Source of the DNA: Thermovirga lienii DSM 17291
Lineage (GTDB): Bacteria; Synergistota; Synergistia; Synergistales; Thermovirgaceae
Assembly: GCA_000233775.1 (NCBI GenBank)
Contig: CP003096.1
Coordinates: 1,514,501-1,578,500 of the forward strand
DNA length: 64,000 nucleotides
Reading direction: 5' to 3'
Below are positions 1 through 64,000 of the stretch, in pieces. Positions within the stretch are counted from its first letter, which is position 1, and each line of letters starts with the position of its first letter. The notes beneath the pieces are model-generated. The model did not search any database. It worked only from the letters and a program-made list of their open reading frames with translations, and was not told the DNA's origin. The translations under genes and the position numbers were made by a program.

Positions 1-1049
1 GCTATTACTGCTCCTGTAGATATGGTATCCAGGCCCCACCTGTTACACAAGGCGTTAGCTTCAGCGATCACGTTGAGGTCGTCCACCATGCAATTACTGC
101 CCAACATAGCCACTGTTTCGTACTCAGGACCACCACATATGGTCCCGTCAAGATCTACAACCCTGCCACATCTTATGGGACATGCCATGCAGCCATAGTT
201 TCCGGCCAAGATAGTTTCGGCCATGCGCTGTCCTGTTATCAAGGTAACCTTATCCTTGAAGGAACCTAGGCTCCAGTTCTTTATAGGCAGGTCACCCAGC
301 TCCTCAGCCAGCGCTGTGCCACCTGATGTCCCGTAGAGGCTCAGCCCATAGCCTCTATCTTTCAGGAGCTTAACTTTCTCTTTGACGGACGCAGCCAATC
401 TCTCCTTATGGAAGGACTCAACCGTTCTGTCCCCTCCAACTACTATGGCCTTCAGGTTCTTAGAGCCCATAACAGCGCCGGCACCACCCCTGCCCGCTGC
501 TCTTGCGTCAGGGCCATCGTGGAATATACCAGCCAGGGGAACCATGTTCTCTCCGGCGGGCCCTATACAAGAAACGCCCACTGCTCTGCCGTAGAGCTTC
601 TTTAAAACCCCTTCAGTCTCTACTGTGTCCAGTCCCCACAACTGTTGTGCATCATTGAAGGCAACAGAGCCATTGAAAATTGACAAATAAACAGGCTTCT
701 CTGACTTGCCCACTATGATGAGCCCATCAAACCCTGAACGCTTGAGGAAAAAGCCGAAAGTCCCCCCCGCATCAGACTCCAAGAAAGCTCCAGTCAAAGG
801 AGATCTTGTAACAACCTGGTGCCTGCCAGACGTAGGTATGCCTGTTCCTTGGTAAGGGCCTACCATGTATATTAGAGGGTTATCCTGACTTAGGGGTTCC
901 GTATTTGGGGTACAATATTTCAACAAAAAATAACTACCCATTCCAGAACCCCCGATAAACTTTCGGGCAAACTCTTCGTCGTAATCTATGGTCCTCGTAG
1001 CCCTATTGGCAAGGTCTACCAAGGCCACCTTTCCATTGTACCCATACAT
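1..1049 (-). CDS. Aldehyde:ferredoxin oxidoreductase, N-terminal part (runs off the left edge)
   Basis: Oxidises aldehydes to carboxylic acids with ferredoxin as acceptor, using a tungsten/molybdenum bis-pterin cofactor and one 4Fe-4S cluster in the cytoplasm. About 349 residues are visible. The protein opens MYGYNGKVALVDL and continues with FIGGSGMG, the usual AOR N-terminal domain, and near the left edge has the CMACPIRC cluster-binding segment. The ATG at 1049 follows a GAGGAGG ribosome-binding site. The C-terminal half lies outside the window. In amino-acid fermenters this family oxidises aldehydes derived from 2-oxo acids. A CBS-domain gene lies just upstream on the same strand and a ThiF/MoeB-like gene is nearby. 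The family is clear; the substrate is not. Confidence 0.93.
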   Translation of the reverse strand, partial: MYGYNGKVALVDLANRATRTIDYDEEFARKFIGGSGMGSYFLLKYCTPNTEPLSQDNPLIYMVGPYQGTGIPTSGRHQVVTRSPLTGAFLESDAGGTFGFFLKRSGFDGLIIVGKSEKPVYLSIFNGSVAFNDAQQLWGLDTVETEGVLKKLYGRAVGVSCIGPAGENMVPLAGIFHDGPDARAAGRGGAGAVMGSKNLKAIVVGGDRTVESFHKERLAASVKEKVKLLKDRGYGLSLYGTSGGTALAEELGDLPIKNWSLGSFKDKVTLITGQRMAETILAGNYGCMACPIRCGRVVDLDGTICGGPEYETVAMLGSNCMVDDLNVIAEANALCNRWGLDTISTGAVI

Positions 1050-1082
1050 GGCGGCTCCTCCTCTCAAAAGCTTTCACCGGGC

Positions 1083-1541
1083 TCAGCTTTCAGCTTCTTC
1101 CCTGGCGCTGCGCAGGATGCGATCCAAAAGATCTGCTCGGCTTACCATGCCCACGAAAATCCCATTGGAAAGAACTGGAGCTCTCTTCAGGTTGGACTTC
1201 ATCATGATCATGGCAACCTGGAAATCACTGTCATTTTCGTCAAAGGCTATAACCTTCTTGACCATGTATTTCTCAACAGGGTCGTTACTTATCTTCAAAA
1301 GCCTTTTGCCGAATTGACCAAAATCAGGCAAGAACGAAGGATCCTTCAAAAAATCGAAATATCCCGGCAAAGCGGCCCTTATAATGTCGTTCTCGCTTAT
1401 GAAACCGACCAAACGCCCTTCCTCATCCGCCACCGGCAGGCCAGAAACCCTGTGAGTTGAAAGGACCTCTACAGCCTCGGCTATGGTTGTCTCAGGAAAC
1501 AGAGCGGTTAAATCCCTATCCATCAATTCTCCTATGCGCAT
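1083..1541 (-). CDS. Tandem CBS-domain protein
   Basis: A 152-residue protein made almost entirely of two CBS motifs (about residues 1-60 and 90-150), including VSGLPVADEEGRLVGFIS and RAPVLSNGIFVGMVSRADLL. CBS pairs bind adenine nucleotides and usually act as regulatory modules; there is no catalytic domain. I chose the ATG at 1541 because it has GGAG nine bases upstream; a TTG at 1556 is also in frame. It ends 33 bases before the aldehyde oxidoreductase gene on the same strand, so the two are probably co-transcribed. The ligand and target are unknown. Confidence 0.85.
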   Translation of the reverse strand: MRIGELMDRDLTALFPETTIAEAVEVLSTHRVSGLPVADEEGRLVGFISENDIIRAALPGYFDFLKDPSFLPDFGQFGKRLLKISNDPVEKYMVKKVIAFDENDSDFQVAMIMMKSNLKRAPVLSNGIFVGMVSRADLLDRILRSAREEAES

Positions 1542-1581
1542 GCCCCTCGCCTCCAAAAATTCGTTCTCAACACAGCAAAAA

Positions 1582-2514
1582 TTATACCGAAGAGACAGAA
1601 ACAGGACGCAACCTTACGAAAACCCTCCTAGGCTTGCCTCCCTCGAAAGTTCCTTCCTTTAGCTCCTTTATTTTCTCAACCCAAGCAAAGGCCTCATCCT
1701 TATGATCGAAGAATAGGTTCAAGGCATCCTTGGCTCCTTTAAGGACAAGGGTTAGCACCATTTTCTTGCCTTCGCCTTCCACAAGTGAGACATCTTCTAT
1801 GTCTTTAGCCTTGTGGATCCAAAAATCCTCACCAAATTTCATCCTCAATGCCAAAGAACCCTCTTTTTGATCAACCAAAATGACAGTACCTTTGTCGTTT
1901 ACTATGTCTCCAACGTCCGGAACGAAATCTTCCAAAAAATAAAAAAAACTTGACTGAAGGGAATCAGAACCGTCATCATGCCTCGGGAAAAGGGTCTTGC
2001 GATTATGCCTGTCCACCACAAACCAATCCTTCATGGTGCCTGGAAAATCATCGACTCCCAAGACTACGCTCTTTGCTCCTCTCCTTATATAACCTCCCTC
2101 TTGTGGCAAGAACTCCTCCACTTCACCATAATGCAGTTTCCCTTTCCGATCAAGGAACACATACGACCTGTTTCTGCTATCGTCTCCCAAAATTACTCCA
2201 TCTGGGGGGATGTGAAAAATTCTATTGGGCACGAAATCCTTCAAGAATATATGTCGATCATGAATTGGGAACACGCCGAGAAAGGTGCTGTCTTCCTCTC
2301 GTATCACTCTAGCCATCCTAACGTAACGGGTCATTTCGAAGGGGACTCCATATAACCCTAACTTTTTCCCCAGGTACACCTTTGCTTTGCTTTGTAACCG
2401 CTTGTGATCTATGAAAGCGTAAATAATAAAGCCAACAAAAAAAACTAGCGCGAACAACAAAAAATGAAATATTCCCACACCTTTCCCCCCTCTACTTACA
2501 AGCAGCATTTCCAT
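1582..2514 (-). CDS. Membrane-anchored protein of unknown function
   Basis: About 310 residues. One strongly hydrophobic segment near the N terminus (around residues 15-35, FLLFALVFFVGFIIYAF) is followed by a basic stretch (DHKRLQSKAK), which suggests a single anchor with the rest in the cytoplasm. The soluble part is rich in beta-prone repeats such as GVILGDDSRNRSYVFLDRKGK and has no catalytic motif I recognise. The start is uncertain: ATGs at 2514 and 2508, or a GTG at 2478 behind a GAGGGGGG site. It stands apart from the ThiF-like gene, which diverges from it. Confidence 0.6.
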   Translation of the reverse strand: MEMLLVSRGGKGVGIFHFLLFALVFFVGFIIYAFIDHKRLQSKAKVYLGKKLGLYGVPFEMTRYVRMARVIREEDSTFLGVFPIHDRHIFLKDFVPNRIFHIPPDGVILGDDSRNRSYVFLDRKGKLHYGEVEEFLPQEGGYIRRGAKSVVLGVDDFPGTMKDWFVVDRHNRKTLFPRHDDGSDSLQSSFFYFLEDFVPDVGDIVNDKGTVILVDQKEGSLALRMKFGEDFWIHKAKDIEDVSLVEGEGKKMVLTLVLKGAKDALNLFFDHKDEAFAWVEKIKELKEGTFEGGKPRRVFVRLRPVSVSSV

Positions 2515-2601
2515 TTCCCTCAGCCTTTTAGGGCCGTCTTTTTTTTAGTATACTTTAAAAAAGTTCAGAAAAAAAGCTGAACCAAAAGAGGAGGGAACCA
2601 C

Positions 2602-3435
2602 ATGTTGAAACCTTGGCAGAAAATTTTGATGGACACGGCCGAGAAAAAAGGGAAATACTCATTGGTTTCCTGGAAACTATGCAGGGATTTAGCGCTAGAG
2701 GAAGGCATTCCCCCCAGAGAAGTAGAAATTTGGGCCTGCCGCAACGGAATATGTCCTTCAAGGTACGAAAGGTCCATTGGAACCTTAGGCTTGGAAGGCC
2801 AGGCAAAGCTGCTTGAATCCTCCGTCCTTTTGGCAGGATGCGGAGGCCTAGGAGGCCTCATCGCGGAGCTTTTGGCCAGAGCGGGCATAGGTAGAATAAC
2901 CTTGGTGGACGGTGACAAATTTGATGACAACAATCTGAACAGGCAACTAATTTGCACGGAAGAAAATATAGGCGCTTATAAGACAGAAGCCACCAAAGAG
3001 CGAATCAAATCAATAAATGGGGCCGTTGAGGTAAGAAGCCACTCAACGCTCATCTCAAGGGAAAATGCCACAGAGCTTTTACATGACATGGATTTGGCCA
3101 TAGACGCTTTAGACAATATGAGTGCAAGGAAAGCGTTATTAGAAGCATGCAGACAGAAAGGCATACCGCTGGTTCACGGAGCGATAGGAGGATTTTGGGG
3201 GCAAGCAATGCTCATATTTCCCGAGAGCAGGGCACCTTGGGAACTAATGGAACTAGAAGCGGAAAGAGGCGTCGAAACTGAAACGGGCAATCCACCGTTT
3301 ACCCCTGCTTTTATCGCTTCCATTGAGGCCACTGAGGCAATAAAATACCTTGCAGGAATAGAAGCCCCCTTAGAGGACATGCTCTTCTGCGACCTCAAAT
3401 CCTACGATTTCCAGAGAATAAATACATCAACCTAG
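2602..3435 (+). CDS. ThiF/MoeB/HesA-family adenylyltransferase
   Basis: An E1-like enzyme of 277 residues that would adenylate the C terminus of a small ubiquitin-like carrier (MoaD/ThiS type) in cofactor sulfur chemistry. After a non-family leader of about 55 residues come RYERSIGTLG, the nucleotide-binding loop GCGGLGG (about residues 79-85), DGDKFDDNNLNRQ with the conserved Arg, and DALDN. The CxxC zinc pairs of MoeB/ThiF are absent from the C terminus. Genes of this class often sit near aldehyde:ferredoxin oxidoreductases, where a role in the tungstopterin cofactor has been suggested, and that context applies here. The ATG follows GAGGAGGGA. No carrier-protein gene lies next to it. Confidence 0.85.
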   Translation: MLKPWQKILMDTAEKKGKYSLVSWKLCRDLALEEGIPPREVEIWACRNGICPSRYERSIGTLGLEGQAKLLESSVLLAGCGGLGGLIAELLARAGIGRITLVDGDKFDDNNLNRQLICTEENIGAYKTEATKERIKSINGAVEVRSHSTLISRENATELLHDMDLAIDALDNMSARKALLEACRQKGIPLVHGAIGGFWGQAMLIFPESRAPWELMELEAERGVETETGNPPFTPAFIASIEATEAIKYLAGIEAPLEDMLFCDLKSYDFQRINTST

Positions 3436-3439
3436 AAAA

Positions 3440-4192
3440 TCAATGCCTGAACTGAAGCTTGTAGGAAAAATCGCTAGCAGCATCCTTGAGAAGCTGAATC
3501 CATAAGGGGATCTTTTTCATGTTCTCCTCGGTTTTGGGGGCGTTCATGGCCAAACAGGCAGCTACTTTCCCGTCTTTACCGAATACAGGAACCGATATGC
3601 CCATGACGCCCAAACTGAAAGTTTCATCCTCTATGCAGTATCCCTTCGACCTTATGGCTTCATAATCTTTGAGAAGCTCTTCTTTGTCCGTTATAGTGTA
3701 AGGCGTCCTCTTCTCCAACTCCGTCTCCGATAGAAGTTTTTCTATGGTTTGAGGGTCCTGATACGCAGTCAACAATCTTCCTGTAGAACCTCCATTAATG
3801 GGCAAGCTTTGCCCTATGAAATCGTTGAATTCGTATAGGGCCCCTGGCCTGGTCCTCTTGCATATAACAACCGGCCTATCGCCCTCCCATATAGCCAAAT
3901 ATACCGTCTCGTTTATCGCCTGCAGCAAATGCTCTAATATGGGACCCGCAATCTCCTCGTAACCGATGTATTTATTATAAACCCTCCCCAACCTCAAACA
4001 TATGGGACCTAGATGGTATTTTTTCGTGAGAGGATTTTGGACCACAAAACTTTCTTTGCGCAGCTCGACCAAAATCTTGTATAACCCACTCTTTGCAAGG
4101 GACAACTTTTCGGAAAGCTCCGTAAGGGAATATTCGAATGGAGGTTCTGCAAGGGTTTTCATTATTTTCAATGCTTTTTCCAAACTTGACAT
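3440..4192 (-). CDS. IclR-family transcriptional regulator
   Basis: 250 residues. An N-terminal winged helix (about 1-65, SLEKALKIMKTLAEPPFEYSL, then LSEKLSLAKSGLYKIL) is followed by the IclR effector domain, seen in GRVYNKYIGYEEIAGPIL, INETVYLAIWEGD, the glycine-rich GGSTGRLLTA and the C-terminal GVMGISVPVFGKDGKVAACLAM. The family binds small carboxylic or aromatic acids. It converges on the ThiF-like gene with 4 bases between stops and diverges from glnS. Its target is unknown; the aldehyde oxidoreductase group is a plausible guess. Confidence 0.9.
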   Translation of the reverse strand: MSSLEKALKIMKTLAEPPFEYSLTELSEKLSLAKSGLYKILVELRKESFVVQNPLTKKYHLGPICLRLGRVYNKYIGYEEIAGPILEHLLQAINETVYLAIWEGDRPVVICKRTRPGALYEFNDFIGQSLPINGGSTGRLLTAYQDPQTIEKLLSETELEKRTPYTITDKEELLKDYEAIRSKGYCIEDETFSLGVMGISVPVFGKDGKVAACLAMNAPKTEENMKKIPLWIQLLKDAASDFSYKLQFRH

Positions 4193-4405
4193 TTAGTTGC
4201 CTCCTTGGAACCTAAATTTATTTTTTATTACAATACTCTTTATGTCATTTTTTTGCAACATGCCCCACCTCAAACACGGGACAGGGTTGACATATTCTTA
4301 GAGAAAACTGATATTTTACATGTATTAGTCATCCTTTTATTTGGTAGAATACAATAACAGTTTCAGTATAGTGGCATTACAAGGAATGGGGGATGATGTT
4401 CTAAG

Positions 4406-6091
4406 ATGAGTAATACTCCGCAGAAAGCCAGCAACTTCTTGGAGCAAATAATAATCGACGACCTGGAATCCGGAAGGGTAAGCAAAGTAATCACTCGATT
4501 CCCTCCGGAACCAAACGGTTACCTGCATATAGGCCACGCCAAGTCCATATGCATAAACTTCGGATTAGCTGAAAAGTTTGGGGGGGAGTGCAACCTGAGG
4601 TTCGATGACACGAACCCCACAAAGGAAGAGCAAGAGTACGTGGATGCCATCATAAGGGACGTGGAGTGGCTTGGATTTAAATGGGCCAAACTGTGCTTTG
4701 CATCAGATTACTTTGAACAGTTCTACGAGTGGGCCATAGAGCTCATAAAGGCTGGGAAAGCATACGTGGATCATCAGTCGCCCGAGGAGATTCGCCGAAC
4801 TCGAGGTACACTAACAGAACCAGGCATAGAATCTCCTTACAGAAACCGATCCGTGGAAGAAAACCTGATCCTTTTCGAGAAGATGAGAAGGGGAGAATTT
4901 GAGGAAGGAGAGTGCGTCCTAAGAGCAAAAATTGACATGGCCCACCCAAATCTCAACATGCGAGATCCCGTTATGTACCGCATATTGAAGAAAAGTCACC
5001 ACCGTACAAAGGACAAATGGTGCATATATCCCATGTATGATTTCGCTCACGGATACGAGGATGCTATAGAGGGTGTCACCCATTCCATATGTACTTTGGA
5101 GTTCCAGGATCACAGGCCTCTTTACGATTGGTTCCTGGACAACGTCAGCGTGCCCCACAGGCCACGGCAGTACGAGTTTGCACGGCTCAATCTATCATAC
5201 ACCGTAATGAGCAAGCGCAAGCTACTGGAACTAGTGGAAAAAGGCTATGTGAGCGGATGGGACGACCCCAGAATGCCAACTATAAGCGGCTTAAGAAGAC
5301 GGGGATTCACCCCTTCCTCCATAAGGAGATTCTGCGAAGAGATCGGCGTATCAAAGACCAACAGTCTGGTAGACATAGAGTTTCTATACCACTGCATCAG
5401 AGATGAATTGAACAAAACCACAGATAGGGTCATGGCTGTACTTAACCCCTTGAAGGTCGTAATAGAGAACTATCCCGATGACCTCGTAGAGGAGATTGAT
5501 GCCCTGAACAACCCTGAAGACCCCAATTCTGAATGGCGGAAGGTTCCTTTCTGCAAGGAACTCTATATAGAGAAGGACGATTTCATGGAAGATCCTCCTA
5601 AAAAATATTTCCGCCTCGCCCCGGGCAGGGAAGTAAGATTAAAACACGCTTATTTCATAACCTGCAAGGAAGTAATCAAGGACGAGAACGGAGAAATAGT
5701 AGAACTACGCTGCACCTACGACCCAGAATCTAGAGGTGGAGAATCTCCAGACGGCAGGAAAGTCAAGGGGACCATCCACTGGGTATCTGCAAAACACGCA
5801 GTAAAGGCTGAAGTGCGACTGTACGACAATCTCTTCACTCTGCGCAACATGGATGAAATGGAAGAAGGGAAGGATTATAAGGACTATTTAAACCCCAACT
5901 CTCTGAAAGTGATAAAGGACGCTCTCATTGAGCCGACGTTAAAAGACCTAAAACCCCTTCAGAGGTTCCAATTCTTGCGCCATGGTTATTTTTGCGTGGA
6001 TTACGACTCCACTCCTGAGCACATCGTATTCAATCGCATAGTCCCATTGAAGGATTCTTGGGCAAAGATAGCCGGGACGCAGAAACGTTAA
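4406..6091 (+). CDS. glnS: Glutaminyl-tRNA synthetase
   Basis: Charges tRNA-Gln directly with glutamine. The 561 residues are full length for bacterial GlnRS. The class I signatures are both visible: HIGH in YLHIGHAKS near residue 42 and the KMSKS counterpart VMSKRKL near residue 270; [12 protein letters not shown] is typical of the GlnRS/GluRS group. GlnRS-specific features include [14 protein letters not shown] and the two C-terminal beta-barrels ([17 protein letters not shown], then [12 protein letters not shown]). Bacteria with GlnRS can do without the GatCAB route for Gln-tRNA. It stands alone, read away from the IclR gene, and ends at a strong hairpin. Confidence 0.97.
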
Positions 6092-6100
6092 ATGACATAC

Positions 6101-6128
6101 GGTAGGCGAATGACCTCATTCGCCTACC
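6101..6128. terminator. Hairpin between glnS and the convergent gene
   Basis: A perfect 13-bp stem, 6101-6113 with 6116-6128 (GGTAGGCGAATGA and its complement), with a 2-base loop. It lies 10 bases after glnS and 20 bases before the end of the facing gene. It lacks a long T-run on the plus strand, so it may act as a bidirectional terminator or an mRNA 3'-end stabiliser. Confidence 0.75.
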
Positions 6129-6147
6129 CATCTTGCCAACCAGATTT

Positions 6148-6522
6148 TTATATTGCGGATACGTCCATGGGGTGGATTTCGCCCATATCGTCCTGAAATT
6201 CAACGATGACTTTATCGGATGGATCTTTATACATGGAAAGGAAGTGTTTGCATTTGGTCTCAACTGAGTAATGCCCTTTCCTACTGGAAAAGCATCCCTC
6301 CACTAACTCGTGACACAGGGGACATTCAAATTCGTAACAGCTATCTGCTATGTCCTCCAACGCTACTGGGATCTCTTCACCCAAACCGTCTATGAAAAGT
6401 ACTAGGTTTTCCGATTTAACGAACCTATCAAAATGCTCACAACCTCTATCCAGTCCTTTTGTATCCGAGTACCTGGTCACGGAACCGCATATAGGACATT
6501 CCACCTTCCAAAACTTCAACAT
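6148..6522 (-). CDS. Small duplicated Cys/His metal-binding-like protein, unknown function
   Basis: 124 residues from an ATG at 6522 that follows a GGAGGGGGT site. The protein is an internal duplication. Each half has a CPxC knuckle (C9/C12 and C67/C70), then a CxHF element (C28-H30 and C91-H93), then an acidic beta stretch ending in GEEIP or GEIHP. Three cysteines and one histidine per half would suit two zinc or iron sites. I do not recognise the family. It lies downstream of the D-aminoacyl-tRNA deacylase gene on the same strand, 63 bases away, and may be co-transcribed with it. Confidence 0.6.
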   Translation of the reverse strand: MLKFWKVECPICGSVTRYSDTKGLDRGCEHFDRFVKSENLVLFIDGLGEEIPVALEDIADSCYEFECPLCHELVEGCFSSRKGHYSVETKCKHFLSMYKDPSDKVIVEFQDDMGEIHPMDVSAI

Positions 6523-6585
6523 CTCCACCACCCCCTCCATCCTAATATCAGTTTATCACTTTGACCAAGAACAAATCAACACTCC

Positions 6586-7521
6586 TTACAAGATAACATT
6601 CAACACCTCTGGATCCTTGAGCTTTTTGTGTCTCAATGCGAGTATTCCTTCCTTCTCTGCTAGCTGCCTGCATGCTCTTTTAATCGAAGACTTTATGCCT
6701 TCATGATAAACTATGGCCCTTACATTTCCTCTTATGCTGTTCAAAGCAGCCTTTAGTTTCAGAGGTCCCTCCTTTTCGTCATCGTACGCTCCAGAGACAA
6801 GCCAATGATTGGGAAGTATATGGCTTATACCTATGTGCATGTTTGAGTCAATAGTCACATCTGAAAAAGCTCTTTCAAAATGTACTCCGCCTACACACAA
6901 AACATCCACCAAAGGATCTTTCCACGAAAACACCCCCAAAAGCCCTCTGGCCAGGGCGCATATTGCCTCCTTGTGGTCCCAACTTGAAGGGGCACTTCCT
7001 ATTTCGAGGTCCACCATAGGCACTGGAAACTCTTTAAGCAATTCTGGGTCCTGCCCTTTATATGAACCTGTCCAGTGGGTTCCTTCAGTCATTACTGAAA
7101 ATTCCTCCAACCCTGCCTTCAATCGTTCCTTTTCCAGCGCCGTTACCAAACCCTTCACTAACCGGGAATCAGCGGGAGAAAAAATTCCTCTTTCAACGTC
7201 CCCAATGGTGTGAACTGTCAATATCTTGTCTGGCGCTTTATCTCCTTCGTGCCAATTGACCTCAATAGCTACATCAGCATCAACAAAGCACTCTCTCAAC
7301 GTTGGAAGGTACCGCTCAAACTCATAACTGATCAAGGCGTTTTGCCGACAGAACAGAAACTGGTCACCGCAGGCATCTTCATATTGAAGCACCGGGTAAC
7401 CATCTATTTCCATGGAGGTTTCATCTAGCGGTAACTCCTCTTTTAGCCTTTCAAAAACACCGCGCGCAACATAATGGAAAGGTTCTCTAACACAGAAAAA
7501 GAATACAGCCTTTTTTGACAT
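6586..7521 (-). CDS. D-aminoacyl-tRNA deacylase, archaeal/plant DTD2 (GEK1) type
   Basis: Hydrolyses D-amino acids from mischarged tRNAs. The 311 residues follow the DTD2 order: LTVHT (101-105), EGTHW (146-150), LEIGS (172-176), GGVHF (211-215) and SHILPNH (233-239), with a C-terminal AIVYHEG and QLAEKEGI segment. Archaeal enzymes have THHGP where this protein has THWTG, so one of the paired histidines is replaced. DTD2 is known as a zinc-dependent enzyme of archaea and plants; bacteria mostly use the unrelated DTD1. It is read from SD AGGAGGAG and diverges from the structured RNA and proC. The fold assignment rests on motif order, so activity is inferred. Confidence 0.75.
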   Translation of the reverse strand: MSKKAVFFFCVREPFHYVARGVFERLKEELPLDETSMEIDGYPVLQYEDACGDQFLFCRQNALISYEFERYLPTLRECFVDADVAIEVNWHEGDKAPDKILTVHTIGDVERGIFSPADSRLVKGLVTALEKERLKAGLEEFSVMTEGTHWTGSYKGQDPELLKEFPVPMVDLEIGSAPSSWDHKEAICALARGLLGVFSWKDPLVDVLCVGGVHFERAFSDVTIDSNMHIGISHILPNHWLVSGAYDDEKEGPLKLKAALNSIRGNVRAIVYHEGIKSSIKRACRQLAEKEGILALRHKKLKDPEVLNVIL

Positions 7522-7557
7522 CTTGAACTCCTCCTAAGAAAATATGGGCTATCGATA

Positions 7558-7586
7558 TTGACTGTACCGCAAAAAAGGGTTATTCT
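7558..7586 (+). promoter_or_regulatory. Sigma-70-type promoter of the structured RNA / proC leader
   Basis: TTGACT at 7558-7563 and TATTCT at 7581-7586 with a 17-base spacer. The predicted start is about 7592-7594, at the first hairpin of the structured RNA. Confidence 0.65.
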
Positions 7587-7592
7587 ACTCGC

Positions 7593-7788
7593 TAAATATA
7601 TTAACAAGTTTAGCAGGTGAAAAGTATGGCTCGTACTTTCATAATCAATACCAACCCTAGCCCCTGCCCTAGCGTGGTACCTGGAAGGTGTGTCTTCCGG
7701 GAAGGGTTGGTCTTGTCTTGAGCCAGGTTACTTAATTTCAGGTACAGGACAAGGGCCGTCGGTCTCGGAAGACCGACGGCCCTTTTTA
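7593..7788 (+). ncRNA. Structured RNA of about 195 nt ending in an intrinsic terminator (proC leader or independent sRNA)
   Basis: Many exact complementary segments lie between a good promoter and a strong terminator. They include a 5' hairpin (7591-7596 with 7609-7614), 7621-7626 with 7634-7639, and 7613-7617 with 7663-7667. There is also a 9-bp match, 7650-7658 with 7703-7711, and a 7-bp match, 7677-7683 with 7739-7745, that crosses it and would make a pseudoknot. Others are 7681-7687 with 7694-7700, which competes with the last one, and 7712-7717 with 7748-7753. The terminator is a 15-bp stem, 7751-7765 with 7770-7784, followed by T's. The proC ribosome-binding site starts about 10 bases later. 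It matches no riboswitch class I know. Confidence 0.6.
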
Positions 7789-7811
7789 TTTCAAAAAGGA
7801 GGAGGATAACC

Positions 7812-8639
7812 ATGTCAGGAAATAAGACCACCGTAACCATAATAGGTGCCGGCATAATAGGAGGAGCCATAGCAGAGGCACTCACTCCCCATTTCAATGT
7901 CATAGCCACAAGAAGAAAGGTACATAAACTAAACGGCCTTGAAGAAAAAGGCGTGAAGGTCTCACAAGACAACAGGGACGCAGCCAGAAAAGGAGACGTA
8001 ATAATTTTATCCGTGAAACCTTCCCAGGTGATCAGCGTCTTAAAGGAAATAAAGGAAGAAGCAAAAGGCAAGGTCATCATCTCCTTCGCCGCAGCCATAC
8101 CTACGGAACTAATGAAGAAAGTAGTCTCAGGGAGTAAAATCGTAAGGGCCATGACGAACACCGCCGTCAAGGTGAGAAAGGGATACACTCTTTATACCCA
8201 TTCTGACGATCTCAACGATGAAGAGCTCTCTCTTCTATGTACCATTTTCAGCAAGCTAGGCGAAAAACAGAGAGTAGATGAGGCTCACATGGATGTTTTA
8301 ACCGCCATGTCAGGCTCTGGACCTGCATATATTTTCACCGTTGTCGAGGCCATGATTTATGGAGCCTTAAGGGAAGGTCTTCCTCGCGCACTGGCCCTCC
8401 AAGCAGCGGCACACACAGCCATAGGAGCATCCTGTCTTCTTCTGGAAAGCGGCAAACATCCAGCGGAATTAAGGGACATGGTATTAACGCCTGGAGGAGT
8501 AACCATAGACGGCATCTATGAGCTAGAGGAAAGTCGCATCCGCACTGCCTTCATGAAGGCCATAAGTGCTGCATCCTCCAGAGCAAGAGTACTTTCCGAA
8601 GAAGTCAGAAGAAAGGCAGAAGGAGAAATAGAGGAATGA
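7812..8639 (+). CDS. proC: Pyrroline-5-carboxylate reductase
   Basis: Last step of proline synthesis: reduces 1-pyrroline-5-carboxylate to L-proline with NAD(P)H. The 275 residues are of normal length. The N-terminal Rossmann loop GAGIIGGAIAEAL is at about 12-24. The C-terminal helical dimerisation domain carries the family signature MSGSGPAYIFTVVEAM with GLPRALALQAA, and the catalytic-region stretch RDMVLTPGGVTIDGIYELEE. The ATG follows AAAGGAGGAGG. It lies directly behind the terminator of the structured RNA, so transcription may depend on read-through. No proA or proB is adjacent. Confidence 0.96.
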   Translation: MSGNKTTVTIIGAGIIGGAIAEALTPHFNVIATRRKVHKLNGLEEKGVKVSQDNRDAARKGDVIILSVKPSQVISVLKEIKEEAKGKVIISFAAAIPTELMKKVVSGSKIVRAMTNTAVKVRKGYTLYTHSDDLNDEELSLLCTIFSKLGEKQRVDEAHMDVLTAMSGSGPAYIFTVVEAMIYGALREGLPRALALQAAAHTAIGASCLLLESGKHPAELRDMVLTPGGVTIDGIYELEESRIRTAFMKAISAASSRARVLSEEVRRKAEGEIEE

Positions 8640-8644
8640 ATGTG

Positions 8645-8680
8645 AGGTATGCATTGCCTCGAAGGGGGCAATGCATACCT
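8645..8680. terminator. Hairpin between convergent proC and an unknown gene
   Basis: A perfect 14-bp inverted repeat, 8645-8658 with 8667-8680, starting 5 bases after the proC stop and ending 3 bases before the stop of the facing gene. There is no T-run; a shared 3'-end structure is likely. Confidence 0.7.
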
Positions 8681-8683
8681 AGC

Positions 8684-9682
8684 TTAGGAAGGATCAGGAG
8701 ACGCTATGTTCACAAATTCATAAAACACAAGGTCATAAATTGTCTCATAAGGCTCTTGGATCTTCATCAGGCTCTCCATGCTGGTTGCCTTGAAGTGCAA
8801 GGGCATTTCGAAATCAACCAGCTCTTTGGCCATAGGACTTAAAAGGTTAAGTGTGGCCTCCACAATGGAATCGTCCTCTCCAACCCACAGGATCCAATTT
8901 AGGTTTTCCTGATCTTCTGTATCAAAATGGGTATACCCAGGAAGGTGCACGCGGCTGTAGTAGGTCAAGAACAACCTTACTGCGGCCACCTGGTCGATGA
9001 ATACAGCTGGATTTTCACAAGTAGAGTCAGGGATCCTAAAACAAAACATTCTATCCGCGTTCATCAACTTCCATATATCATGAGGTAAAGGAGAAAAGCG
9101 CGCATAATGGGTGAAATCATAACGACTCCATAGAAGAAGGGGAACATGAAGTTTGCCTTCCGGCATGGATCTATTTTTGCACCACTGTATAACTTCCTTC
9201 GCATCTGGGGGCTCTTTCCCTCTGACTTTTATTCCTGTTTCAGGATAACGCTTCAAGAAAGCCTGCATCATGGGACTATCCGCATAAAGCCAATGCAGCC
9301 TCCCTTTCTCATCTAAGACCCAACTCTCCTCTCTGGCAAGTCCGGGAAAGTAGCTCAAAACAACATTGTGTTTATACTCCTTAAGGCTCCACCTGCCAAC
9401 AAAACTTTTGTCCAAAAGGAGCCGGAGCCTAGTGGACCATATAGCGTCCGCCTCTTGTACATCCTTTGATGGCAAAGATATAGGAACTCCCCATTCCCTG
9501 CCGTAACACAAAAGAACCCTCTTTCCTTCACTGGAAAGGCGGTAATTCCCCAAAGAAGTCGCCTCCAAGAGCCCCTCTGAATAAAGGACTTCAAGCTCTT
9601 TGGGATCTTCCTGAGCCATAAAAACCAATTCAGCATTCCAAAAGGGGTTGTCTTCGTCAAAAAGTAGCAAGGTTCTTCTCAT
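8684..9682 (-). CDS. Protein of unknown function
   Basis: 332 residues, soluble, rich in Trp, Tyr and acidic residues; no transmembrane segment or signal peptide. The first 60 residues (ELEVLYSEGLLEATSLGNYRL, then SSEGKRVLL) look like a small winged-helix substrate-recognition element, but that is only an impression. The rest has no catalytic motif I recognise. It is read from a start behind an AGGAGC-like site, converges on proC and is followed by nothing on its strand. The open frame, the coding bias and the clean convergent layout support a real gene. Confidence 0.6.
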   Translation of the reverse strand: MRRTLLLFDEDNPFWNAELVFMAQEDPKELEVLYSEGLLEATSLGNYRLSSEGKRVLLCYGREWGVPISLPSKDVQEADAIWSTRLRLLLDKSFVGRWSLKEYKHNVVLSYFPGLAREESWVLDEKGRLHWLYADSPMMQAFLKRYPETGIKVRGKEPPDAKEVIQWCKNRSMPEGKLHVPLLLWSRYDFTHYARFSPLPHDIWKLMNADRMFCFRIPDSTCENPAVFIDQVAAVRLFLTYYSRVHLPGYTHFDTEDQENLNWILWVGEDDSIVEATLNLLSPMAKELVDFEMPLHFKATSMESLMKIQEPYETIYDLVFYEFVNIASPDPS

Positions 9683-9703
9683 GGGCTTGCTCCTTTATGC
9701 TGT

Positions 9704-9733
9704 GTTTGGCCGGGCGCAAAAACCCGGCCAAAC
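9704..9733. terminator. Hairpin downstream of the BCCT transporter gene
   Basis: A perfect 11-bp stem, 9704-9714 with 9723-9733 (GTTTGGCCGGG), with an 8-base loop containing an A-run. It starts 7 bases beyond the transporter stop and precedes the next gene on the same strand, so it probably ends the Grd operon. Confidence 0.7.
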
Positions 9734-9739
9734 ATATTC

Positions 9740-11236
9740 TTATTCTACATAATCCTGAGAAAGGCCCTTATACATGGACCAACATGCCAAAATCATAACT
9801 ATGGCGAAAGGTGCTGCCGCCGCGATGGATATTATCTGCAAGTTCTTCAATCCACCAGTCATGAGAAGAACAAATGCCAATGCAGCTTGGAGAACACCCC
9901 ATACGGCCATTTTGCTCTTTGGGGGATTGAGGTCTCCTCTGGTGGAATACATGGAAAGGACAAAGGTCGCTGAATTGGCGGACGTAATAAAGAACGTAGA
10001 AATCAAAACCACCATTATTATGGACATAATTCCACCCAATGGATAATACTTATACATCTCGAAGACTCCTGTGGATATATCTTTAGCAACTCTGGCGGCC
10101 AGCTCCCCTATCCCCGTAAGGTCAACGTTTAATGCTGACGTACCAAAGACGGCAAACCAAGTAAAGCTTCCCAAGGCGGGAACTATTAGCACACCAAGCA
10201 CGAACTCTCTTATGGTTCGTCCCCTAGAAATTCTGGCAATAAAGGAGCCAACAAAGGGGGCCCATGCTATCCACCATGCCCAATAGAAAATAGTCCAACC
10301 ATTAAGCCAGGACTTATAATCTTTATCGTAAGGAGCTAGCATGAAACTGTCCCTTATGAGATTGCTCAAATAGTCTCCAAAGCTGGACATTAGATTCTCT
10401 AATATGGTTATGGACGGCCCCACCAAAAAGAGTCCTCCAAGCAAGGTCATGGCTATATAAAGATTTGAGTCAGCTATGAATTTTATCCCTTTTTCTATTC
10501 CTGTCACAGCAGAACCCGTATATAGCAGAGCCAAAACAACTATTATGACAAGCTGGGTCATTAAATTGGAGCTTACTCCAAAAAGATAATTGAGCCCACT
10601 GTTGATCTGGAGGACCCCAAGGCCAAGGGACGTGGCAATGCCTGCTACGGTAGCAAAGATGGCCAAAATATCTATGGCCTTGCCAAAGGTTCCTTTCACG
10701 CCTTTTTCACCAACAATAGGAATAAAGAGGCTACTTATAAGCCCTGGATAGCCTTTTCGGAACTGAAAGTAAGCGAGGGGCAGCGCTATTACTGCATAGT
10801 TGGCCCATGGATGTATTCCCCAGTGAAAGAAGGCCTTTCTCATTGCTTCAGCTGCCGCTGCAGCTGTCCCAGGCTCCGCTGTAGGCGGGTTCAGAAAATG
10901 AAACACTGGTTCTCCTACACCGTAAAAAACCAAGCCAACTCCCATACCTGCGGAAAACAGCATGGCAAACCACGAAAAATTGGAAAATTCAGGTCTGGAA
11001 TCCTCAGGACCAAGCCTTACCTTTCCATACTTGCTTAGTGCAAGAAAGATAGGAAAGACTACAAAAATGTTCATGGCAAGCATGTAACCCCAACCAAACT
11101 TCTCTACAAGAACATTAAAGAGAGTGTTGGCAAAATTTCCGAAACTGTCCGGGCTTACTAAGCCCCAAATGACGGCTGCGAACGTAACACCCATGGAAAT
11201 CAAATATACCTGGTTTAACCCCTTCCCTTTATCCAA
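9740..11236 (-). CDS. BCCT-family (betaine/carnitine/choline) transporter
   Basis: Secondary transporter for quaternary ammonium compounds, 498 residues with about 12 membrane helices. The family hallmarks are FSAGMGVGLVFYGVGEP (near 92-108), the helix-8 segment with GWTIFYWAWWIAWAPFVGSF (near 310-329) and FITSANSATFVLSM. The tryptophan-rich WAWWIAWAPF box forms part of the substrate cage in BetP. The start is a TTG at 11236 with AGGAGGAGA in front. It is the last gene of the Grd operon, after the substrate-specific reductase subunits, which points to glycine betaine as the substrate. It lacks the long regulatory C-terminal tail of osmo-sensing BetP. Confidence 0.93.
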   Translation of the reverse strand: MDKGKGLNQVYLISMGVTFAAVIWGLVSPDSFGNFANTLFNVLVEKFGWGYMLAMNIFVVFPIFLALSKYGKVRLGPEDSRPEFSNFSWFAMLFSAGMGVGLVFYGVGEPVFHFLNPPTAEPGTAAAAAEAMRKAFFHWGIHPWANYAVIALPLAYFQFRKGYPGLISSLFIPIVGEKGVKGTFGKAIDILAIFATVAGIATSLGLGVLQINSGLNYLFGVSSNLMTQLVIIVVLALLYTGSAVTGIEKGIKFIADSNLYIAMTLLGGLFLVGPSITILENLMSSFGDYLSNLIRDSFMLAPYDKDYKSWLNGWTIFYWAWWIAWAPFVGSFIARISRGRTIREFVLGVLIVPALGSFTWFAVFGTSALNVDLTGIGELAARVAKDISTGVFEMYKYYPLGGIMSIIMVVLISTFFITSANSATFVLSMYSTRGDLNPPKSKMAVWGVLQAALAFVLLMTGGLKNLQIISIAAAAPFAIVMILACWSMYKGLSQDYVE

Positions 11237-11312
11237 GGAAATCTCCTCCTCTCGTTCTCTTCACAGAAGGAAACACTTGAACTTTCTTGTCCAAGCACTA
11301 CGTCTAAATATA

Positions 11313-11340
11313 GAGGGAGACCAGCTTATAGGCCTCCCTC
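11313..11340 (-). terminator. Intra-operon hairpin between grdH-like and transporter genes
   Basis: GAGGGAG at 11313-11319 pairs with CTCCCTC at 11334-11340; an inner CC/GG pair extends it across one mismatch. It lies 9 bases past the grdH-like stop and has no T-run. It could attenuate transporter expression or protect the upstream mRNA. Confidence 0.45.
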
Positions 11341-11348
11341 AGTTCACA

Positions 11349-12662
11349 CTATATCTTAGTAGGGAACACCGTCTGATCTTCAACTTCTTTGGTCAAAGCA
11401 TCAAGTGCAACCCCTACTCTGTGGTATCTAAGCTTCCATTCTTCTTCGGGGCTCATTTCTGGATCACCTAGAGGATAAGGTACAGAGACAGTCTGAACCA
11501 TCTTGTTAACGCCAACAGACTTGGCCACATCTAAGAGGTTACAAAGTACCACTATGGGGATACCTGCCTTTTCTATTTCTTTTGCCATCGTTGCACCGCA
11601 ACGAGTACAGGTTCCTCAGGTTGCCACCAAAAGAACTCCATCGACACCCGCTTCCTTGAGTTCCGCTGCTATTTCTCTACCAAACTTGGCAGCATACGCC
11701 TGCGTAGTCCCCGTCCCAACGGTCACGTAGTAGTAGTCGTGAAGTTTGCCAATTTTGCCTTCCTTTTCGTAAGCCCTCATGGCATCTACCGGCATGCCCC
11801 TATCAGGAACTTCGCATATAGCCTCTGGGTCATATCCTGCATGTATGGTCTTGAACTTGCCCTTGGGCAGATGGTCCAATCCAGCAATGTTGTACTTGCC
11901 CCACTTGGTTGCGGAGGCCGTCTGAATCCTGTCTGGGTTGTCGAAAGGAACTACACCACTGGACCCAACAAGAGCTATAGTTGCCTTGCTCAAGTCCTTT
12001 ATAGGAGGAGCTACAGGAACTTTTTCCCTCTTGGGAATTGGCAATTCTGTTTTGAAAGGCTCGCCCTTGAGCTTCTTGAGAAGCATGTCCACCGCTCTGT
12101 CAGCAGCCTGTATCCCCTCAGGATGGAATATCTCCCTGCGAATTCCCCTTGGGAAATAACCTTCTATCTCCGCTGGTAGGAGTTCTTCATTTCTAGCTAT
12201 CTTTTGTGCAAAGGAGGCCATTTTCTGCAGATCCTCCCTCATGAAAGTGGCCTTTCGCCCACCGCGGAAAATGTACACATCCTTGTGGAACATCTCTACC
12301 CCAGGGTTTTCCTCGTTCATCGAGGTGATAACCGGTACTCCGAAGGTCTCCTTTACTGCTTTACATACGGTTCCGCACCCTACACCGTAACGTCCCGCCA
12401 TGAACGCAGGCCCAGCAAAGAAGATATCGAACTCTTGCCCCTTCAGCCAATCAATTATCTCTTTCAAAGCCTCTTCTGTGTTGCTTGCTATGTAGTTATC
12501 TCCACACACGATGGTATGAGTAACTTCCACGTCATCCATCATCTCGTTGAGCATTTTGGAACATCCCACTAACTCATCATGGAAGGTCGGCCTGTAATCC
12601 GCGGCATCTTCCCCTCCCACCTGACCGAAGAACTGGTTAATGTAATGGATTGCCTTCAACAT
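11349..12662 (-). CDS. grdH: Selenoprotein: Grd reductase component B, beta subunit (betaine-type, GrdH-like)
   Basis: Substrate-specific selenoprotein that takes the substrate and hands a carboxymethyl group to selenoprotein A. It has 437 residues including selenocysteine at codon 349, encoded by TGA at 11618-11616. The context is LLVAT-U-GTCTRCGAT, the family's UxxCxxC motif. Twelve bases after the TGA a perfect 6-bp hairpin with a GGT loop (11603-11589) fits a bacterial SECIS. Read without Sec, the gene would look like two fragments. The choice of GrdH over GrdB or GrdF rests on the downstream BCCT transporter and on the uncleaved type of alpha subunit upstream. Confidence 0.9.
11589..11603 (-). 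promoter_or_regulatory. Putative SECIS hairpin of the grdH-like gene
   Basis: On the minus strand CGTTGC-GGT-GCAACG forms a 6-bp stem with a 3-base loop, 12 bases after the selenocysteine TGA. Position and GG-containing loop fit bacterial SECIS elements read by SelB. Confidence 0.6.
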
Positions 12663-12676
12663 AATTACATACCTCC

Positions 12677-13987
12677 CTAAAATTCCGCACAGGTCTTCTT
12701 GGAGAAGCCGCTGATGTGGTTAGAGCAGAAGTAGCCGTTATTCTCCATCCATACAGAACCGTCTTCCTCTATGCAGCCCTCCCAGCCTCCGGAGTTACCA
12801 TCACGAGCTAAGGCCTCAAGTTCTCCTAGGACCACAGGCATAGGCTCCAAATGATAAAGTTCCGACACGTTTCCTGTGGTTACCAAGGCATCGGCCCTTT
12901 CATCCAAGGCCACCAATGGCTGAGACGCTCCGTCCCTTCCGGTGCACTCATCAGAAATCCCCACAGTTTTCACGCCTGCTTTCTCAAGCTCCACTATGGT
13001 CTGGATGTAGTCCACGTCTGGGTTACCATATCCTTCTTCACAGACAATGGCACCATCTGCACCTAGGTTGACAGCCATCTGCGCCACCATCTTCGCGCAA
13101 CGCTCCTTCTCCTCCATCTTGGGGTTCAAGGTAGACATGATGACCCCTAAGAAATTGATGGTTTTCCCGTGCTCTTTCATAAGCCTATGAATGGTTGGGT
13201 GATTGCACCACTCGTATGTGGATATTTTCGAAGAAACTGGCATGAAGCTCCCCGAAACCACGGCGCCATCAAGTATCTCATTGGGATGCATGAAAGTAGG
13301 CAACATCCTGTTCCCGTCCCAGCCGTAGATTAACGTATTGTAGCCCAACTGTTCCATCTGAGTCTGAGGCTGGATAACGTACACTACCGAGGGAAGAGCC
13401 TGAACTTCGGCGGGCCTGCGGTTCACAGGAGGCAAATCGAACACCTCGACCTCATCGGGGGTAGCATCCTTGACACACTGGCCTATGTGCTCTGCAAGGC
13501 GCATTCCTGCCCAGCGTAAGGCTCTATTCTTTTTCTGCTGTTCGTGCCTTTCGAACTCTTCATCGGTATCGGCGACGAGGACAAGGTTTGGCATCATACC
13601 AAAAATACACTGGTTTTGATATTTACCTGACATATCTATCAGCCCATCTTGGAAACCACCCCAGTGCTCTCCAACCACTAACAAGCTGCAACCAGAGAGA
13701 ACATGAGTCCTACCCATGCCCGCACGAGCTAGAGGGCTTGTAACGCCAGGGAAAATACCTGTTCCACCCTCTACCTTGCATCTGATCTCTAGAGCTTCCT
13801 TAACCGGACACAGTCTTACTCTGTCGCCAGGACGAACGATATGAAGGTCGGCGGATGTGATATGCTCGTCCTCCCTAACAATTTTCAAAGCTTCTTCTTT
13901 GTTCACCACAAGGACACCATTTTCCACCTTGGTTTCGTCGCCGAACACAATGTCCTTGATATAAAACTTACCCATCTCAAGCTTCAT
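12677..13987 (-). CDS. grdI: Grd reductase component B, alpha subunit (betaine-type, GrdI-like)
   Basis: Partner of the selenoprotein beta subunit in the substrate-binding protein B. 436 residues from an ATG at 13987 behind AAAGGAGAGG. Family features include GGTGIFPGVTSPLARAG, GEHWGGFQDGLIDMSG and DGAIVCEEGYGNPDVDY, and ECTGRDGASQ in the C-terminal half. Glycine-type GrdE is cleaved before a cysteine that becomes a pyruvoyl group. In the matching stretch here (VSGSFMPVSSKIS, about residues 244-256) there is no cysteine. That agrees with a betaine-type, unprocessed subunit, though my memory of the exact GrdE site is limited. Confidence 0.88.
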   Translation of the reverse strand: MKLEMGKFYIKDIVFGDETKVENGVLVVNKEEALKIVREDEHITSADLHIVRPGDRVRLCPVKEALEIRCKVEGGTGIFPGVTSPLARAGMGRTHVLSGCSLLVVGEHWGGFQDGLIDMSGKYQNQCIFGMMPNLVLVADTDEEFERHEQQKKNRALRWAGMRLAEHIGQCVKDATPDEVEVFDLPPVNRRPAEVQALPSVVYVIQPQTQMEQLGYNTLIYGWDGNRMLPTFMHPNEILDGAVVSGSFMPVSSKISTYEWCNHPTIHRLMKEHGKTINFLGVIMSTLNPKMEEKERCAKMVAQMAVNLGADGAIVCEEGYGNPDVDYIQTIVELEKAGVKTVGISDECTGRDGASQPLVALDERADALVTTGNVSELYHLEPMPVVLGELEALARDGNSGGWEGCIEEDGSVWMENNGYFCSNHISGFSKKTCAEF

Positions 13988-14060
13988 AAGCGAACCTCTC
14001 CTTTCGCATATAAAAAGCCGGGCCTCCTGCAAAAGCAACGGAGACACGGCTTGGAATCTA

Positions 14061-14537
14061 TCATAGGGTATACTTACTGCCCTCCTCCCGCATTCTCTTT
14101 ACAGCTTGGGCTAGAGCATCTGGATCCAAGACCATTTCCATCATGGCTATCTGCTCTTCCCATTTCGCGGGATCGGCCTCTTGTCTTATTTCCTCTTCAA
14201 AAATGTGATATACCGCAAGCCCCAACGGGACTCCTGCCAATGGACCTGCAAAGGTGGGATCTCCCTTGGTCACTGTCTCAGCGTAGATCTCCGCTCCTTC
14301 TGCATCACTGCTTCCGAGCACCACTACGACGTTCTCAGGACCGTATTTCTCTGCTGCATCCTTCACCCTCTGCTGGTTCTCCAGGTCCATTGCTCCGGCG
14401 GCGGTTCAGACGAAACACTCCGTCGCCGAAAACACGATCTCAGCGCCGCTGTCCCTAAGGACCTCTTCCATGGCGGGACCTGCCACTCCATCTCTTTCAC
14501 CTAGAAGGAGTAGCTTCTTCCCTTCCAGCTTACCCAT
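14061..14537 (-). CDS. grdA: Selenoprotein A of glycine/sarcosine/betaine reductase
   Basis: Carries the carboxymethyl-selenoether intermediate from protein B to protein C. 158 residues, the usual length, with selenocysteine at position 44 (TGA at 14408-14406) in CFV-U-TAAGAMDLENQ, the CxxU active site. The ATG at 14537 has GGGGAGG 8 bases upstream. It is the first gene of the operon; grdI-like follows 73 bases on. The partners GrdC/GrdD and the dedicated thioredoxin pair are not in the window, so they must be encoded elsewhere and shared. Confidence 0.96.
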
Positions 14538-14681
14538 GTGGCAACACCTCCCCAGTTTGTTATTTTCGGCACAAACAATGAACTACGCATATGGAGTTTA
14601 AAAGAAAAAGGGGAGGACGCGCCATGAGGGAAAGATTTACCAGCAATCACAAAAAACGTTACAATCCTGTCGTACTGTGGC

Positions 14682-15341
14682 TCAGTTTAAATCTATTAAA
14701 CCTTCACGAAGAGCAAAGCGGGTGAGTTCTGTTATGTTCTCACAACCCAGCTTATCCAGTATTCTCCTCCTATGGGTATCCACTGTGTTCTTGCTTATTC
14801 CTAGTTCTTCGGCTATGGCCTTAGAGTTGAGACCTTTCACCAAAAGCTTTAAAACTTCCGTCTCCCTGGCCGACAATTCTGGCACCACGGAGAACCCGGA
14901 AGTCTTGGATAGCCTCCTGAATTCTTCCACCAGTATCTTTGCCACAGGTGGACTCAAATATACCCCTCCGGCTGCCGCTACGCGAATGGCCTTCATGAGC
15001 TCCTCCGGCGCACTATCTTTCAATACGTAACCTGCAGCTTTTAACTTTACCATTTCAGCAACGAAACCCTTGTTGCAGTGCATGGATAACGCGACAATCG
15101 CTATTTGAGGATGCTTCTCCAATATTTTTCGAGCAGCTTGTATACCGTTCATGTCCGGCATGGTTATATCCATAACTATCACATCCGGAAGAAGCTCAAA
15201 GGCCATATGCACAGCTTCTAGCCCCGTATTTGCACTTCCGACTAATTTCATGTCCTTCTCCTTGCTTATAAGATCCTGAAGACCCGCCAAGAAGAGCTTG
15301 TGATCGTCTGCAAGGAAAACCCTTATCAATTTGTCAGCCAT
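14682..15341 (-). CDS. NarL/LuxR-family response regulator
   Basis: 219 residues: a receiver domain (about 1-120) with acidic DD near residues 11-12, phospho-acceptor Asp in VIVMDITMPDMNG and the conserved Lys in LKDSAP. A LuxR-type helix-turn-helix follows (about 150-215; LSARETEVLKLLVKGLNSKAIA, then ISKNTVDTHRRRI). Its ATG lies within the last codons of the kinase gene (16-base overlap), so the two are made together. The Grd operon starts 145 bases downstream on the same strand, making it the obvious candidate target. Confidence 0.94.
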   Translation of the reverse strand: MADKLIRVFLADDHKLFLAGLQDLISKEKDMKLVGSANTGLEAVHMAFELLPDVIVMDITMPDMNGIQAARKILEKHPQIAIVALSMHCNKGFVAEMVKLKAAGYVLKDSAPEELMKAIRVAAAGGVYLSPPVAKILVEEFRRLSKTSGFSVVPELSARETEVLKLLVKGLNSKAIAEELGISKNTVDTHRRRILDKLGCENITELTRFALREGLIDLN

Positions 15342-16447
15342 TTAGATAATCCTTCCTTTCCTAATGGGACCTCTATGTAAACTCCCGTACCCCTACCTGG
15401 CTCAGACAGCACTTTTATTTTACCCCCAAGGGGCAGAAGCCTTTCTTTTATGCTAAAGAGACCAAATCCCTTGCTTTTACCCCATTGGCTCATAGATTCA
15501 GGGGAAAAACCTCTTCCATTATCCTCTACTATTATCATTATCTTCTCCGACGTTCTGTGAACCCTTATATCGACAAAAGACGCCTCCGCGTGTTTTATAA
15601 CGTTTACTAGGAGCTCCCGGGTCATCTCGTAAAGCAAAATACATATCCTCTCATCGACATCGTAATTACCTTGGCTTACCTGAAAAGAAAAATCAATACC
15701 GTTGTCTCTAAGAAGCTTTTCCGCCAACTCCTCTATTGCGGCATCAAGACCCACCTCATATAGAAGAGGTGAGGCTGTCTCAAAGGTAAGATTTCTGCTC
15801 TCCTCTAACAATCCTTCGACAGCAGCTTTAATATCCTCTAACTCGTCTAGATTGCCCTCTCCAAGCGTTCTAAGTCGGTTCAATATATCTATCAAGGCAT
15901 ATCCAATCCTGTCATGGATGCGCACAGCTATCTTGCGCCTAGTGTCCGCTTCCGCCAAAGAGAGCTTGGTCGCTAGCTCTCTAAGGTTTTGCCTGTATTC
16001 CAAAAGCACTCTCTCTTTTTCTTTGAGCTCAAGCTCTGCCTTTTTCCAATTGGTTCTATCAAGAAACAGGACTGCAACCTCATCTGAGAATAGGGGGAAC
16101 GCTACGGCCTCAAGATACCGTCCCGTATCTTTGCTCCAGGCTTCGTGTCTTACGGACTTTCCGGTTTTTATTGTCTGCACGATGATGTCCATCCAACAAT
16201 CTTCGGCATTGGGCCACACATCGCGGAATCTTTTGCCTACAACATCTTCTTTTTTTACTCCCATTACACGTTCATATGCAGGGTTGATGTCCATGAATTC
16301 CACATCACATCCTTCACCTTGAGAACAAATCACCTTATATCTGGCAAAAGGCTCCATGGCTCTTTCCACCAGAACATGGTAAAGAAGCTCTTCTCTAGAC
16401 TTCCTGCTATCTTTCCTTTTGTCATTTGACCTATCCTTCTCGTTCAA
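15326..16447 (-). CDS. Sensor histidine kinase (PAS, HisKA_3, HATPase)
   Basis: Cytoplasmic NarX/DegS-type kinase, about 373 residues from a TTG at 16447 behind GGGAGGGG. A PAS domain (about 20-130, DVEFMDINPAYERVMGVKKEDVVG, within the first third) is followed by a coiled coil, then the HisKA_3 dimerisation helix with RRKIAVRIHDRIGYALIDIL, where His in RIHDR is the likely phospho-acceptor. The ATPase domain has NVIKHAEAS, DNGRGF and GFGLFSIKERL. There is no transmembrane helix, so it senses something inside the cell. It partners the NarL-type regulator it overlaps. Confidence 0.93.
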   Translation of the reverse strand: MNEKDRSNDKRKDSRKSREELLYHVLVERAMEPFARYKVICSQGEGCDVEFMDINPAYERVMGVKKEDVVGKRFRDVWPNAEDCWMDIIVQTIKTGKSVRHEAWSKDTGRYLEAVAFPLFSDEVAVLFLDRTNWKKAELELKEKERVLLEYRQNLRELATKLSLAEADTRRKIAVRIHDRIGYALIDILNRLRTLGEGNLDELEDIKAAVEGLLEESRNLTFETASPLLYEVGLDAAIEELAEKLLRDNGIDFSFQVSQGNYDVDERICILLYEMTRELLVNVIKHAEASFVDIRVHRTSEKIMIIVEDNGRGFSPESMSQWGKSKGFGLFSIKERLLPLGGKIKVLSEPGRGTGVYIEVPLGKEGLSKWLTN

Positions 16448-16522
16448 AAACACCCCTCCCAAGTTTTCAAAACGGTTTTAAAAGCCAGGCATCAATCAAT
16501 ATACATATAATTCAGCAAAAGA

Positions 16523-16557
16523 AAAGTCCCAGCCCAATAGTATTGGACTAGGACTTT
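16523..16557 (-). terminator. Intrinsic terminator of the Stn-like operon
   Basis: On the minus strand AAAGTCC (16557-16551) pairs with GGACTTT (16529-16523), around an inner CCAAT/ATTGG stem, followed by TCTTTT. It lies 24 bases after the stop of the last redox gene. Confidence 0.75.
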
Positions 16558-16580
16558 ACGTCGTATTTAGATTTTGTTGT

Positions 16581-18287
16581 TTAACCCATCCGACGTTCCA
16601 AGAGACGCGAAAGCATGTATTCATCAGGTTTTGTGGATCCCGCCTTAAGAGTTGCTCCTTCTAATCTTCTGACCATTCCTTCTGTATTGATATATGTTCC
16701 AGAACGTTCCTGCCACGAAGGGGATGGAAGCACCACATGAGCTTTTCTTGTAAGAGAAGTCTCGAAAGCAGACTGCACTATAATAAATTCTGCTTTCCTC
16801 AAGTTGAACTCTAGCCTCTCATCCAAAGTCTCGTCGCAAGCAATCACGTACACCGCTTTTTCTATCTCTTTTCCTTCCCACAGAGGTATTCCTTCCCTCT
16901 CCAAACCTCTTGAGTTTACTCCATTTGCGAGCCCCACACATTTAATCTCAGGACAAAGCTCACGGATCCTACGTAGTTGTTGGGAATCTACTCCGCCTCC
17001 ATAGAGGAGCACTGGGTTTGCCCCCTCCTGAAGCGCTGTCGTGACTTTCTCGTTCCAGTTTCTGTATCTTTTGGTAGCTCTTTTATCCACGTTTTTCCCT
17101 GCCGATCCTATCACGACAACCTCTGCTCCCCTGTTGAACGCCCTCTTCACAAATGAAGAAGCAACTTGACAATCTTTTTCTAGATTGATCCCCGCGACCA
17201 CTACCACATCAGCAGCATCAATATCGGACAGGGTTGCGTTTCCTTCCGGAGCTCCAGAACCCTCTATCAGGTATCCATTCTGTCCAAAAAATGCTTTGAA
17301 GACCTTTGCCGCCTCGTTGGTTACCCTTGATGAAATCAATCCAATACAATGCTCCACGCCACCAAGCAGCTTGAGGTTTTCCAGAATATGACTTTCCGCC
17401 TCATCCCAATCTACCGGCACAAGTTGTCCATTCTTTCTTATCATTGGGTCTTTAATCTTTGGTCGATCCTCATAAAATGGTTCGAACCTACCTTTGACAC
17501 AAAGAATCCCACTTGAGGGACCTTCATTCCATACTCCCTCTATTTTTGCAGGCACTCCGTCTCTCGAAAGAACGTCTATAGAACATCCTATGCTGCAAAA
17601 CGTGCAAACGGTCCTCTTTCTGTCAAAATGTTCTTCCCTACCCACGTAGGCACTGTACTTGTCTGAAAGGGCACCCGTGGGACAAACCTGAAGGCACGTA
17701 CCACATGACACACACGTTGATTGCTCAAACGGAAGGTCTAGATCCGCACAAACCATAAGGTCAGGCCCTCGATCCTTTACAGTCAAAACTGCATGTCCTG
17801 CGATCTCTTCACAAGCCCTTATGCATCTTCTACACAAAATGCACCTGTTCTGGTCGAAAAGAAAGTATTTTCGTCCTACATCAAGCTGAAATTTCCTCCA
17901 GTTAAAGCTATATCTTACGTGATCCAGACCGAATCTGTATGCCAGGCTCTGCAGCTTGCAGTCACCGCTCTTCTCACAGAACATGCATAAGTGATTTCTT
18001 TCGGAGAACAAAAGTTCAAGTATGGACTTCTTGAGGGACACCAGCTCTTGATCCTCCGTGATCACCACCATTCCTTCCTTAGCCTCGGTAGTACAAGCAG
18101 GAAGAAAAGTTTTGGCACCTTCAACCCTTACCAGGCACATTCTGCATGAACCTCGCGAGGTAAGGCCTTCGAGGTGGCACAAGGTCGGTATATATATCCC
18201 TTTTTCCTGACAGACCTCAAGAATGGTCTTACCCTCTAGCGTCTCCATCCTGCGGCCATTTATCATGATTTCTATGGTTCTTGCCAT
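16581..18287 (-). CDS. NuoG/StnC-like iron-sulfur subunit
   Basis: 568 residues. The order is a plant-type 2Fe-2S domain (about 1-80; CHLEGLTSRGSCRMCLVRVEG contains the cysteine loop), a His-Cys3 4Fe-4S site (HLCMFCEKSGDC), a two-cluster ferredoxin domain (CILCRRCIRACE and CVSCGTCLQVCP), and a molybdopterin-type 4Fe-4S motif (CTFCSIGC). A shortened, cofactor-free molybdopterin-like domain follows. There is no H-cluster, so it is not an iron hydrogenase. It is the last gene of the four-gene operon, 12 bases after the NuoF-GltD fusion, and would wire ferredoxin to the flavin core. Confidence 0.85.
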   Translation of the reverse strand: MARTIEIMINGRRMETLEGKTILEVCQEKGIYIPTLCHLEGLTSRGSCRMCLVRVEGAKTFLPACTTEAKEGMVVITEDQELVSLKKSILELLFSERNHLCMFCEKSGDCKLQSLAYRFGLDHVRYSFNWRKFQLDVGRKYFLFDQNRCILCRRCIRACEEIAGHAVLTVKDRGPDLMVCADLDLPFEQSTCVSCGTCLQVCPTGALSDKYSAYVGREEHFDRKRTVCTFCSIGCSIDVLSRDGVPAKIEGVWNEGPSSGILCVKGRFEPFYEDRPKIKDPMIRKNGQLVPVDWDEAESHILENLKLLGGVEHCIGLISSRVTNEAAKVFKAFFGQNGYLIEGSGAPEGNATLSDIDAADVVVVAGINLEKDCQVASSFVKRAFNRGAEVVVIGSAGKNVDKRATKRYRNWNEKVTTALQEGANPVLLYGGGVDSQQLRRIRELCPEIKCVGLANGVNSRGLEREGIPLWEGKEIEKAVYVIACDETLDERLEFNLRKAEFIIVQSAFETSLTRKAHVVLPSPSWQERSGTYINTEGMVRRLEGATLKAGSTKPDEYMLSRLLERRMG

Positions 18288-18299
18288 AACTATCCCCCC

Positions 18300-21200
18300 T
18301 CATTCGGCCTCCTCAAGGTCGCAGCGCAGACATCGCCTTGCTTCCAGGATTGCCACTTGTTCATTAGGAAAGCCTAGCTCCACCTCCCTGAAGTCCTGCA
18401 CTCGGGCCTCAGGCGAAACTATGGATGCTCTCATCCTTGGCCTATTGCCGTCCTCTTCACTCATTTCATACTTCATCGGCTCCGGCCGCTCTGGAGGTGT
18501 GGGCACTTCGTGTAAAGGCAGCCCTCTCAAGAACCTGTGAATGGCCCTTGCTGCTTTATTTGCTTGGCCTACTGCCTGCACCACGCTGGCGGGGCCTGAA
18601 ACAGCATCGCCAACGGCAAAAACCCCTTCAAGGGATGTCATATAAGTTCTTGGATCTACCTTTATGGTTCCATCCTTATTGGTAGCTATACCCTCTTTTG
18701 ACAAAAGCTCCCACTCTACTTTCTGACCTATGGCACACACCACCATGTCAGCTTCCAGTAAGAAATGGCTTCCTTCAATGGGGAAGGGTCTTTTCCTGGC
18801 AGAGGAATCGAACCTTGCCCTTCCATCCTTATCTGTAAGGGCAAGGCGAACACACTTAACCCCCACGATCTTTCCACCACTACCAACGAACTCGACGGGC
18901 ATGGTCAAGCAATGAAACTTAACCTTTTCTTCCTCCAAAACGCTGCGCCTTCCCCTCCACCGCCGGGTACCCATACTGATGGAGACGCCTTCTTCCTCGG
19001 CCGCCATTATTTCCTCCTCCAGCGCAGGCATATCCTTCCTTTCTCTTCTATACACAAGATGAACCTCTTCAGCTCCAAGGCGAAGCAGTGATCGGGAAGC
19101 GTCCATGGCGACATTACCTCCGCCTATGACCACCACTTTCTTTCCCTTTACGAAGGACATGTCCTCACCAAGGTTCATGGCCTTAAGCAACTCCATGCCT
19201 GTGGTTACACCCAAAAGGTCCTTCCCTGGAATGTTGGGTTTGTAGCACCCCTGGGCTCCTATGGACAGCAAAACCGCTTGGTGGTCCTTCATCAAATCCT
19301 TTATTGAAACGTCCTTTCCAAAGGCAACTTTAGTTTTGACCTCGACCTTTCCTGTGCTTAGGATGGATTCGATCTCCTTATCCAGCACCTCTCTGGGTAG
19401 ACGGTAGGAAGGTATGCCTATCCTCATCATTCCTCCCAAAACGGGCAAAGCTTCGAAAATCGTAGACTTATATCCGAGCTGTGCAAGCCTCAACGCAGCA
19501 GTAAGCCCTCCTGGCCCTCCACCTACGATGGCCACCTTCTCTTTTTTGTCCTCTTCCAGCTGTTCTGGGACCCATCTGCCTGTTGAGTGGTCAGCCATGA
19601 ACCTCTTCAGGTCTCTTATCGCCACGGGTTCGTCCAGCTCCCCCCTGCGACATTTGTCCTCACAAAAAGCAGGACACACCCTACCGCAGACGGAAACGAA
19701 AGGATTGGACTGTCTATGAATGCGAGCTGCTTCATCGTATTTGCCCTCCGCTATTTTTGAAATATAAATGGGGACCTTGACCTCCGCCGGGCAGGCGCTT
19801 TGGCAGGGCGAAGCCGATAGCTTGGAACACACACCAGCTGGACACCTTTTATCGACGATATGAGCTTCGTACTCATCACGGAAAAATCTCAGGGTGGCCA
19901 AAACGGGATTTGGAGTACCCTGTCCAAGGGCACATAAAGAACCCTCCTTCATGGTCCTGGATATATCCTCGATCATTACCAGATCTTCCATTTTGCCTTC
20001 CCCTCGGGTAATCCTTTCGAGGATCTCCAGGAGTTTTTTGCCTCCTACCCGGCACGGCGTGCACTGCCCGCAAGATTCTGCCACAGAAAACTGAAGGAAA
20101 AACCGTGCCAACTCAACCATACATGTCGTCTCATCTACAACTATCATTCCTCCAGAACCCATTAAAGCCCCGGCGGAGACGAGAGAATCAAAATCCACTG
20201 GAAGGTTCAAAAATTCGCTGGACAGACACCCCCCCAAAGGGCCACCAGTCTGAACTGCTTTGAATTTACGATCCTTGTTGATACCTCCACCTATGTCGAA
20301 AACTATCTCCCCCAAAGTAGTACCCATTGGGATCTCAAGCAATCCTGTGTTCTTCACCTTCCCTGTCAAGGCAAAGACTGCCGTGCCTGGGCTATCTTTA
20401 GTTCCAATGCTAGAAAACCACTCTGCGCCTTTTTGGATTATCTGGGCTACCGCCGCGTAGCTTTTAACGTTGTTGATGTTCGTGGGCTTACCCCAAAGTC
20501 CTCTCTCTGCAGGAAATGGAGGTCTTGGTCGGGGTTCTCCTCTTTTACCCTCTATGGAGGCTATCAATGCCGTCTCCTCTCCACACACGAAGGCTCCAGC
20601 TCCCTCTTTTACTTCTATATCGAAGCTGAAGTCAGACCCCAATATATTCTTGCCCAAGCATCCCATCCTTTTTCCTTGCTCTATAGCAATGTTCAACCTC
20701 TTGATGGCCAAGGGGTACTCGGCCCTGCAGTATATGAAACCCTTTTGGGCTCCTATGGCGTATCCTGCTATTATCATTCCCTCCAGCACCGAGTGGGGAT
20801 CCCCTTCAAGGATGCTTCTGTCCATGAATGCTCCTGGATCTCCTTCATCGGCGTTGCAGATGACATACTTTGGGTTCCCAGGAGCGTTCCTGGCAAACTG
20901 CCACTTGAGGCCTGTTGGGAAGCCCCCACCACCTCTTCCCCTTAGTCCTGAGCGTTTTATCTCCTCTATTACACTCTCCGGATCCATCTCAAATAAAGCC
21001 TTGGTTAACCCCTGGTAGCCTCCTCTACCTATATACTCCTCTATACATTCTGGATTTATAACTCCGCAGTTTCTGAGGATTATCCTTTGCTGGTTACGAT
21101 AAAAAGGAATGCTATGATATTCAGGGATAAGCTCTCCAGAGGCAGGGTCATTGAACAAAAGCCTTTCTATCACTGTCCCCTTTTTCAGCGTCTTTTCCAC

Positions 21201-21440
21201 TATCTCTGGCACATCATCCCTCTTAACGTGGCAGTATAATATGTCCTCCGGATAGATAACCATTATGGGACCTATGGAACACAACCCGTGGCACCCTGAA
21301 AAGGTCACCAGCACCTCATCCTGAAGGTTGTGCTTCTGTACCTCTTGTTGCATGGCCTCCAATATCTCACTTGAACCACCAGAAGTGCAGCTAGTTCCTC
21401 TACAACACAGTACATGGGATCTGTACAGTCTCTGGGCCAT
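18300..21440 (-). CDS. NuoF-GltD fusion flavoprotein, StnB-like subunit of an electron-bifurcating transhydrogenase
   Basis: 1046 residues. Order: thioredoxin-like 2Fe-2S domain (CCRGTSC and SGCHGLC, about 12-65); NuoF/HydB core with GLRGRGGGGFPTGLKW for FMN and NAD(H), and the 4Fe-4S site SCGQCTPCR; then an NfnB/GltD-like half from about 560. That half has two 4Fe-4S cysteine sets (CQSACPAEV, VCGRVCPAFCEDKC), an FAD loop VGGGPGGLTAA and an NADP loop IGGGNVAMDAS. This is the layout described for StnB, which couples NADPH, NAD and ferredoxin. The start is set by a TGATG overlap with the gene upstream and SD AAAGGGGAG. The complex type is inferred from architecture. Confidence 0.88.
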   Translation of the reverse strand: MAQRLYRSHVLCCRGTSCTSGGSSEILEAMQQEVQKHNLQDEVLVTFSGCHGLCSIGPIMVIYPEDILYCHVKRDDVPEIVEKTLKKGTVIERLLFNDPASGELIPEYHSIPFYRNQQRIILRNCGVINPECIEEYIGRGGYQGLTKALFEMDPESVIEEIKRSGLRGRGGGGFPTGLKWQFARNAPGNPKYVICNADEGDPGAFMDRSILEGDPHSVLEGMIIAGYAIGAQKGFIYCRAEYPLAIKRLNIAIEQGKRMGCLGKNILGSDFSFDIEVKEGAGAFVCGEETALIASIEGKRGEPRPRPPFPAERGLWGKPTNINNVKSYAAVAQIIQKGAEWFSSIGTKDSPGTAVFALTGKVKNTGLLEIPMGTTLGEIVFDIGGGINKDRKFKAVQTGGPLGGCLSSEFLNLPVDFDSLVSAGALMGSGGMIVVDETTCMVELARFFLQFSVAESCGQCTPCRVGGKKLLEILERITRGEGKMEDLVMIEDISRTMKEGSLCALGQGTPNPVLATLRFFRDEYEAHIVDKRCPAGVCSKLSASPCQSACPAEVKVPIYISKIAEGKYDEAARIHRQSNPFVSVCGRVCPAFCEDKCRRGELDEPVAIRDLKRFMADHSTGRWVPEQLEEDKKEKVAIVGGGPGGLTAALRLAQLGYKSTIFEALPVLGGMMRIGIPSYRLPREVLDKEIESILSTGKVEVKTKVAFGKDVSIKDLMKDHQAVLLSIGAQGCYKPNIPGKDLLGVTTGMELLKAMNLGEDMSFVKGKKVVVIGGGNVAMDASRSLLRLGAEEVHLVYRRERKDMPALEEEIMAAEEEGVSISMGTRRWRGRRSVLEEEKVKFHCLTMPVEFVGSGGKIVGVKCVRLALTDKDGRARFDSSARKRPFPIEGSHFLLEADMVVCAIGQKVEWELLSKEGIATNKDGTIKVDPRTYMTSLEGVFAVGDAVSGPASVVQAVGQANKAARAIHRFLRGLPLHEVPTPPERPEPMKYEMSEEDGNRPRMRASIVSPEARVQDFREVELGFPNEQVAILEARRCLRCDLEEAE

Positions 21441-21871
21441 CACGATCTCCCCTTTGGCAGGCAATTCGCATATCTTCTGTCTGCTTTAGACAGAGTTGGC
21501 GCCATGTCCTGACTTATCAAATGCTCCCACATCACCTTTTTACCCATGATATGCTTTCTAATAATTTCCTTGGCTAAATTCTCTGTAACTCTTCCGTACC
21601 TTGTAACACCCAATGGGGGCATCGTTACCTCCACCACTGGCTGAAGCTCTTCAGGCCCATCCCAAATCCCCAAGCTCACTCTTATGGCTATCTCTTTTCT
21701 CTCCATTTGATCTATGAAAACCCGGGCTATACGTCTGGCCTGTTCGAAACCCCTCTCAGAGTTAGCAAAAACTTTCACCTTTAGGGGGCTTTCCTCTCTG
21801 ATGATGATTGCCTTTCGGGCCTTGTGAAACAATTTATTCAAATCCATGGGGGTTTTTAGTCTACAAACCAT
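21440..21871 (-). CDS. Small thioredoxin-fold-like protein without cluster cysteines, in the Stn-like operon
   Basis: 143 residues from an ATG at 21871 behind GAGG. The second half (PLGVTRYGRVTENLAKEIIRK, within residues 90-115, then VMWEHLI) resembles the 2Fe-2S thioredoxin-like N-terminal domain of the next protein, where the matching stretch is PEDILYCHVKRDDVPEIVEK. All four cluster cysteines are missing. It overlaps the fusion gene (TGATG) and follows the NuoE-like gene by 12 bases, so it is surely part of the operon. It may be a structural subunit derived from a 2Fe-2S domain. Function unknown. Confidence 0.65.
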   Translation of the reverse strand: MVCRLKTPMDLNKLFHKARKAIIIREESPLKVKVFANSERGFEQARRIARVFIDQMERKEIAIRVSLGIWDGPEELQPVVEVTMPPLGVTRYGRVTENLAKEIIRKHIMGKKVMWEHLISQDMAPTLSKADRRYANCLPKGRS

Positions 21872-21883
21872 TCTCATCACCTC

Positions 21884-22369
21884 TTATTCGAGGTTTTCCA
21901 AAATTTTTTTCATCTTATCCACCGAAAGCTCTCCGTACACCCTTCCATCCACCATGGCCACTGGGGCTAGACCACAAGAGCCAAGGCAGTAAACAACTTC
22001 GTAAGTAAATTTAAGATCCTCTGTGGTCTCTCCAGGTCCTATCCCCAACTCTTCACGCAAGAACCTACCTACCCTAACTCCCCCTTTCACATGACACGCC
22101 GTCCCGTCGCACTGCTGTATTATGTGTCTCCCCCTGGGCGTCAAGTGAAACTGAGCATAAAATGTGGCTACACCAAAGACCTTTCCATAAGGCAGCTTGA
22201 GCATTTCTGCAGTTCTTTTCAATAAATCCTTGGGCAAATAGCCATACTCCACCTGTACTTGCTGAAGGATCTTGATCAGTCCCCAACCTTCTCTTTGACC
22301 CATTTTGACGATTTTTTTAAGGGGCTTCAGGTCAGAAATCTTATCTTCCGCTTCGATTTCTGTTTTCAA
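21884..22369 (-). CDS. NuoE/StnA-like 2Fe-2S subunit
   Basis: 161 residues from a TTG at 22369 behind TGGAGGTGG; longer in-frame starts lack a site. It carries the NuoE four-helix segment (EYGYLPKDLLKRTAEML, YGKVFGVATFYAQF) and the 2Fe-2S thioredoxin fold with cysteines in CDGTACHVKGG and YCLGSCGLAP. This subunit accompanies NuoF-type flavoproteins in complex I modules, HydABC hydrogenases and Stn transhydrogenases. First gene of the four-gene operon. Confidence 0.92.
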   Translation of the reverse strand: MKTEIEAEDKISDLKPLKKIVKMGQREGWGLIKILQQVQVEYGYLPKDLLKRTAEMLKLPYGKVFGVATFYAQFHLTPRGRHIIQQCDGTACHVKGGVRVGRFLREELGIGPGETTEDLKFTYEVVYCLGSCGLAPVAMVDGRVYGELSVDKMKKILENLE

Positions 22370-22528
22370 CGGGACCACCTCCATAAAACTTGCAGACTTT
22401 ATCCTTTTATATGGATACTTTATTAGTATCATATTTTTAAAATTTTGCAAATTGTTTTAGTGGTCGTGGGCCGCAGGGATATAAGTACAATCTAGTAAAA
22501 TATTTTTTGCAAAAAGCTCCTCGCCCTA

Positions 22529-22557
22529 TTGACAAACCCCAAAAACTTGAATAAACT
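22529..22557 (+). promoter_or_regulatory. Promoter of the T-box and lysW operon
   Basis: TTGACA at 22529-22534, 17-base spacer, TAAACT at 22552-22557. Transcription would start about 22564, just in front of the T-box leader. Confidence 0.65.
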
Positions 22558-22564
22558 TTAGGTC

Positions 22565-22850
22565 AATCAAACGAGTGGTATGAACCAAATAACGCAAAGG
22601 CGATGAAGTGGGGCGCTTTAGCACACCAGGATTCCACAGAGAGAGTTCCTCATCGGCTGAGAGGGAACTCGGATCCGTGCGAAAGCCCAAAACCCATGGA
22701 GCTGGGACGGAAAGGGGATATCATCCCTGGAGTACGTCGCCCGGGTGGACTCCGTCAAAGGTCCCAGAGAGGAATGCCACAGGCATTCAATTAGGGTGGT
22801 ACCGCGGGCTAACAAATAGGCTCGTCCCTTAGGGGACGGGCCTATTTTTA
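22565..22850 (+). promoter_or_regulatory. T-box riboswitch in front of lysW
   Basis: The T-box core AGGGTGGTACCGCGG is at 22793-22807 and is followed by an intrinsic terminator, 22814-22828 with 22833-22847 (15 pairs, one G-T), and T's. Upstream, a stem I is visible: GAGTTCC (22663) pairs with GGAACTC across the distal loop GCTGAGAGG, below it GGATTCC/GGATCC and GCAC/GTGC. Uncharged tRNA would favour the antiterminator and lysW operon expression. The specifier falls near 22676-22688 (GTGCGAAAGC); AAA (Lys) and CGN (Arg) are both possible and I cannot decide from sequence alone. Confidence 0.88.
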
Positions 22851-22882
22851 TTTTGACCTACAAGCAAAAGGAGGAGATGAAC

Positions 22883-23050
22883 ATGCAAGGAAATTGTGTA
22901 ATTTGCGACGGAAACATCTTGTTGGATGAGAACATCATAGTGGGAGAAATAGTCTGCTGTCCTGATTGTGGCACCGAATTGGAGGTACTCTCCGTGGAGC
23001 CGCTGGAATTGGCAGAAGCTCCAGAAGTGGAGGAAGATTGGGGTGAATAA
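22883..23050 (+). CDS. lysW: LysW-type amino-group carrier protein
   Basis: A 55-residue zinc-ribbon protein whose C-terminal glutamate is ligated to the amino group of 2-aminoadipate (lysine route) or glutamate (arginine/ornithine route). It shields the amine and carries intermediates through the pathway. The zinc cysteines are in CVICDG and CCPDCG, and the C terminus is the diagnostic EDWGE. The ATG at 22883 has AGGAGG 6 bases upstream. It overlaps lysX by 8 bases, and the T-box lies directly upstream. Confidence 0.96.
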   Translation: MQGNCVICDGNILLDENIIVGEIVCCPDCGTELEVLSVEPLELAEAPEVEEDWGE

Positions 23051-23957
23051 CGGACGCGTAAGGATCCTGTTCACGAGACTCAGGACCGAGGAAAAGCTCT
23101 TGGCAGAGAGGGCAGAAAGGTTGGGGGTCCCGTACTCGCTGGAAAACATAAGAGACCTTTCTCTACCCATGGATTACAACGAGGAGGATATATTTATATG
23201 TAGGTGCATCAGCCACTTCCAAAACCTTGCCATTGCGAGGATGCTGGAGAGTTATGGATTAAGAACCATAAACCCCTCCGGGATAATGAGCTTATGTGGT
23301 GACAAAATAGCTACAAGCTCCGTTCTCACTAGGCACAACATTCCTCAGCCGAGGTACCGCGTCGCCTTCTCCGCTGAAGGAGCCTTGGCTGCAGCAAGAG
23401 AAATAGGTTTTCCCGTAGTGTTCAAACCATCAACCGGCAGTTGGGGAAGGTTGATAGCCAAAGCGCAAGACGAAGAAACAGCCCAGTCCATAATAGAACA
23501 CAAGGAACACTTGGGAGCATTGCATCACGTGTTCTATATCCAAGAGTACGTAGAAAAGCCAGGTTTCGACATCAGAGCTTTCGTGCTTGGTGGAGAACCT
23601 CTATGCGCCATAAGCAGAAGATCCGCTCATTGGATAACCAACACAGCCCGAGGTGCATCGGCTGAAAACTATCCAATAGATCAGGATATGGATGCCCTTT
23701 TGAGGCGAGTATATGAGGCCATCCCTGCAGACTTCATGGCTGTGGACATTTTCATCACCGAGCAGGGCTATTTGGTAAACGAAGTAAACGACAGTGCTGA
23801 ATTCCGCAACTCCATAGAAACAACCGGCTGCGATATTCCTGCCAAGGTCATTCAGTATGCCCAGGATATAAAAATAAAGCGCACCAAATGCGGAATAAAA
23901 AAGGACAAGCGCGCACCCTATAAAGGAAGCGGGTTGGATGAACATACAGAATCTTAA
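23043..23957 (+). CDS. lysX: LysW ligase, LysX/ArgX family
   Basis: ATP-grasp (RimK-like) ligase joining LysW to the amino group of 2-aminoadipate or glutamate. 304 residues from a GTG at 23043 inside the end of lysW. The ATP-grasp signatures include FPVVFKPSTGSWGRLIAKA, a glycine-rich phosphate loop, HVFYIQEYVEKPGFDIRAF, and the metal-binding VNEVNDSAEF. The substrate segment WITNTARGASAENYP resembles LysX/ArgX enzymes; it does not tell me which amino acid is used. A strong hairpin separates it from lysY. Confidence 0.94.
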   Translation: MNNGRVRILFTRLRTEEKLLAERAERLGVPYSLENIRDLSLPMDYNEEDIFICRCISHFQNLAIARMLESYGLRTINPSGIMSLCGDKIATSSVLTRHNIPQPRYRVAFSAEGALAAAREIGFPVVFKPSTGSWGRLIAKAQDEETAQSIIEHKEHLGALHHVFYIQEYVEKPGFDIRAFVLGGEPLCAISRRSAHWITNTARGASAENYPIDQDMDALLRRVYEAIPADFMAVDIFITEQGYLVNEVNDSAEFRNSIETTGCDIPAKVIQYAQDIKIKRTKCGIKKDKRAPYKGSGLDEHTES

Positions 23958-23990
23958 TTAACACGTCAAAGTGGCAACTTAAAAAATCCA

Positions 23991-24019
23991 ACCCGCAGGA
24001 GATAACCTGCGGGTTTTTT
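23991..24019 (+). terminator. Intrinsic terminator inside the lysW-lysK operon
   Basis: ACCCGCAGG (23991-23999) pairs with CCTGCGGGT (24006-24014), 6-base loop, extended by A's against the following T-run (24014-24019). The lysY ribosome-binding site follows after 12 bases. As drawn it would reduce transcription of lysYZJK relative to lysWX. Confidence 0.8.
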
Positions 24020-24044
24020 ATTTCCTGAGGAAAGGGAGATGACA

Positions 24045-25097
24045 ATGCATCAGAATCAAAAATTTAAAGCTGTAATACTAGGTGCCGCAGGCATGACTGG
24101 AGGAGAACTCCTACGCATACTGGCCAGGCACAGTCAGATTTCCGTAACAGCAGCGATATCCAAGAGCAAGAGGGGGACCCCCATCGGGGTTACTCATCCC
24201 CATCTCAGGTCATACTTCCAAGGCATGAATTTCGTCTCTTACGACGAAGCTCCTATAAATGAGGCGGACATAGCCTTTGTAGCACTCCCCCACGGCTCGT
24301 CCGCCAACGAGGTGGCCAAGCTCCTTGAAGCGGGGCTAAAGGTCGTGGACCTATCTGCCGACTTCAGGCTCAACGACCCAGAGGTCTATAGGCATTGGTA
24401 TGGCTTGGATCACCCAAGACCGGACCTCCTAGAGAGCGCCGCATACGGCCTGCCAGAGCTTAACCGTGGCAAAATCATCTCGGCGAACCTCACCTCGGGT
24501 GTAGGATGTAACGCTACTGCGTCCATATTGGCAATCCTCCCCTTGGCAAGGGCGGGCCTCATAGAGTCCGTCCACCTGGACGTAAGGGCTGGGTCTTCAG
24601 AGGCGGGAGCAAGGCCTTCTACAGGAAGTCATCATCCTTTCCGAAGCCGGTCCGCTAGAATCGTCGAACCCTTCAGCCATCGTCACCTTGCAGAAGTTTC
24701 CCAGGAGCTAGAACTGCCACTGGAGAAACTTTCCATGCGGCTTTCTACCATGGAAGCGGTAAGGGGCGTTCAGGCCTGCGCAGACGTGACGTTGAACACG
24801 AAACTCTCAGAGAAGGAGTTATGGAAAATATATAGAACTACTTATTCTGTGGAGCCATTCGTGGAGCTATGTCCAGCAAGGCCTTCACACCTTCGCTTCC
24901 CGGACCCCAAGCTCGTATGGGGGAGCAATAAGGCTCTAGTCGGGTTTGCTCTAAAAGACGACATCCACTGTCTGGTTGTTTCGGCCATCGACAACCTAAT
25001 GAAAGGGGCTGCAGGCAGCGCTGTACAGTCGGCAAACCTAATGCTTGGCATACCTGAGACCGAAGGGCTCGAAATGCAGCCCGTTTATCCAGCTTAA
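24045..25097 (+). CDS. lysY: LysW-gamma-aminoadipyl/glutamyl-phosphate reductase
   Basis: NADPH-dependent reductase of the ArgC/LysY family, making the semialdehyde on LysW. 350 residues; I chose the ATG at 24045 (AAAGGGAG 6 bases upstream). N-terminal Rossmann segment LGAAGMTGGELLRIL, then VALPHGSSA, DLSADFRL, and the catalytic cysteine in SGVGCNATASILAILPL. The second half has the ArgC-type substrate domain (SSEAGARPSTGSHHPFR), with the SHHP variant seen in LysY rather than ArgC. First gene after the internal terminator. Confidence 0.94.
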   Translation: MHQNQKFKAVILGAAGMTGGELLRILARHSQISVTAAISKSKRGTPIGVTHPHLRSYFQGMNFVSYDEAPINEADIAFVALPHGSSANEVAKLLEAGLKVVDLSADFRLNDPEVYRHWYGLDHPRPDLLESAAYGLPELNRGKIISANLTSGVGCNATASILAILPLARAGLIESVHLDVRAGSSEAGARPSTGSHHPFRSRSARIVEPFSHRHLAEVSQELELPLEKLSMRLSTMEAVRGVQACADVTLNTKLSEKELWKIYRTTYSVEPFVELCPARPSHLRFPDPKLVWGSNKALVGFALKDDIHCLVVSAIDNLMKGAAGSAVQSANLMLGIPETEGLEMQPVYPA

Positions 25098-25112
25098 TAG
25101 GAGGGATAATCC

Positions 25113-25949
25113 ATGTTGGACGGAGTAGTAAAAATTGGAGGAGCAAAAGGCAATAATCACGACAATACTCTTTTGGACCTCGCTGGTAGGGTCAAAAGAG
25201 GTGAAAGATGGGTGCTATGCCATGGTGTAAGCGGGGCAATGGATGCCCTTTGCAGCGCAGCGGGATTGGAGCCCAGGTATGTAGTTAGCCCATCAGGCTA
25301 CAGAAGCCGATTCGTCACCGACAGAGAGATGGTCTTGTTTGAGAAGGCATCCTTTTCAGAGACTGCCAAAATATGCTCTTTCCTTGGAGCCATGGGGGTT
25401 CCAACTGTGCCAATCAATCCGATGAACGGCACTTTAGTCCTCGGTAAAGTAAAAGATGTAATAAGAGCTCTAGAGGGAAACCGAACCATATTACTGAGAG
25501 GCAATCGAAGCGGAAAGATAACCAGAATCGACAACGACGGGATCCATGCCATTATAGAACGAGGATTTTTGCCTGTTTTTCCTCCTCTGGCCAGGGACGA
25601 AAGCGTGCCAAGGTACATTAATATCGATGGCGACCGATTGGCCGGTAGCATAGCAGCATCATGCAATGCACGCACTTTGGTGCTTCTGACGAACACCCCT
25701 GGACTGCTCGAAAATGTAGATGATCCAGACTCACTAATAAAGGACATCTCCCTAGACGAGTGGCATGTAGCTGAAAACGCAGCGAAGGGAAACATGAAAA
25801 GGAAACTCTTGGCATGCAAGGAAGCCCTTGAAGGAGGGCTGCAGGAAGCTGTAATCGCTGACAGCAGAATTGAACTCCCAATTACCAACGCCATATCAGG
25901 AGGGGGGACTCACCTTTGGAGAGCCAAATCTACGGAAATCGCGGTCTAA
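25113..25949 (+). CDS. lysZ: LysW-aminoadipate/glutamate kinase
   Basis: Amino-acid-kinase-family enzyme (ArgB-like) that phosphorylates the side-chain carboxylate of the LysW-bound substrate. 278 residues. Features: the N-terminal VVKIGGAKGNN in place of the usual glycine loop, RYVVSPSGYRSRFVTDRE typical of LysZ, and the nucleotide-binding LLTNTPGLLEN. Near the C terminus, NMKRKLLACKEAL closes the ATP site. ATG behind AGGAGGG, 15 bases after lysY; its last 34 bases overlap lysJ. Confidence 0.94.
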   Translation: MLDGVVKIGGAKGNNHDNTLLDLAGRVKRGERWVLCHGVSGAMDALCSAAGLEPRYVVSPSGYRSRFVTDREMVLFEKASFSETAKICSFLGAMGVPTVPINPMNGTLVLGKVKDVIRALEGNRTILLRGNRSGKITRIDNDGIHAIIERGFLPVFPPLARDESVPRYINIDGDRLAGSIAASCNARTLVLLTNTPGLLENVDDPDSLIKDISLDEWHVAENAAKGNMKRKLLACKEALEGGLQEAVIADSRIELPITNAISGGGTHLWRAKSTEIAV

Positions 25950-27040
25950 CTCTGACTAGGGGAAGTGGAACAGAGATATACGACAAAGACGGCAACAGGT
26001 ACTTGGACTTTTTCATGGGACATGGTGCTGCCCTTTTCGGACATAACCATCCAGCCTTGGTGAAGGCGCTTAAGGACGCTTCCGAAAGGCCCTGGACCAT
26101 AGGAGGAGGCTTTGAAAGCGAGGAAAGGAAGAAAGCCTGCGAGGCTTTAAGCTTTTTTCTCCCGGACTACAGAATTTATTGGGCCAACAGCGGCGCTGAG
26201 GCAATAGAAAGCGCGCTGAAGATATGTGCCTTAAACAGACCCAAAAGATCTAAAGTATTGGCTCTTAGAAGAGGGTTTCACGGCAGGACCTTGGGAGCGT
26301 TGAGTTTGACCTTTAACCCCAAGTACCGCTCAAACTTTACTTCATTCTTATTCAACGTAGAACACTACGCCCCTCAAGATCTACCTCCTAAAATAGATGA
26401 AGATACTTTAGCTGTGTTCGTAGAGCCAATCCAAGGCGAGGGAGGAGTTTACCCTCTTGACGCTTCCCTTGGAGAAGCTATATCGGAACAATGCAGAAAG
26501 ACGAAAGCACTGCTCGTCGCCGATGAAATCCAAACAGGTTTTGGCAGGTGCGGGGAAATATCCATAAGCTCCACTTATGGCCTGAACCCTGACATAATAT
26601 GCCTTTCAAAGGGCGTAGCAGGCGGTCTGCCTGTGGGATTAACTCTATGGAGGAAAGAACTTTCCGACTTCGTTCCCCAAAGCCACGGCTCCACTGCCGG
26701 TGGTAACCCCTTGGTATGTTCCGTCGCCTTTGCCGCGATACAGCTTTTGAAAGAAGAAAAATATCCAAAGCAAGCATCGGAAAAGGGCGAATATTTTCGC
26801 TTCCTGTTATCGTCCATAAAAAATCCCTTGATCGAGGAAATAAGAGGCCAAGGGCTCCTTGTAGGTGTGCAGTTGAGATGCAAGGCCTCTTCAATAATAA
26901 AGGACCTGCAGAGCAAAGGTTTGCTCGCCCTTCCCGCTGGGCCTACTGTCCTGCGCTTCATGCCGCCGTTCGTGGCAGAAAAAGAGCATTTTGAAGAAGC
27001 CACATCCATCTTGGAGGAGGTGCTGGCAAACCATGCATGA
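25916..27040 (+). CDS. lysJ: LysW-lysine/ornithine aminotransferase
   Basis: PLP-dependent class III aminotransferase (ArgD/LysJ family) converting the LysW-bound semialdehyde into the amine, normally with glutamate as donor. 374 residues from a TTG at 25916 with AGGAGG 12 bases upstream inside lysZ. Motifs: YWANSGAEAIESALKI (phosphate cup), GFHGRTLGALSLT, VEPIQGEGG, LLVADEIQTGFGR, and the PLP lysine in ICLSKGVAGGLPVG. It overlaps lysK by 8 bases. Confidence 0.95.
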   Translation: MESQIYGNRGLTLTRGSGTEIYDKDGNRYLDFFMGHGAALFGHNHPALVKALKDASERPWTIGGGFESEERKKACEALSFFLPDYRIYWANSGAEAIESALKICALNRPKRSKVLALRRGFHGRTLGALSLTFNPKYRSNFTSFLFNVEHYAPQDLPPKIDEDTLAVFVEPIQGEGGVYPLDASLGEAISEQCRKTKALLVADEIQTGFGRCGEISISSTYGLNPDIICLSKGVAGGLPVGLTLWRKELSDFVPQSHGSTAGGNPLVCSVAFAAIQLLKEEKYPKQASEKGEYFRFLLSSIKNPLIEEIRGQGLLVGVQLRCKASSIIKDLQSKGLLALPAGPTVLRFMPPFVAEKEHFEEATSILEEVLANHA

Positions 27041-28094
27041 ACTGGAGAAAAAAGCAATAGAACTACTGGCAGCCATAGTAAAGATCTCTAGCATCAGCGG
27101 TCACGAAAAGGATGCTTCCAATGCCCTTTCTGCCAGCCTTCCCGCCTTTGGATGGGAAAAATCCTACGTAGACGAAATGGGCAACGTGGTTGCTCACAGG
27201 GGGGAAGGAGAAAAGGAATTGATACTATTGGGACACATAGACACCGTACCTGGGGGCCCTCCCTTTTCCATGAGTGAAGGATGTTTAATAGGAAGAGGAG
27301 CAGTAGACGCCAAAGGCCCACTATGCGCTATGGCCGTTGCGGGAGGTTCTTGCACTCTCCCCGAAGGTTGGACCATAACCTTGATAGGCGCGACAGGAGA
27401 AGAAGAAGACTCTCGAGGCGCTAAATTCCGGCTAAATCTTCACTCTCCACAAGGGTGCATAATTGGAGAACCAACGGGAACCTGTGGGATAGCCACCTCC
27501 TACAGAGGAAGAATCCTCACCAGGATATGCTCAAGGGATGAAGGGGCTCACCGCTCTTGGAGTTCGGGCCCCATGACCAAGGTGATCCTTACCGTAGCAA
27601 AAATAATCGAAACCCTCTCTCCTAAAACCCAGAATCAAGACAGAGAATCTATTGCCAACATTTCAAGCAGCGTGACCTACATGAAGGGCGAGGAAAGTCA
27701 CGGAAGGACCGCTGAAGTTCTTCTGGATGTAAGGGTTCCGCCATGTAAACTCCTGGATGACGTAGCCAGGCAAATAGAATCCATCTGTTCTTACTTCGAT
27801 GTAGACTTTTCTTTCGTCGATATGGCTAGACCTCACCAAGTGGACAAAAACGACCCCATGGTGGTCGCACTCAGAAGGGCAATAAGGATCAACGGCTACA
27901 AACCTAGGCTCCTTGCAAAAAGCGGAACCAGTGATTTCAACACTGTGGCTCCATGGGGTTGCCCCATGGCCGTTTACGGCCCCGGGGATAGTTTATTGGA
28001 ACACACAGAAGGAGAAAAAATAGATTTAAAAGAATATATTACAGCTATCAACATACTCAAAGATGGAATCCATTCATTCTTGGAGATGAAATAA
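27033..28094 (+). CDS. lysK: LysW-lysine/ornithine hydrolase
   Basis: M20-family zinc peptidase that frees lysine or ornithine from LysW. 353 residues from an ATG at 27033 (GGAGGAGG upstream). M20 motifs: LLGHIDTVPG with the first metal His/Asp, GRGAVDAKGPLCAM, the catalytic Glu pair in GATGEEEDSRGA, and IGEPTG. The C terminus has YGPGDSLLEHTEGEKID with the last metal His. It completes the gene set from carrier to release. The next gene is a LysE-type exporter, now broken. Confidence 0.94.
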   Translation: MHELEKKAIELLAAIVKISSISGHEKDASNALSASLPAFGWEKSYVDEMGNVVAHRGEGEKELILLGHIDTVPGGPPFSMSEGCLIGRGAVDAKGPLCAMAVAGGSCTLPEGWTITLIGATGEEEDSRGAKFRLNLHSPQGCIIGEPTGTCGIATSYRGRILTRICSRDEGAHRSWSSGPMTKVILTVAKIIETLSPKTQNQDRESIANISSSVTYMKGEESHGRTAEVLLDVRVPPCKLLDDVARQIESICSYFDVDFSFVDMARPHQVDKNDPMVVALRRAIRINGYKPRLLAKSGTSDFNTVAPWGCPMAVYGPGDSLLEHTEGEKIDLKEYITAINILKDGIHSFLEMK

Positions 28095-28480
28095 AACGCG
28101 ACCACAACATTTTGAACGTGACAAAATGTATATACTATGATCTAATAATGCATAATAGCACTTAAATGTCAGAAACTGGATGGTTGTGACATGGATAAGA
28201 TTTTAGCCTTCGTGACATACGTTATAATAGTGTCCTTCACACCTGGCCCCAACAATCTGCTTGCCATGTCGTTTGCGGCAACTTTAGGATTTAAAGCGGC
28301 TACCAGGTACATGTTGGGGGTTTTCGTAGGTTTTTCGACCATCTTTTTATGCGCCTCATATTTGAATATTTTCTTGGAAAGGACCTTGCCTTTGGTATCT
28401 CCGTTTTTAAAGGTGCTAGGTGCTGGTTACGTCCTCTTTTTGGCTTACAAGATAATGACAGCAAACATGAATGAAGCAAC

Positions 28481-29877
28481 GGTCAAGTCCTATATTTTGT
28501 GTAAATTTGTTTTGGTCTCTGGTAATGGTCTTATGCATTTTTCTTATTTTTTGTTAAAGGCAATAGATTTTAGGGCTTGATCTAGATTGCTGTTGTGAAA
28601 GATATTCATAGTACTCATCCATATCAAGGTACTTCCTTCCACCAGCCCACTTGTTGTCTATCTCAAGAAGAACTGCGCCAAGCAACCTTACTGCCGATTC
28701 CCTGCTTGGAAATATCCGTATAACCCTCTCCCTACGCCTTATCTCCTCATTCAATCTCTCCACACTGTTGGTCGTCCTCAGACGCTTACGATACTTCTCC
28801 GGCAAAGACAATATCGCCACAGCATCGTCAAATCCCTCTTCCAAAATCCTCATCGCCTTAGGAGCTTTTTCTTCGTATTCCTCTAAAACCCTCATCAACA
28901 ACATCCTGGCTGTCCCCATATCCGGAGCATGCAAAATAGCCTGTATCCGAGTCTTGAGCTCCCCCTGAAGACCCTTAGGTGAAGCAGATAGTATGTTCCG
29001 TATAAAATGAGTTTGACACCTCTGCCAGCTTGACCCCTGAAAATTTCTCCTCAAAGCCTTTACTAATCCCTTGTGGTCGTCAGATACCACTAAATCCACA
29101 CCTCTTAAACCTCTATCTTTCAACCAACCGAAAAAATCCCCCCAGCTCTCCTCTGATTCGCTATCTCCTACCACAAACCCCAAAACTTCTCGTATACCTT
29201 CTCTGTTCACACCCACACATATAAGCATGCTCCTATGTAAGACCCTGTTTTCTTCCCTCACCCTTATAACCAATGCATCTACAATCAGAAAGGGATACTC
29301 CTTATCCTTCAAAGACCTATCTCTCCACGCTTCTATAACTGGATCCAGCCTCCTGCATAATTCCGACACCAATGACTTGGATATCCTTACTCCACATAAC
29401 TCCTCGGTTATCTCAGATACCTTACGGGTTGATACCCCATTTACTACCATCTCCATCAAAGCCAAAATAAAGGCCTGTTCGCTCCTCTGATATCTGCTGA
29501 AAAGCTCCGTAGAAAACTTGCCATTACGAAGCCTGGGCACCCTCAAAACAAGGCTCCCTACTCTCGTCGTAAGCCTGTGCGGGTATGTTCCGTTGCGATA
29601 CCCTCGTCTTTCCTCTGTCCGCTCGTAAGCCTCTGCTCTCAATTGTTCCGTTGCCTGGGCTTGAAGAACTTGATTCAATACCGACTCCAATAACTTAGAT
29701 ACTCCAGAATCCTTACTGTCCGACAAAAATAACTGATGCAGTAATTCTGAGTCGATGGTAATATTGTACTGAGCCATTGCAAGGTCACCTCCGGTTTGGG
29801 TTTGTTTTTCCGCTTACCATTTTAAACCAGAGACCTTGCCTTGGCTCTTAATTTTACACAATTATATGGACGTAACT
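28481..29877 (-). mobile_element. IS256-family insertion sequence, copy 1
   Basis: About 1397 bp, identical as far as I compared with copy 2 at 62076-63472. The ends are imperfect inverted repeats sharing GTCC-N6-TTGTGTAAA (left end at 28486; the right end reads the same on the minus strand). The target duplication is tgaagcaac (28472-28480 and 29880-29888), with two extra bases (29878-29879) at the right junction. It carries one transposase gene and lies inside the LysE-type exporter gene. Confidence 0.93.
28554..29777 (-). CDS. IS256-family transposase, copy 1
   Basis: 407 residues. DDE transposase of the Mutator/IS256 superfamily: PFLIVDALVIRVREEN carries the first Asp, DLVVSDDHKGLVKAL the second, and the family signature with the C-terminal Glu is NSVERLNEEIRRRERVIRIF. 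CQTHFIRN is the usual C/H motif. The N terminus (about 1-80) is the DNA-binding part with LRAEAYERTEERRGYRNG. ATG behind GGAGGTGACC. Same residues as the copy at 62149-63372, so both copies are probably recent and active. Confidence 0.97.
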   Translation of the reverse strand: MAQYNITIDSELLHQLFLSDSKDSGVSKLLESVLNQVLQAQATEQLRAEAYERTEERRGYRNGTYPHRLTTRVGSLVLRVPRLRNGKFSTELFSRYQRSEQAFILALMEMVVNGVSTRKVSEITEELCGVRISKSLVSELCRRLDPVIEAWRDRSLKDKEYPFLIVDALVIRVREENRVLHRSMLICVGVNREGIREVLGFVVGDSESEESWGDFFGWLKDRGLRGVDLVVSDDHKGLVKALRRNFQGSSWQRCQTHFIRNILSASPKGLQGELKTRIQAILHAPDMGTARMLLMRVLEEYEEKAPKAMRILEEGFDDAVAILSLPEKYRKRLRTTNSVERLNEEIRRRERVIRIFPSRESAVRLLGAVLLEIDNKWAGGRKYLDMDEYYEYLSQQQSRSSPKIYCL

Positions 29878-30187
29878 TGTGAAGCAACCCCCTCTTTAGA
29901 GAAGCTTTGCTCCTTCTATGCCGGAGCGACCATGCAGTTCTTAAATGTAAAGGGCATACTTTATGCCCTTACGGTGACATCTTCCTTCATCATTCCTTAC
30001 TCGAAATCTTTACCCTTTATAACGGCTTCTGCTCTAGCTCTGGCGTTCGTGGCAGTCGCAGCCAACGCCCTGTGGGCTTTGGGGGGAACAGTTTTTCAAA
30101 AATTCCTCTCTAGACATCAAAGGATCTTCAAGGCAACCATGGGGGTGTTGCTGCTTTACGTAGCTTTTGCAATGGTCGGGTTAATAT

Positions 30188-30220
30188 GAAAGTGGCAAGG
30201 CGTCAAGCCTTGCCACTTTC
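30188..30220. terminator. Bidirectional terminator after the LysE-type gene
   Basis: 14-bp perfect stem, 30188-30201 with 30207-30220 (GAAAGTGGCAAGGC), 5-base loop. It starts at the exporter stop codon and ends 10 bases before the stop of the convergent aminotransferase gene. Confidence 0.75.
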
Positions 30221-30229
30221 ATGCATTTT

Positions 30230-31426
30230 TTACCCCAAAAGCTCCTTCATTTTAGACAGGCCTTCCCTTATATCTTCTACGCTTATTCCAGAGTAAGCAA
30301 GCCTTATGTAATACTGCTTCTCGTCCGGCAGAGGGGAGCCAAAGTGGTTTCTTGTCGTGAAGGATACTCCTGTTTCGTCCAAAATCTTTTTGCGGAACTC
30401 TTCAACCGTCTTCATCCCCAGGTTGTCCATTGCCTCAGTTACATTGGCGAAAAGATAGAAAGTGCTGTTGGGCCTGCTGACCCTTACACCCTTCATACTA
30501 TTTAAAAGATCCACAGCTACGTCCCGTCTTTCCCTCAAGGTCTCCATCATAGAGTAAAATTCGTCCATGGGTCCCTTGAGGGCAGCCACTCCAGCCCACT
30601 GGACAAAATGAGCAGTACAAGACTCATCGTTGACATTGAACCTCGATATATGGCTTATAAGATCCTCTGGACCTATGGCTGCCCCTAGTCTCCAACCGGT
30701 CATGGCAAACTTCTTGGAGAAAGTGTAAAGGATAATGGTACGTTCGAACATGCCTGGGATACTTGCAATGCTCTTGCCCTCTCCGCTATAGAGAATATCG
30801 AAGTATGCCTCATCGCTCAACACCAGCAAGTCGTGCTTCAAGCAGAGCTCAGCCAGACGCTGCATTTCCGCTTCATCAGAGGAAGCGCTAGTGGGATTGT
30901 GATAGTTGTTGTAAATCAAGAGTTTCGTCTTGGGGGTTATCTGTTTTTCGATCGCCTCAAAATCCAGCGCAAAACCGTCCTCCACCTCAATAAAGCCATA
31001 AGGCTTGGGGACACCACCGTGGAAGCGTATCATGGACTCGTAAATGGGAAAACCTGGATTGGGATAAAGCACTTCATCTCCAGGGTTCATAAAAGCCATT
31101 ATGAACTTGCCTATCACAGGTTTGCCTCCAGGCTGAACGCTGACGTTTGCGGCACCCAAATTCAACCCCCTGGCTTTACCTACGTCTTCTGCCAAAGCTT
31201 CTCTCAGTGGGGCTATACCAGGAGTGGGACAATACCCTGTTTTGCCATCCTCCAACGCCTTTAAAGCCGCCTCCCTTATGTGCCTAGGCGTAGGAATGTT
31301 GAGGTCCCCAAGATGAAAAGGGTAAACCTTGATACCCTTCGAAGCCATTTCCGCGGCTTCGGCGCCAACTGCAAAAGCTGTTTCTGTCCCTAGCTTGGAC
31401 ATCCTATCAGCCAGATACCTAGACAT
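30230..31426 (-). CDS. Class I/II (fold-type I) PLP aminotransferase
   Basis: 398 residues. Signatures: YCPTPGIAPLREALAEDV, NVSVQPGGKPVIGKFIM, the NYHNPTSA turn, VLSDEAYFDILYSGEG, and the Schiff-base lysine in YTFSKKFAMTGWRLGAAIG. This fits the AspC-like class Ib group, whose members act on aspartate, alanine or aromatic amino acids; the exact substrate cannot be read from sequence. Its ATG lies 3 bases after the end of the transketolase C-half gene, behind AGAGGTGG, so the three genes form one unit. Confidence 0.92.
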   Translation of the reverse strand: MSRYLADRMSKLGTETAFAVGAEAAEMASKGIKVYPFHLGDLNIPTPRHIREAALKALEDGKTGYCPTPGIAPLREALAEDVGKARGLNLGAANVSVQPGGKPVIGKFIMAFMNPGDEVLYPNPGFPIYESMIRFHGGVPKPYGFIEVEDGFALDFEAIEKQITPKTKLLIYNNYHNPTSASSDEAEMQRLAELCLKHDLLVLSDEAYFDILYSGEGKSIASIPGMFERTIILYTFSKKFAMTGWRLGAAIGPEDLISHISRFNVNDESCTAHFVQWAGVAALKGPMDEFYSMMETLRERRDVAVDLLNSMKGVRVSRPNSTFYLFANVTEAMDNLGMKTVEEFRKKILDETGVSFTTRNHFGSPLPDEKQYYIRLAYSGISVEDIREGLSKMKELLG

Positions 31427-31429
31427 GCT

Positions 31430-32410
31430 TTATCCACCTCTTTTTATTTTTATAACTTCTTTTGCAGCCTGAACTATATTTTCGGCCTTCAAACCATAAG
31501 CCTTCATCAAAACATCTGGATCTCCCGACTGTCCAAAAGTATCTTGAACACCCACAAAGCGCATGGGCACGGGCACGTTTTGAGAGAGCACCTCAGCTAC
31601 TGCACTACCGAATCCACCCATGACTTGGTGTTCCTCCGCCGTCACCACCGCTTTGGTCTTTTGTGCAGCCTTTATCAACGTTTCTTTATCGATGGGCTTA
31701 ACTGTGTGGCAGTTTATAACCTGAGCCGAGATGCCCTCCTGGGCCAGTAATTCCGCCGCAATGAGCGCCTCGTAAACCATTACTCCACAGGCTACAACTG
31801 TAACGTCCTCGCCTTCCCTGTATATCTCAGCTTTACCTACCTGGAAGGGGGTCTCGGGAGTGGTTATTACAGGCACTTTCTCTCTTCCGAACCTTATCAC
31901 TACCGGTCCTTCTATTTGGGCAGCAGCTATGGTTGCTTTCACTGTCTCATGATAGTCGCAGGGAACTATCACAGTAACGCCTGGAATAACCCTCGTGATG
32001 GCTATATCCTCCAAAGCCTGATGAGTTGCTCCGTCTGCTCCTACAGAGATCCCTCCATGTCCCGAACCCACTTTGACGTTCAAATTGCCGTAGGCAACCG
32101 TAGTTCTGAGCTGGTCCCATGCCCTGCCAGTACAGACAACACCATAAGTGCTTACAAAGGGTATTTTACCGGCAAGGGACAGTCCCGCTGCAAGACACAT
32201 CATGTCCTGTTCCGCTATTCCAGTCTGTATGAACCTATCAGGATATGCATCCCTAAACAGATCCACCCGCAGGGAGGAGCTCAAGTCCGCCCCCAACACC
32301 ACCACGCGCTCATCCATCTCTCCTAATTTGAGCAGCCCATCACCATATCCAAACCTAGTGGGGATCTGATCCACGTTTTCATATATGTTTTCAGCAAGTT
32401 TCATAGTCAT
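31430..32410 (-). CDS. Transketolase, C-terminal half (separate subunit)
   Basis: Pyrimidine-binding and C-terminal domains of transketolase, 326 residues, from an ATG at 32410 that overlaps the stop of the N-half gene (TAATG). Visible are the catalytic Glu segment FIQTGIAEQDMMCLAAGLSL, GGISVGADGATHQALEDIAI and VTAEEHQVMGGFGSAVAEVL. With the N-half it transfers two-carbon units between sugar phosphates. Split transketolases are common in archaea and many anaerobes. The similarity to DXP synthase and pyruvate dehydrogenase beta is only at family level. Confidence 0.94.
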   Translation of the reverse strand: MTMKLAENIYENVDQIPTRFGYGDGLLKLGEMDERVVVLGADLSSSLRVDLFRDAYPDRFIQTGIAEQDMMCLAAGLSLAGKIPFVSTYGVVCTGRAWDQLRTTVAYGNLNVKVGSGHGGISVGADGATHQALEDIAITRVIPGVTVIVPCDYHETVKATIAAAQIEGPVVIRFGREKVPVITTPETPFQVGKAEIYREGEDVTVVACGVMVYEALIAAELLAQEGISAQVINCHTVKPIDKETLIKAAQKTKAVVTAEEHQVMGGFGSAVAEVLSQNVPVPMRFVGVQDTFGQSGDPDVLMKAYGLKAENIVQAAKEVIKIKRGG

Positions 32411-33240
32411 TAGCAACACCCCCCGCAGAGCTCTTCCAACGCCAAGGCTGCCTGCTCTCTGTTAGGTGCCTTACCGTGCCATGCCGCGTTGTCCTCCATG
32501 AAGGACACACCTTTACCCTTAATGGTATGGGCTATTATCACAGTAGGCTTGAAATGAGTGTGTTTGAACCGCCTAAAGGCCGCAACTACCTCTTCTATAT
32601 TGTGGCCGTCAACTTCCAGGACGTTCCAGCCAAAGGCTTTCCACTTATCCACAAGGGGTTCCATGTTCTTGACTTCACACGTCCAACCGTCGATCTGAAG
32701 GCAGTTATGGTCCACTATTCCACACAGGTTATCGAGCTTGTAGTGTGATGCCGTCATCGCTGCCTCCCAAATCTGTCCTTCGTTGAGCTCCCCATCTCCC
32801 ATCAAGCAATACACATCGTTTCTTTTTCCATCCATCTTGAATCCCAAGGCTATCCCAGCCGCTATGGACAATCCTTGACCAAGACTTCCTGTGGATGCTT
32901 CCAAACCAGGAAGTTTCTTCCTGTCAGGGTGTCCTTGAAGCCTTGATCCGAACTTCCTCAAGGTGAGCAGTTCTTCCTTTGGGAAGTAACCAGCTTCGGC
33001 CAGGGCGGCGTAGACCACTGGACATGCATGGCCTTTCGAAAGAATTAACCTGTCCCTATCTGGCCACTGGGGGTTTTGAGGATCGTGCCTCATTACCTCG
33101 AAATACAATGCAGTAACTATCTCTACAGCCGACAAAGAACCTCCTGGATGCCCAGACCCCGCAGCTTCAAGCATTTTTATGATATCGCAGCGAATAGTTC
33201 GAGCGAGCTCTTGAAGCCGCTTTCTCTTACTCTCTTCCAT
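32410..33240 (-). CDS. Transketolase, N-terminal half (separate subunit)
   Basis: Thiamine-diphosphate-binding half, 276 residues. It has SGHPGGSLSAVEIVTALYFEVM, ILSKGHACPVVYAALAEAG, the ThDP motif GDGELNEGQIWEAAM...DNLCGIVDHN (GDG to N), and KGKGVSFMEDNAAWHGKAPN. ATG behind AAGGGAGG. First gene of a unit with the C-half and an aminotransferase. Together the halves match a whole transketolase. Confidence 0.94.
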   Translation of the reverse strand: MEESKRKRLQELARTIRCDIIKMLEAAGSGHPGGSLSAVEIVTALYFEVMRHDPQNPQWPDRDRLILSKGHACPVVYAALAEAGYFPKEELLTLRKFGSRLQGHPDRKKLPGLEASTGSLGQGLSIAAGIALGFKMDGKRNDVYCLMGDGELNEGQIWEAAMTASHYKLDNLCGIVDHNCLQIDGWTCEVKNMEPLVDKWKAFGWNVLEVDGHNIEEVVAAFRRFKHTHFKPTVIIAHTIKGKGVSFMEDNAAWHGKAPNREQAALALEELCGGCC

Positions 33241-33330
33241 TGTTTGACCTCCCTTATAGATATTTGTTTTATTCTTTCAAACCCATAAACTCACCAAAAC
33301 CAAGTAACACATTTTATCCAACACGGCAAA

Positions 33331-34452
33331 TTATCCAAGCCACATAAGAAGCAGGCCACCTGCCAAGACTGAACCAATCTGGCCTGCCACATTGGCGCCC
33401 ACCGCGTGCATCAATACGAAATTTGAAGGATCCTCCTCTTTCGCCAACTTCTGAATAACCCTAGCCGACATGGGAAAAGCAGAAATCCCTGCCGCTCCCA
33501 CCATGGGATTGATCTTGTTCTTCAAGAACAAATTGACGAACTTTGCGAAAAGCACTCCTGATGCTGTATCTAACACGAAAGCCACCAGGCCCAAGCCAAT
33601 TATAACCAAAGTTTCCTTTCTAACGAAAAGGTCGCCCGTCATAGTTGCAGCGATGGAAAAACCAAGAAGGAGTGTAACTAGGTTGGCCAGCTCGTTCTGA
33701 GCTGCTTTTGCCAATCTTTCGAGCACTCCACATTCTTTTATCAAGTTGCCGAACATGAGAAACCCTATCAAGGAAACCGAAGCCGGAGCGACGATTCCAG
33801 CTATTATGGTAACGACTATGGGAAAAAGAACTCTCGTGCGATAAGAAATCTCCTTGTGGCAGTACTTCATTTTGATTTTTCTCTCGGCCCTTGTCGTCAA
33901 GGCCTTTATGACCGGAGGCTGTATCAGGGGGACTATGGCCATGTAGGTATAGGCCGCCACAGAGATGGGGCCGAGCAAATGAGAAGCAAACCTGTTGGCC
34001 ACATAGATTGACGTAGGACCATCTGCAGCTCCTATTATGCCTATGGAAGCCGCCTCCTTGAAGTCGAAACCCAAAAGCAAGGCTATGCCTAGAGTGAGGA
34101 AAATACCTGCCTGGGCTGCCAGGCCAAACAAAAACATTACCGGTGAAGCTAAAAGGGGTGTAAAGTCTATCATTGCCCCTACTGCTATGAATATCAAAAG
34201 AGGGAACATTTCCGTAGCTATCCCCCAATTGAACAAAAGACTTATTGCCCCCTCATGAGGAATTCCATCAACCAATTGTGTTATGGCAGACGATAATGGA
34301 AGGTTTACCAGTATGGTTCCAAAACCCATAGGCAAAAGCAGGTTGGGTTCATACTCTTTCTTCACGGCGAACCACATCAGCAAGAAACCTACGCCTATCA
34401 TTACAAGCTGCTTCCAAGTAAAACCTGCAGCCATCACAGAAAACCAGTCCAC
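33331..34452 (-). CDS. Sodium-translocating decarboxylase, beta subunit (OadB/GcdB/MmdB family)
   Basis: The membrane subunit that couples biotin-dependent decarboxylation (oxaloacetate, methylmalonyl-CoA or glutaconyl-CoA) to Na+ export. 373 residues from a GTG at 34452 behind TTAGGAGGG. Many membrane helices and family motifs, such as PLLIFIAVGAMIDFTPLLA, the conserved DGPTSIY stretch in GIIGAADGPTSIYVANRF, and GISAFPMSARVIQKL. No alpha, gamma or biotin-carrier gene is next to it, so its partners lie elsewhere or it works alone. Confidence 0.94.
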   Translation of the reverse strand: MDWFSVMAAGFTWKQLVMIGVGFLLMWFAVKKEYEPNLLLPMGFGTILVNLPLSSAITQLVDGIPHEGAISLLFNWGIATEMFPLLIFIAVGAMIDFTPLLASPVMFLFGLAAQAGIFLTLGIALLLGFDFKEAASIGIIGAADGPTSIYVANRFASHLLGPISVAAYTYMAIVPLIQPPVIKALTTRAERKIKMKYCHKEISYRTRVLFPIVVTIIAGIVAPASVSLIGFLMFGNLIKECGVLERLAKAAQNELANLVTLLLGFSIAATMTGDLFVRKETLVIIGLGLVAFVLDTASGVLFAKFVNLFLKNKINPMVGAAGISAFPMSARVIQKLAKEEDPSNFVLMHAVGANVAGQIGSVLAGGLLLMWLG

Positions 34453-34773
34453 AATAATCCCTCCTAATCTCAAGAGGATCCCACAAAAAAAGACCCTCTG
34501 CATGGTACTCACCACGCCGAAGGTCTCGCTAGCACACAAAGATGCCGACAGAACCAGGCCTTTGGGCCGTGTTGGTGATTCTGTCTTTAAGCTACTCCCC
34601 TTTGGCTTTAAGAGATGCTTTGCAAACCAAAGTCCTTTTTTATCTTCTGTTACTGCTTATTTTATCAATATTTTCTGAGCATTGCCAACCATATCTATTT
34701 GAAATATTCCCTTACCATATACAATATTATGGGTTATTATATTTTAAATATCTGCAAGGAAGGTGAGGCAAAA

Positions 34774-36039
34774 GTGCACAAGCTCCAAGCGGTAGACCCC
34801 GAGATCTCCAAGTTGATTGCCCAAGAGATTTTAAGAGAAAGCACCACTATAGAACTGATAGCTTCGGAGAATTTCGTTCCAGAATGCATAATGGAAGCCC
34901 AAGGAAGCGTGTTGACCAACAAATATGCAGAAGGCTACCCGGGAAACAGGTACCACGGGGGATGCGAAGTTATAGACGAGATAGAGAGTTTGGCAATTGA
35001 AAGAGCCAAAGCTCTCTTCGGCGCTGAGCACGCAAACGTGCAACCCCACTCGGGCGTAAACGCTAATTTGGCCGCATATATGGCCCTTCTTGAACCCAAA
35101 GACACCATACTCTCCATGGATCTAGCGCATGGAGGACATCTCTCCCACGGCAGCAAAGTCAGCATAACTGGCAAATTCTACAACGCCGTATTTTATGGAG
35201 TGGATAAAACCACAGAACAGATAGACCTAGATCAGGTAAGGGATCTAGCTAAAGCTCACAACCCTAAACTTATAGTCGCCGGCTGCAGCGCTTACTCCCG
35301 CTTCATAGACTTCAAGGCTTTCAGGCAAATAGCCGACGAAGTAGGTGCCTTCCTCATGGTGGATATGTCTCACATTGCAGGGTTGGTAGCTGCAGGAGTT
35401 CATCCTTCCCCTGTCCCGTGGGCTGACGTAGTGACTAGCACCACGACCAAAACGCTCCGCGGGGCTCGAGGCGGCTTCATATTGTGTCGCAAGGAACACG
35501 CTTCAAAAATAGACAAGGCCATATTCCCCGGCACCCAAGGTGGCCCTATACTGCAGAACCTCCTTGCAAAGGCAGTGACCTTTAAACTTGCATCAACCGA
35601 TGAGTTCATAAAATATGCCAAGCAAGTTCAAGCCAATGCCCGCAAGATGGCTTCCCTGCTCCAGGAAATGGGCCTTCGTATAGTCTCTGGAGGGACAGAC
35701 AATCATCTTATGTTGGTAGATTTGCGGCCTTGGAACTTGACGGGCTCAGAAGCAGAGGAATACCTAGCAAAGGCTGGCATAACGGTGAACAAAAACATGA
35801 TACCCTTTGATGACAAAAAACCCACTGTTACAAGTGGAATCAGGATAGGGACAGCGGCCGTCACATCAAGGGGCTTTCAAGAAAAAGAGATCGAGACCGT
35901 GGCCTCCATAATAGGAAAGGTTTTGAGAGAAAAGAACAAGGCCAATATGAATTCTTACAGAGAAATGGTAATAGATTTGTGCCTTAAGCACCCCCTTTAT
36001 ATGTCTCCTCAGGAGATCGCAGCGGCCTTGAAAAGTTAA
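34774..36039 (+). CDS. glyA: Serine hydroxymethyltransferase
   Basis: Interconverts serine and glycine with tetrahydrofolate. 421 residues from a GTG at 34774 with AAGGAAGGTGAGG upstream; earlier in-frame ATGs give a long hydrophobic leader without family match. Motifs: [56 protein letters not shown] and the PLP lysine in [15 protein letters not shown]. Stands alone; it supplies glycine and one-carbon units in an organism with Grd-type metabolism. Confidence 0.97.
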
Positions 36040-36043
36040 TTTG

Positions 36044-36070
36044 GGAGGGGCTTTAAGGCCCCTCCTCTTC
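36044..36070 (+). terminator. Terminator of glyA
   Basis: GGAGGGGC (36044-36051) pairs with GCCCCTCC (36058-36065), followed by TCTTC. It starts 5 bases after the glyA stop; the poor T-run lowers confidence. Confidence 0.65.
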
Positions 36071-36090
36071 ATGTTATTGCAATAGAAAGG

Positions 36091-36645
36091 TCATTGGACC
36101 AAGAGAAGGGCAAATCTATCTGTAGACTCTTTTGTGTCCTTTTTGACAGATATCCCATACCCCAACATTTTGACCAGGGTGAACACTTCTATGCCAAAGG
36201 CCTCCATGGTGGGCCTTCTCATGTAGGGGAATCTGCACTCAACCACATTCCCTGCACAGGTACCACATAGATTGCAATTGTCGAAGGACAGCAAGAAAGC
36301 CTTTTCCATTCCTTCTACAAATATGGTCTTCTCTACCTTGAGAAGTTCCTTTTGATTCCTCACCACCCACTCTCGCATGCCATCCAGCGTGGAGTCGCAG
36401 AAAAGATGTATCAGAACTGCCTTCTCATATTCGGCCAGAAACCTACTGCACTCAGAGACTGAAGGAACGTTGGGAGGGCATGAAGCATTGCGCCCATAAT
36501 CTGGACAGCCGTACATGCACTTGACTCTAACCCACTGAGATACTGGAACATCACTAGGACGGATCCATTTATAATCACTGAATCCATGCTCATGTAAAAC
36601 TTTATCAACTAATGGTACTCTCTCTACAAAGATTGAGCCCTTCAT
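36091..36645 (-). CDS. DUF2284 predicted metal-binding protein
   Basis: 184 residues with the cysteine pattern of DUF2284: CMYGCPDYGRNASCPPNVPS near residue 48 and DNCNLCGTCAGNVVECRFP near 125. PTMEAFGIEVFTLVKMLGYGI follows, which is the family's C-terminal signature. The cysteines suggest an iron-sulfur or zinc site. No activity is established that I know of. It follows the TrmO-like gene by 23 bases on the same strand. Confidence 0.88.
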   Translation of the reverse strand: MKGSIFVERVPLVDKVLHEHGFSDYKWIRPSDVPVSQWVRVKCMYGCPDYGRNASCPPNVPSVSECSRFLAEYEKAVLIHLFCDSTLDGMREWVVRNQKELLKVEKTIFVEGMEKAFLLSFDNCNLCGTCAGNVVECRFPYMRRPTMEAFGIEVFTLVKMLGYGISVKKDTKESTDRFALLLVQ

Positions 36646-36668
36646 ATGAAAGCCTCCTTTATTGTCTT

Positions 36669-37091
36669 TTATGCTCTTTTTTCATCACCACGAGGCCAGT
36701 GGAGCTTGTAGGGTTTTATATCCAAAATGGGCGTCTTATCTATAGCCTCCAATGGATGAACAATAATCCCATCTTCCTTTAACTCTTTCAGCGTCACCAC
36801 GTGCAAGCCTATGGGATTAGGCCTGTGGGGAGAGCGAGTCGCAAAGACTCCATGAAGTGGAACCGATCTGTCCCCTCTGGGGTGGACCTCCAACATCTTC
36901 CTATCCGCCAAGTGCAACCAACTCAAAATATATAGCACCTGCCCTGTTTTAAGCCTATACAGCCCCCTAAGGTACTCTTCATATATTTTTATCTTGACTG
37001 GTGGCAGCCAATCTTCCGCTTGTCGCGGAACATCACTACAAGACTTGAAGGGAGAACAAACCTCCCCTATGGGCACGAGCTTAAAATCCAT
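36669..37091 (-). CDS. TrmO/TsaA-family tRNA methyltransferase-like protein
   Basis: TrmO methylates the N6-threonylcarbamoyl group of A37 in some tRNAs. 140 residues from an ATG at 37091 (AAGGAAGAG upstream). The family core is present: VPIGEVCSPFK at the N terminus, GVFATRSPHRPNPIGLHVVTL in the middle and EAIDKTPILDIKPY near the end. The SPHRPNPIG box is diagnostic. The C-terminal extra domain of E. coli TrmO is missing, as in many short homologues, so the precise substrate is open. Confidence 0.87.
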   Translation of the reverse strand: MDFKLVPIGEVCSPFKSCSDVPRQAEDWLPPVKIKIYEEYLRGLYRLKTGQVLYILSWLHLADRKMLEVHPRGDRSVPLHGVFATRSPHRPNPIGLHVVTLKELKEDGIIVHPLEAIDKTPILDIKPYKLHWPRGDEKRA

Positions 37092-37269
37092 AGCAACATA
37101 CTCTTCCTTCACGTAATTTTCTGATCCTTGGGTAAACTTGCCTTAACCTAACTCAAATTTGCATCAAGAATTCAAGCAGCTCAAGAGCCTTGATAACTTG
37201 CAGATTGGACAAGGTTTATATACCATAACTATACGACACAATTAAAGATCTTAACAGGCGGTGCACCCT

Positions 37270-37659
37270 ATGACATTGACTTTTTATCAGAAAATTTTGT
37301 GGCTTGTGATCGCAGGAGGAATAGGGGCCCTGTGCAGATATGGCCTATCCGGAGCGATTCAAAAGAACATGACCATTCTATTCCCCATGGGAACCTTTAT
37401 GGTAAACATAATAGCCTGCTTCTTGGCAGGGGCCCTCTTCACCCTCTTTCAGGAAAAACTGGAGCTTGCGGGAGAAATTCGAACTATAATCTTCGTCGGA
37501 TTTTTTGGAGCCTTTTCAACCTTTTCGACTTTCATGCTTGAAACCGCTCAACTTTTGCGAGATGATCAGCTCACATGGGCGATCGCCAACCTCCTTCTAC
37601 AAAATGGAATAGGACTGTTGTCCATGTTATGCGGTATCATCGTAGGCAAGTTCATTTAA
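37270..37659 (+). CDS. crcB: Fluoride channel FluC/CrcB
   Basis: A four-helix membrane protein of about 129 residues that dimerises to let fluoride out. Signatures: GGIGALCRYGLSG, FPMGTFMVNIIACFLAGALF with the pore Asn, and GFFGAFSTFSTFMLE with the phenylalanine/threonine box. I chose ATG 37270 (AGGCGG upstream); a GTG at 37261 is also possible. It is followed after 16 bases by a DUF190 gene. I see no fluoride riboswitch in the 150 bases upstream. Confidence 0.94.
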   Translation: MTLTFYQKILWLVIAGGIGALCRYGLSGAIQKNMTILFPMGTFMVNIIACFLAGALFTLFQEKLELAGEIRTIIFVGFFGAFSTFSTFMLETAQLLRDDQLTWAIANLLLQNGIGLLSMLCGIIVGKFI

Positions 37660-37675
37660 TGGAGGTAAAAATATC

Positions 37676-38011
37676 ATGGAGTTACCCCAAGAAGCTCAAT
37701 TGCTGCGCATCTTCATTGGAGAAAGCGACAAATACAAGGGAAAACCTCTTTATGAAGCCATAGTAAACCGTGCGAAGGAACTTTCCATGGCAGGTGCCAC
37801 CGTCCTAAGGGGCATACTAGGATTTGGCGCCCACAGCAGACTACATTCAGCAAAGATACTTAGGCTCTCTGAGGATTTGCCCGTAGTCATAGAGATAGTG
37901 GATACTCCAGAACGAATTCAAGCATTTTTGCCCCACCTGGATGAGATGATTACAGAAGGATTGGTCACCCTGGAAAAGGTACAAGTCCTCTATTACAGAA
38001 GGGGAGAGTAA
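37676..38011 (+). CDS. DUF190 protein (PII-like fold)
   Basis: 111 residues; the family has a ferredoxin-like PII-type fold. It shows LRIFIGESDKYKGKPLYEAIV, the GATVLRGILGFGAHSRLH segment and PVVIEIVDTPERIQAFLP, all typical of DUF190. ATG behind GGAGG. It directly follows crcB, a pairing that recurs in many bacteria and suggests a role with fluoride export, perhaps as a regulatory or sensing partner. It converges on a histidine kinase gene. Confidence 0.9.
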   Translation: MELPQEAQLLRIFIGESDKYKGKPLYEAIVNRAKELSMAGATVLRGILGFGAHSRLHSAKILRLSEDLPVVIEIVDTPERIQAFLPHLDEMITEGLVTLEKVQVLYYRRGE

Positions 38012-38013
38012 GA

Positions 38014-39381
38014 TCATTTCTTCGCCAACGGAAGCCACATGGTCACAACTAAGCCTCCATCAGGGGCATTTGCTGCCTCTATCCTTCCTCCATGATATTC
38101 CAAGGCTCTCTTGGCAATAGCTAGCCCCAATCCTACTCCACCTTTCTTTCTGTTCCTGGACGTCTCCACCCTGTAAAAAGGCTTGAACAATTTATCTATC
38201 TGATCTATAGGAACTCCCTCTCCCTGATCTCTTATGCTAACCCTTATCATGTAGTCATCGCCATCTTCTACTTTTATTTGGATCTGACCACCTACAGGAG
38301 TGTACCTTATGGCATTTCGTAAAACGTTCTCTATAGCACTTTTTAACATTTCCACTCGCATCGGAATAATTAATCGCTCAAACTGGGATCTAAAAAGGAT
38401 CTCCTTACCGTCCTTTTCAGCCTCTATCCTGGAATCCTCTATAACTGATTTTACAAGCTTTATTAGGTCGTTTTCTGAAAACATCTTTTTCCCCATCTCC
38501 TGCTCAAGCCGAGAAACAGATAGGATATGACCTATCATTTCCCCTAAGGTTGAAGCCTCTCTCTCCACCCTATCCAGGAACCTCTGGTTGGATTCCGGCA
38601 AATCCTTACGGGCCAACTCCAAGGCAACCATAAGCCTGGCCAGCGGAGATCTAAGTTCATGGGACACATCGCGCAGGAGCCTGTTTTGTGCTTCCAAAAG
38701 TTCATTTACATAGGAGGTCATTTCATCGAAAGCCAGTCCCAATTGTCCTATTTCATCCTTACGCCTCTTGACGTCATCCCCTACCCTTACAGAAAAATTC
38801 CCTTCCGTAACGGCCTTTGCGACCTCGCTCAGTTGCAGTACGGGGCCTGTGATGTGCTTGGTCAGAACATATGCAAGAAGCATCACTGAGAACAAGAAAC
38901 CGACAACGAGTATGAGAAGGGCCTTCGGGTTCCTTATGAAACCCGGAAACAGAGGCCTCTTAGGAAGGACTCCTATGAGAATATATTTTTTCCCATCTTC
39001 TGTCCTTATCTCCTTGAAGACAGCTACTAAGTCCCTCCTGTTGATCACCTCTCGACCGCTTTTTTTTGCTTCGAGCCACAAATCTCTTACCCTACCGGAG
39101 TGAGGGAAATTCCACAAAGGCCTCCCCTTTTCATCCAGTATGTGAATGAAAAAGCCAGTTTGATCGAATATTTTTTTGAGCTCATCTCTTAAGCTCAAAG
39201 GGCCTTCCTCTTGGTATATTTCAAGGCACCTGAGTCCATGACTCTCCAATGCAGCTGAAAGGATATCTTCCCTCCCAGTCAAGATTATTCCCTCTCTCGC
39301 CATAAAGATGGTAAGGGAGGCACTGACTGTTATGACCAAGAGCATACCGAAGAGAAACCACAAAAAAAGTTTTCTGAACAT
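38014..39381 (-). CDS. Membrane sensor histidine kinase, CpxA-like
   Basis: 455 residues. Two membrane helices (about 5-25 and 160-180) flank a periplasmic domain of about 130 residues. A HAMP domain (ITGPVLQLSEVAKAVTEGNFSVRV) follows, then HisKA with the phospho-acceptor in LRDVSHELRSPLARLMVALE. The ATPase domain has NVLRNAIRYTP, RDQGEGVP and GGVGLGLAIAKRAL. It lies 17 bases after the response regulator gene, and the Spy-like gene lies upstream of both, as in Cpx envelope-stress systems. Confidence 0.94.
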   Translation of the reverse strand: MFRKLFLWFLFGMLLVITVSASLTIFMAREGIILTGREDILSAALESHGLRCLEIYQEEGPLSLRDELKKIFDQTGFFIHILDEKGRPLWNFPHSGRVRDLWLEAKKSGREVINRRDLVAVFKEIRTEDGKKYILIGVLPKRPLFPGFIRNPKALLILVVGFLFSVMLLAYVLTKHITGPVLQLSEVAKAVTEGNFSVRVGDDVKRRKDEIGQLGLAFDEMTSYVNELLEAQNRLLRDVSHELRSPLARLMVALELARKDLPESNQRFLDRVEREASTLGEMIGHILSVSRLEQEMGKKMFSENDLIKLVKSVIEDSRIEAEKDGKEILFRSQFERLIIPMRVEMLKSAIENVLRNAIRYTPVGGQIQIKVEDGDDYMIRVSIRDQGEGVPIDQIDKLFKPFYRVETSRNRKKGGVGLGLAIAKRALEYHGGRIEAANAPDGGLVVTMWLPLAKK

Positions 39382-39398
39382 GTTCTAGCTCCTCAAGA

Positions 39399-40106
39399 TT
39401 ATCCACTGTCTTTCGGCAAAGTAAAAATGTACCCTTCGCCTCGCACGGTCTTTATTCTCTTTTGTCCGTCCTTGTAAGGTCCCAGTTTCTTCCTCAAATT
39501 GCTTATATGAACATCCACGCTTCTGTCAAAAGGAGAATAGCTTCTTTTAAGGACTTTCTGAACCAATTTTTGTCTGCTTACAAGTTTCCCAGCGGAACTT
39601 ACCAGGAATTCTAAAAGCTCATATTCTGTAGATGTTAACTCTACCGGCATACCATTCAAAAGGACAGTCCTGGAGGAAGGGTAAAGTTTTAAGTCTCCTA
39701 CAGATATTGTCTCTTCAGACGATCCTAGTTTATGATCCTTGGTCTCCTTCGCCCTTCTCAAAACCGCCCGTATGCGGGCCAACAGCTCTCTAGGGTTGAA
39801 AGGTTTAGGGACGTAATCGTCTGCGCCCAATTCCAGTCCAACTATCCTATCTACATCGTCTCCCTTTGCGGTAAGAATTATGACCGGAACGTTCGATTTC
39901 TTCCTCAAATTTTTCAAAACCTCAAGCCCGTCCATCCCAGGTAGCATTAGGTCTAAAATGATCATGTCATATAAATTGGAGAAGGACCTTTTCAGACCTT
40001 CTCCACCATCGTGAACCCATTCGACCTTCAAGCCTTCAGATTCAAAGTATTCATGCAGAAGCTCACAAAGCTCCACATCATCCTCTACTAGAAGAATCCT
40101 TCCCAT
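39399..40106 (-). CDS. OmpR/PhoB-family response regulator, CpxR-like
   Basis: 235 residues: receiver domain (1-120) with acidic EDD at 8-10, phospho-Asp in MIILDLMLPGMDGLEVL, and the conserved Lys in ADDYVPKPFNPRELLARI. A winged helix follows (about 135-230; LTSTEYELLEFLVSSAGKLVSR and RSVDVHISNLRKKLG). Cognate of the adjacent CpxA-like kinase. The Spy-like gene upstream is its likely target. Confidence 0.95.
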   Translation of the reverse strand: MGRILLVEDDVELCELLHEYFESEGLKVEWVHDGGEGLKRSFSNLYDMIILDLMLPGMDGLEVLKNLRKKSNVPVIILTAKGDDVDRIVGLELGADDYVPKPFNPRELLARIRAVLRRAKETKDHKLGSSEETISVGDLKLYPSSRTVLLNGMPVELTSTEYELLEFLVSSAGKLVSRQKLVQKVLKRSYSPFDRSVDVHISNLRKKLGPYKDGQKRIKTVRGEGYIFTLPKDSG

Positions 40107-40139
40107 TTTCAGCCGCCCTTCAAGAAAAACTAGCCATCC

Positions 40140-40934
40140 CTAAAGATCAAAAAAGTTCATGCCTCTAAAGTAATCCATGAGCTCTCTTTTCTGCCTAGGA
40201 GTAAGTTCTTTTTTAATATCCAGAATAGCCTTCTGCCATGCAAGAAGGTTTTCGGTCATTTCTTTGGATGCTGTTTTGCTCTCCAAACGCAGAGCATGCC
40301 AATCGGGTTTATCCTTCCATACAAGACGGAACATATTATCAAAACGGTTCCGCAAATTAGTGCGGTTCATCCGAACCTTTTCCGAGGTCTCATGCACAAT
40401 GACTTTGATCTTGTCTTTTTGCCCGGGGGACAGATTCAACTTGCTCATGAAAAAGAAGTGCTCCATGCCATTTTTGTTGTTAAGATATTTCACTTTTACC
40501 TTTTTGTTACCCCATCCTGGACCATTCATACCTTCATCCAACTTAGCCTTGAGCATAACCCTCTGATTAGGAGTAAGTATGGAGTAAACTTTATGTAATT
40601 TCTTGTACCTTTCCAAAAGATGGGCCTCTATTCTTTCCCTTATCATTGAAGCTGTCTTTTTATCTACAGGCTTATCTATGATGGTTAGCTTAAGAACGTC
40701 CTCCATTACATTCTCACGTCCCCAAGAAACCTTCTTATCGTCAAACAATAGGTCCCACAGAGCACTTTTTTGTTCCTCCGTAAGGTTCAGTGAGTTTAAG
40801 ATGAAAGGATCCATCACCCCCTCGGGCCCACCGGCAAAGGGCTTCCCATGGCTAGCTTTTTGTGCAAAAGCAAGGGACTGGCTATTTAAAAGTAACAGTG
40901 AAATCAACAACAATACACCTACAGTTTTTCTCAT
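40140..40934 (-). CDS. Periplasmic protein with two Spy/CpxP-like LTxxQ domains
   Basis: 264 residues with a signal peptide (MRKTVGVLLLISLLLLNSQS, cleavage about AFA-QK, residue 24). The mature part holds two copies of a helical module that starts with an LT/LS-x-x-Q motif and ends with another. Copy one runs from LTEEQKSALWDLL to LTPNQRVMLKAKL (about 50-145), copy two from LSPGQKDKIKVIV to LTPRQKRELMDYF (about 170-255). Spy and CpxP are periplasmic chaperones or stress sensors with one such module. It lies 33 bases upstream of the CpxR/CpxA-like pair on the same strand. Confidence 0.8.
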   Translation of the reverse strand: MRKTVGVLLLISLLLLNSQSLAFAQKASHGKPFAGGPEGVMDPFILNSLNLTEEQKSALWDLLFDDKKVSWGRENVMEDVLKLTIIDKPVDKKTASMIRERIEAHLLERYKKLHKVYSILTPNQRVMLKAKLDEGMNGPGWGNKKVKVKYLNNKNGMEHFFFMSKLNLSPGQKDKIKVIVHETSEKVRMNRTNLRNRFDNMFRLVWKDKPDWHALRLESKTASKEMTENLLAWQKAILDIKKELTPRQKRELMDYFRGMNFFDL

Positions 40935-41050
40935 GATCTAACGCCTCCTCCAATATTCTCAAGGCACATTTTATACAGATGACCGTAAAGATGGCGTTCA
41001 TTTTTATTAAGAATTGTAAAGACAGAGGCCCATTTGTGAAAGACAAGAGC

Positions 41051-41644
41051 TCAATAAAGCATTTTCATGTCCATTTTTTCGTAGCCATCAGGGATTTCGA
41101 AAAGAGAAGGGTCTACTTTGCCTATCACCACATCGTAGTAGGTTATGGTAACTGTGTCTTGAGGAGATTCAGAATAAATTTTCAAGGGGTAATTGAGTTT
41201 TTCAGATACCCATATAGTAGATTTGCCTGCATTCGGGTCGTGATAAGTGACCAGGTACTTTATACATGTAAAACCTTGAACTTTTTCCTTACCCAACTTT
41301 TTGACATCCGCCACGTCCGCCAGCTTGGTCTCTAAGGTCTCACTTTCGTCCAGGGTTACCTGCTGATTTTCCATTTCCATGTAAACTGACTGCTCCGGGA
41401 ACAACACGTACATCACGTTATTTTCAGGATTAACTATTACCGATTGGACTCCCGTAGGTGTGTTGAGGTCCTGACGCATCCAGTTTCCCTTCACGTAGAC
41501 ATTGCCTGTCATCTCTCCTCCCTGCGCGCTGCTTATAGCCATGGATGCACTGAACTCGGCTGCCATCGAAGGTCCAGCAAGACAAACAACCATGAGAACT
41601 GATACAATCCCAAAAGCCAAGAAAGCTAATATCCTCTTTTTCAT
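41051..41644 (-). CDS. Exported DUF4412-like (LolA-fold) protein
   Basis: 197 residues. Signal peptide of about 29 residues (hydrophobic core AFLAFGIVSVLMVVCLAG, then PSMAAE). The mature part shows the pattern of DUF4412/outer-membrane-lipoprotein-sorting-like proteins: GNVYVKGNWMRQDL, VIVNPENNVMYVLFPEQSVY and FTCIKYLVTYHD followed by STIWVSEKLNYPLKIY. Such proteins bind hydrophobic ligands in a half-open beta barrel. It precedes the Spy-like and Cpx-like genes on the same strand. Specific function unknown. Confidence 0.75.
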   Translation of the reverse strand: MKKRILAFLAFGIVSVLMVVCLAGPSMAAEFSASMAISSAQGGEMTGNVYVKGNWMRQDLNTPTGVQSVIVNPENNVMYVLFPEQSVYMEMENQQVTLDESETLETKLADVADVKKLGKEKVQGFTCIKYLVTYHDPNAGKSTIWVSEKLNYPLKIYSESPQDTVTITYYDVVIGKVDPSLFEIPDGYEKMDMKMLY

Positions 41645-41744
41645 GACTCTCTCACCCTTTTCTCATCTCAAGTGATTATGGTTCATGTTTACATTTTTAT
41701 ATTATACTCCACAACTAAAACTTTTGCAGTTTAACGCATTTACA

Positions 41745-41777
41745 GAAAGGGGGGCTACCTATAGGTAACCCCCTTTC
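41745..41777 (-). terminator. Terminator of the helicase gene
   Basis: GAAAGGGGG (41745-41753) pairs with CCCCCTTTC (41769-41777) around an inner TACCTATAGGTA palindrome, 35 bases after the helicase stop. Confidence 0.75.
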
Positions 41778-41811
41778 TCAATGTTTTCATTCATGACATG
41801 CTTATTAAAAG

Positions 41812-43530
41812 CTAAAAGGTCTTTTTCTTGGATCCTGTCCTCGAGCTTTTAACTGTCCTCCCAGAACCTCTTTTCTTGGGAGCTTTAGCAGTATGACTAT
41901 CTTCTACTGGGTTTATTTTGGAAAATCCCCAACGGGCTAAATCCAACTCCCGTTTCCTCAAATTTTTTATAGCTAAAGGGGAAAGCTCTACATGCACACT
42001 TTGGCCCCTAATTTTAATTCCTGCGACCTCGGAGCTTCTTACTCCCAGGGCATTACAAAGGCATCCCAAAATTTTCCCCACGTTCCAGTCAACCGATGGG
42101 TTAAGCCCAATCTTTACCATCTTCGCGGTCGCCTTAGATTTATTCCAATGGGCATTACTAGATTTTCCATCGAAACTGGCACCTTTGCGAACCTTTTTAA
42201 GGTTATTTCTCTCTGTGTTAAGTTCGTTCCGAAGCTCATATCCACAGGGGGTGTCCTTGGCTACCTCCATAAGCAGTTTAGCCACCAAAAGTGTAGGGTC
42301 CGTTTCCTTCAAAAGCTCTTCTGCCCATTCCAGAAAATCTTCCGTAGGTGAATGGCCCTCCTCCATCAAGTCAAGCTGCTTCCTGTAGCGAGACATCACC
42401 AAAATCTCGCTTTTATCAGGCACATCAAGCCACTCGGCTTTTACCTTGGTTCTTTGTAGCATGACCTTGAATCTCTCTGCCTCTTTCAAATTCAAAATTA
42501 CGACGTTTTCTCCCTTTTCGCCAGCCCTGCCAGTTCTACCACTTCTGTGGGTAAAGGTTTCCAGGTCATCTGGCAACCCCAGCTGGAACACTTTCTCAAT
42601 GTAAGGAATATCCAGTCCCCTGGCTGCCACATTGGTGGCTACCAAAAGGTTGACCAAGCCCTCTCTAAAAAGCTTCAACGTGAGGTTTCTGTCCCTTTGA
42701 GACATGTCTCCGTGCAAACACCGAGTATTAAATCCCTCTTTTGACAATCTTGCAGCGATATCAGCGGTCTCAGCCTTAGTGCGGCAAAAAACCAAGGCCT
42801 TCGACGGATTCTCCCACAAAAGGGTGTTTATAAGGCCCTCTATTCTCTTGTCCCTAGGCACCCTATAAACCTTGTGGCTTATATCAGAATGGCGCCCCTC
42901 TTCTCCAACAGACAAGATTTGAGGATCTTTCAAGTATTTCCTTGCAAGGGCCTTTATCTCCTCAGGCATAGTGGCTGAAAAAAGCCAAATACGCTCTACC
43001 TGCGGGGCACTGTCCATGATAGACTCAAGTTCTTCTCGGAAACCCATATCCAGCATCTGGTCCCCTTCGTCCAAAACAATGGTTTCTAGTCCGGAGAGGT
43101 CCAACTTACCTCTTCTAAGATGATCCAAGACTCGTCCTGGAGTGCCTATCACCATGGATGCTCCGCACTTCAAGTCCCTGATCTGGGTAGCCATGTCCAT
43201 TCCGCCAACGAGCACAGCCAAAGCAAGGTCCAATCTTCTCCCAACCCACCGGGCTTCCTTTGCCGTCTGCTGTGCAAGCTCCCTCGTCGGAGACAAAATC
43301 AAAACTTTAGGGGTACCATTGCTCCAAGTCCCTTCGTTCAAAAGGGGAAGCAAAAAAGCCAAGGTTTTGCCAGAACCTGTTTTAGACCTTACGATCATGT
43401 CACGGTCATGGTCATCCATAGCCATTACCTGCTCTTGGACAGGGGTGAAGGCAACAAACCCTTTCTCTTTCATAGCTGCCCTTAATTCTTCTCTCAGCAC
43501 ATCAAAATATTGCGTTTTCGCATTAATCAT
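41812..43530 (-). CDS. DEAD-box RNA helicase with DbpA-type RNA-binding domain
   Basis: About 572 residues. Helicase motifs in order: Q motif FTPVQEQVM, motif I SKTGSGKT, Ia PTRELAQQ, Ib TPGRVLDHL, II in the form VLDEGD rather than DEAD, III SATM, V ARGLDIP and VI HRSGRTGRAGEKG. A C-terminal DbpA-like RNA-binding domain (KMVKIGLNPSVDWNVGKILG, about 490-560) and a basic tail follow. Such enzymes remodel rRNA or mRNA. Starts are ATG 43530 or TTG 43542, both after AGGAGG. DEGD in motif II is a known variant. Confidence 0.94.
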   Translation of the reverse strand: MINAKTQYFDVLREELRAAMKEKGFVAFTPVQEQVMAMDDHDRDMIVRSKTGSGKTLAFLLPLLNEGTWSNGTPKVLILSPTRELAQQTAKEARWVGRRLDLALAVLVGGMDMATQIRDLKCGASMVIGTPGRVLDHLRRGKLDLSGLETIVLDEGDQMLDMGFREELESIMDSAPQVERIWLFSATMPEEIKALARKYLKDPQILSVGEEGRHSDISHKVYRVPRDKRIEGLINTLLWENPSKALVFCRTKAETADIAARLSKEGFNTRCLHGDMSQRDRNLTLKLFREGLVNLLVATNVAARGLDIPYIEKVFQLGLPDDLETFTHRSGRTGRAGEKGENVVILNLKEAERFKVMLQRTKVKAEWLDVPDKSEILVMSRYRKQLDLMEEGHSPTEDFLEWAEELLKETDPTLLVAKLLMEVAKDTPCGYELRNELNTERNNLKKVRKGASFDGKSSNAHWNKSKATAKMVKIGLNPSVDWNVGKILGCLCNALGVRSSEVAGIKIRGQSVHVELSPLAIKNLRKRELDLARWGFSKINPVEDSHTAKAPKKRGSGRTVKSSRTGSKKKTF

Positions 43531-43564
43531 AGAATTAATCAATTCCTCCTAGTATTCTTTTCAC

Positions 43565-43600
43565 ATGAAAAGGGGCACCCTCTTTTGGGTGCCCCTTTTC
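43565..43600 (-). terminator. Terminator of uspA
   Basis: 15-bp perfect stem, 43565-43579 with 43586-43600 (TGAAAAGGGGCACCC), 6-base loop, 66 bases after the uspA stop and before the helicase start. Confidence 0.75.
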
Positions 43601-43665
43601 ATGCCTCCCAATGTTAACTAGGCTATTATCCTCTTTCCCATTTTTTTGTCAAGGAGAAAGCAAAA

Positions 43666-44109
43666 TCACTTGGGGACATAAACGTACACACTACAGGGAG
43701 CATGGTAAACTACCTTCGCCGCCACGCTGCCGATAAAAAACCTTTGCAGGTCGGAAAGCCCCCTGTGGCCTATCATTATCATTGATGCGTCAATCTCCTT
43801 GGCATAGTCCAAAATGCTCTCATAAGGGACTCCGCTTCTCACTACAACGGTGACCGGCAGATCCTTTGAGACGTTCCCTCTTTTTGACGCTTCAGCCACT
43901 AATTGTTCGATCTTCTCTTTCACCTCTTCTTCCGAAGGCAGTAAATGAACTGGGTAGTGACTGTACCAAACAGTCTTCCCTTCGGACGGTTCTATCACAT
44001 GTAGGACGAACAAAGATACGTCCTTTTCCTTTTCTGCGTATTTTAGGGCGTGCTCGAGGAGATCTATACTGGTTTGACTACCATCAACAGCAACAACTAT
44101 CTTCTTCAT
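43666..44109 (-). CDS. Universal stress protein, UspA family
   Basis: 147 residues, single Usp domain. The N-terminal VVAVDGSQTS loop and the ATP-binding signature MIGHRGLSDLQRFFIGSVAAKVVYHAPCSVYV (GHRG...GSVA...CSV) mark an ATP-binding-type Usp, though the usual G2xG9xG spacing is slightly altered. It lies 103 bases after the V-ATPase operon on the same strand. Role in stress or energy state is inferred from the family. Confidence 0.9.
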   Translation of the reverse strand: MKKIVVAVDGSQTSIDLLEHALKYAEKEKDVSLFVLHVIEPSEGKTVWYSHYPVHLLPSEEEVKEKIEQLVAEASKRGNVSKDLPVTVVVRSGVPYESILDYAKEIDASMIMIGHRGLSDLQRFFIGSVAAKVVYHAPCSVYVYVPK

Positions 44110-44211
44110 TCAGTATCCCCTCCCTTTGCAAACAATACATCCTACTGATGTAATAATACATCTATATTTTAGCAAAGTAAATATTGACTTAAAATCCTCA
44201 TCTCCGAGAAG

Positions 44212-45588
44212 TCACAGCCACTTTTTTATGTGAAGTCGCAACTCCTCCGATGTGACCCTCACAAGCTGCTCCCTGGGCAATTCTGAAAGTACGCTCCAGG
44301 CAAGGTCCAGAGATTTTGTTATATCCCTATCCTCTCGGTCCCCCTGGTTCAAGAACTCCCTTTCAAAGCGCTCCCCAAACTTCAGGGATGCCTTATCCTG
44401 CTCGTTTAGCTCCTCTGTACCAACTACGCTAGCCAAAGACCGCACTTCCTCCACCCTGCTTACAGAGGCAAACAACTGGCTTGCCACATTTGGGTGGTCA
44501 TCCCGAGTAAAATCCCTGCCTATGGCGTCCTTCATCAGGCGAGAGAGACTAGCTATTACATCAATTGGGGGATAGATACCTTTGCCATCCAACTCCCTTG
44601 AAAGCACGATCTGCCCTTCCGTAATAAAACCTGTTAAATCTGGAATGGGATGAGTTATGTCATCGTTAGGCATGGTTAAGATAGGAAGCTGAGTCAAGCT
44701 TCCACCGCTGTCTTTGAGCACTCCCGCCCTCTCGTACAAAGAGGCTAGATCACTGTACATGTACCCGGGGTAACCTTTACGGCTCGGAACTTCCCCTTGG
44801 GCCACGCCAATCTCCCTGAGGGCTTCACAATAATTTGTCATATCGGTCATTATGACCAGCACGTGAAGGCCTAGGTCGAAAGCAAGATATTCCGCCGCGG
44901 TAAGAGCAAACCTGGGAGCAGCAACCCTTTCGATAACGGGATCATCAGCCAAATTCAAGAACGTCACTATGTTGTTGGTTCGACCCCTTTCCATAATGTT
45001 TCTCTCAAAGAAAGCTGCGTCGTCATGTTTTATCCCTATGCCTACGAAAACCACGGCAAAGTTCTCCGCCCCCAAAAGTCTTGACTGGGTAGCAATTTGA
45101 ACGGCCAACCTGTTATGGGGCAGCCCATTACCAGAAAAAATAGGAAGCTTTTGTCCTCTGACCAAGGTGGTTAGAACGTCTATGACGGATATGCCTGTAT
45201 GAATAAAATCCCTGGGATAGACCCTGGCCATAGGGTTTATGGGGCAACCATTAACATTGCGCACCACACTTCCGAACACGGGGCCACAACCATCCCTGGG
45301 CTCTCCAAGTCCGTTGAACGTGCGCCCTAATATAGATGGGGAGAGCGTCATAACAAGCTCCTTTCCTAAAAAGCGAACCCGAGAACTCTCAGGGACCAGA
45401 TCCTCAGTGCCTGAAAAGACCTGAATCAGGGTAGCTCGCTCATCAAGCACCACGACTCTTCCTTTTCTGGTAACTTCATCAGGCCCTATCACCTCGACTA
45501 TCTCACCATATCCTGCTCCCTTCACGTTTTCGACCAGGACAAACGGTCCGTTAATAGCTTTAACCCCGATATATTCAGCTACTGGCAT
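44212..45588 (-). CDS. atpB: V-type ATPase subunit B
   Basis: Non-catalytic stator-ring subunit of the V1 hexamer, 458 residues from the ATG at 45588 (stop of subunit A and this start read TAATATG; SD GAGGAAGGGG). Features: RDFIHTGISVIDVLTTLVRGQKLPIFSGNGLPHN, in which the Walker-A region is degenerate as usual for B, then VLVIMTDMTNYCEALREIG and GYPGYMYSDLASLYERAG. Last gene of the operon. Confidence 0.96.
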   Translation of the reverse strand: MPVAEYIGVKAINGPFVLVENVKGAGYGEIVEVIGPDEVTRKGRVVVLDERATLIQVFSGTEDLVPESSRVRFLGKELVMTLSPSILGRTFNGLGEPRDGCGPVFGSVVRNVNGCPINPMARVYPRDFIHTGISVIDVLTTLVRGQKLPIFSGNGLPHNRLAVQIATQSRLLGAENFAVVFVGIGIKHDDAAFFERNIMERGRTNNIVTFLNLADDPVIERVAAPRFALTAAEYLAFDLGLHVLVIMTDMTNYCEALREIGVAQGEVPSRKGYPGYMYSDLASLYERAGVLKDSGGSLTQLPILTMPNDDITHPIPDLTGFITEGQIVLSRELDGKGIYPPIDVIASLSRLMKDAIGRDFTRDDHPNVASQLFASVSRVEEVRSLASVVGTEELNEQDKASLKFGERFEREFLNQGDREDRDITKSLDLAWSVLSELPREQLVRVTSEELRLHIKKWL

Positions 45589-45589
45589 A

Positions 45590-47371
45590 TTAGCCCCTTC
45601 CTCTCGTAGCTTTTCTTTCGCTTCCCACCTTGTCCAGGAAAGCGTCAAGTTCTTTTTTCAGACCAGAGATCTCATTTGTTATCTCCTCTGAAGTCCTCTC
45701 CCTTATGTGGGTTATCTCAAGTACCGGTTTACCTCCCCTTATCAGGGAAAGAGGCACTCCTCTTTTCACGAGCTCAGAAGCCTTTTCGTAAAAATGAAGT
45801 ATCAAGTCTAAAATGGCAAAACCCTTCTCAGGTGGGGAGTAAGCATCGTCGCTGAAAGCACTTTGCTGCAGGTATCCATTTTTAAGCAAAAAGGCCGTGA
45901 ACGCTATCAGCTTCTGCTCATCAGGTAGTACGTCCTCACCCACAAGACGTATAACTTGTTGAATCTTCTCATCCTCCGCCAAAAGCTCCCTCACCCTGTC
46001 CCTGTACTCTCCCCACTTAGGATCCACGTGAGCAGCAAACCAGTCTTCCACTTCCCTGGCATACTCACTGTAAGACTCCAGCCAATTTATGGCAGGAAAA
46101 TGTCTTGCCCCCGCCAGGCTCTTGTCCAATGCCCAAAAACACCTTATAAAGCGTTTAGTGTTTCGAGTAACAGGTTCGGTAAAATCTCCTCCTGGTGGGG
46201 ATACTGCTCCTATTATCGTTATACTTCCTTCGTTCCCTCCCAACGTGATGACCCGACCAGCTCTTTCATAAAATTCAGCTAAGCGAGTAGGCAAATAAGC
46301 TGGGAAACCCTCTTCAGCAGGCACCTCCTCCAGCCTCCCAGATATCTCTCTGAGGGCCTCTGCCCAACGGCTGGTTGAATCGGCCATTAAAGCAACGTGG
46401 TAACCCATGTCTCGGAAATACTCCGCTATTGTTATTCCTGTGTATATTGAGGCCTCTCTAGCAGCAACAGGCATGTTTGACGTGTTGGCAATCAGAATGG
46501 TCCGTTCCATAAGGGGTCTTCCTGAACGAGGGTCTTTCAATTGAGGAAACTCCTCCAAAACCTGCGTCATCTCGTTTCCTCGCTCACCACAACCAATGTA
46601 AACAACCAAATGAGCATCGCTCCACTTGGCAAGCTGGTGCTGGGTAACCGTCTTACCCGTCCCGAAGCCTCCAGGGATCGCTGCCACTCCGCCTCGAGCT
46701 ATGGGGAAAAGGCCGTCAATTATCCTCTGTCCCGTGACAAGTGGTTCGTTAGGCAAAAGCCTCTCCCTATAGGGGCGGGGTTTCCTTACAGGCCAAACTT
46801 GCACTACAGGCACATCAACCGTATTACCATATGGGTCCTTGATAGTCGCTACGATATCAGAAGCTGAAATGGTGCCTCCCTGGTGCACGAATGTTATTTC
46901 ACCTTCCACATTCGGAGGAACCAATATTTTGTGCTCTAAGAGAGGAGTTTCCTGAACAGCGCCAAGCAACATGCCGCCTGAAACGGTCTCCCCCACCTCG
47001 ACTAAAGGGGTGAAATCCCACATAGAATCTCTATTAACCATTACCGTCTTAACCCCACGAGAGAGCATGGCTCCTTCAAGTTCAAAAAGGGTGTCAAGGG
47101 GACGCCCTATGCCATCAAAGATCTTTCCTACAAGGCCGGGGCCCAGTTCAACGGAAAGAGACCTACCTGTGCCTATCACGGGCTCACCTAGATGAAGTCC
47201 TTGAGTATCCTCAAAGACCTGAATAAGGGCCTCTTCTCCCTCCATTCTTATTATCTCTCCCCAAAGGTTAAGCTTGCCAACGCGAACCATCTCCCTCATG
47301 CCAAAGGTTCGCATTGCCCTAGCCCTAACCACTGGACCGTTGACACTTACAATGGTGCCTAAGCTGTTCAA
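45590..47371 (-). CDS. atpA: V-type ATPase catalytic subunit A
   Basis: 593 residues from a TTG at 47371 behind a G-rich site. The catalytic Walker A is [12 protein letters not shown] (about 230), with the V-type insertion domain before it ([16 protein letters not shown] region), Walker B segment [19 protein letters not shown], and [13 protein letters not shown]. Hydrolyses ATP to drive, or is driven by, ion flow through the membrane sector. 26 bases downstream of subunit E. Confidence 0.97.
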
Positions 47372-47397
47372 ACCACACTCCCCCCTTGTCTACCCAC

Positions 47398-48018
47398 TCA
47401 AATAAGGGGCAAAAGTCTATCTGCCAACGATGCTGACAATTCTTGGGCTTGTGCCTTCCAGTCCGCTCTGACAAAGCGCTTTTCATCCTCGGAATAAACC
47501 CAAACTCCCCCAAGTATGGGTGCAGGCTCTCCATCAAAGGAGACCTTCAAGTTGGGCAGTGACTTTCTGACCTCTTGGGCCACATGCTCACCCAAATGAG
47601 CATCCTGCGCTGACAAACGAATTTTTATGGCATTTACTCCCTCTAAAACAGAAATGGCATCCAACACCAGGCCAACAAGTATTTCCGGATACCTTGGGTC
47701 TTCCCTTAGATGGTTGAGTTTATCTTCCAGCAAAGTCGTTGCCTCTTTGAGAAGCTGGTTTTGTAGTCTAAGGAACTCCGTCTTCCGTTCCCTTTCAGCA
47801 GCCATAACCTGCCGTCTCCTGATGGACTCGGCTCTTTCCTCCGCTTCTTTGAGGATCAGGGCCTCTTCCTTTGCTATCTTCTCCATTTCTTCCTTTTCCA
47901 CGGCCTCCGCTTCCTTTTTGGCCATTTCTATTATCTTGGCCCTCTCATGCTCGGCCTCCATTAAAATAAGTTCCTTTAGACCATTGAGTTTCTTATTCAG
48001 TAGCTCCTCACTGCTCAT
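47398..48018 (-). CDS. atpE: V-type ATPase subunit E (peripheral stalk)
   Basis: 206 residues. The N-terminal half is a long charged helix (EAEHERAKIIEMAKKEAEAVEK, about 17-100) that would form the coiled-coil peripheral stalk with the G/H subunit. The C-terminal half is globular and binds A/B. It overlaps subunit F by 4 bases. Confidence 0.85.
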   Translation of the reverse strand: MSSEELLNKKLNGLKELILMEAEHERAKIIEMAKKEAEAVEKEEMEKIAKEEALILKEAEERAESIRRRQVMAAERERKTEFLRLQNQLLKEATTLLEDKLNHLREDPRYPEILVGLVLDAISVLEGVNAIKIRLSAQDAHLGEHVAQEVRKSLPNLKVSFDGEPAPILGGVWVYSEDEKRFVRADWKAQAQELSASLADRLLPLI

Positions 48019-48329
48019 TCTATGTTCACCCCTAAAGCTTCTCGCACATAAGAGGTTAGAAAATCTGCCTCTCTCTTCATGCCATGACGATCTGGTATCT
48101 CTACAATCAGGGGGAGGCTGCCTTTCTCTCTAAGAAGTCTCACTTGTTCATAAGCCCATTCTGCAGCCTTCTCCGTAAAGATCAAAATACCTATATCGTG
48201 GTCTTTAATCGCTTCTTCAATAGCTAAATTCGCCTCATTCGGCCCCTTCACGACAACTCCGTCTACTCCTGCCAGGCGCATTCCAATCAAACTGTCCAGG
48301 TTGTCGCTTATCAAGAAGGCCCTCATCAT
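48015..48329 (-). CDS. atpF: V-type ATPase subunit F
   Basis: 104 residues, Rossmann-like fold of the central-shaft regulator: FLISDNLDSLIGMRLAGVDGVVV and DIGILIFTEKAAEWAYEQV with LPLIVEIPDRHG, the family pattern. It sits between K and E. Confidence 0.9.
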   Translation of the reverse strand: MMRAFLISDNLDSLIGMRLAGVDGVVVKGPNEANLAIEEAIKDHDIGILIFTEKAAEWAYEQVRLLREKGSLPLIVEIPDRHGMKREADFLTSYVREALGVNIE

Positions 48330-48339
48330 CCTTCACCTT

Positions 48340-48753
48340 TCATATTTTGCCCAATATCAATAAGGCCACAATTACGCCGTATATGGCGATACCCTCAGCT
48401 AAGCCAAGATATATCAAAGTAGTACCCAACATTTCAGGCTTTTCTCCTATGACTCCTATGGCTGCTGCTCCAACCACCGCAACAGCTATACCTGCACCGA
48501 TACAGGCAAGACCCGCTGCAACGGCAGCCCCAACGAAACCCATTCCAGCACCGGAGGACAAACCTCCTGCAGCGGCCAATGAGGCCTCAGGAAAAACTGC
48601 TAAAGTGCCCCCTAAAACAATAGAAGCAAACAATCCCATTAACACAAATCGTAGGATAACCTTTCGACTCCCCTCCAAGGTGGCCTTACGCAAGAAAAGC
48701 CCTGAAAAAATAGTTGCAACTGAGACCGAAACTAACACCCAAAAACCTGCCAT
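48340..48753 (-). CDS. atpK: V-type ATPase rotor subunit K (c-ring)
   Basis: 137 residues from an ATG at 48753 behind GGGGGGATG. Four hydrophobic segments. The last two are a normal c-type hairpin, with small residues GAAVAAGLACIGAGIAVAVV (about 76-95) and the ion-binding glutamate in LGLAEGIAIYG (about 115-125). The first two (about 3-20 and 33-55) do not match a c hairpin and carry no carboxylate. They could be extra helices or a removable leader. The residues around Glu lack the Gln and Ser/Thr seen in Na+ rings, hinting at protons; this is weak evidence. Confidence 0.85.
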   Translation of the reverse strand: MAGFWVLVSVSVATIFSGLFLRKATLEGSRKVILRFVLMGLFASIVLGGTLAVFPEASLAAAGGLSSGAGMGFVGAAVAAGLACIGAGIAVAVVGAAAIGVIGEKPEMLGTTLIYLGLAEGIAIYGVIVALLILGKI

Positions 48754-48778
48754 ATGGACATCCCCCCATTTTTTCAAT

Positions 48779-50739
48779 CTATTTGATAGTCCGCCTAGTG
48801 TTACGAAGGAGATCCTTTCCTTCGAACGTAACCGGTCTGAAGGCTCTACCCTCACCACGGTAAAATTTCCCAAAAAATTCATAGTACTCCAAACGCAACG
48901 TCTGTATGAAGACGATCAATCCCTCAAGACCCACGATCAGCAAGTTACCAACAACCAGCAATGTCCCCTTTAATATCCATCCTCCCGGCAGGTTTCTTAC
49001 CATATCTGAAAGCATCATTACAGCCAGGGATAAGCCCACGTGGTTTAATGCGAAGGCTGCAAGACGGACAAAAGAAGCCGTGTTGCTCATAAAGCTCAAA
49101 AGGTTATGAAAAACCTCGAAAACGTACAAGCCAAGTTTCTCTTTCTCCTTGGATCTCTCTCTGAGAACGACCCTTGCCAAGATGTCCCTAAGGAGAATCA
49201 CCACAAATAAAAGGACCGGGAGGACCCAATAGACCCATTTAGGACCAGGCAGTACTATACCTTTCAAAGTCGCATAACCTAGGGCTGCAAGAGATAAATA
49301 CAGGAAGGTACCTGCCAGACCTCGCCCATCGAAAAGCAGCCTCCCGAAATCTCTGGCCCTGTATTGGGTTATCATGTTCAGCGTCATTCCCAAGGTCATA
49401 ATGGAAACCCCAATGCCAATAGAGAAAGCCAAGAGGTCTCCCATGTCCTCCATTGGAGAAATCCATAGAGGATGAATTATCCCTTCTACTCCAAAGACAC
49501 TTCCATATAAGAACCCAAAAAGAACCGATGAAGCTCCTGCCGATTTGAGCACAATTCCCATGGAACGAGATGCCACTTTTCTCTTTTGGAGGAAAACGGC
49601 AATAAGAAAGAGCATCAGCCCATGGCCTACATCACCAAACATGAATCCAAAAAACAGGCAAAAAGTCACCGCCACGAAGAAAGATGGATCTATCTCTCCA
49701 TAGCTGGGCAAACTGTAAAGTGCCACGATCTCTTGAAAAGCACTGACAAGGGGCAAATTCTTGAGCAATGTTGGTACTTTTATGCCTGAATAAGGCATTG
49801 CTTTTATCTCTTCTACATGCATGACCGTTTGGGGAGCCATTTTCTCCAGATCCGAACGGACCCTTTCTAATATATCCTCTGGGATCCAACCCGATAGGAT
49901 ATATAGGTCTTTCAGTTCTCCTCTACCGCGACACAACTCATACACCCTCTGCATGGTGTAAATGGAAGAATAAAGCTTCACAAAAAATTCTCTGTTTCGA
50001 TCAAGTAATCTTGATGAAGCTTTCTCCAGGCCATTTATAGCTCTTTTAAGGTTATCGATCCTTTTGACTATAGAGTCCTCTGAATTTTCCCCTAATTCTT
50101 GCTGCAAATCCTCCATATGAAACCTTTTGCAGTAAAGGCTATCCAAAAGCTTCTGAGATCCTTCTGCATAACCGGGTACGGTAAGCCCTAAAAACCACGT
50201 GTTGCCTCCTCTTGAAAGCAAGGACTCTATGTATAACGGGGCCTCCTCTGATGAATCCAACAGCCTGCGGAAGTTTTCAGAACTGGTTTTTGCAAAAAGG
50301 GGGACTAAATACTTGGTATCGAAAAGATCCTTCAAGTTTAATCCCCGTTCCTTCAAAGCTCTCATTAGAAAGAGTAAAGCCTCTAGCTTCTCCAGCTTTT
50401 CGACGAGTTCCTCTTTCTTTGAAGACCAAAGCTCCAATCTGCGTACTGCACTGTTAACCTGCATGGAGGCTATCTCGAGGCTAAACCTGGGGGAGACCTG
50501 GATTGGCACTGGAATAGGAGGTTTTTCCCCTGCAGCTTGCCAAATGGAAGCAAGCTTTACCAAGAGCTCATCATAAGGGTTATCAGACGTAGAAGTTATC
50601 TTTGAGCGAATAGTCTTGTCCTTTAGAAGAATGTCAAGTGGCAGAGGCTGAAATCCGCCTGAAAGGACCATCAAACTGGCTACCTTTTCCATTTCCTTCG
50701 CCCTATCAGGGTAAGGGCCAACATTTTCACAACGGCCAT
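48779..50739 (-). CDS. atpI: V-type ATPase subunit I (a-type stator), apparent frameshift at the N terminus
   Basis: About 655 residues: cytoplasmic coiled-coil half to about 330, then seven or so membrane helices (FCLFFGFMFGDVGHGLMLF, SFVRLAAFALNHVGLSLAV), forming the ion half-channels. The expected start is ATG 50739 (SD AAGGTGAG), which reads MAVVKMLALTLIG, the classic N terminus of this subunit, but hits a stop after 19 codons. The rest (EMEKVASLMVLSGG) is in another frame. One extra base in the GGG run at 50701-50703 would join them perfectly. The only uninterrupted frame starts with a GTG at 50749 and a non-family leader. Either a sequence error or a real mutation. Confidence 0.9.
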
Positions 50740-51818
50740 TTAATCTCACCTTCCGGAATCAGGGGCCTAATTAGATAAAGGGCAGCCTGGCGCCGGTCAT
50801 AATCGTACCGAACGTCCTCTATGATAGTGCAGAGATCACCTATCTCATACTCGAGCAGCGTAAGATAGGCCATCACAGTGGCAAAATCAACCCTGCCGGC
50901 CCTGAAGACTCTTCGGGCCGCCTCTCGGATAGCCCTTTTACAATCTCTTTCAAAGGAGATATCGCTTTTTGAGTAAGGGTGCTCAAACAAATTACCATAA
51001 ACGGAAGTTTCTAGATTGCCCCAAAAATCATCAACATCGGATGATCTAGCCAAAGCCCTCAATGCGCTTCTGGTAAACTTGTAACGGCGGGGCAGAAGCT
51101 GCGCCAGTCGCTGCTCTGGTGTAAGGTCGTAAAACCTAAGACCTCTGTATATCCACATGACGTTTGTAAGATCCACGTACAAACCTATTATCTTCAATAC
51201 AGATCGGCGCTCTAAGTATGGAAGGGCATAGGCTGCATCGAAAAGGTTTGTCATCGTTGTCGTATCTATAGCCATCTCAACGTGAAACATGTTTTCCTTT
51301 CCAGAGGCCAAACGCTTCAAGGGTTCTTTAAGAGGCTTTTCATAGATGGTTCCCTTCAACGCTTCGAAAGCATCGGAAAAATCCCTGCTTGACAGAAGCA
51401 AATCAAAGGGTAGGGAAGTATCTCCCAAAGAGAGCAACCACATCCTGAGGTTTTCCCTATTACCTCTCCTTGTCAGGAGATACCTGAGAGTTCTTTTAAG
51501 CGCCGAAGCTTCATACCTTTTTATCCACGCAACCAGGAAATGCTTATATTTTCCTCGCATGGTTCGTAGAAATGTTTTAGATTGCTCAAGGGGAATTATT
51601 TTTAAGCGGGATTCCAACTGTACCCTACCTTCATCTTCGGGACGAATAAACTTTACGGCATCCTTGTACCCCAAAGTTTTAGCAAGTTGTTCCAATATTT
51701 CAGGCACATCATCGCACATGAGGATCTGCCACATCTCCTCATCCTTGAGAAGCTTGGCGTATAAAACGTGGGAGAATACTCCCGCGGAGACTCGCTCTCC
51801 CAAAGAAAAGAAAGACAC
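50727..51818 (-). CDS. atpC: V-type ATPase subunit C (d-like, central stalk cap)
   Basis: 363 residues, all helical, the AC39/subunit d family that links the rotor shaft to the K ring. It shows FDAAYALPYLERRSVLKIIGLYVDLTNVMWIYRGLRFYDL and a C-terminal ARVFRAGRVDFATVMAYLTLLEYEIGDL-like region. GTG start at 51818 behind AAAGGGAG. Overlaps the ATG of subunit I by 13 bases. Confidence 0.9.
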   Translation of the reverse strand: MSFFSLGERVSAGVFSHVLYAKLLKDEEMWQILMCDDVPEILEQLAKTLGYKDAVKFIRPEDEGRVQLESRLKIIPLEQSKTFLRTMRGKYKHFLVAWIKRYEASALKRTLRYLLTRRGNRENLRMWLLSLGDTSLPFDLLLSSRDFSDAFEALKGTIYEKPLKEPLKRLASGKENMFHVEMAIDTTTMTNLFDAAYALPYLERRSVLKIIGLYVDLTNVMWIYRGLRFYDLTPEQRLAQLLPRRYKFTRSALRALARSSDVDDFWGNLETSVYGNLFEHPYSKSDISFERDCKRAIREAARRVFRAGRVDFATVMAYLTLLEYEIGDLCTIIEDVRYDYDRRQAALYLIRPLIPEGEIKWPL

Positions 51819-52165
51819 TATATCTCCCTTTCCTTGCTTTTCAATATTTTTGCTACATGCTCTTTGACCAAGGAATCCACGACCGCCTCCACTACCTCAT
51901 TGAAACGTCGCCTGGCCCTCTGTCTCTCCATTTTTCCAACCTCCAAGATCTGCTTCGCTTCCTCCTCAGCGGCTGACCTTGCGCTTTCAATAATGGCTTT
52001 GGCCTTTTCCTTAGCTCCATTTAATCTCCGCTGCCGCTCCATTGCTATTTTCTCGTTGGCCGCCTTTTTTATTCTCTCTGCCTCGGCCTTGGCCTCTTCT
52101 ACTTCTCTTGCGCCTTCACTCTCGGCACCAAGCAAGACCGCTAAAGCTTCCTGCAGTGAGGGCAT
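51818..52165 (-). CDS. V-type ATPase subunit G/H-like coiled-coil stalk protein
   Basis: 115 residues, almost wholly one charged helix with Ala/Glu/Lys/Arg heptads (EGAREVEEAKAEAERIKKAA, ARSAAEEEAKQILEVG). It fits the partner of subunit E in the peripheral stalk. It lies 2 bases after subunit D and overlaps the next start. Sequence of such helices is poorly conserved, so position carries much of the assignment. Confidence 0.75.
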   Translation of the reverse strand: MPSLQEALAVLLGAESEGAREVEEAKAEAERIKKAANEKIAMERQRRLNGAKEKAKAIIESARSAAEEEAKQILEVGKMERQRARRRFNEVVEAVVDSLVKEHVAKILKSKEREI

Positions 52166-52167
52166 GT

Positions 52168-52794
52168 TTACCCCTCCCTCTTAATCTTTTGTTTCTTCGC
52201 AGTCTTCATACGGACGAAGTCTTCTCGCTCGCTTTCCTCTAAAACGGAGGATATTTCTGAAATCGAAGCTTGGGTTAGGGGGATGACAACCTTCTCCAAA
52301 GCGTTTACACGCCTATTGGTACGTCTGACTTGAACGGCCAGCCTGTAAACGGCGTTCTCCACTTCCGCAAGTTGAGAGAGAATCGATCGAACTTTGCAAA
52401 AAGCAAGGTAGGCTTCATCCATGGAACTAGAGGTCTCCAGAAAAGAATATGCAGGGTTCGCTTTGGGCTCTAAGGGGTCCACTTCCGGAACTTCCACACC
52501 CATTACCGACCTCAGGCGTATGACGAAACGCCGCTCCTCTGGTATAGAATGGGCTATCTCCTCCACGGTCTCAACGCCTAAAGATATGTTTGCACGCTGA
52601 AGAGCAGAATAAGCCTCCTGAAAGACCTCTGCTACCTCTTTCTGAACTTTCCTGGCCTTAGCTATGGTGGAGCTTAACTCCAACATCAAAATTTGGCGCT
52701 TTTGCTCCAACAATGCATGCCCTTTTTGGGCCATTTTCAGCTTTTTTGCGAGCCTGAACAGATTTCCTCTCGTTGGAACAACCTTTACGGCCAA
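52168..52794 (-). CDS. atpD: V-type ATPase subunit D (central shaft)
   Basis: 208 residues, two long helices that form the rotor shaft. VPTRGNLFRLAKKLKMAQKGHALLEQKRQILML is the family N terminus (about 5-37), and VYRLAVQVRRTNRRVNALE the C-terminal helix. I chose the TTG at 52794, 7 bases after a GGGGG site; an upstream in-frame extension has no family match. First gene of the nine-gene operon. Confidence 0.92.
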   Translation of the reverse strand: MAVKVVPTRGNLFRLAKKLKMAQKGHALLEQKRQILMLELSSTIAKARKVQKEVAEVFQEAYSALQRANISLGVETVEEIAHSIPEERRFVIRLRSVMGVEVPEVDPLEPKANPAYSFLETSSSMDEAYLAFCKVRSILSQLAEVENAVYRLAVQVRRTNRRVNALEKVVIPLTQASISEISSVLEESEREDFVRMKTAKKQKIKREG

Positions 52795-52906
52795 ACAAGC
52801 TACCCCCTTATTTGGAGTTGCTTTTAATTTATTATACAACCATTATACAGCCAAAATTACCGCCAGAAAAGGTCGTCCAACTCTCTCGATCACCCCAAAA
52901 GGGGGT

Positions 52907-53632
52907 CTATTTATCGTTTTTCTTGAGTTTCTTATAATCTTCTATGCTCTCCAACAGGTGTTTTCGCATAAGGTGCCTTGCCTTTTCTGGCTCCCTGTTC
53001 GCTATATGCTCCACAATCTGTTTGTGGGCCTTTATCATCTTTTCCCAGATCTTTTCATCAAATTCCCAATATTTCTTTCTGTGTTCGTTGATCTCCGTTT
53101 TTATAGATCGTAGAAGCTTTAGAGCAAAATTATTTCCCGCTATCTCCGCTATAGCCTCATGAAAATCTGAATGAACCATCAGTTCTTCCTGATCTGAAGG
53201 ATGATATTTGCCATTTGCTCTAGTGCTTTTTGCCACTATTTCTTCCAGTCTTCTTATATCTTCAGCCGTTGCCCTCTCAGCAGCCAGGTAAGCCAAGTCG
53301 CTTTCCAGCGCCGCTCTTACCTGCATAAGCTCTATCCATGCCCTTTCCTCATTCATGTAGTCGAAGAGTTCATAAGCCATTATTTTCCGCAGGGCTACAG
53401 GAGAGACAAAGGTTCCTTGGCCTGGCCTCGCCTCCAGGATACCCGACACCGCCAAGGATTTTGTTGCCTCCCTAACGCAGTTTCTGCCAACCTGGAATCT
53501 TTCAGCCAGCTCCATCTCGCTTGGGATCTTATCCCCAACCTTCCAAACTCCATTTTTTATAGCCAAGAGCATCTGTTCTGTTACTTCCTTATAAAGTGTC
53601 GATCTTTCAGCAGGTTTCAGCAAACCCATCAC
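52907..53632 (-). CDS. GntR/FadR-subfamily transcriptional regulator
   Basis: About 240 residues. N-terminal winged helix (about 1-75; GDKIPSEMELAERFQVGRNCVREATK, then LEARPGQGTFV) and the all-helical FCD effector domain (about 95-230; RAALESDLAYLAAERATAED, MVHSDFHEAIAEIAGN and HKQIVEHIANREPEKARHLMRKHL), with the metal-binding D/H pattern of FadR-type acid sensors. It is divergent from the TRAP locus, with a long inverted repeat between them. Start is ATG 53629 or a nearby GTG/TTG after GAGGAG. Confidence 0.92.
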   Translation of the reverse strand: MMGLLKPAERSTLYKEVTEQMLLAIKNGVWKVGDKIPSEMELAERFQVGRNCVREATKSLAVSGILEARPGQGTFVSPVALRKIMAYELFDYMNEERAWIELMQVRAALESDLAYLAAERATAEDIRRLEEIVAKSTRANGKYHPSDQEELMVHSDFHEAIAEIAGNNFALKLLRSIKTEINEHRKKYWEFDEKIWEKMIKAHKQIVEHIANREPEKARHLMRKHLLESIEDYKKLKKNDK

Positions 53633-53684
53633 TCCTCACAACAAAAGGATGAACAACTATCAGCAAGATCTTATTTCACAAGCA

Positions 53685-53752
53685 CAGTTTGTTTTTTGTA
53701 TTCATTATACAAAAACAAACTGTTTGACACTCAGAATACTTAAGCTTATTAT
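53685..53752 (+). promoter_or_regulatory. Operator palindrome and promoter of the TRAP locus
   Basis: CAGTTTGTTTTTTGTA at 53685-53700 and TACAAAAACAAACTG at 53708-53722 form a 15-bp inverted repeat with one unpaired T and a 7-base centre. TTGACA (53724-53729), a 17-base spacer and TATTAT (53747-53752) follow directly. The repeat abuts the -35 box, so a bound FadR-type protein could control both directions. On the minus strand TATAAT (53709-53704) inside the repeat could be the regulator's own -10. Confidence 0.7.
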
Positions 53753-53865
53753 ACCATCATGTAAATATCCTACATTAGGATGTTGTGTTAATCCCTCTAG
53801 AAACAAGGCAGACTCATCTGTCTGAACAATTATTATATAACATTTAAATGTTAGGAGGGGTCATC

Positions 53866-54393
53866 TTGTTGGAAAGCTCTGGATACACAGGTTTTCTTGG
53901 ATGGGTAGAGAAAACCCAACGCTTTCTTTTGACTGTCTTAATGGTAGCCATAGCTGTTATGGTCTTCGCTCAGGTTATTTTGCGCTACGTCTTCAAAGCT
54001 CCTCTTATGGGCATCGAGGAGATGCTTCTTTTTCCTTCCGTTTGGCTTTACTTCATAGGAGCCATGAATGCTTCCCTTGAAAGAAGCCAAATAGTGGCTA
54101 GGGTCCTGGAGGTCTTCCTAAAGAAGGAAAAATCTGTCTATTTGGTAAGATCCATAGCCTCGGTCATATCCCTAATAGTTGCCATTTGGCTAACCTACTG
54201 GGGGTGGGATTTCCTCAAATATTCCTTGCGGGTTGGTAAGGTAAGTCCCACACTCTACATACCCACTATATACTCCGACGCAATGGTCTTCATAGCCCTC
54301 GTTGTAATTTCCTTTTACACCTTCCTGGAACTAGTTCACAACTTTGACCTCTTCAAAAAAGCACAATCCTCTGAAAGGAGAATCCTATCATGA
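53866..54393 (+). CDS. TRAP transporter small membrane subunit (DctQ type)
   Basis: About 175 residues, four membrane helices: FLLTVLMVAIAVMVFAQVILRYVFKAPLMGIEE is the family signature (helix 1, then R-Y-V-F), followed by LLFPSVWLYFIGAM. TTG start at 53866 after AGGAGGGG; an ATG at 53848 precedes the site. It ends in ATGA with the dctM start. With its partner damaged, it may no longer make a working transporter. Confidence 0.9.
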   Translation: MLESSGYTGFLGWVEKTQRFLLTVLMVAIAVMVFAQVILRYVFKAPLMGIEEMLLFPSVWLYFIGAMNASLERSQIVARVLEVFLKKEKSVYLVRSIASVISLIVAIWLTYWGWDFLKYSLRVGKVSPTLYIPTIYSDAMVFIALVVISFYTFLELVHNFDLFKKAQSSERRILS

Positions 54394-54624
54394 TGTCCAC
54401 CGTAATAATTTCTCTTCTGGTCGTTGTTGCGTGCCTCACTTTGGGTGTGCCTCTGCCCTTCTGTTTCGGAGGTGGCCTCATGGTGATGAGCATCTTGGGC
54501 GGAGCAACAATGAAAGGCATGATGCTTTGGGGACTTGGACAGATCACAAACCCTGTCCTTTTATGCGTTCCTCTTTTTATCTTTGCAGGAACCCTTATGA
54601 GTGAAAGCGGCATAGCAAAGTACT
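54390..54624 (+). pseudogene. dctM (TRAP large membrane subunit), only the first 78 codons remain
   Basis: MSTVIISLLVVVACLTLGVPLPF and NPVLLCVPLFIFAGTLMSESGIAKY are the normal start of DctM, a protein of about 430 residues with the transport path. After Tyr the frame enters an insertion sequence and stops at 54653. The missing 350 or so residues do not reappear on the other side of the element. Confidence 0.88.
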
Positions 54625-55773
54625 GTAAGGGGCCACAAATTGCTTCCGTTTAATTAGTTGAAGGAGATGGTGGGAGTCCCAGGAGATGTTTTGAGCTCCC
54701 ACCATTTTTAGTATAAAGGTGTTTACTTTGTCCAAGAGTATAGGGGGTATGGAAGTAGCGGCTTTAGAACTGACTAGTGAGAGTTCAAATATTTTTTCCT
54801 TTGGAGTTTTCCCGTTCATATCTCTGCCTCCATGAGATCGTTTTTGATTGTAATATTTTACCCAGCTTGCGGCAGAAGTCATAAAGACCTTTCGGGATGT
54901 TATGTGAGGTAGTGCAGGTATGTAGAATTCCTCATCATCGGTGCGATGACTTCGTTCCACAAAACCTTGGGCTTCTTTTTCTCCTTTTGGTATGGAGAGG
55001 AGAGTAACGCCTAAGGGTTCTAGGAATTTTTCCTGCAATATTTTTCTTTTTCTGCTTTCTTCAGATCCGCCGAATTCGCTCCCGTTGTCAGTTTGGAAGA
55101 ACATTCTATGTCTGATGCCCAAAGCCCGCATGAGGAAGGCGATGTAAAGTATGAAGGAGAAGCCATTTGCGAAAGAGCATTCATCGGAGAAGCATAAGAT
55201 TCTCATTCTTGTTTTGATATCGATAGCGGTAAATTGGTATTTGGGAAGCCTGTATTTAAACAGGGCAGCATATGCTTTTGGTGGGAGAGTCTTTGCGTCT
55301 GCTATATGTTTTGAATCGATCTGGAAGTATTGTAGGGCTTCCCAGTGGTTTAGGTTGGCATAGTAGCGTTTATTTCCGTTTCTAGAACGTACTTTTTTAG
55401 TTTTAACGTTGTTTCTGCGTAAGATGTTTCTGATGGTGTAGGAAGATATATTCAGATTGAGGGTTCTTTTCAGCTCTCTTGCAAGTCTTCTAGGACCCAT
55501 GTTGGTTTTCTGTTGAGTTTCAATAACCAAAGCTTCGATGTGAGGTTTAGTTCTTTTTGGATGAGGGGATCTGGGACCTTTTTTGTGCAATAATTCTTTG
55601 GCAGATAGGCCATCTTTTTTCCGTTTCATCAATGTTCTAACCCATCTTTCAGTAATTCCCATGATGTTAGCTATTTCTTTGGCTGTTTTACCTTTTTCTA
55701 TCAAGTCGCATATAACTTCCATAGGGGCTTTGGGATTCCCTGATTCCTTTAGTCGCTGGTATAATGAAGTCAT
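54595..55773 (-). CDS. IS481-like DDE transposase
   Basis: 392 codons are open. An N-terminal helix-turn-helix (about 25-60; TAKEIANIMGITERWVRTLMKR) and a second one (about 85-125) precede the rve integrase core: first Asp in YFQIDSKHIAD, second in FFQTDNGSEFGGS, Glu in QGFVERSHRTDDEEFY. The last residues (about 10 codons, beyond 54625) come from flanking dctM sequence, so the native stop was altered by the deletion or lies upstream of it. IS481 is my best family guess; related groups share this core. Confidence 0.88.
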   Translation of the reverse strand: MTSLYQRLKESGNPKAPMEVICDLIEKGKTAKEIANIMGITERWVRTLMKRKKDGLSAKELLHKKGPRSPHPKRTKPHIEALVIETQQKTNMGPRRLARELKRTLNLNISSYTIRNILRRNNVKTKKVRSRNGNKRYYANLNHWEALQYFQIDSKHIADAKTLPPKAYAALFKYRLPKYQFTAIDIKTRMRILCFSDECSFANGFSFILYIAFLMRALGIRHRMFFQTDNGSEFGGSEESRKRKILQEKFLEPLGVTLLSIPKGEKEAQGFVERSHRTDDEEFYIPALPHITSRKVFMTSAASWVKYYNQKRSHGGRDMNGKTPKEKIFELSLVSSKAATSIPPILLDKVNTFILKMVGAQNISWDSHHLLQLIKRKQFVAPYSTLLCRFHS

Positions 55774-55869
55774 GGCGGGTTACCTCCTTTTTCCTTTGTT
55801 TTGGTTGTTGTTGCAGCACCAGTATAAAGGAGAGGTACCCGCCTTTTCCATTATCTCTTTCACTTTACC
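54625..55869 (-). mobile_element. Insertion sequence with IS481-like transposase (about 1245 bp)
   Basis: Ends are placed where dctM coding stops making sense (54624) and where dehydrogenase coding resumes (55870). The two ends share a weak inverted repeat: GTAAGGGGCCACAAAT at 54625 and, on the minus strand, GTAAAGTGAAAGAGAT from 55868. No target duplication is visible, in keeping with a deletion of flanking DNA. Boundaries are good to a few bases. The region between 54654 and 54710 holds a hairpin (ATGGTGGGAG with CTCCCACCAT). Confidence 0.75.
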
Positions 55870-56535
55870 AAAGTAGACGGAACGAAATATAGGCTCATCT
55901 ACAAATCTATAGCCGTATCCGCTTTCCCTGGAGAGAGAACTAATGCCATGATTAACGATATACAGGAGTACTTCCCTATACCCCTCAGGGCTGCAAAAAA
56001 CGTACTGGAGATAGGCTTCTCAAACATGAACATGATAGTCCACCCAACCACCGTGCTGCTTAACGCTGGAAGGATAGAGTCCACTGGCGGCGATTTCCGA
56101 TTTTATACCGATGGAGTTACGCCCTCCGTTGGCAAGCTTCAAGAGCTCATGGATAAAGAGAGGCTGCAGATAGCAAGAGCTTATGGACTTAACCTCCTTT
56201 CTGCGATTGAGTGGATAAAAACAGCTTACCCTGTTGAAGGAGAAAGCATATATGAACTTCTAGCTAAAAATCCCGTATACGCAGGACACGGCTCCGACGC
56301 CCCTAAAGAAATTAGACATAGGTACCTCACAGAAGACATACCTAACTTGCTGGTGCCGCTAGCCGACTTTGCAGAAACCGCCAACGTAGAGACTCCCATA
56401 ATAGACAGCATCATAACCTTATGCTCAGCCCTACTGGACGAACCATTCAAAGAAACGGGAAGGAATCTTAAAAAATTGGGCCTTGACGGATTGGAGGTGA
56501 AAGACCTGATACGGTACATCGAAAAGGGTTACTAA
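55870..56535 (+). pseudogene. Octopine/opine-dehydrogenase-family gene, N-terminal third missing
   Basis: An open frame of 221 codons begins right at the element (KVDGTKYRLIYKS) and passes through MINDIQEYFPIPLRAAKNVLEI to the end. It aligns throughout with residues from about 148 onward of the intact enzyme at 57701-58786: HPTTVLLNAGRIESTGG against HPFPVLLNYGEIEKNG, YTDGVTPSVGKLQELMDKER against YIDGITPIISEKMHKLDEER. About 145 residues with the NAD-binding fold are lost. A short protein could start at ATG 55948 but would lack a cofactor site. Confidence 0.87.
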
Positions 56536-56582
56536 AGTAACAGATAAGCTAAACCATGGAAAGAGAAAGGAGAGAAAACAAA

Positions 56583-57587
56583 ATGAGAAAAGCCATATGG
56601 TTAATTGTAGCACTGGCCTTTATCCTCGGGGCCTCAGCAGGAGCGGCTCTGGCAGCGCCTAAGTACGTGTGGAAACTATCCCACGTTCGCCCACAGGGAA
56701 CAACTATTGACAAAGATGTACATTGGTTCGCTGATAAGGTCTTTGAAGATTCAAAAGGTCAAATTAAGATAGAAATATACCCCGCCAGCCAATTGGGTGA
56801 CTACACCGTCGTTCACGAAAGGATAAGCGTCGGCGCCATAGAGATGGCCTGCCAGCCTCCTGGAGTTGCAGCCGATAGGAGAATCCAGATATTGAATCTA
56901 CCCTATATGGTTGCGACATGGGAGCAGGCAAAGAAAGTTTACGCCTCTGGAAGCCCTCTTATGAACACTGCTGCAGAGCTTTTCGCAAAGCAGGACATAA
57001 AGTATCTTGCCGCTTATCCCGTTTACTTTGGCGGCATCGCCCTCAATGTTGAGCCAGTAGCGCCCGGAGATCCCGACGTTAAGAAAGGCATAAAGGTTCG
57101 TGTTCCTCCACTCAAATCCTTCCAGCTTCTGGCCAACGCCATGGGATACCAGGCTACGCCTATACCCTTCTCCGAAGCGTTCACTGCTATCCAGACCGGC
57201 ATAGTGGATGGAATAATCGGCTCCGGTGCTGAAGGATACTACGCCAACTTCAGAGACGTAATAAAATACTACATACCTGCTAACACCCACTTTGAACAGT
57301 GGTATCTGTACATGAACATGGAAGCATTCAACAAACTCCCCAAGGATCTACAGGAAGTAGTGCTCAACGCCGCTAAAGAATTTGAAGCCAGAAGAATGGT
57401 ACAGGCTGAAAAGGATCAGGCCGCCAACGAGCAGCGCCTAGCAGACTACGGCATCACCATAGTTCCCCTCTCTGACGAGGAATTGAACAACATCGCAAAG
57501 AAAGTAAGAGCCGAAGTGTGGCCCGAGATAAAGAAGGACCTCGGCGAGGAGTGGGCTGACAGCGTTCTCAAAAATATCGTCGAGTAA
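56583..57587 (+). CDS. TRAP transporter periplasmic binding protein (DctP type)
   Basis: 334 residues from ATG 56583 (AAAGGAGAG upstream), with a signal peptide (IWLIVALAFILGASAGAALA, cleavage about residue 25). The DctP fold is clear: KLSHVRPQGTTIDKDVHWFADKV, GQIKIEIYPASQLGD, GIKVRVPPLKSFQLLANAMG with the ligand-binding Arg, PFSEAFTAIQTGIVDGI. The Arg suggests a carboxylate ligand. The neighbouring dehydrogenases point to an opine or a 2-oxo/amino acid, by inference. Confidence 0.93.
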   Translation: MRKAIWLIVALAFILGASAGAALAAPKYVWKLSHVRPQGTTIDKDVHWFADKVFEDSKGQIKIEIYPASQLGDYTVVHERISVGAIEMACQPPGVAADRRIQILNLPYMVATWEQAKKVYASGSPLMNTAAELFAKQDIKYLAAYPVYFGGIALNVEPVAPGDPDVKKGIKVRVPPLKSFQLLANAMGYQATPIPFSEAFTAIQTGIVDGIIGSGAEGYYANFRDVIKYYIPANTHFEQWYLYMNMEAFNKLPKDLQEVVLNAAKEFEARRMVQAEKDQAANEQRLADYGITIVPLSDEELNNIAKKVRAEVWPEIKKDLGEEWADSVLKNIVE

Positions 57588-57592
57588 GCTTC

Positions 57593-57629
57593 AATATTTC
57601 CCTGGGAAGCATCTTCCCAGGGAAATATT
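57593..57629 (+). terminator. Long hairpin between dctP and the dehydrogenase gene
   Basis: 17-bp perfect stem, 57593-57609 with 57613-57629 (AATATTTCCCTGGGAAG), 3-base loop, followed by TTTAA. It ends the dctP message or sets a step in expression before the next gene, as is common after binding-protein genes. Confidence 0.78.
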
Positions 57630-57700
57630 TTAACCATGCCAATTGTGGGATATTAGTATCATGGTATTTAGTATTTATCTAAGGAAGGAGGACATCCACC

Positions 57701-58786
57701 TTGAAGTTCGCCGTTTTAGGTAGTGGAAATGGAGCAAGAGCATGGTGTGCCCAGATTGCAGCGAAAAATTACCCCGTAATAATGTGGGAGCCCCTGGAGG
57801 AAACTGAGGATTTCAAAAAAATAAGAGAAGAAAAGGAAATGTTCCTCGAAGGCGATATAAATGTTGGTGGTAAACTCCTCGGAGCCACCATGGACATTGC
57901 CGAAGCAGTGAAAGGAGCTTCCTTCATTCTGGTGATAGTTCCTTCGTTTGCCCATGAGCCTATTTTCAAGAAAATGATCCCCTATTTGGAGGACGGCCAA
58001 AACATAGTAATCGTTCCAGGTAACTTCGGCGGCCTAAGGCTCAGGAAGATGATGAAAGAGGCCGGTATAGAAAAGAATATAACCATTTCTGAGACCGCCT
58101 CCATGCCCTATGCTTGCAGGATAGACACATACAACAAGGTAATGGTTTACAAGAAGAAGTTCTCCATGAAGATGGGGACCTCACCAAGCAGCAAGAACGA
58201 AGAGATCCTCGCAGTGATGAACGACATATTTGATGGATATGTAAAATACCTACCTGCTGAAAACCTGTTGGAGGTGGATTTCGACAACATTAACTACACC
58301 CTGCACCCCTTCCCCGTCCTACTTAACTACGGAGAAATAGAGAAGAACGGAAAAACCTTCCGCCATTACATTGACGGCATCACTCCAATCATCTCCGAAA
58401 AAATGCACAAGCTGGACGAAGAAAGAATAATGGCAGGTAAGGCCTTAGGTCTCAACCTTCAGGATTGTCTTTCTCAACTTAAGATGTACTACGGAGACAA
58501 CGATGCAAAGACCATATATGAATACGTAAACAGTGACGAATCCCCTTACAAGGACCTGGTAGGACAAAGCGTATACGGCAGATACCTAACAGAGGACGTG
58601 CCTGGGGTCATAGTTCCAATACTGCTTTTGGCCCAAAAAGCCGGGTTAGAACTTCCTGTGGCAGAGCTAGTTGTTAAACTTGCATCTTTCCTCCACGACA
58701 AAGATTACCTTGCTACTGGAACCACATTGGAGACCTTGGGCATAGAGGATCTTTCTATCCCTGAGATAATAAACCTGACCTCATAA
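57701..58786 (+). CDS. NAD(P)-dependent opine/octopine dehydrogenase-family enzyme
   Basis: 361 residues from a TTG at 57701 behind AAGGAGGAC. N-terminal Rossmann fold with VLGSGNGARAWCAQIA, then GASFILVIVPSFAHEPIF and SETASMPYACRI. The C-terminal NAD/NADP octopine/nopaline dehydrogenase domain has the catalytic His region NYTLHPFPVLLNYG and the substrate-site HYIDGITP. Family members condense, or cleave, an amino acid and a 2-oxo acid with NAD(P)H. A second, truncated paralogue lies upstream. Whether it makes or degrades opines is unknown; the TRAP genes favour degradation. Confidence 0.87.
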   Translation: MKFAVLGSGNGARAWCAQIAAKNYPVIMWEPLEETEDFKKIREEKEMFLEGDINVGGKLLGATMDIAEAVKGASFILVIVPSFAHEPIFKKMIPYLEDGQNIVIVPGNFGGLRLRKMMKEAGIEKNITISETASMPYACRIDTYNKVMVYKKKFSMKMGTSPSSKNEEILAVMNDIFDGYVKYLPAENLLEVDFDNINYTLHPFPVLLNYGEIEKNGKTFRHYIDGITPIISEKMHKLDEERIMAGKALGLNLQDCLSQLKMYYGDNDAKTIYEYVNSDESPYKDLVGQSVYGRYLTEDVPGVIVPILLLAQKAGLELPVAELVVKLASFLHDKDYLATGTTLETLGIEDLSIPEIINLTS

Positions 58787-58812
58787 CTAGCCCAATCCCT
58801 CCTTTTCCCGTT

Positions 58813-58846
58813 GGCCTCCGTGGGCAAGTAACCGCGGAGGCCTTTT
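58813..58846 (+). terminator. Intrinsic terminator of the dehydrogenase gene
   Basis: GGCCTCCG (58813-58820) pairs with CGGAGGCC (58835-58842), then TTTT. Confidence 0.8.
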
Positions 58847-58981
58847 CAGCCTAAACTTTTCTGCCATAATTCATCCTATCCATAATATTTACGGCAACAA
58901 GTCCCTTTGAGGATACAGAAAACATACGGATTTTAAATTTTTACCTTAATATATTTGCATATACGAGGGGAGGGATTATTT

Positions 58982-60169
58982 ATGAAAAGGGAGCAATCTT
59001 GGGACATGGGCACCCTGTCCGTATGGGGGGGAGAAAAACAGACGGCAAATGGAGAACCAACTCAGGTACCAGTAGTGCACAGCGTTTCCTTTGGCTACCA
59101 AGACGTAGACGAATGGTTAAAGGCAGCTTTAGGTTTAAGGGAGGGGCACATATACAGCAGGAACACAAATCCAACGGTGGAAATTCTGGAGGAGAAAATA
59201 CGAATCTTAGAAGGAGCCGAAAAGGCAACCAGCTTTTCAACGGGCATGGGTGCAATAAGCGGACTGCTTTTTGGTCTCCTCACCAAGGGGCAAAGGGTGG
59301 TCAGTATCAGGGACACGTACGGAGGGACCAGTAAAATATTCATGGAGTTTTTCCCAAAGGCAGGCCTAGAAGCTGTGCTCTGCCCCACTACCGATTTTGA
59401 ACGAATCGAAGAAGAAATAGAAAAGGGATGCGACCTACTCTACTTGGAAACACCCACAAATCCAACGATGAAAATCGTGGACATCAAGAGGCTATCAGAA
59501 AAAGCCAAGGCAAAAGGAGCTATAGTTGCTTGTGACAATACCTTTGCCACGCCCATAAACCAAAATCCTCTGTTACTAGGGACCGATTTGGTCGTACATA
59601 GTGCAACCAAATACCTTGGCGGACACGCAGATGCCTTAGGCGGATTGGTCTGTGGCAAAAAGGAGTTGATAGATAAAATTTTCCATTACAAAGAGATAAC
59701 CGGAGCTACCCTTCACCCCATGTCGGCATATCTTATCTTAAGAGGCATGAAGACCCTGGAGCTGAGGGTAAAAAGGCAAAACGAAAACGCCATGGCTATA
59801 GCAAAATTCCTGGAAAAACACCCGAAGGTAGAAAAAGTTTTCTACCCAGGGCTTGAGTCCCACGAAGGATACGAAATAGCCAAACGTCAAATGAAAGGTT
59901 ACGGCGGAATGCTGAGCTTTACCCTTATTGGCGATTCCTTTGAAACCGTAAAGAGGTTCTTGCCCAAATTGAAGTTGGCTCACAAAGCTGCAAACCTGGG
60001 AGCCGTAGAGACCATAGCCGGAGTCCCAGCTACGACAAGCCACGTAGAATGCACTGCTGAAGAAAGAAAATCCCTCGGCATACCTGAAACCCTCATACGC
60101 TACTCCGTTGGTATCGAAAACTCAGAAGATCTCATAGCAGACCTTGATTCAGCTCTCAAAGAGGTCTAA
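58982..60169 (+). CDS. PLP enzyme of the cystathionine gamma-synthase / methionine gamma-lyase family
   Basis: 395 residues from ATG 58982 (GAGGGGAGGG upstream). Motifs: YSRNTNPTVEILEEKI (cofactor phosphate contact), SIRDTYGGTSKIF, YLETPTNPTMKIVDI, VACDNTFATPINQNPL, and the PLP lysine in VVHSATKYLGGHADALGG. The usual methionine gamma-lyase cysteine after LYG is not present (YGGT), so gamma-lyase activity on methionine is uncertain; cystathionine gamma-synthase, O-acetylhomoserine sulfhydrylase or another gamma/beta-lyase is possible. An Lrp gene follows. Confidence 0.9.
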   Translation: MKREQSWDMGTLSVWGGEKQTANGEPTQVPVVHSVSFGYQDVDEWLKAALGLREGHIYSRNTNPTVEILEEKIRILEGAEKATSFSTGMGAISGLLFGLLTKGQRVVSIRDTYGGTSKIFMEFFPKAGLEAVLCPTTDFERIEEEIEKGCDLLYLETPTNPTMKIVDIKRLSEKAKAKGAIVACDNTFATPINQNPLLLGTDLVVHSATKYLGGHADALGGLVCGKKELIDKIFHYKEITGATLHPMSAYLILRGMKTLELRVKRQNENAMAIAKFLEKHPKVEKVFYPGLESHEGYEIAKRQMKGYGGMLSFTLIGDSFETVKRFLPKLKLAHKAANLGAVETIAGVPATTSHVECTAEERKSLGIPETLIRYSVGIENSEDLIADLDSALKEV

Positions 60170-60270
60170 AATCATGGTAACCTTTGGAAGGCCCATCATA
60201 AGCAAACAGGGCCTTCCAAATTTTATTCCATATCACTTCACATTTTATATCCAGCCAAATGGAGGTAACC

Positions 60271-60732
60271 ATGGGAAGGAAAAAGAACTCATCGACAAGC
60301 ATCATAGATGACATAAACAAAAAGATCATCAAGATACTGCACAAGGACGCCAAAGCCTCCCTAAAAGAAATAGGAGCAGAAGTAGGTCTCTCTTGTTCCA
60401 GCGTCGGAGAAAGGATAAAGAAGCTGGAACAACTGGGGATAATAAGGGGATACTCTGCTTTGATCGATGAGGAGATGCTAGGATTTCCCATAATAGCCAT
60501 TATCGCTATGCAGTGTCATTCCCCACAGAAGGAAAAAGACCTGCTTCAAAAGCTCCCCTCAGAAAGTGCTGTAAGGCAGTTCTGGAACGTGACCGGTGAC
60601 ATAGACATATACATGGAAGCCGCCTTCCCATCCATGAAGGAGCTCAACGAATTTCTCCATAAGCTGTACGATTTTGGCAAGCCTTCCACTTCTATAGCCA
60701 TAAATAAACCCTGTAAAACATTTAGCCTGTAG
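60271..60732 (+). CDS. Lrp/AsnC-family regulator
   Basis: 153 residues from ATG 60271 (GGAGG upstream). Helix-turn-helix (about 10-60; DINKKIIKILHKDAKASLKEIGA, then SCSSVGERIKKLEQLGIIRGYSA) and the RAM ligand domain (IAIIAMQCHSPQKEKDLL and VTGDIDIYMEAAFPSMKELNEFL). Amino-acid-responsive regulator; adjacent PLP lyase and dehydrogenase genes are likely targets. Confidence 0.93.
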   Translation: MGRKKNSSTSIIDDINKKIIKILHKDAKASLKEIGAEVGLSCSSVGERIKKLEQLGIIRGYSALIDEEMLGFPIIAIIAMQCHSPQKEKDLLQKLPSESAVRQFWNVTGDIDIYMEAAFPSMKELNEFLHKLYDFGKPSTSIAINKPCKTFSL

Positions 60733-60741
60733 AACCCCAAA

Positions 60742-60780
60742 GGGCCGTTGGCAGAAGCTGCACGCCAACGGCCCTTTTTT
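60742..60780. terminator. Bidirectional terminator between lrp-like and tpx
   Basis: GGGCCGTTGGC (60742-60752) pairs with GCCAACGGCCC (60764-60774); A's before and T's after make it work on both strands. Confidence 0.88.
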
Positions 60781-60783
60781 GCA

Positions 60784-61302
60784 TTACTCCTTTACGAGAT
60801 CTCTTAAAGCTTTTATGGCATCCTCATAGTCAGGTTCATTGGTCTGTTCCTTAACGATTTGGACATACCTAACCACGTCGTTTTTGTCTACGATGAAGAT
60901 GGACCTAGCAAGAAGCCTGAGCTCCTTTATAAGCACTCCCCAGTTCTGGCCAAAGGAAGCTTCCCTGTGATCCGAAAGGACTTCTACATTCTTTATACCT
61001 TTTGCTGCACAAAATCTTTTGATGGCAAAAGGAAGGTCCATGGATATGTTCAAGACCACCACATCGTCAGGTTCCGAAGAGGCATCCTCGTTGAACCATT
61101 GAAGTTGTAAGTCACATACAGGCGTATCTAGCGAAGGCGTTACAGATATGACCTTGTATTTACCTTTGTACGAATCCAGCGTCCTTGTTTCCATATTTTC
61201 ATTTAACACCACAAAATCAGGCGCCTTATCGCCTTCCTTCAACTCATTCCCTACCAAAGTAAGTGGATTCCCTTTCATGGTTATGACACCTTTGCGCTCC
61301 AT
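60784..61302 (-). CDS. tpx: Thiol peroxidase (atypical 2-Cys peroxiredoxin)
   Basis: 172 residues from ATG 61302 (GGAGGTGA upstream). Reduces peroxides with electrons from thioredoxin. Peroxidatic Cys in TPSLDTPVCDLQ, resolving Cys in KRFCAAKGIKNV, and VLSDHREASFGQNWGVLI. Typical length and motif spacing for Tpx. Confidence 0.95.
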   Translation of the reverse strand: MERKGVITMKGNPLTLVGNELKEGDKAPDFVVLNENMETRTLDSYKGKYKVISVTPSLDTPVCDLQLQWFNEDASSEPDDVVVLNISMDLPFAIKRFCAAKGIKNVEVLSDHREASFGQNWGVLIKELRLLARSIFIVDKNDVVRYVQIVKEQTNEPDYEDAIKALRDLVKE

Positions 61303-61380
61303 AAAGCTCACCTCCGACAAATTAAATAAACATGCTCAGTTATTATAACATTTCTCTTTATCAATCTAATGCCATACATT

Positions 61381-62067
61381 CTATGGACCTGGGGCATACG
61401 CAGGAGAAGAGCTGAGAGAAACGAACAAATATAAAACAAACCAGGCTGCAAAAAACAAAAAAGCAAAATATGAACTAACTTTCCCAGAATCACGGGTCAA
61501 AAGAACACGATGGGCATTATGAACAGGTTCGCTTTTAGCTTTAAATAACGTCAACGTGCCTATTCCTATCAGGAGCCAAACGCTCCCTAAAAGGGCCCCT
61601 GCCAAAACGTCGCTAAAATAGTGAACACCCAAATATAAACGGCTAAAACCCACCAAAGAAACTATTCCCAACCAAAAAATGAATATTCCCGCCCTAAAGA
61701 GCGGATTTCTTATTTTTTGCAATAATAAAAAAAACACAAAACCGTAGAAGCATGCCGTATGAGATGTGTGACCGCTCGGGAAGGAATAGCCTAAGATGTC
61801 CGAGATCCCAAAGGGGCGTTGTCTTTTCACTAATTCTTTAACAAAAGCGGTGGAGACAGAACACCCCCCCATGGAGACAAGGAAAGAAAAAAATAGATCC
61901 TTTCTTTTTTCAATAATAAGATACAAAGCCACCAATATGGTTCCACATAAAATAATCTGCCAATTTCCCAGCAGGGTGATTTTGCTGAACAGCCCCATGC
62001 CCCAACTGTCCCTAATTTCCATCATTTTTATAGCAATGTAATGATCTAAGGAGACTACATATCCCAT
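61381..62067 (-). CDS. PAP2-family phosphatase, upstream region replaced by an IS
   Basis: 228 residues from the native ATG at 62067. Several membrane helices and the PAP2 triad: KELVKRQRP, SFPSGHTSHTACFYG and SRLYLGVHYFSDVLAG. Acts on lipid or undecaprenyl phosphates. The IS256 element sits directly in front: without it the start would be preceded by GGAGG seven bases upstream, in bases now at 63481-63486. At present the frame runs back into the IS (possible start 62133, adding MHKTITRDQNKF...), so expression may be lost or altered. Confidence 0.85.
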   Translation of the reverse strand: MGYVVSLDHYIAIKMMEIRDSWGMGLFSKITLLGNWQIILCGTILVALYLIIEKRKDLFFSFLVSMGGCSVSTAFVKELVKRQRPFGISDILGYSFPSGHTSHTACFYGFVFFLLLQKIRNPLFRAGIFIFWLGIVSLVGFSRLYLGVHYFSDVLAGALLGSVWLLIGIGTLTLFKAKSEPVHNAHRVLLTRDSGKVSSYFAFLFFAAWFVLYLFVSLSSSPAYAPGP

Positions 62068-62075
62068 TAGCAACC

Positions 62076-63472
62076 GGTCAAGTCCTATATTTTGTGTAAA
62101 TTTGTTTTGGTCTCTGGTAATGGTCTTATGCATTTTTCTTATTTTTTGTTAAAGGCAATAGATTTTAGGGCTTGATCTAGATTGCTGTTGTGAAAGATAT
62201 TCATAGTACTCATCCATATCAAGGTACTTCCTTCCACCAGCCCACTTGTTGTCTATCTCAAGAAGAACTGCGCCAAGCAACCTTACTGCCGATTCCCTGC
62301 TTGGAAATATCCGTATAACCCTCTCCCTACGCCTTATCTCCTCATTCAATCTCTCCACACTGTTGGTCGTCCTCAGACGCTTACGATACTTCTCCGGCAA
62401 AGACAATATCGCCACAGCATCGTCAAATCCCTCTTCCAAAATCCTCATCGCCTTAGGAGCTTTTTCTTCGTATTCCTCTAAAACCCTCATCAACAACATC
62501 CTGGCTGTCCCCATATCCGGAGCATGCAAAATAGCCTGTATCCGAGTCTTGAGCTCCCCCTGAAGACCCTTAGGTGAAGCAGATAGTATGTTCCGTATAA
62601 AATGAGTTTGACACCTCTGCCAGCTTGACCCCTGAAAATTTCTCCTCAAAGCCTTTACTAATCCCTTGTGGTCGTCAGATACCACTAAATCCACACCTCT
62701 TAAACCTCTATCTTTCAACCAACCGAAAAAATCCCCCCAGCTCTCCTCTGATTCGCTATCTCCTACCACAAACCCCAAAACTTCTCGTATACCTTCTCTG
62801 TTCACACCCACACATATAAGCATGCTCCTATGTAAGACCCTGTTTTCTTCCCTCACCCTTATAACCAATGCATCTACAATCAGAAAGGGATACTCCTTAT
62901 CCTTCAAAGACCTATCTCTCCACGCTTCTATAACTGGATCCAGCCTCCTGCATAATTCCGACACCAATGACTTGGATATCCTTACTCCACATAACTCCTC
63001 GGTTATCTCAGATACCTTACGGGTTGATACCCCATTTACTACCATCTCCATCAAAGCCAAAATAAAGGCCTGTTCGCTCCTCTGATATCTGCTGAAAAGC
63101 TCCGTAGAAAACTTGCCATTACGAAGCCTGGGCACCCTCAAAACAAGGCTCCCTACTCTCGTCGTAAGCCTGTGCGGGTATGTTCCGTTGCGATACCCTC
63201 GTCTTTCCTCTGTCCGCTCGTAAGCCTCTGCTCTCAATTGTTCCGTTGCCTGGGCTTGAAGAACTTGATTCAATACCGACTCCAATAACTTAGATACTCC
63301 AGAATCCTTACTGTCCGACAAAAATAACTGATGCAGTAATTCTGAGTCGATGGTAATATTGTACTGAGCCATTGCAAGGTCACCTCCGGTTTGGGTTTGT
63401 TTTTCCGCTTACCATTTTAAACCAGAGACCTTGCCTTGGCTCTTAATTTTACACAATTATATGGACGTAACT
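62076..63472 (-). mobile_element. IS256-family insertion sequence, copy 2
   Basis: 1397 bp, matching copy 1 at 28481-29877 and in the same orientation. A 9-base target duplication ttagcaacc flanks it (62067-62075 and 63473-63481). It lies between the ribosome-binding site and the start codon of the PAP2 gene. Confidence 0.95.
62149..63372 (-). CDS. IS256-family transposase, copy 2
   Basis: 407 residues, the same protein as at 28554-29777, with the intact DDE residues and the NSVERLNEEIRRR signature. The left end of the element lies 73 bases beyond its stop, the right end 100 bases before its start. Confidence 0.97.
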   Translation of the reverse strand: MAQYNITIDSELLHQLFLSDSKDSGVSKLLESVLNQVLQAQATEQLRAEAYERTEERRGYRNGTYPHRLTTRVGSLVLRVPRLRNGKFSTELFSRYQRSEQAFILALMEMVVNGVSTRKVSEITEELCGVRISKSLVSELCRRLDPVIEAWRDRSLKDKEYPFLIVDALVIRVREENRVLHRSMLICVGVNREGIREVLGFVVGDSESEESWGDFFGWLKDRGLRGVDLVVSDDHKGLVKALRRNFQGSSWQRCQTHFIRNILSASPKGLQGELKTRIQAILHAPDMGTARMLLMRVLEEYEEKAPKAMRILEEGFDDAVAILSLPEKYRKRLRTTNSVERLNEEIRRRERVIRIFPSRESAVRLLGAVLLEIDNKWAGGRKYLDMDEYYEYLSQQQSRSSPKIYCL

Positions 63473-63595
63473 TTAGCAACCTCCAATATCATATGGATAC
63501 ATATTTTATCAAACGAATACACAAAAACAACAAAGCTGAAGGCAGCCTTGATACTATGGATGTGACACATCCAATACAATGCTGAAAATAAAAAA

Positions 63596-63614
63596 CCCCG
63601 GGCTATGCCCGGGG
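63596..63614 (-). terminator. Terminator of tRNA-Leu
   Basis: CCCCGGGC (63596-63603) pairs with GCCCGGGG (63607-63614), 3-base loop; on the minus strand it is followed by TTTTTT. It lies 13 bases past the CCA end. Confidence 0.88.
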
Positions 63615-63627
63615 CTATCTGTCTTTT

Positions 63628-63715
63628 TGGTGCCGGAGGGGAGACTCGAACTCCCACAGACCCAAGGTCCGGCGGATTTTGAGTCCGCTGCGTCTACCAA
63701 TTCCGCCACTCCGGC
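63628..63715 (-). tRNA. tRNA-Leu(CAA)
   Basis: 88 bases including an encoded CCA. Acceptor GCCGGAG pairs with CTCCGGC; the D-arm includes TTGGTAGAC. The anticodon loop is CTCAAAA, giving CAA (reads UUG). A long variable arm (CCGGACCTTGGGTCTG region) marks class II, and the T-arm is GGGAGTTCGAGTCTCCC. Confidence 0.96.
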
Positions 63716-63813
63716 AGCGCAAGAATATTTTGTTATTCATTGGCCTTTTTGTCAACCTCTAAGGGGAATTTTTTTACTTTTCAATACAACTTCCACACAC
63801 AAAGAAAACAATA

Positions 63814-64000
63814 TCACAGTTTATACACATCCGGCCGTCTGTCCTGTAAAACTGGTATGGCCTCTCTTGCCTTTTCAAGCACACTAAAGTCTATATGAGC
63901 CTCAACTATACCCTCATCACCAGTTAGTTCCGCAAGGACCTGCCCTAAGGGGTCCACCGCCATTGATCCTCCCACAAATGCGTTCTGGTCCTCCACCCCT
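63814..64000 (-). CDS. Carbon-nitrogen hydrolase (nitrilase family), C-terminal end only
   Basis: About 62 residues are visible; the gene continues past the right edge. EDQNAFVGGSMAVDPLGQVL, then DEGIVEAHIDFSVLEKAREAIPVL and DRRPDVY form the usual C terminus of omega-amidase/N-carbamoylase-like nitrilases. The catalytic Glu-Lys-Cys lie outside the window, so the substrate cannot be judged. Confidence 0.82.
   Translation of the reverse strand, partial: GVEDQNAFVGGSMAVDPLGQVLAELTGDEGIVEAHIDFSVLEKAREAIPVLQDRRPDVYKL

Follow-up and report, generated by a model that had tools for sequence, protein, structure and literature searches.

The region in front of proC, the gene of pyrroline-5-carboxylate reductase, in Thermovirga lienii is very probably a ribosome-mediated transcription attenuator, in which a short leader peptide reads the charging of tRNA-Pro and thereby controls the downstream gene. 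The attenuation mechanism itself is already known, and its classical examples are the leader peptides of the trp, his, leu, ilv and phe operons (the his case is summarised in PMC9413887). The model is built on the sequence elements of the region, on their conservation among relatives, on covariation in the terminator and on computed alternative folds, and from these we infer translation of the leader, stalling of ribosomes on it and a response of read-through to proline. It would put a proline-sensing attenuator on a gene of proline biosynthesis, and bring leader-peptide attenuation into the Synergistota, amino-acid fermenters that form a deep phylum. In the literature accessible without subscription, we found no report of a proline leader on a proline-biosynthesis gene, nor of leader attenuators in Synergistota.

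The window analysed here is a stretch of 64,000 nucleotides from the T. lienii genome, and all positions refer to it unless stated otherwise (Table 1). The promoter and the 15-bp terminator just before the ribosome-binding site of proC, both of which had been pointed out in an initial annotation of this DNA, were found again by scans. What that annotation overlooked is an open reading frame lying between them, which has its own Shine-Dalgarno sequence and contains four Pro codons; it starts with ATG and runs for 31 codons to a UGA at 7719-7721. Thus, a short frame with a ribosome-binding site stands upstream of the gene supposed to be regulated. The identity of the latter is clear, as its product scores 240.8 bits with TIGR00112 against an equivalog cut-off of 196.75 and also matches PF14748. 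The upstream neighbour, encoding a D-aminoacyl-tRNA deacylase (PF04414), is on the minus strand and divergent from proC, and a scan of the window sequence found no promoter-like site between the terminator and the proC start. Therefore, read-through past the terminator looks obligatory for expression of proC.

Table 1. Elements of the proC leader region of T. lienii (window positions)
Feature	Position	Strand	Basis
Promoter: -35 TTGACT, 17-nt spacer, -10 TATTCT	7558..7586	+	Scan
Shine-Dalgarno of leader peptide, AGCAGGTG, 6 nt 5′ of ATG	7612..7619	+	Sequence; SD-like sequence also 5′ of homologous leaders
Leader peptide ORF, MARTFIINTNPSPCPSVVPGRCVFREGLVLS*	7626..7721	+	ORF list; Pro-rich homologous leaders in 14 genomes
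Candidate sensor Pro codons: CCT 7656-7658, CCC 7662-7664, CCT 7668-7670, CCT 7680-7682	7656..7682	+	Pro kept in relatives
Predicted segment 1:2 helix 7650-7658/7703-7711 around hairpin 7680-7687/7694-7701 (anti-antiterminator, untranslated state)	7650..7711	+	Computed fold
Predicted antiterminator: 7696-7702/7763-7769 and 7708-7720/7745-7758	7696..7769	+	Computed fold, stall at Pro codon
Intrinsic terminator hairpin, 15 bp, then T-rich tract 7785-7791	7751..7784	+	Scan, covariation
Shine-Dalgarno of proC, AGGAGGAGG	7797..7805	+	Sequence
proC, pyrroline-5-carboxylate reductase, regulated gene	7812..8639	+	TIGR00112, PF14748

Is such a frame convincing as a proline sensor? Pro occupies four of nine successive codons, spaced as PxPxPxxxP with no Pro-Pro pair. 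For a single run of nine codons the chance of this is 5e-4 at 4.6% Pro, and equally clustered Pro codons occur in 8 of the 353 short frames of the window that are preceded by a Shine-Dalgarno sequence (about 2%). Taken alone, the clustering is suggestive only and is unconvincing as a sensor.

Relatives were therefore examined by collecting their proC genes together with the upstream DNA, each read in the orientation of the gene. Pro-rich leaders, with three to eight Pro each, are present in 14 Synergistales genomes, and in 12 of them, the window genome counted, the leader is directly before proC in the same order of promoter, leader, terminator and gene. These 12 leaders are from four families of the order, and all have a TTGAC-type -35 element, a -10 hexamer exactly 17 nt on, 28-36 codons and, at the end, a GC-rich terminator followed by a run of T. 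Leaders L005, L020 and L033 require a GTG or TTG start. The remaining two came from a covariance search: one is at a contig edge, and downstream of the other lies a group II intron. In genome G006, such an intron (RF02001; L075:1-80, minus strand) starts shortly after the terminator of the proC leader and so parts leader from gene. A same-genus leader reads MAYVTRNTNPCPCPTVMPGRCIFRGGLVLS, and further peptides before proC are MQVSVRRTTRPNPCIPPRSRKSLSREGTVLS, MAGCFRTVHTINPCVPPVVGHRSARSGPPVS, MILNRRFDMALPCSPRPVSKHPGGGRPCPGA, MLSRIGMASFVNPLPSPGVLCPPDRFPFAPSAQP and MAQHLRRLPSPCLPRPQAIFARGWSVLS. Over all Pro leaders there are 69 Pro, 2 Tyr and 24 Cys in 442 residues. Pro is retained while the flanking peptide changes, and its codon varies among CCT, CCC, CCG and CCA. 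The same-genus comparison shows a 3-nt in-frame deletion and a pS of 0.41 vs a pN of 0.18, a clear excess of synonymous change in this one pair that other pairs do not show. It is also to be noted that a Cys codon is located in or beside the sensor block in nearly every Pro leader of the 12 genomes (NPSPCP, NPCVPP, LPCSPRP). No leader was found before proC in other families and more distant relatives, including contigs labelled WOR-3, and there was no match to the leader in phages. In the WOR-3 contigs (L046, L048 and L049), a close proC homologue is placed directly 3′ of a tRNA gene whose anticodon is GTC by eye.

How could the charging of tRNA-Pro be read out by such an arrangement? Transcription would start near 7593, and a ribosome would begin the 31-codon leader at 7626. 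When Pro-tRNA is plentiful, the ribosome would get to the UGA and cover 7708-7720, so that the terminator at 7751-7784 would form and transcription would end before proC. When Pro-tRNA is short, the ribosome would stall on the Pro codons at 7656-7682 and disrupt the helix 7650-7658/7703-7711; 7696-7720 would then be free to pair with 7745-7769, which holds the 5′ arm of the terminator, and with no terminator formed proC would be transcribed. Even if the leader is not translated at all, the 1:2 helix is predicted to hold segment 2, and the terminator would form.

Computed folds are in line with this scheme. The minimum free energy (MFE) of the 196-nt RNA is -77.9 kcal/mol vs a mean of -55.6 for dinucleotide shuffles (z -4.5), much of it owed to the terminator, and the fold contains both the helix 7650-7658/7703-7711 and a hairpin at 7680-7687/7694-7701, as the initial annotation had proposed in its helix and competing hairpin. 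With a ribosome stalled at a Pro codon the computed MFE structure of the window leader is the antiterminator, with -29.5 kcal/mol, and with a ribosome at the stop codon it is the terminator only; the 5′ strand of the antiterminator extends into the stop codon. In each leader the RNA 3′ of a Pro-stalled ribosome can, by computation, pair much of the 5′ half of the terminator with upstream sequence. The antiterminator is thus exclusive with the terminator in the computed folds only, and its precise pairing is only weakly conserved: the register varies among relatives, and when the nine-leader alignment is tested for one fixed helix of 13 bp, covariation is not above control. An MFE shuffle test of the antiterminator fold gave a combined p of about 4e-4 for 12 leaders, which is moderate support as the genomes are related and not independent, and a duplex test of segment 2 against the terminator 5′ half was weak, with a combined p of 0.018.

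The intrinsic terminator before the gene, on the other hand, is clearly supported by covariation. On the nine-leader alignment 6 of 13 tested pairs have compensatory changes, 99% of cells are paired, and none of 500 shuffles reaches this. Covariation in homologous regions was the test by which the initial annotation would have its structured RNA judged, and in the nine relatives the terminator alone covaries. RNAalifold keeps the terminator, one 4-bp stem without compensatory changes and little else; the outer helix 7650-7658/7703-7711 pairs in 73% of cells, only marginally above controls. As for the potential pseudoknot 7677-7683/7739-7745, its complementary segments (GTACCTG/CAGGTAC) do exist in the window, but they pair in 48% of cells across the nine relatives with compensatory changes not above control, and we do not retain it.

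Further insight came from leaders before other genes. A covariance model (R1) was made from the nine proC leaders and run against 183 genomes from the order. It finds the same layout with Tyr codons, such as MGKALFNNNYYYYYYAYPRTYDASGFLVFSSE and MKKHNATVHSYYYAYAYSRCIASGQMVFSAKSGQA, each having a Shine-Dalgarno sequence, a TTGACA promoter and a terminator, and a second model (R2) widened the set of Tyr leaders to about 20 genomes, where they precede a sodium:solute symporter of the SSF family (PF00474) and hold in total 34 Pro and 108 Tyr. T. lienii itself has such a Tyr-rich leader, MAATRFFALDYYYYLYFTPHRTDSGEVGYFVKAG*, with a Shine-Dalgarno sequence and a strong terminator, lying between about 300 and 120 bases 5′ of the start of its symporter (contig C1 of this genome, G000, about 1662940-1663120; locus L141). 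Both models also find MGKALLNKNFYFYWFFTFPRSFDASGCLAFFAK before aroE, with Phe, Tyr and Trp codons. Thus, the codons of the leader fit in each case the amino acid that the gene behind it makes or uses, namely Pro for proC, Tyr for the symporter and Phe/Tyr/Trp for aroE. From this codon-swapped set the substrate of the SSF symporter is predicted to be tyrosine or an aromatic relative. In two genomes (G040 and G033), the unit of Pro leader and proC adjoins the unit of Tyr leader and symporter. It is possible, though we propose it only tentatively, that Synergistota have a single modular family of attenuators in which the leader-terminator cassette was copied and only its sensor codons were replaced, the adjoining Pro and Tyr cassettes around proC being a snapshot of such copying; part of the R1 and R2 matches rests on similar terminators, and that the cassette as a whole goes back to one ancestor is not proven. 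Two side observations belong here. A leader before aroE (shikimate dehydrogenase), MGKALLNKNFYFYWFFTFPRSFDASG(C/F)LAFFAK, is Phe-rich with Tyr and Trp (L094/L140, L139), and at L128 and L130 a different SSF-family transporter stands behind a Tyr leader that closely resembles those of the main group, suggesting that either the leader has moved or the gene has been exchanged.

Does the region need a peptide-reading ribosome at all? Strong alternative structures, a terminator and crossing complementarity, all present in the window, are what one would expect of a metabolite riboswitch, in which a pseudoknotted aptamer for, e.g., proline or a precursor is joined to the terminator as expression platform. 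The initial annotation had indeed left the choice between riboswitch and attenuator. The attenuator half of it stands, with mutually exclusive pairings and a conditional terminator before proC, and the riboswitch half is not supported: no aptamer-like fold outside the terminator is conserved in the nine relatives by RNAalifold or by helix covariation against controls, and the Rfam search which had been suggested as a check gave no match to a known class, with nothing credible at the gathering threshold or up to an E-value of 5 and sub-threshold matches far below the family cut-offs. What is conserved upstream is instead an open frame, and its codons suit the gene that follows, with Tyr before the symporter. 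A riboswitch is, therefore, extremely unlikely. The annotation's other suggestion was a free small RNA such as a 6S-like one. A small RNA of this or another kind, ended by the terminator while proC is expressed by leakage, would profit from the promoter and strong terminator, which should yield a transcript of about 195 nt; attenuation, however, likewise predicts a terminated leader RNA of that size. Moreover, Rfam gives no match to the 6S family in the proC leader, what the relatives share 5′ of the terminator is an open frame that holds Pro codons, no other promoter-like site is available for proC, the element stays attached to proC in four families (f1, f5, f7 and f8) of the order, and its codon-swapped copies precede other amino-acid genes. 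A free-standing small RNA is extremely unlikely. Sensing of tRNA is favoured over both, since a match between leader codons and downstream gene is unexpected for an aptamer or a small RNA.

Another way to use the same leader is that the nascent peptide, or a general slowdown of translation such as EF-P-dependent pausing at Pro-Pro or a shortage concerning Cys-tRNA, is sensed rather than charging of Pro-tRNA. Several relatives do have a Pro-Pro pair (NPCVPP), and the Cys in or beside the sensor block recurs in nearly all leaders. However, the window leader is without Pro-Pro, the peptide around the prolines is not conserved, and the Tyr and Phe versions before other amino-acid genes point to tRNA charging. 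This alternative is very unlikely, and we retain the attenuator that reads tRNA-Pro charging.

Why should proC alone be under such control? No match above cut-off to proA or proB was obtained in the T. lienii genome, while an ornithine aminotransferase exceeds its family cut-off with 564.9 bits (G000:C2:25902-27086, L107, on a contig of 31,872 bases) and five genes of the ornithine-cyclodeaminase family are above theirs. As proA and proB are missing and the aminotransferase is present, proline is probably made from ornithine, with the aminotransferase as the probable supplier of P5C for ProC and ProC as the last dedicated step, which would explain control of proC alone.

Compared with the trp- and his-type attenuators, the proC leader is alike in its short frame preceded by a Shine-Dalgarno sequence and rich in the codon of the pathway amino acid, and in a predicted antiterminator that overlaps an intrinsic terminator, mutually exclusive with it, before a biosynthetic gene. 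It differs in its Pro codons, in its Synergistota host and in spacing, since his and trp codons stand in a run. Leader frames rich in Pro codons are known from mgtL and mgtP of Salmonella mgtA and mgtCBR, where they are reported to couple Pro-tRNA charging to downstream transcription (PMC3641672); unlike the proC leader, they control Mg2+ transport and virulence genes rather than proline synthesis, and their sequence and RNA are unrelated to it. Intergenic regions of T. lienii have been surveyed before, with candidate Phe/Tyr-codon uORFs reported before shikimate genes (PMC6429828). As described there, these resemble the aroE leaders found here; the main text of that paper, its supplementary table apart, names no proC or proline element.

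T-boxes (RF00230) also sense tRNA charging and act by antitermination. The proC leader gives no covariance match to this family, and the T-boxes of the genome lie elsewhere only, so both devices coexist in one organism. In the window, a T-box-like RNA is seen at 22594-22832 (plus strand; 79.2 bits, below the gathering score of 93 bits) before a gene cluster of the lysX/argC type. A SECIS_4 element of 61.8 bits is located at 11578-11615 on the minus strand, just 3′ of a frame on that strand (11616-12662) whose product resembles a selenoprotein reductase.
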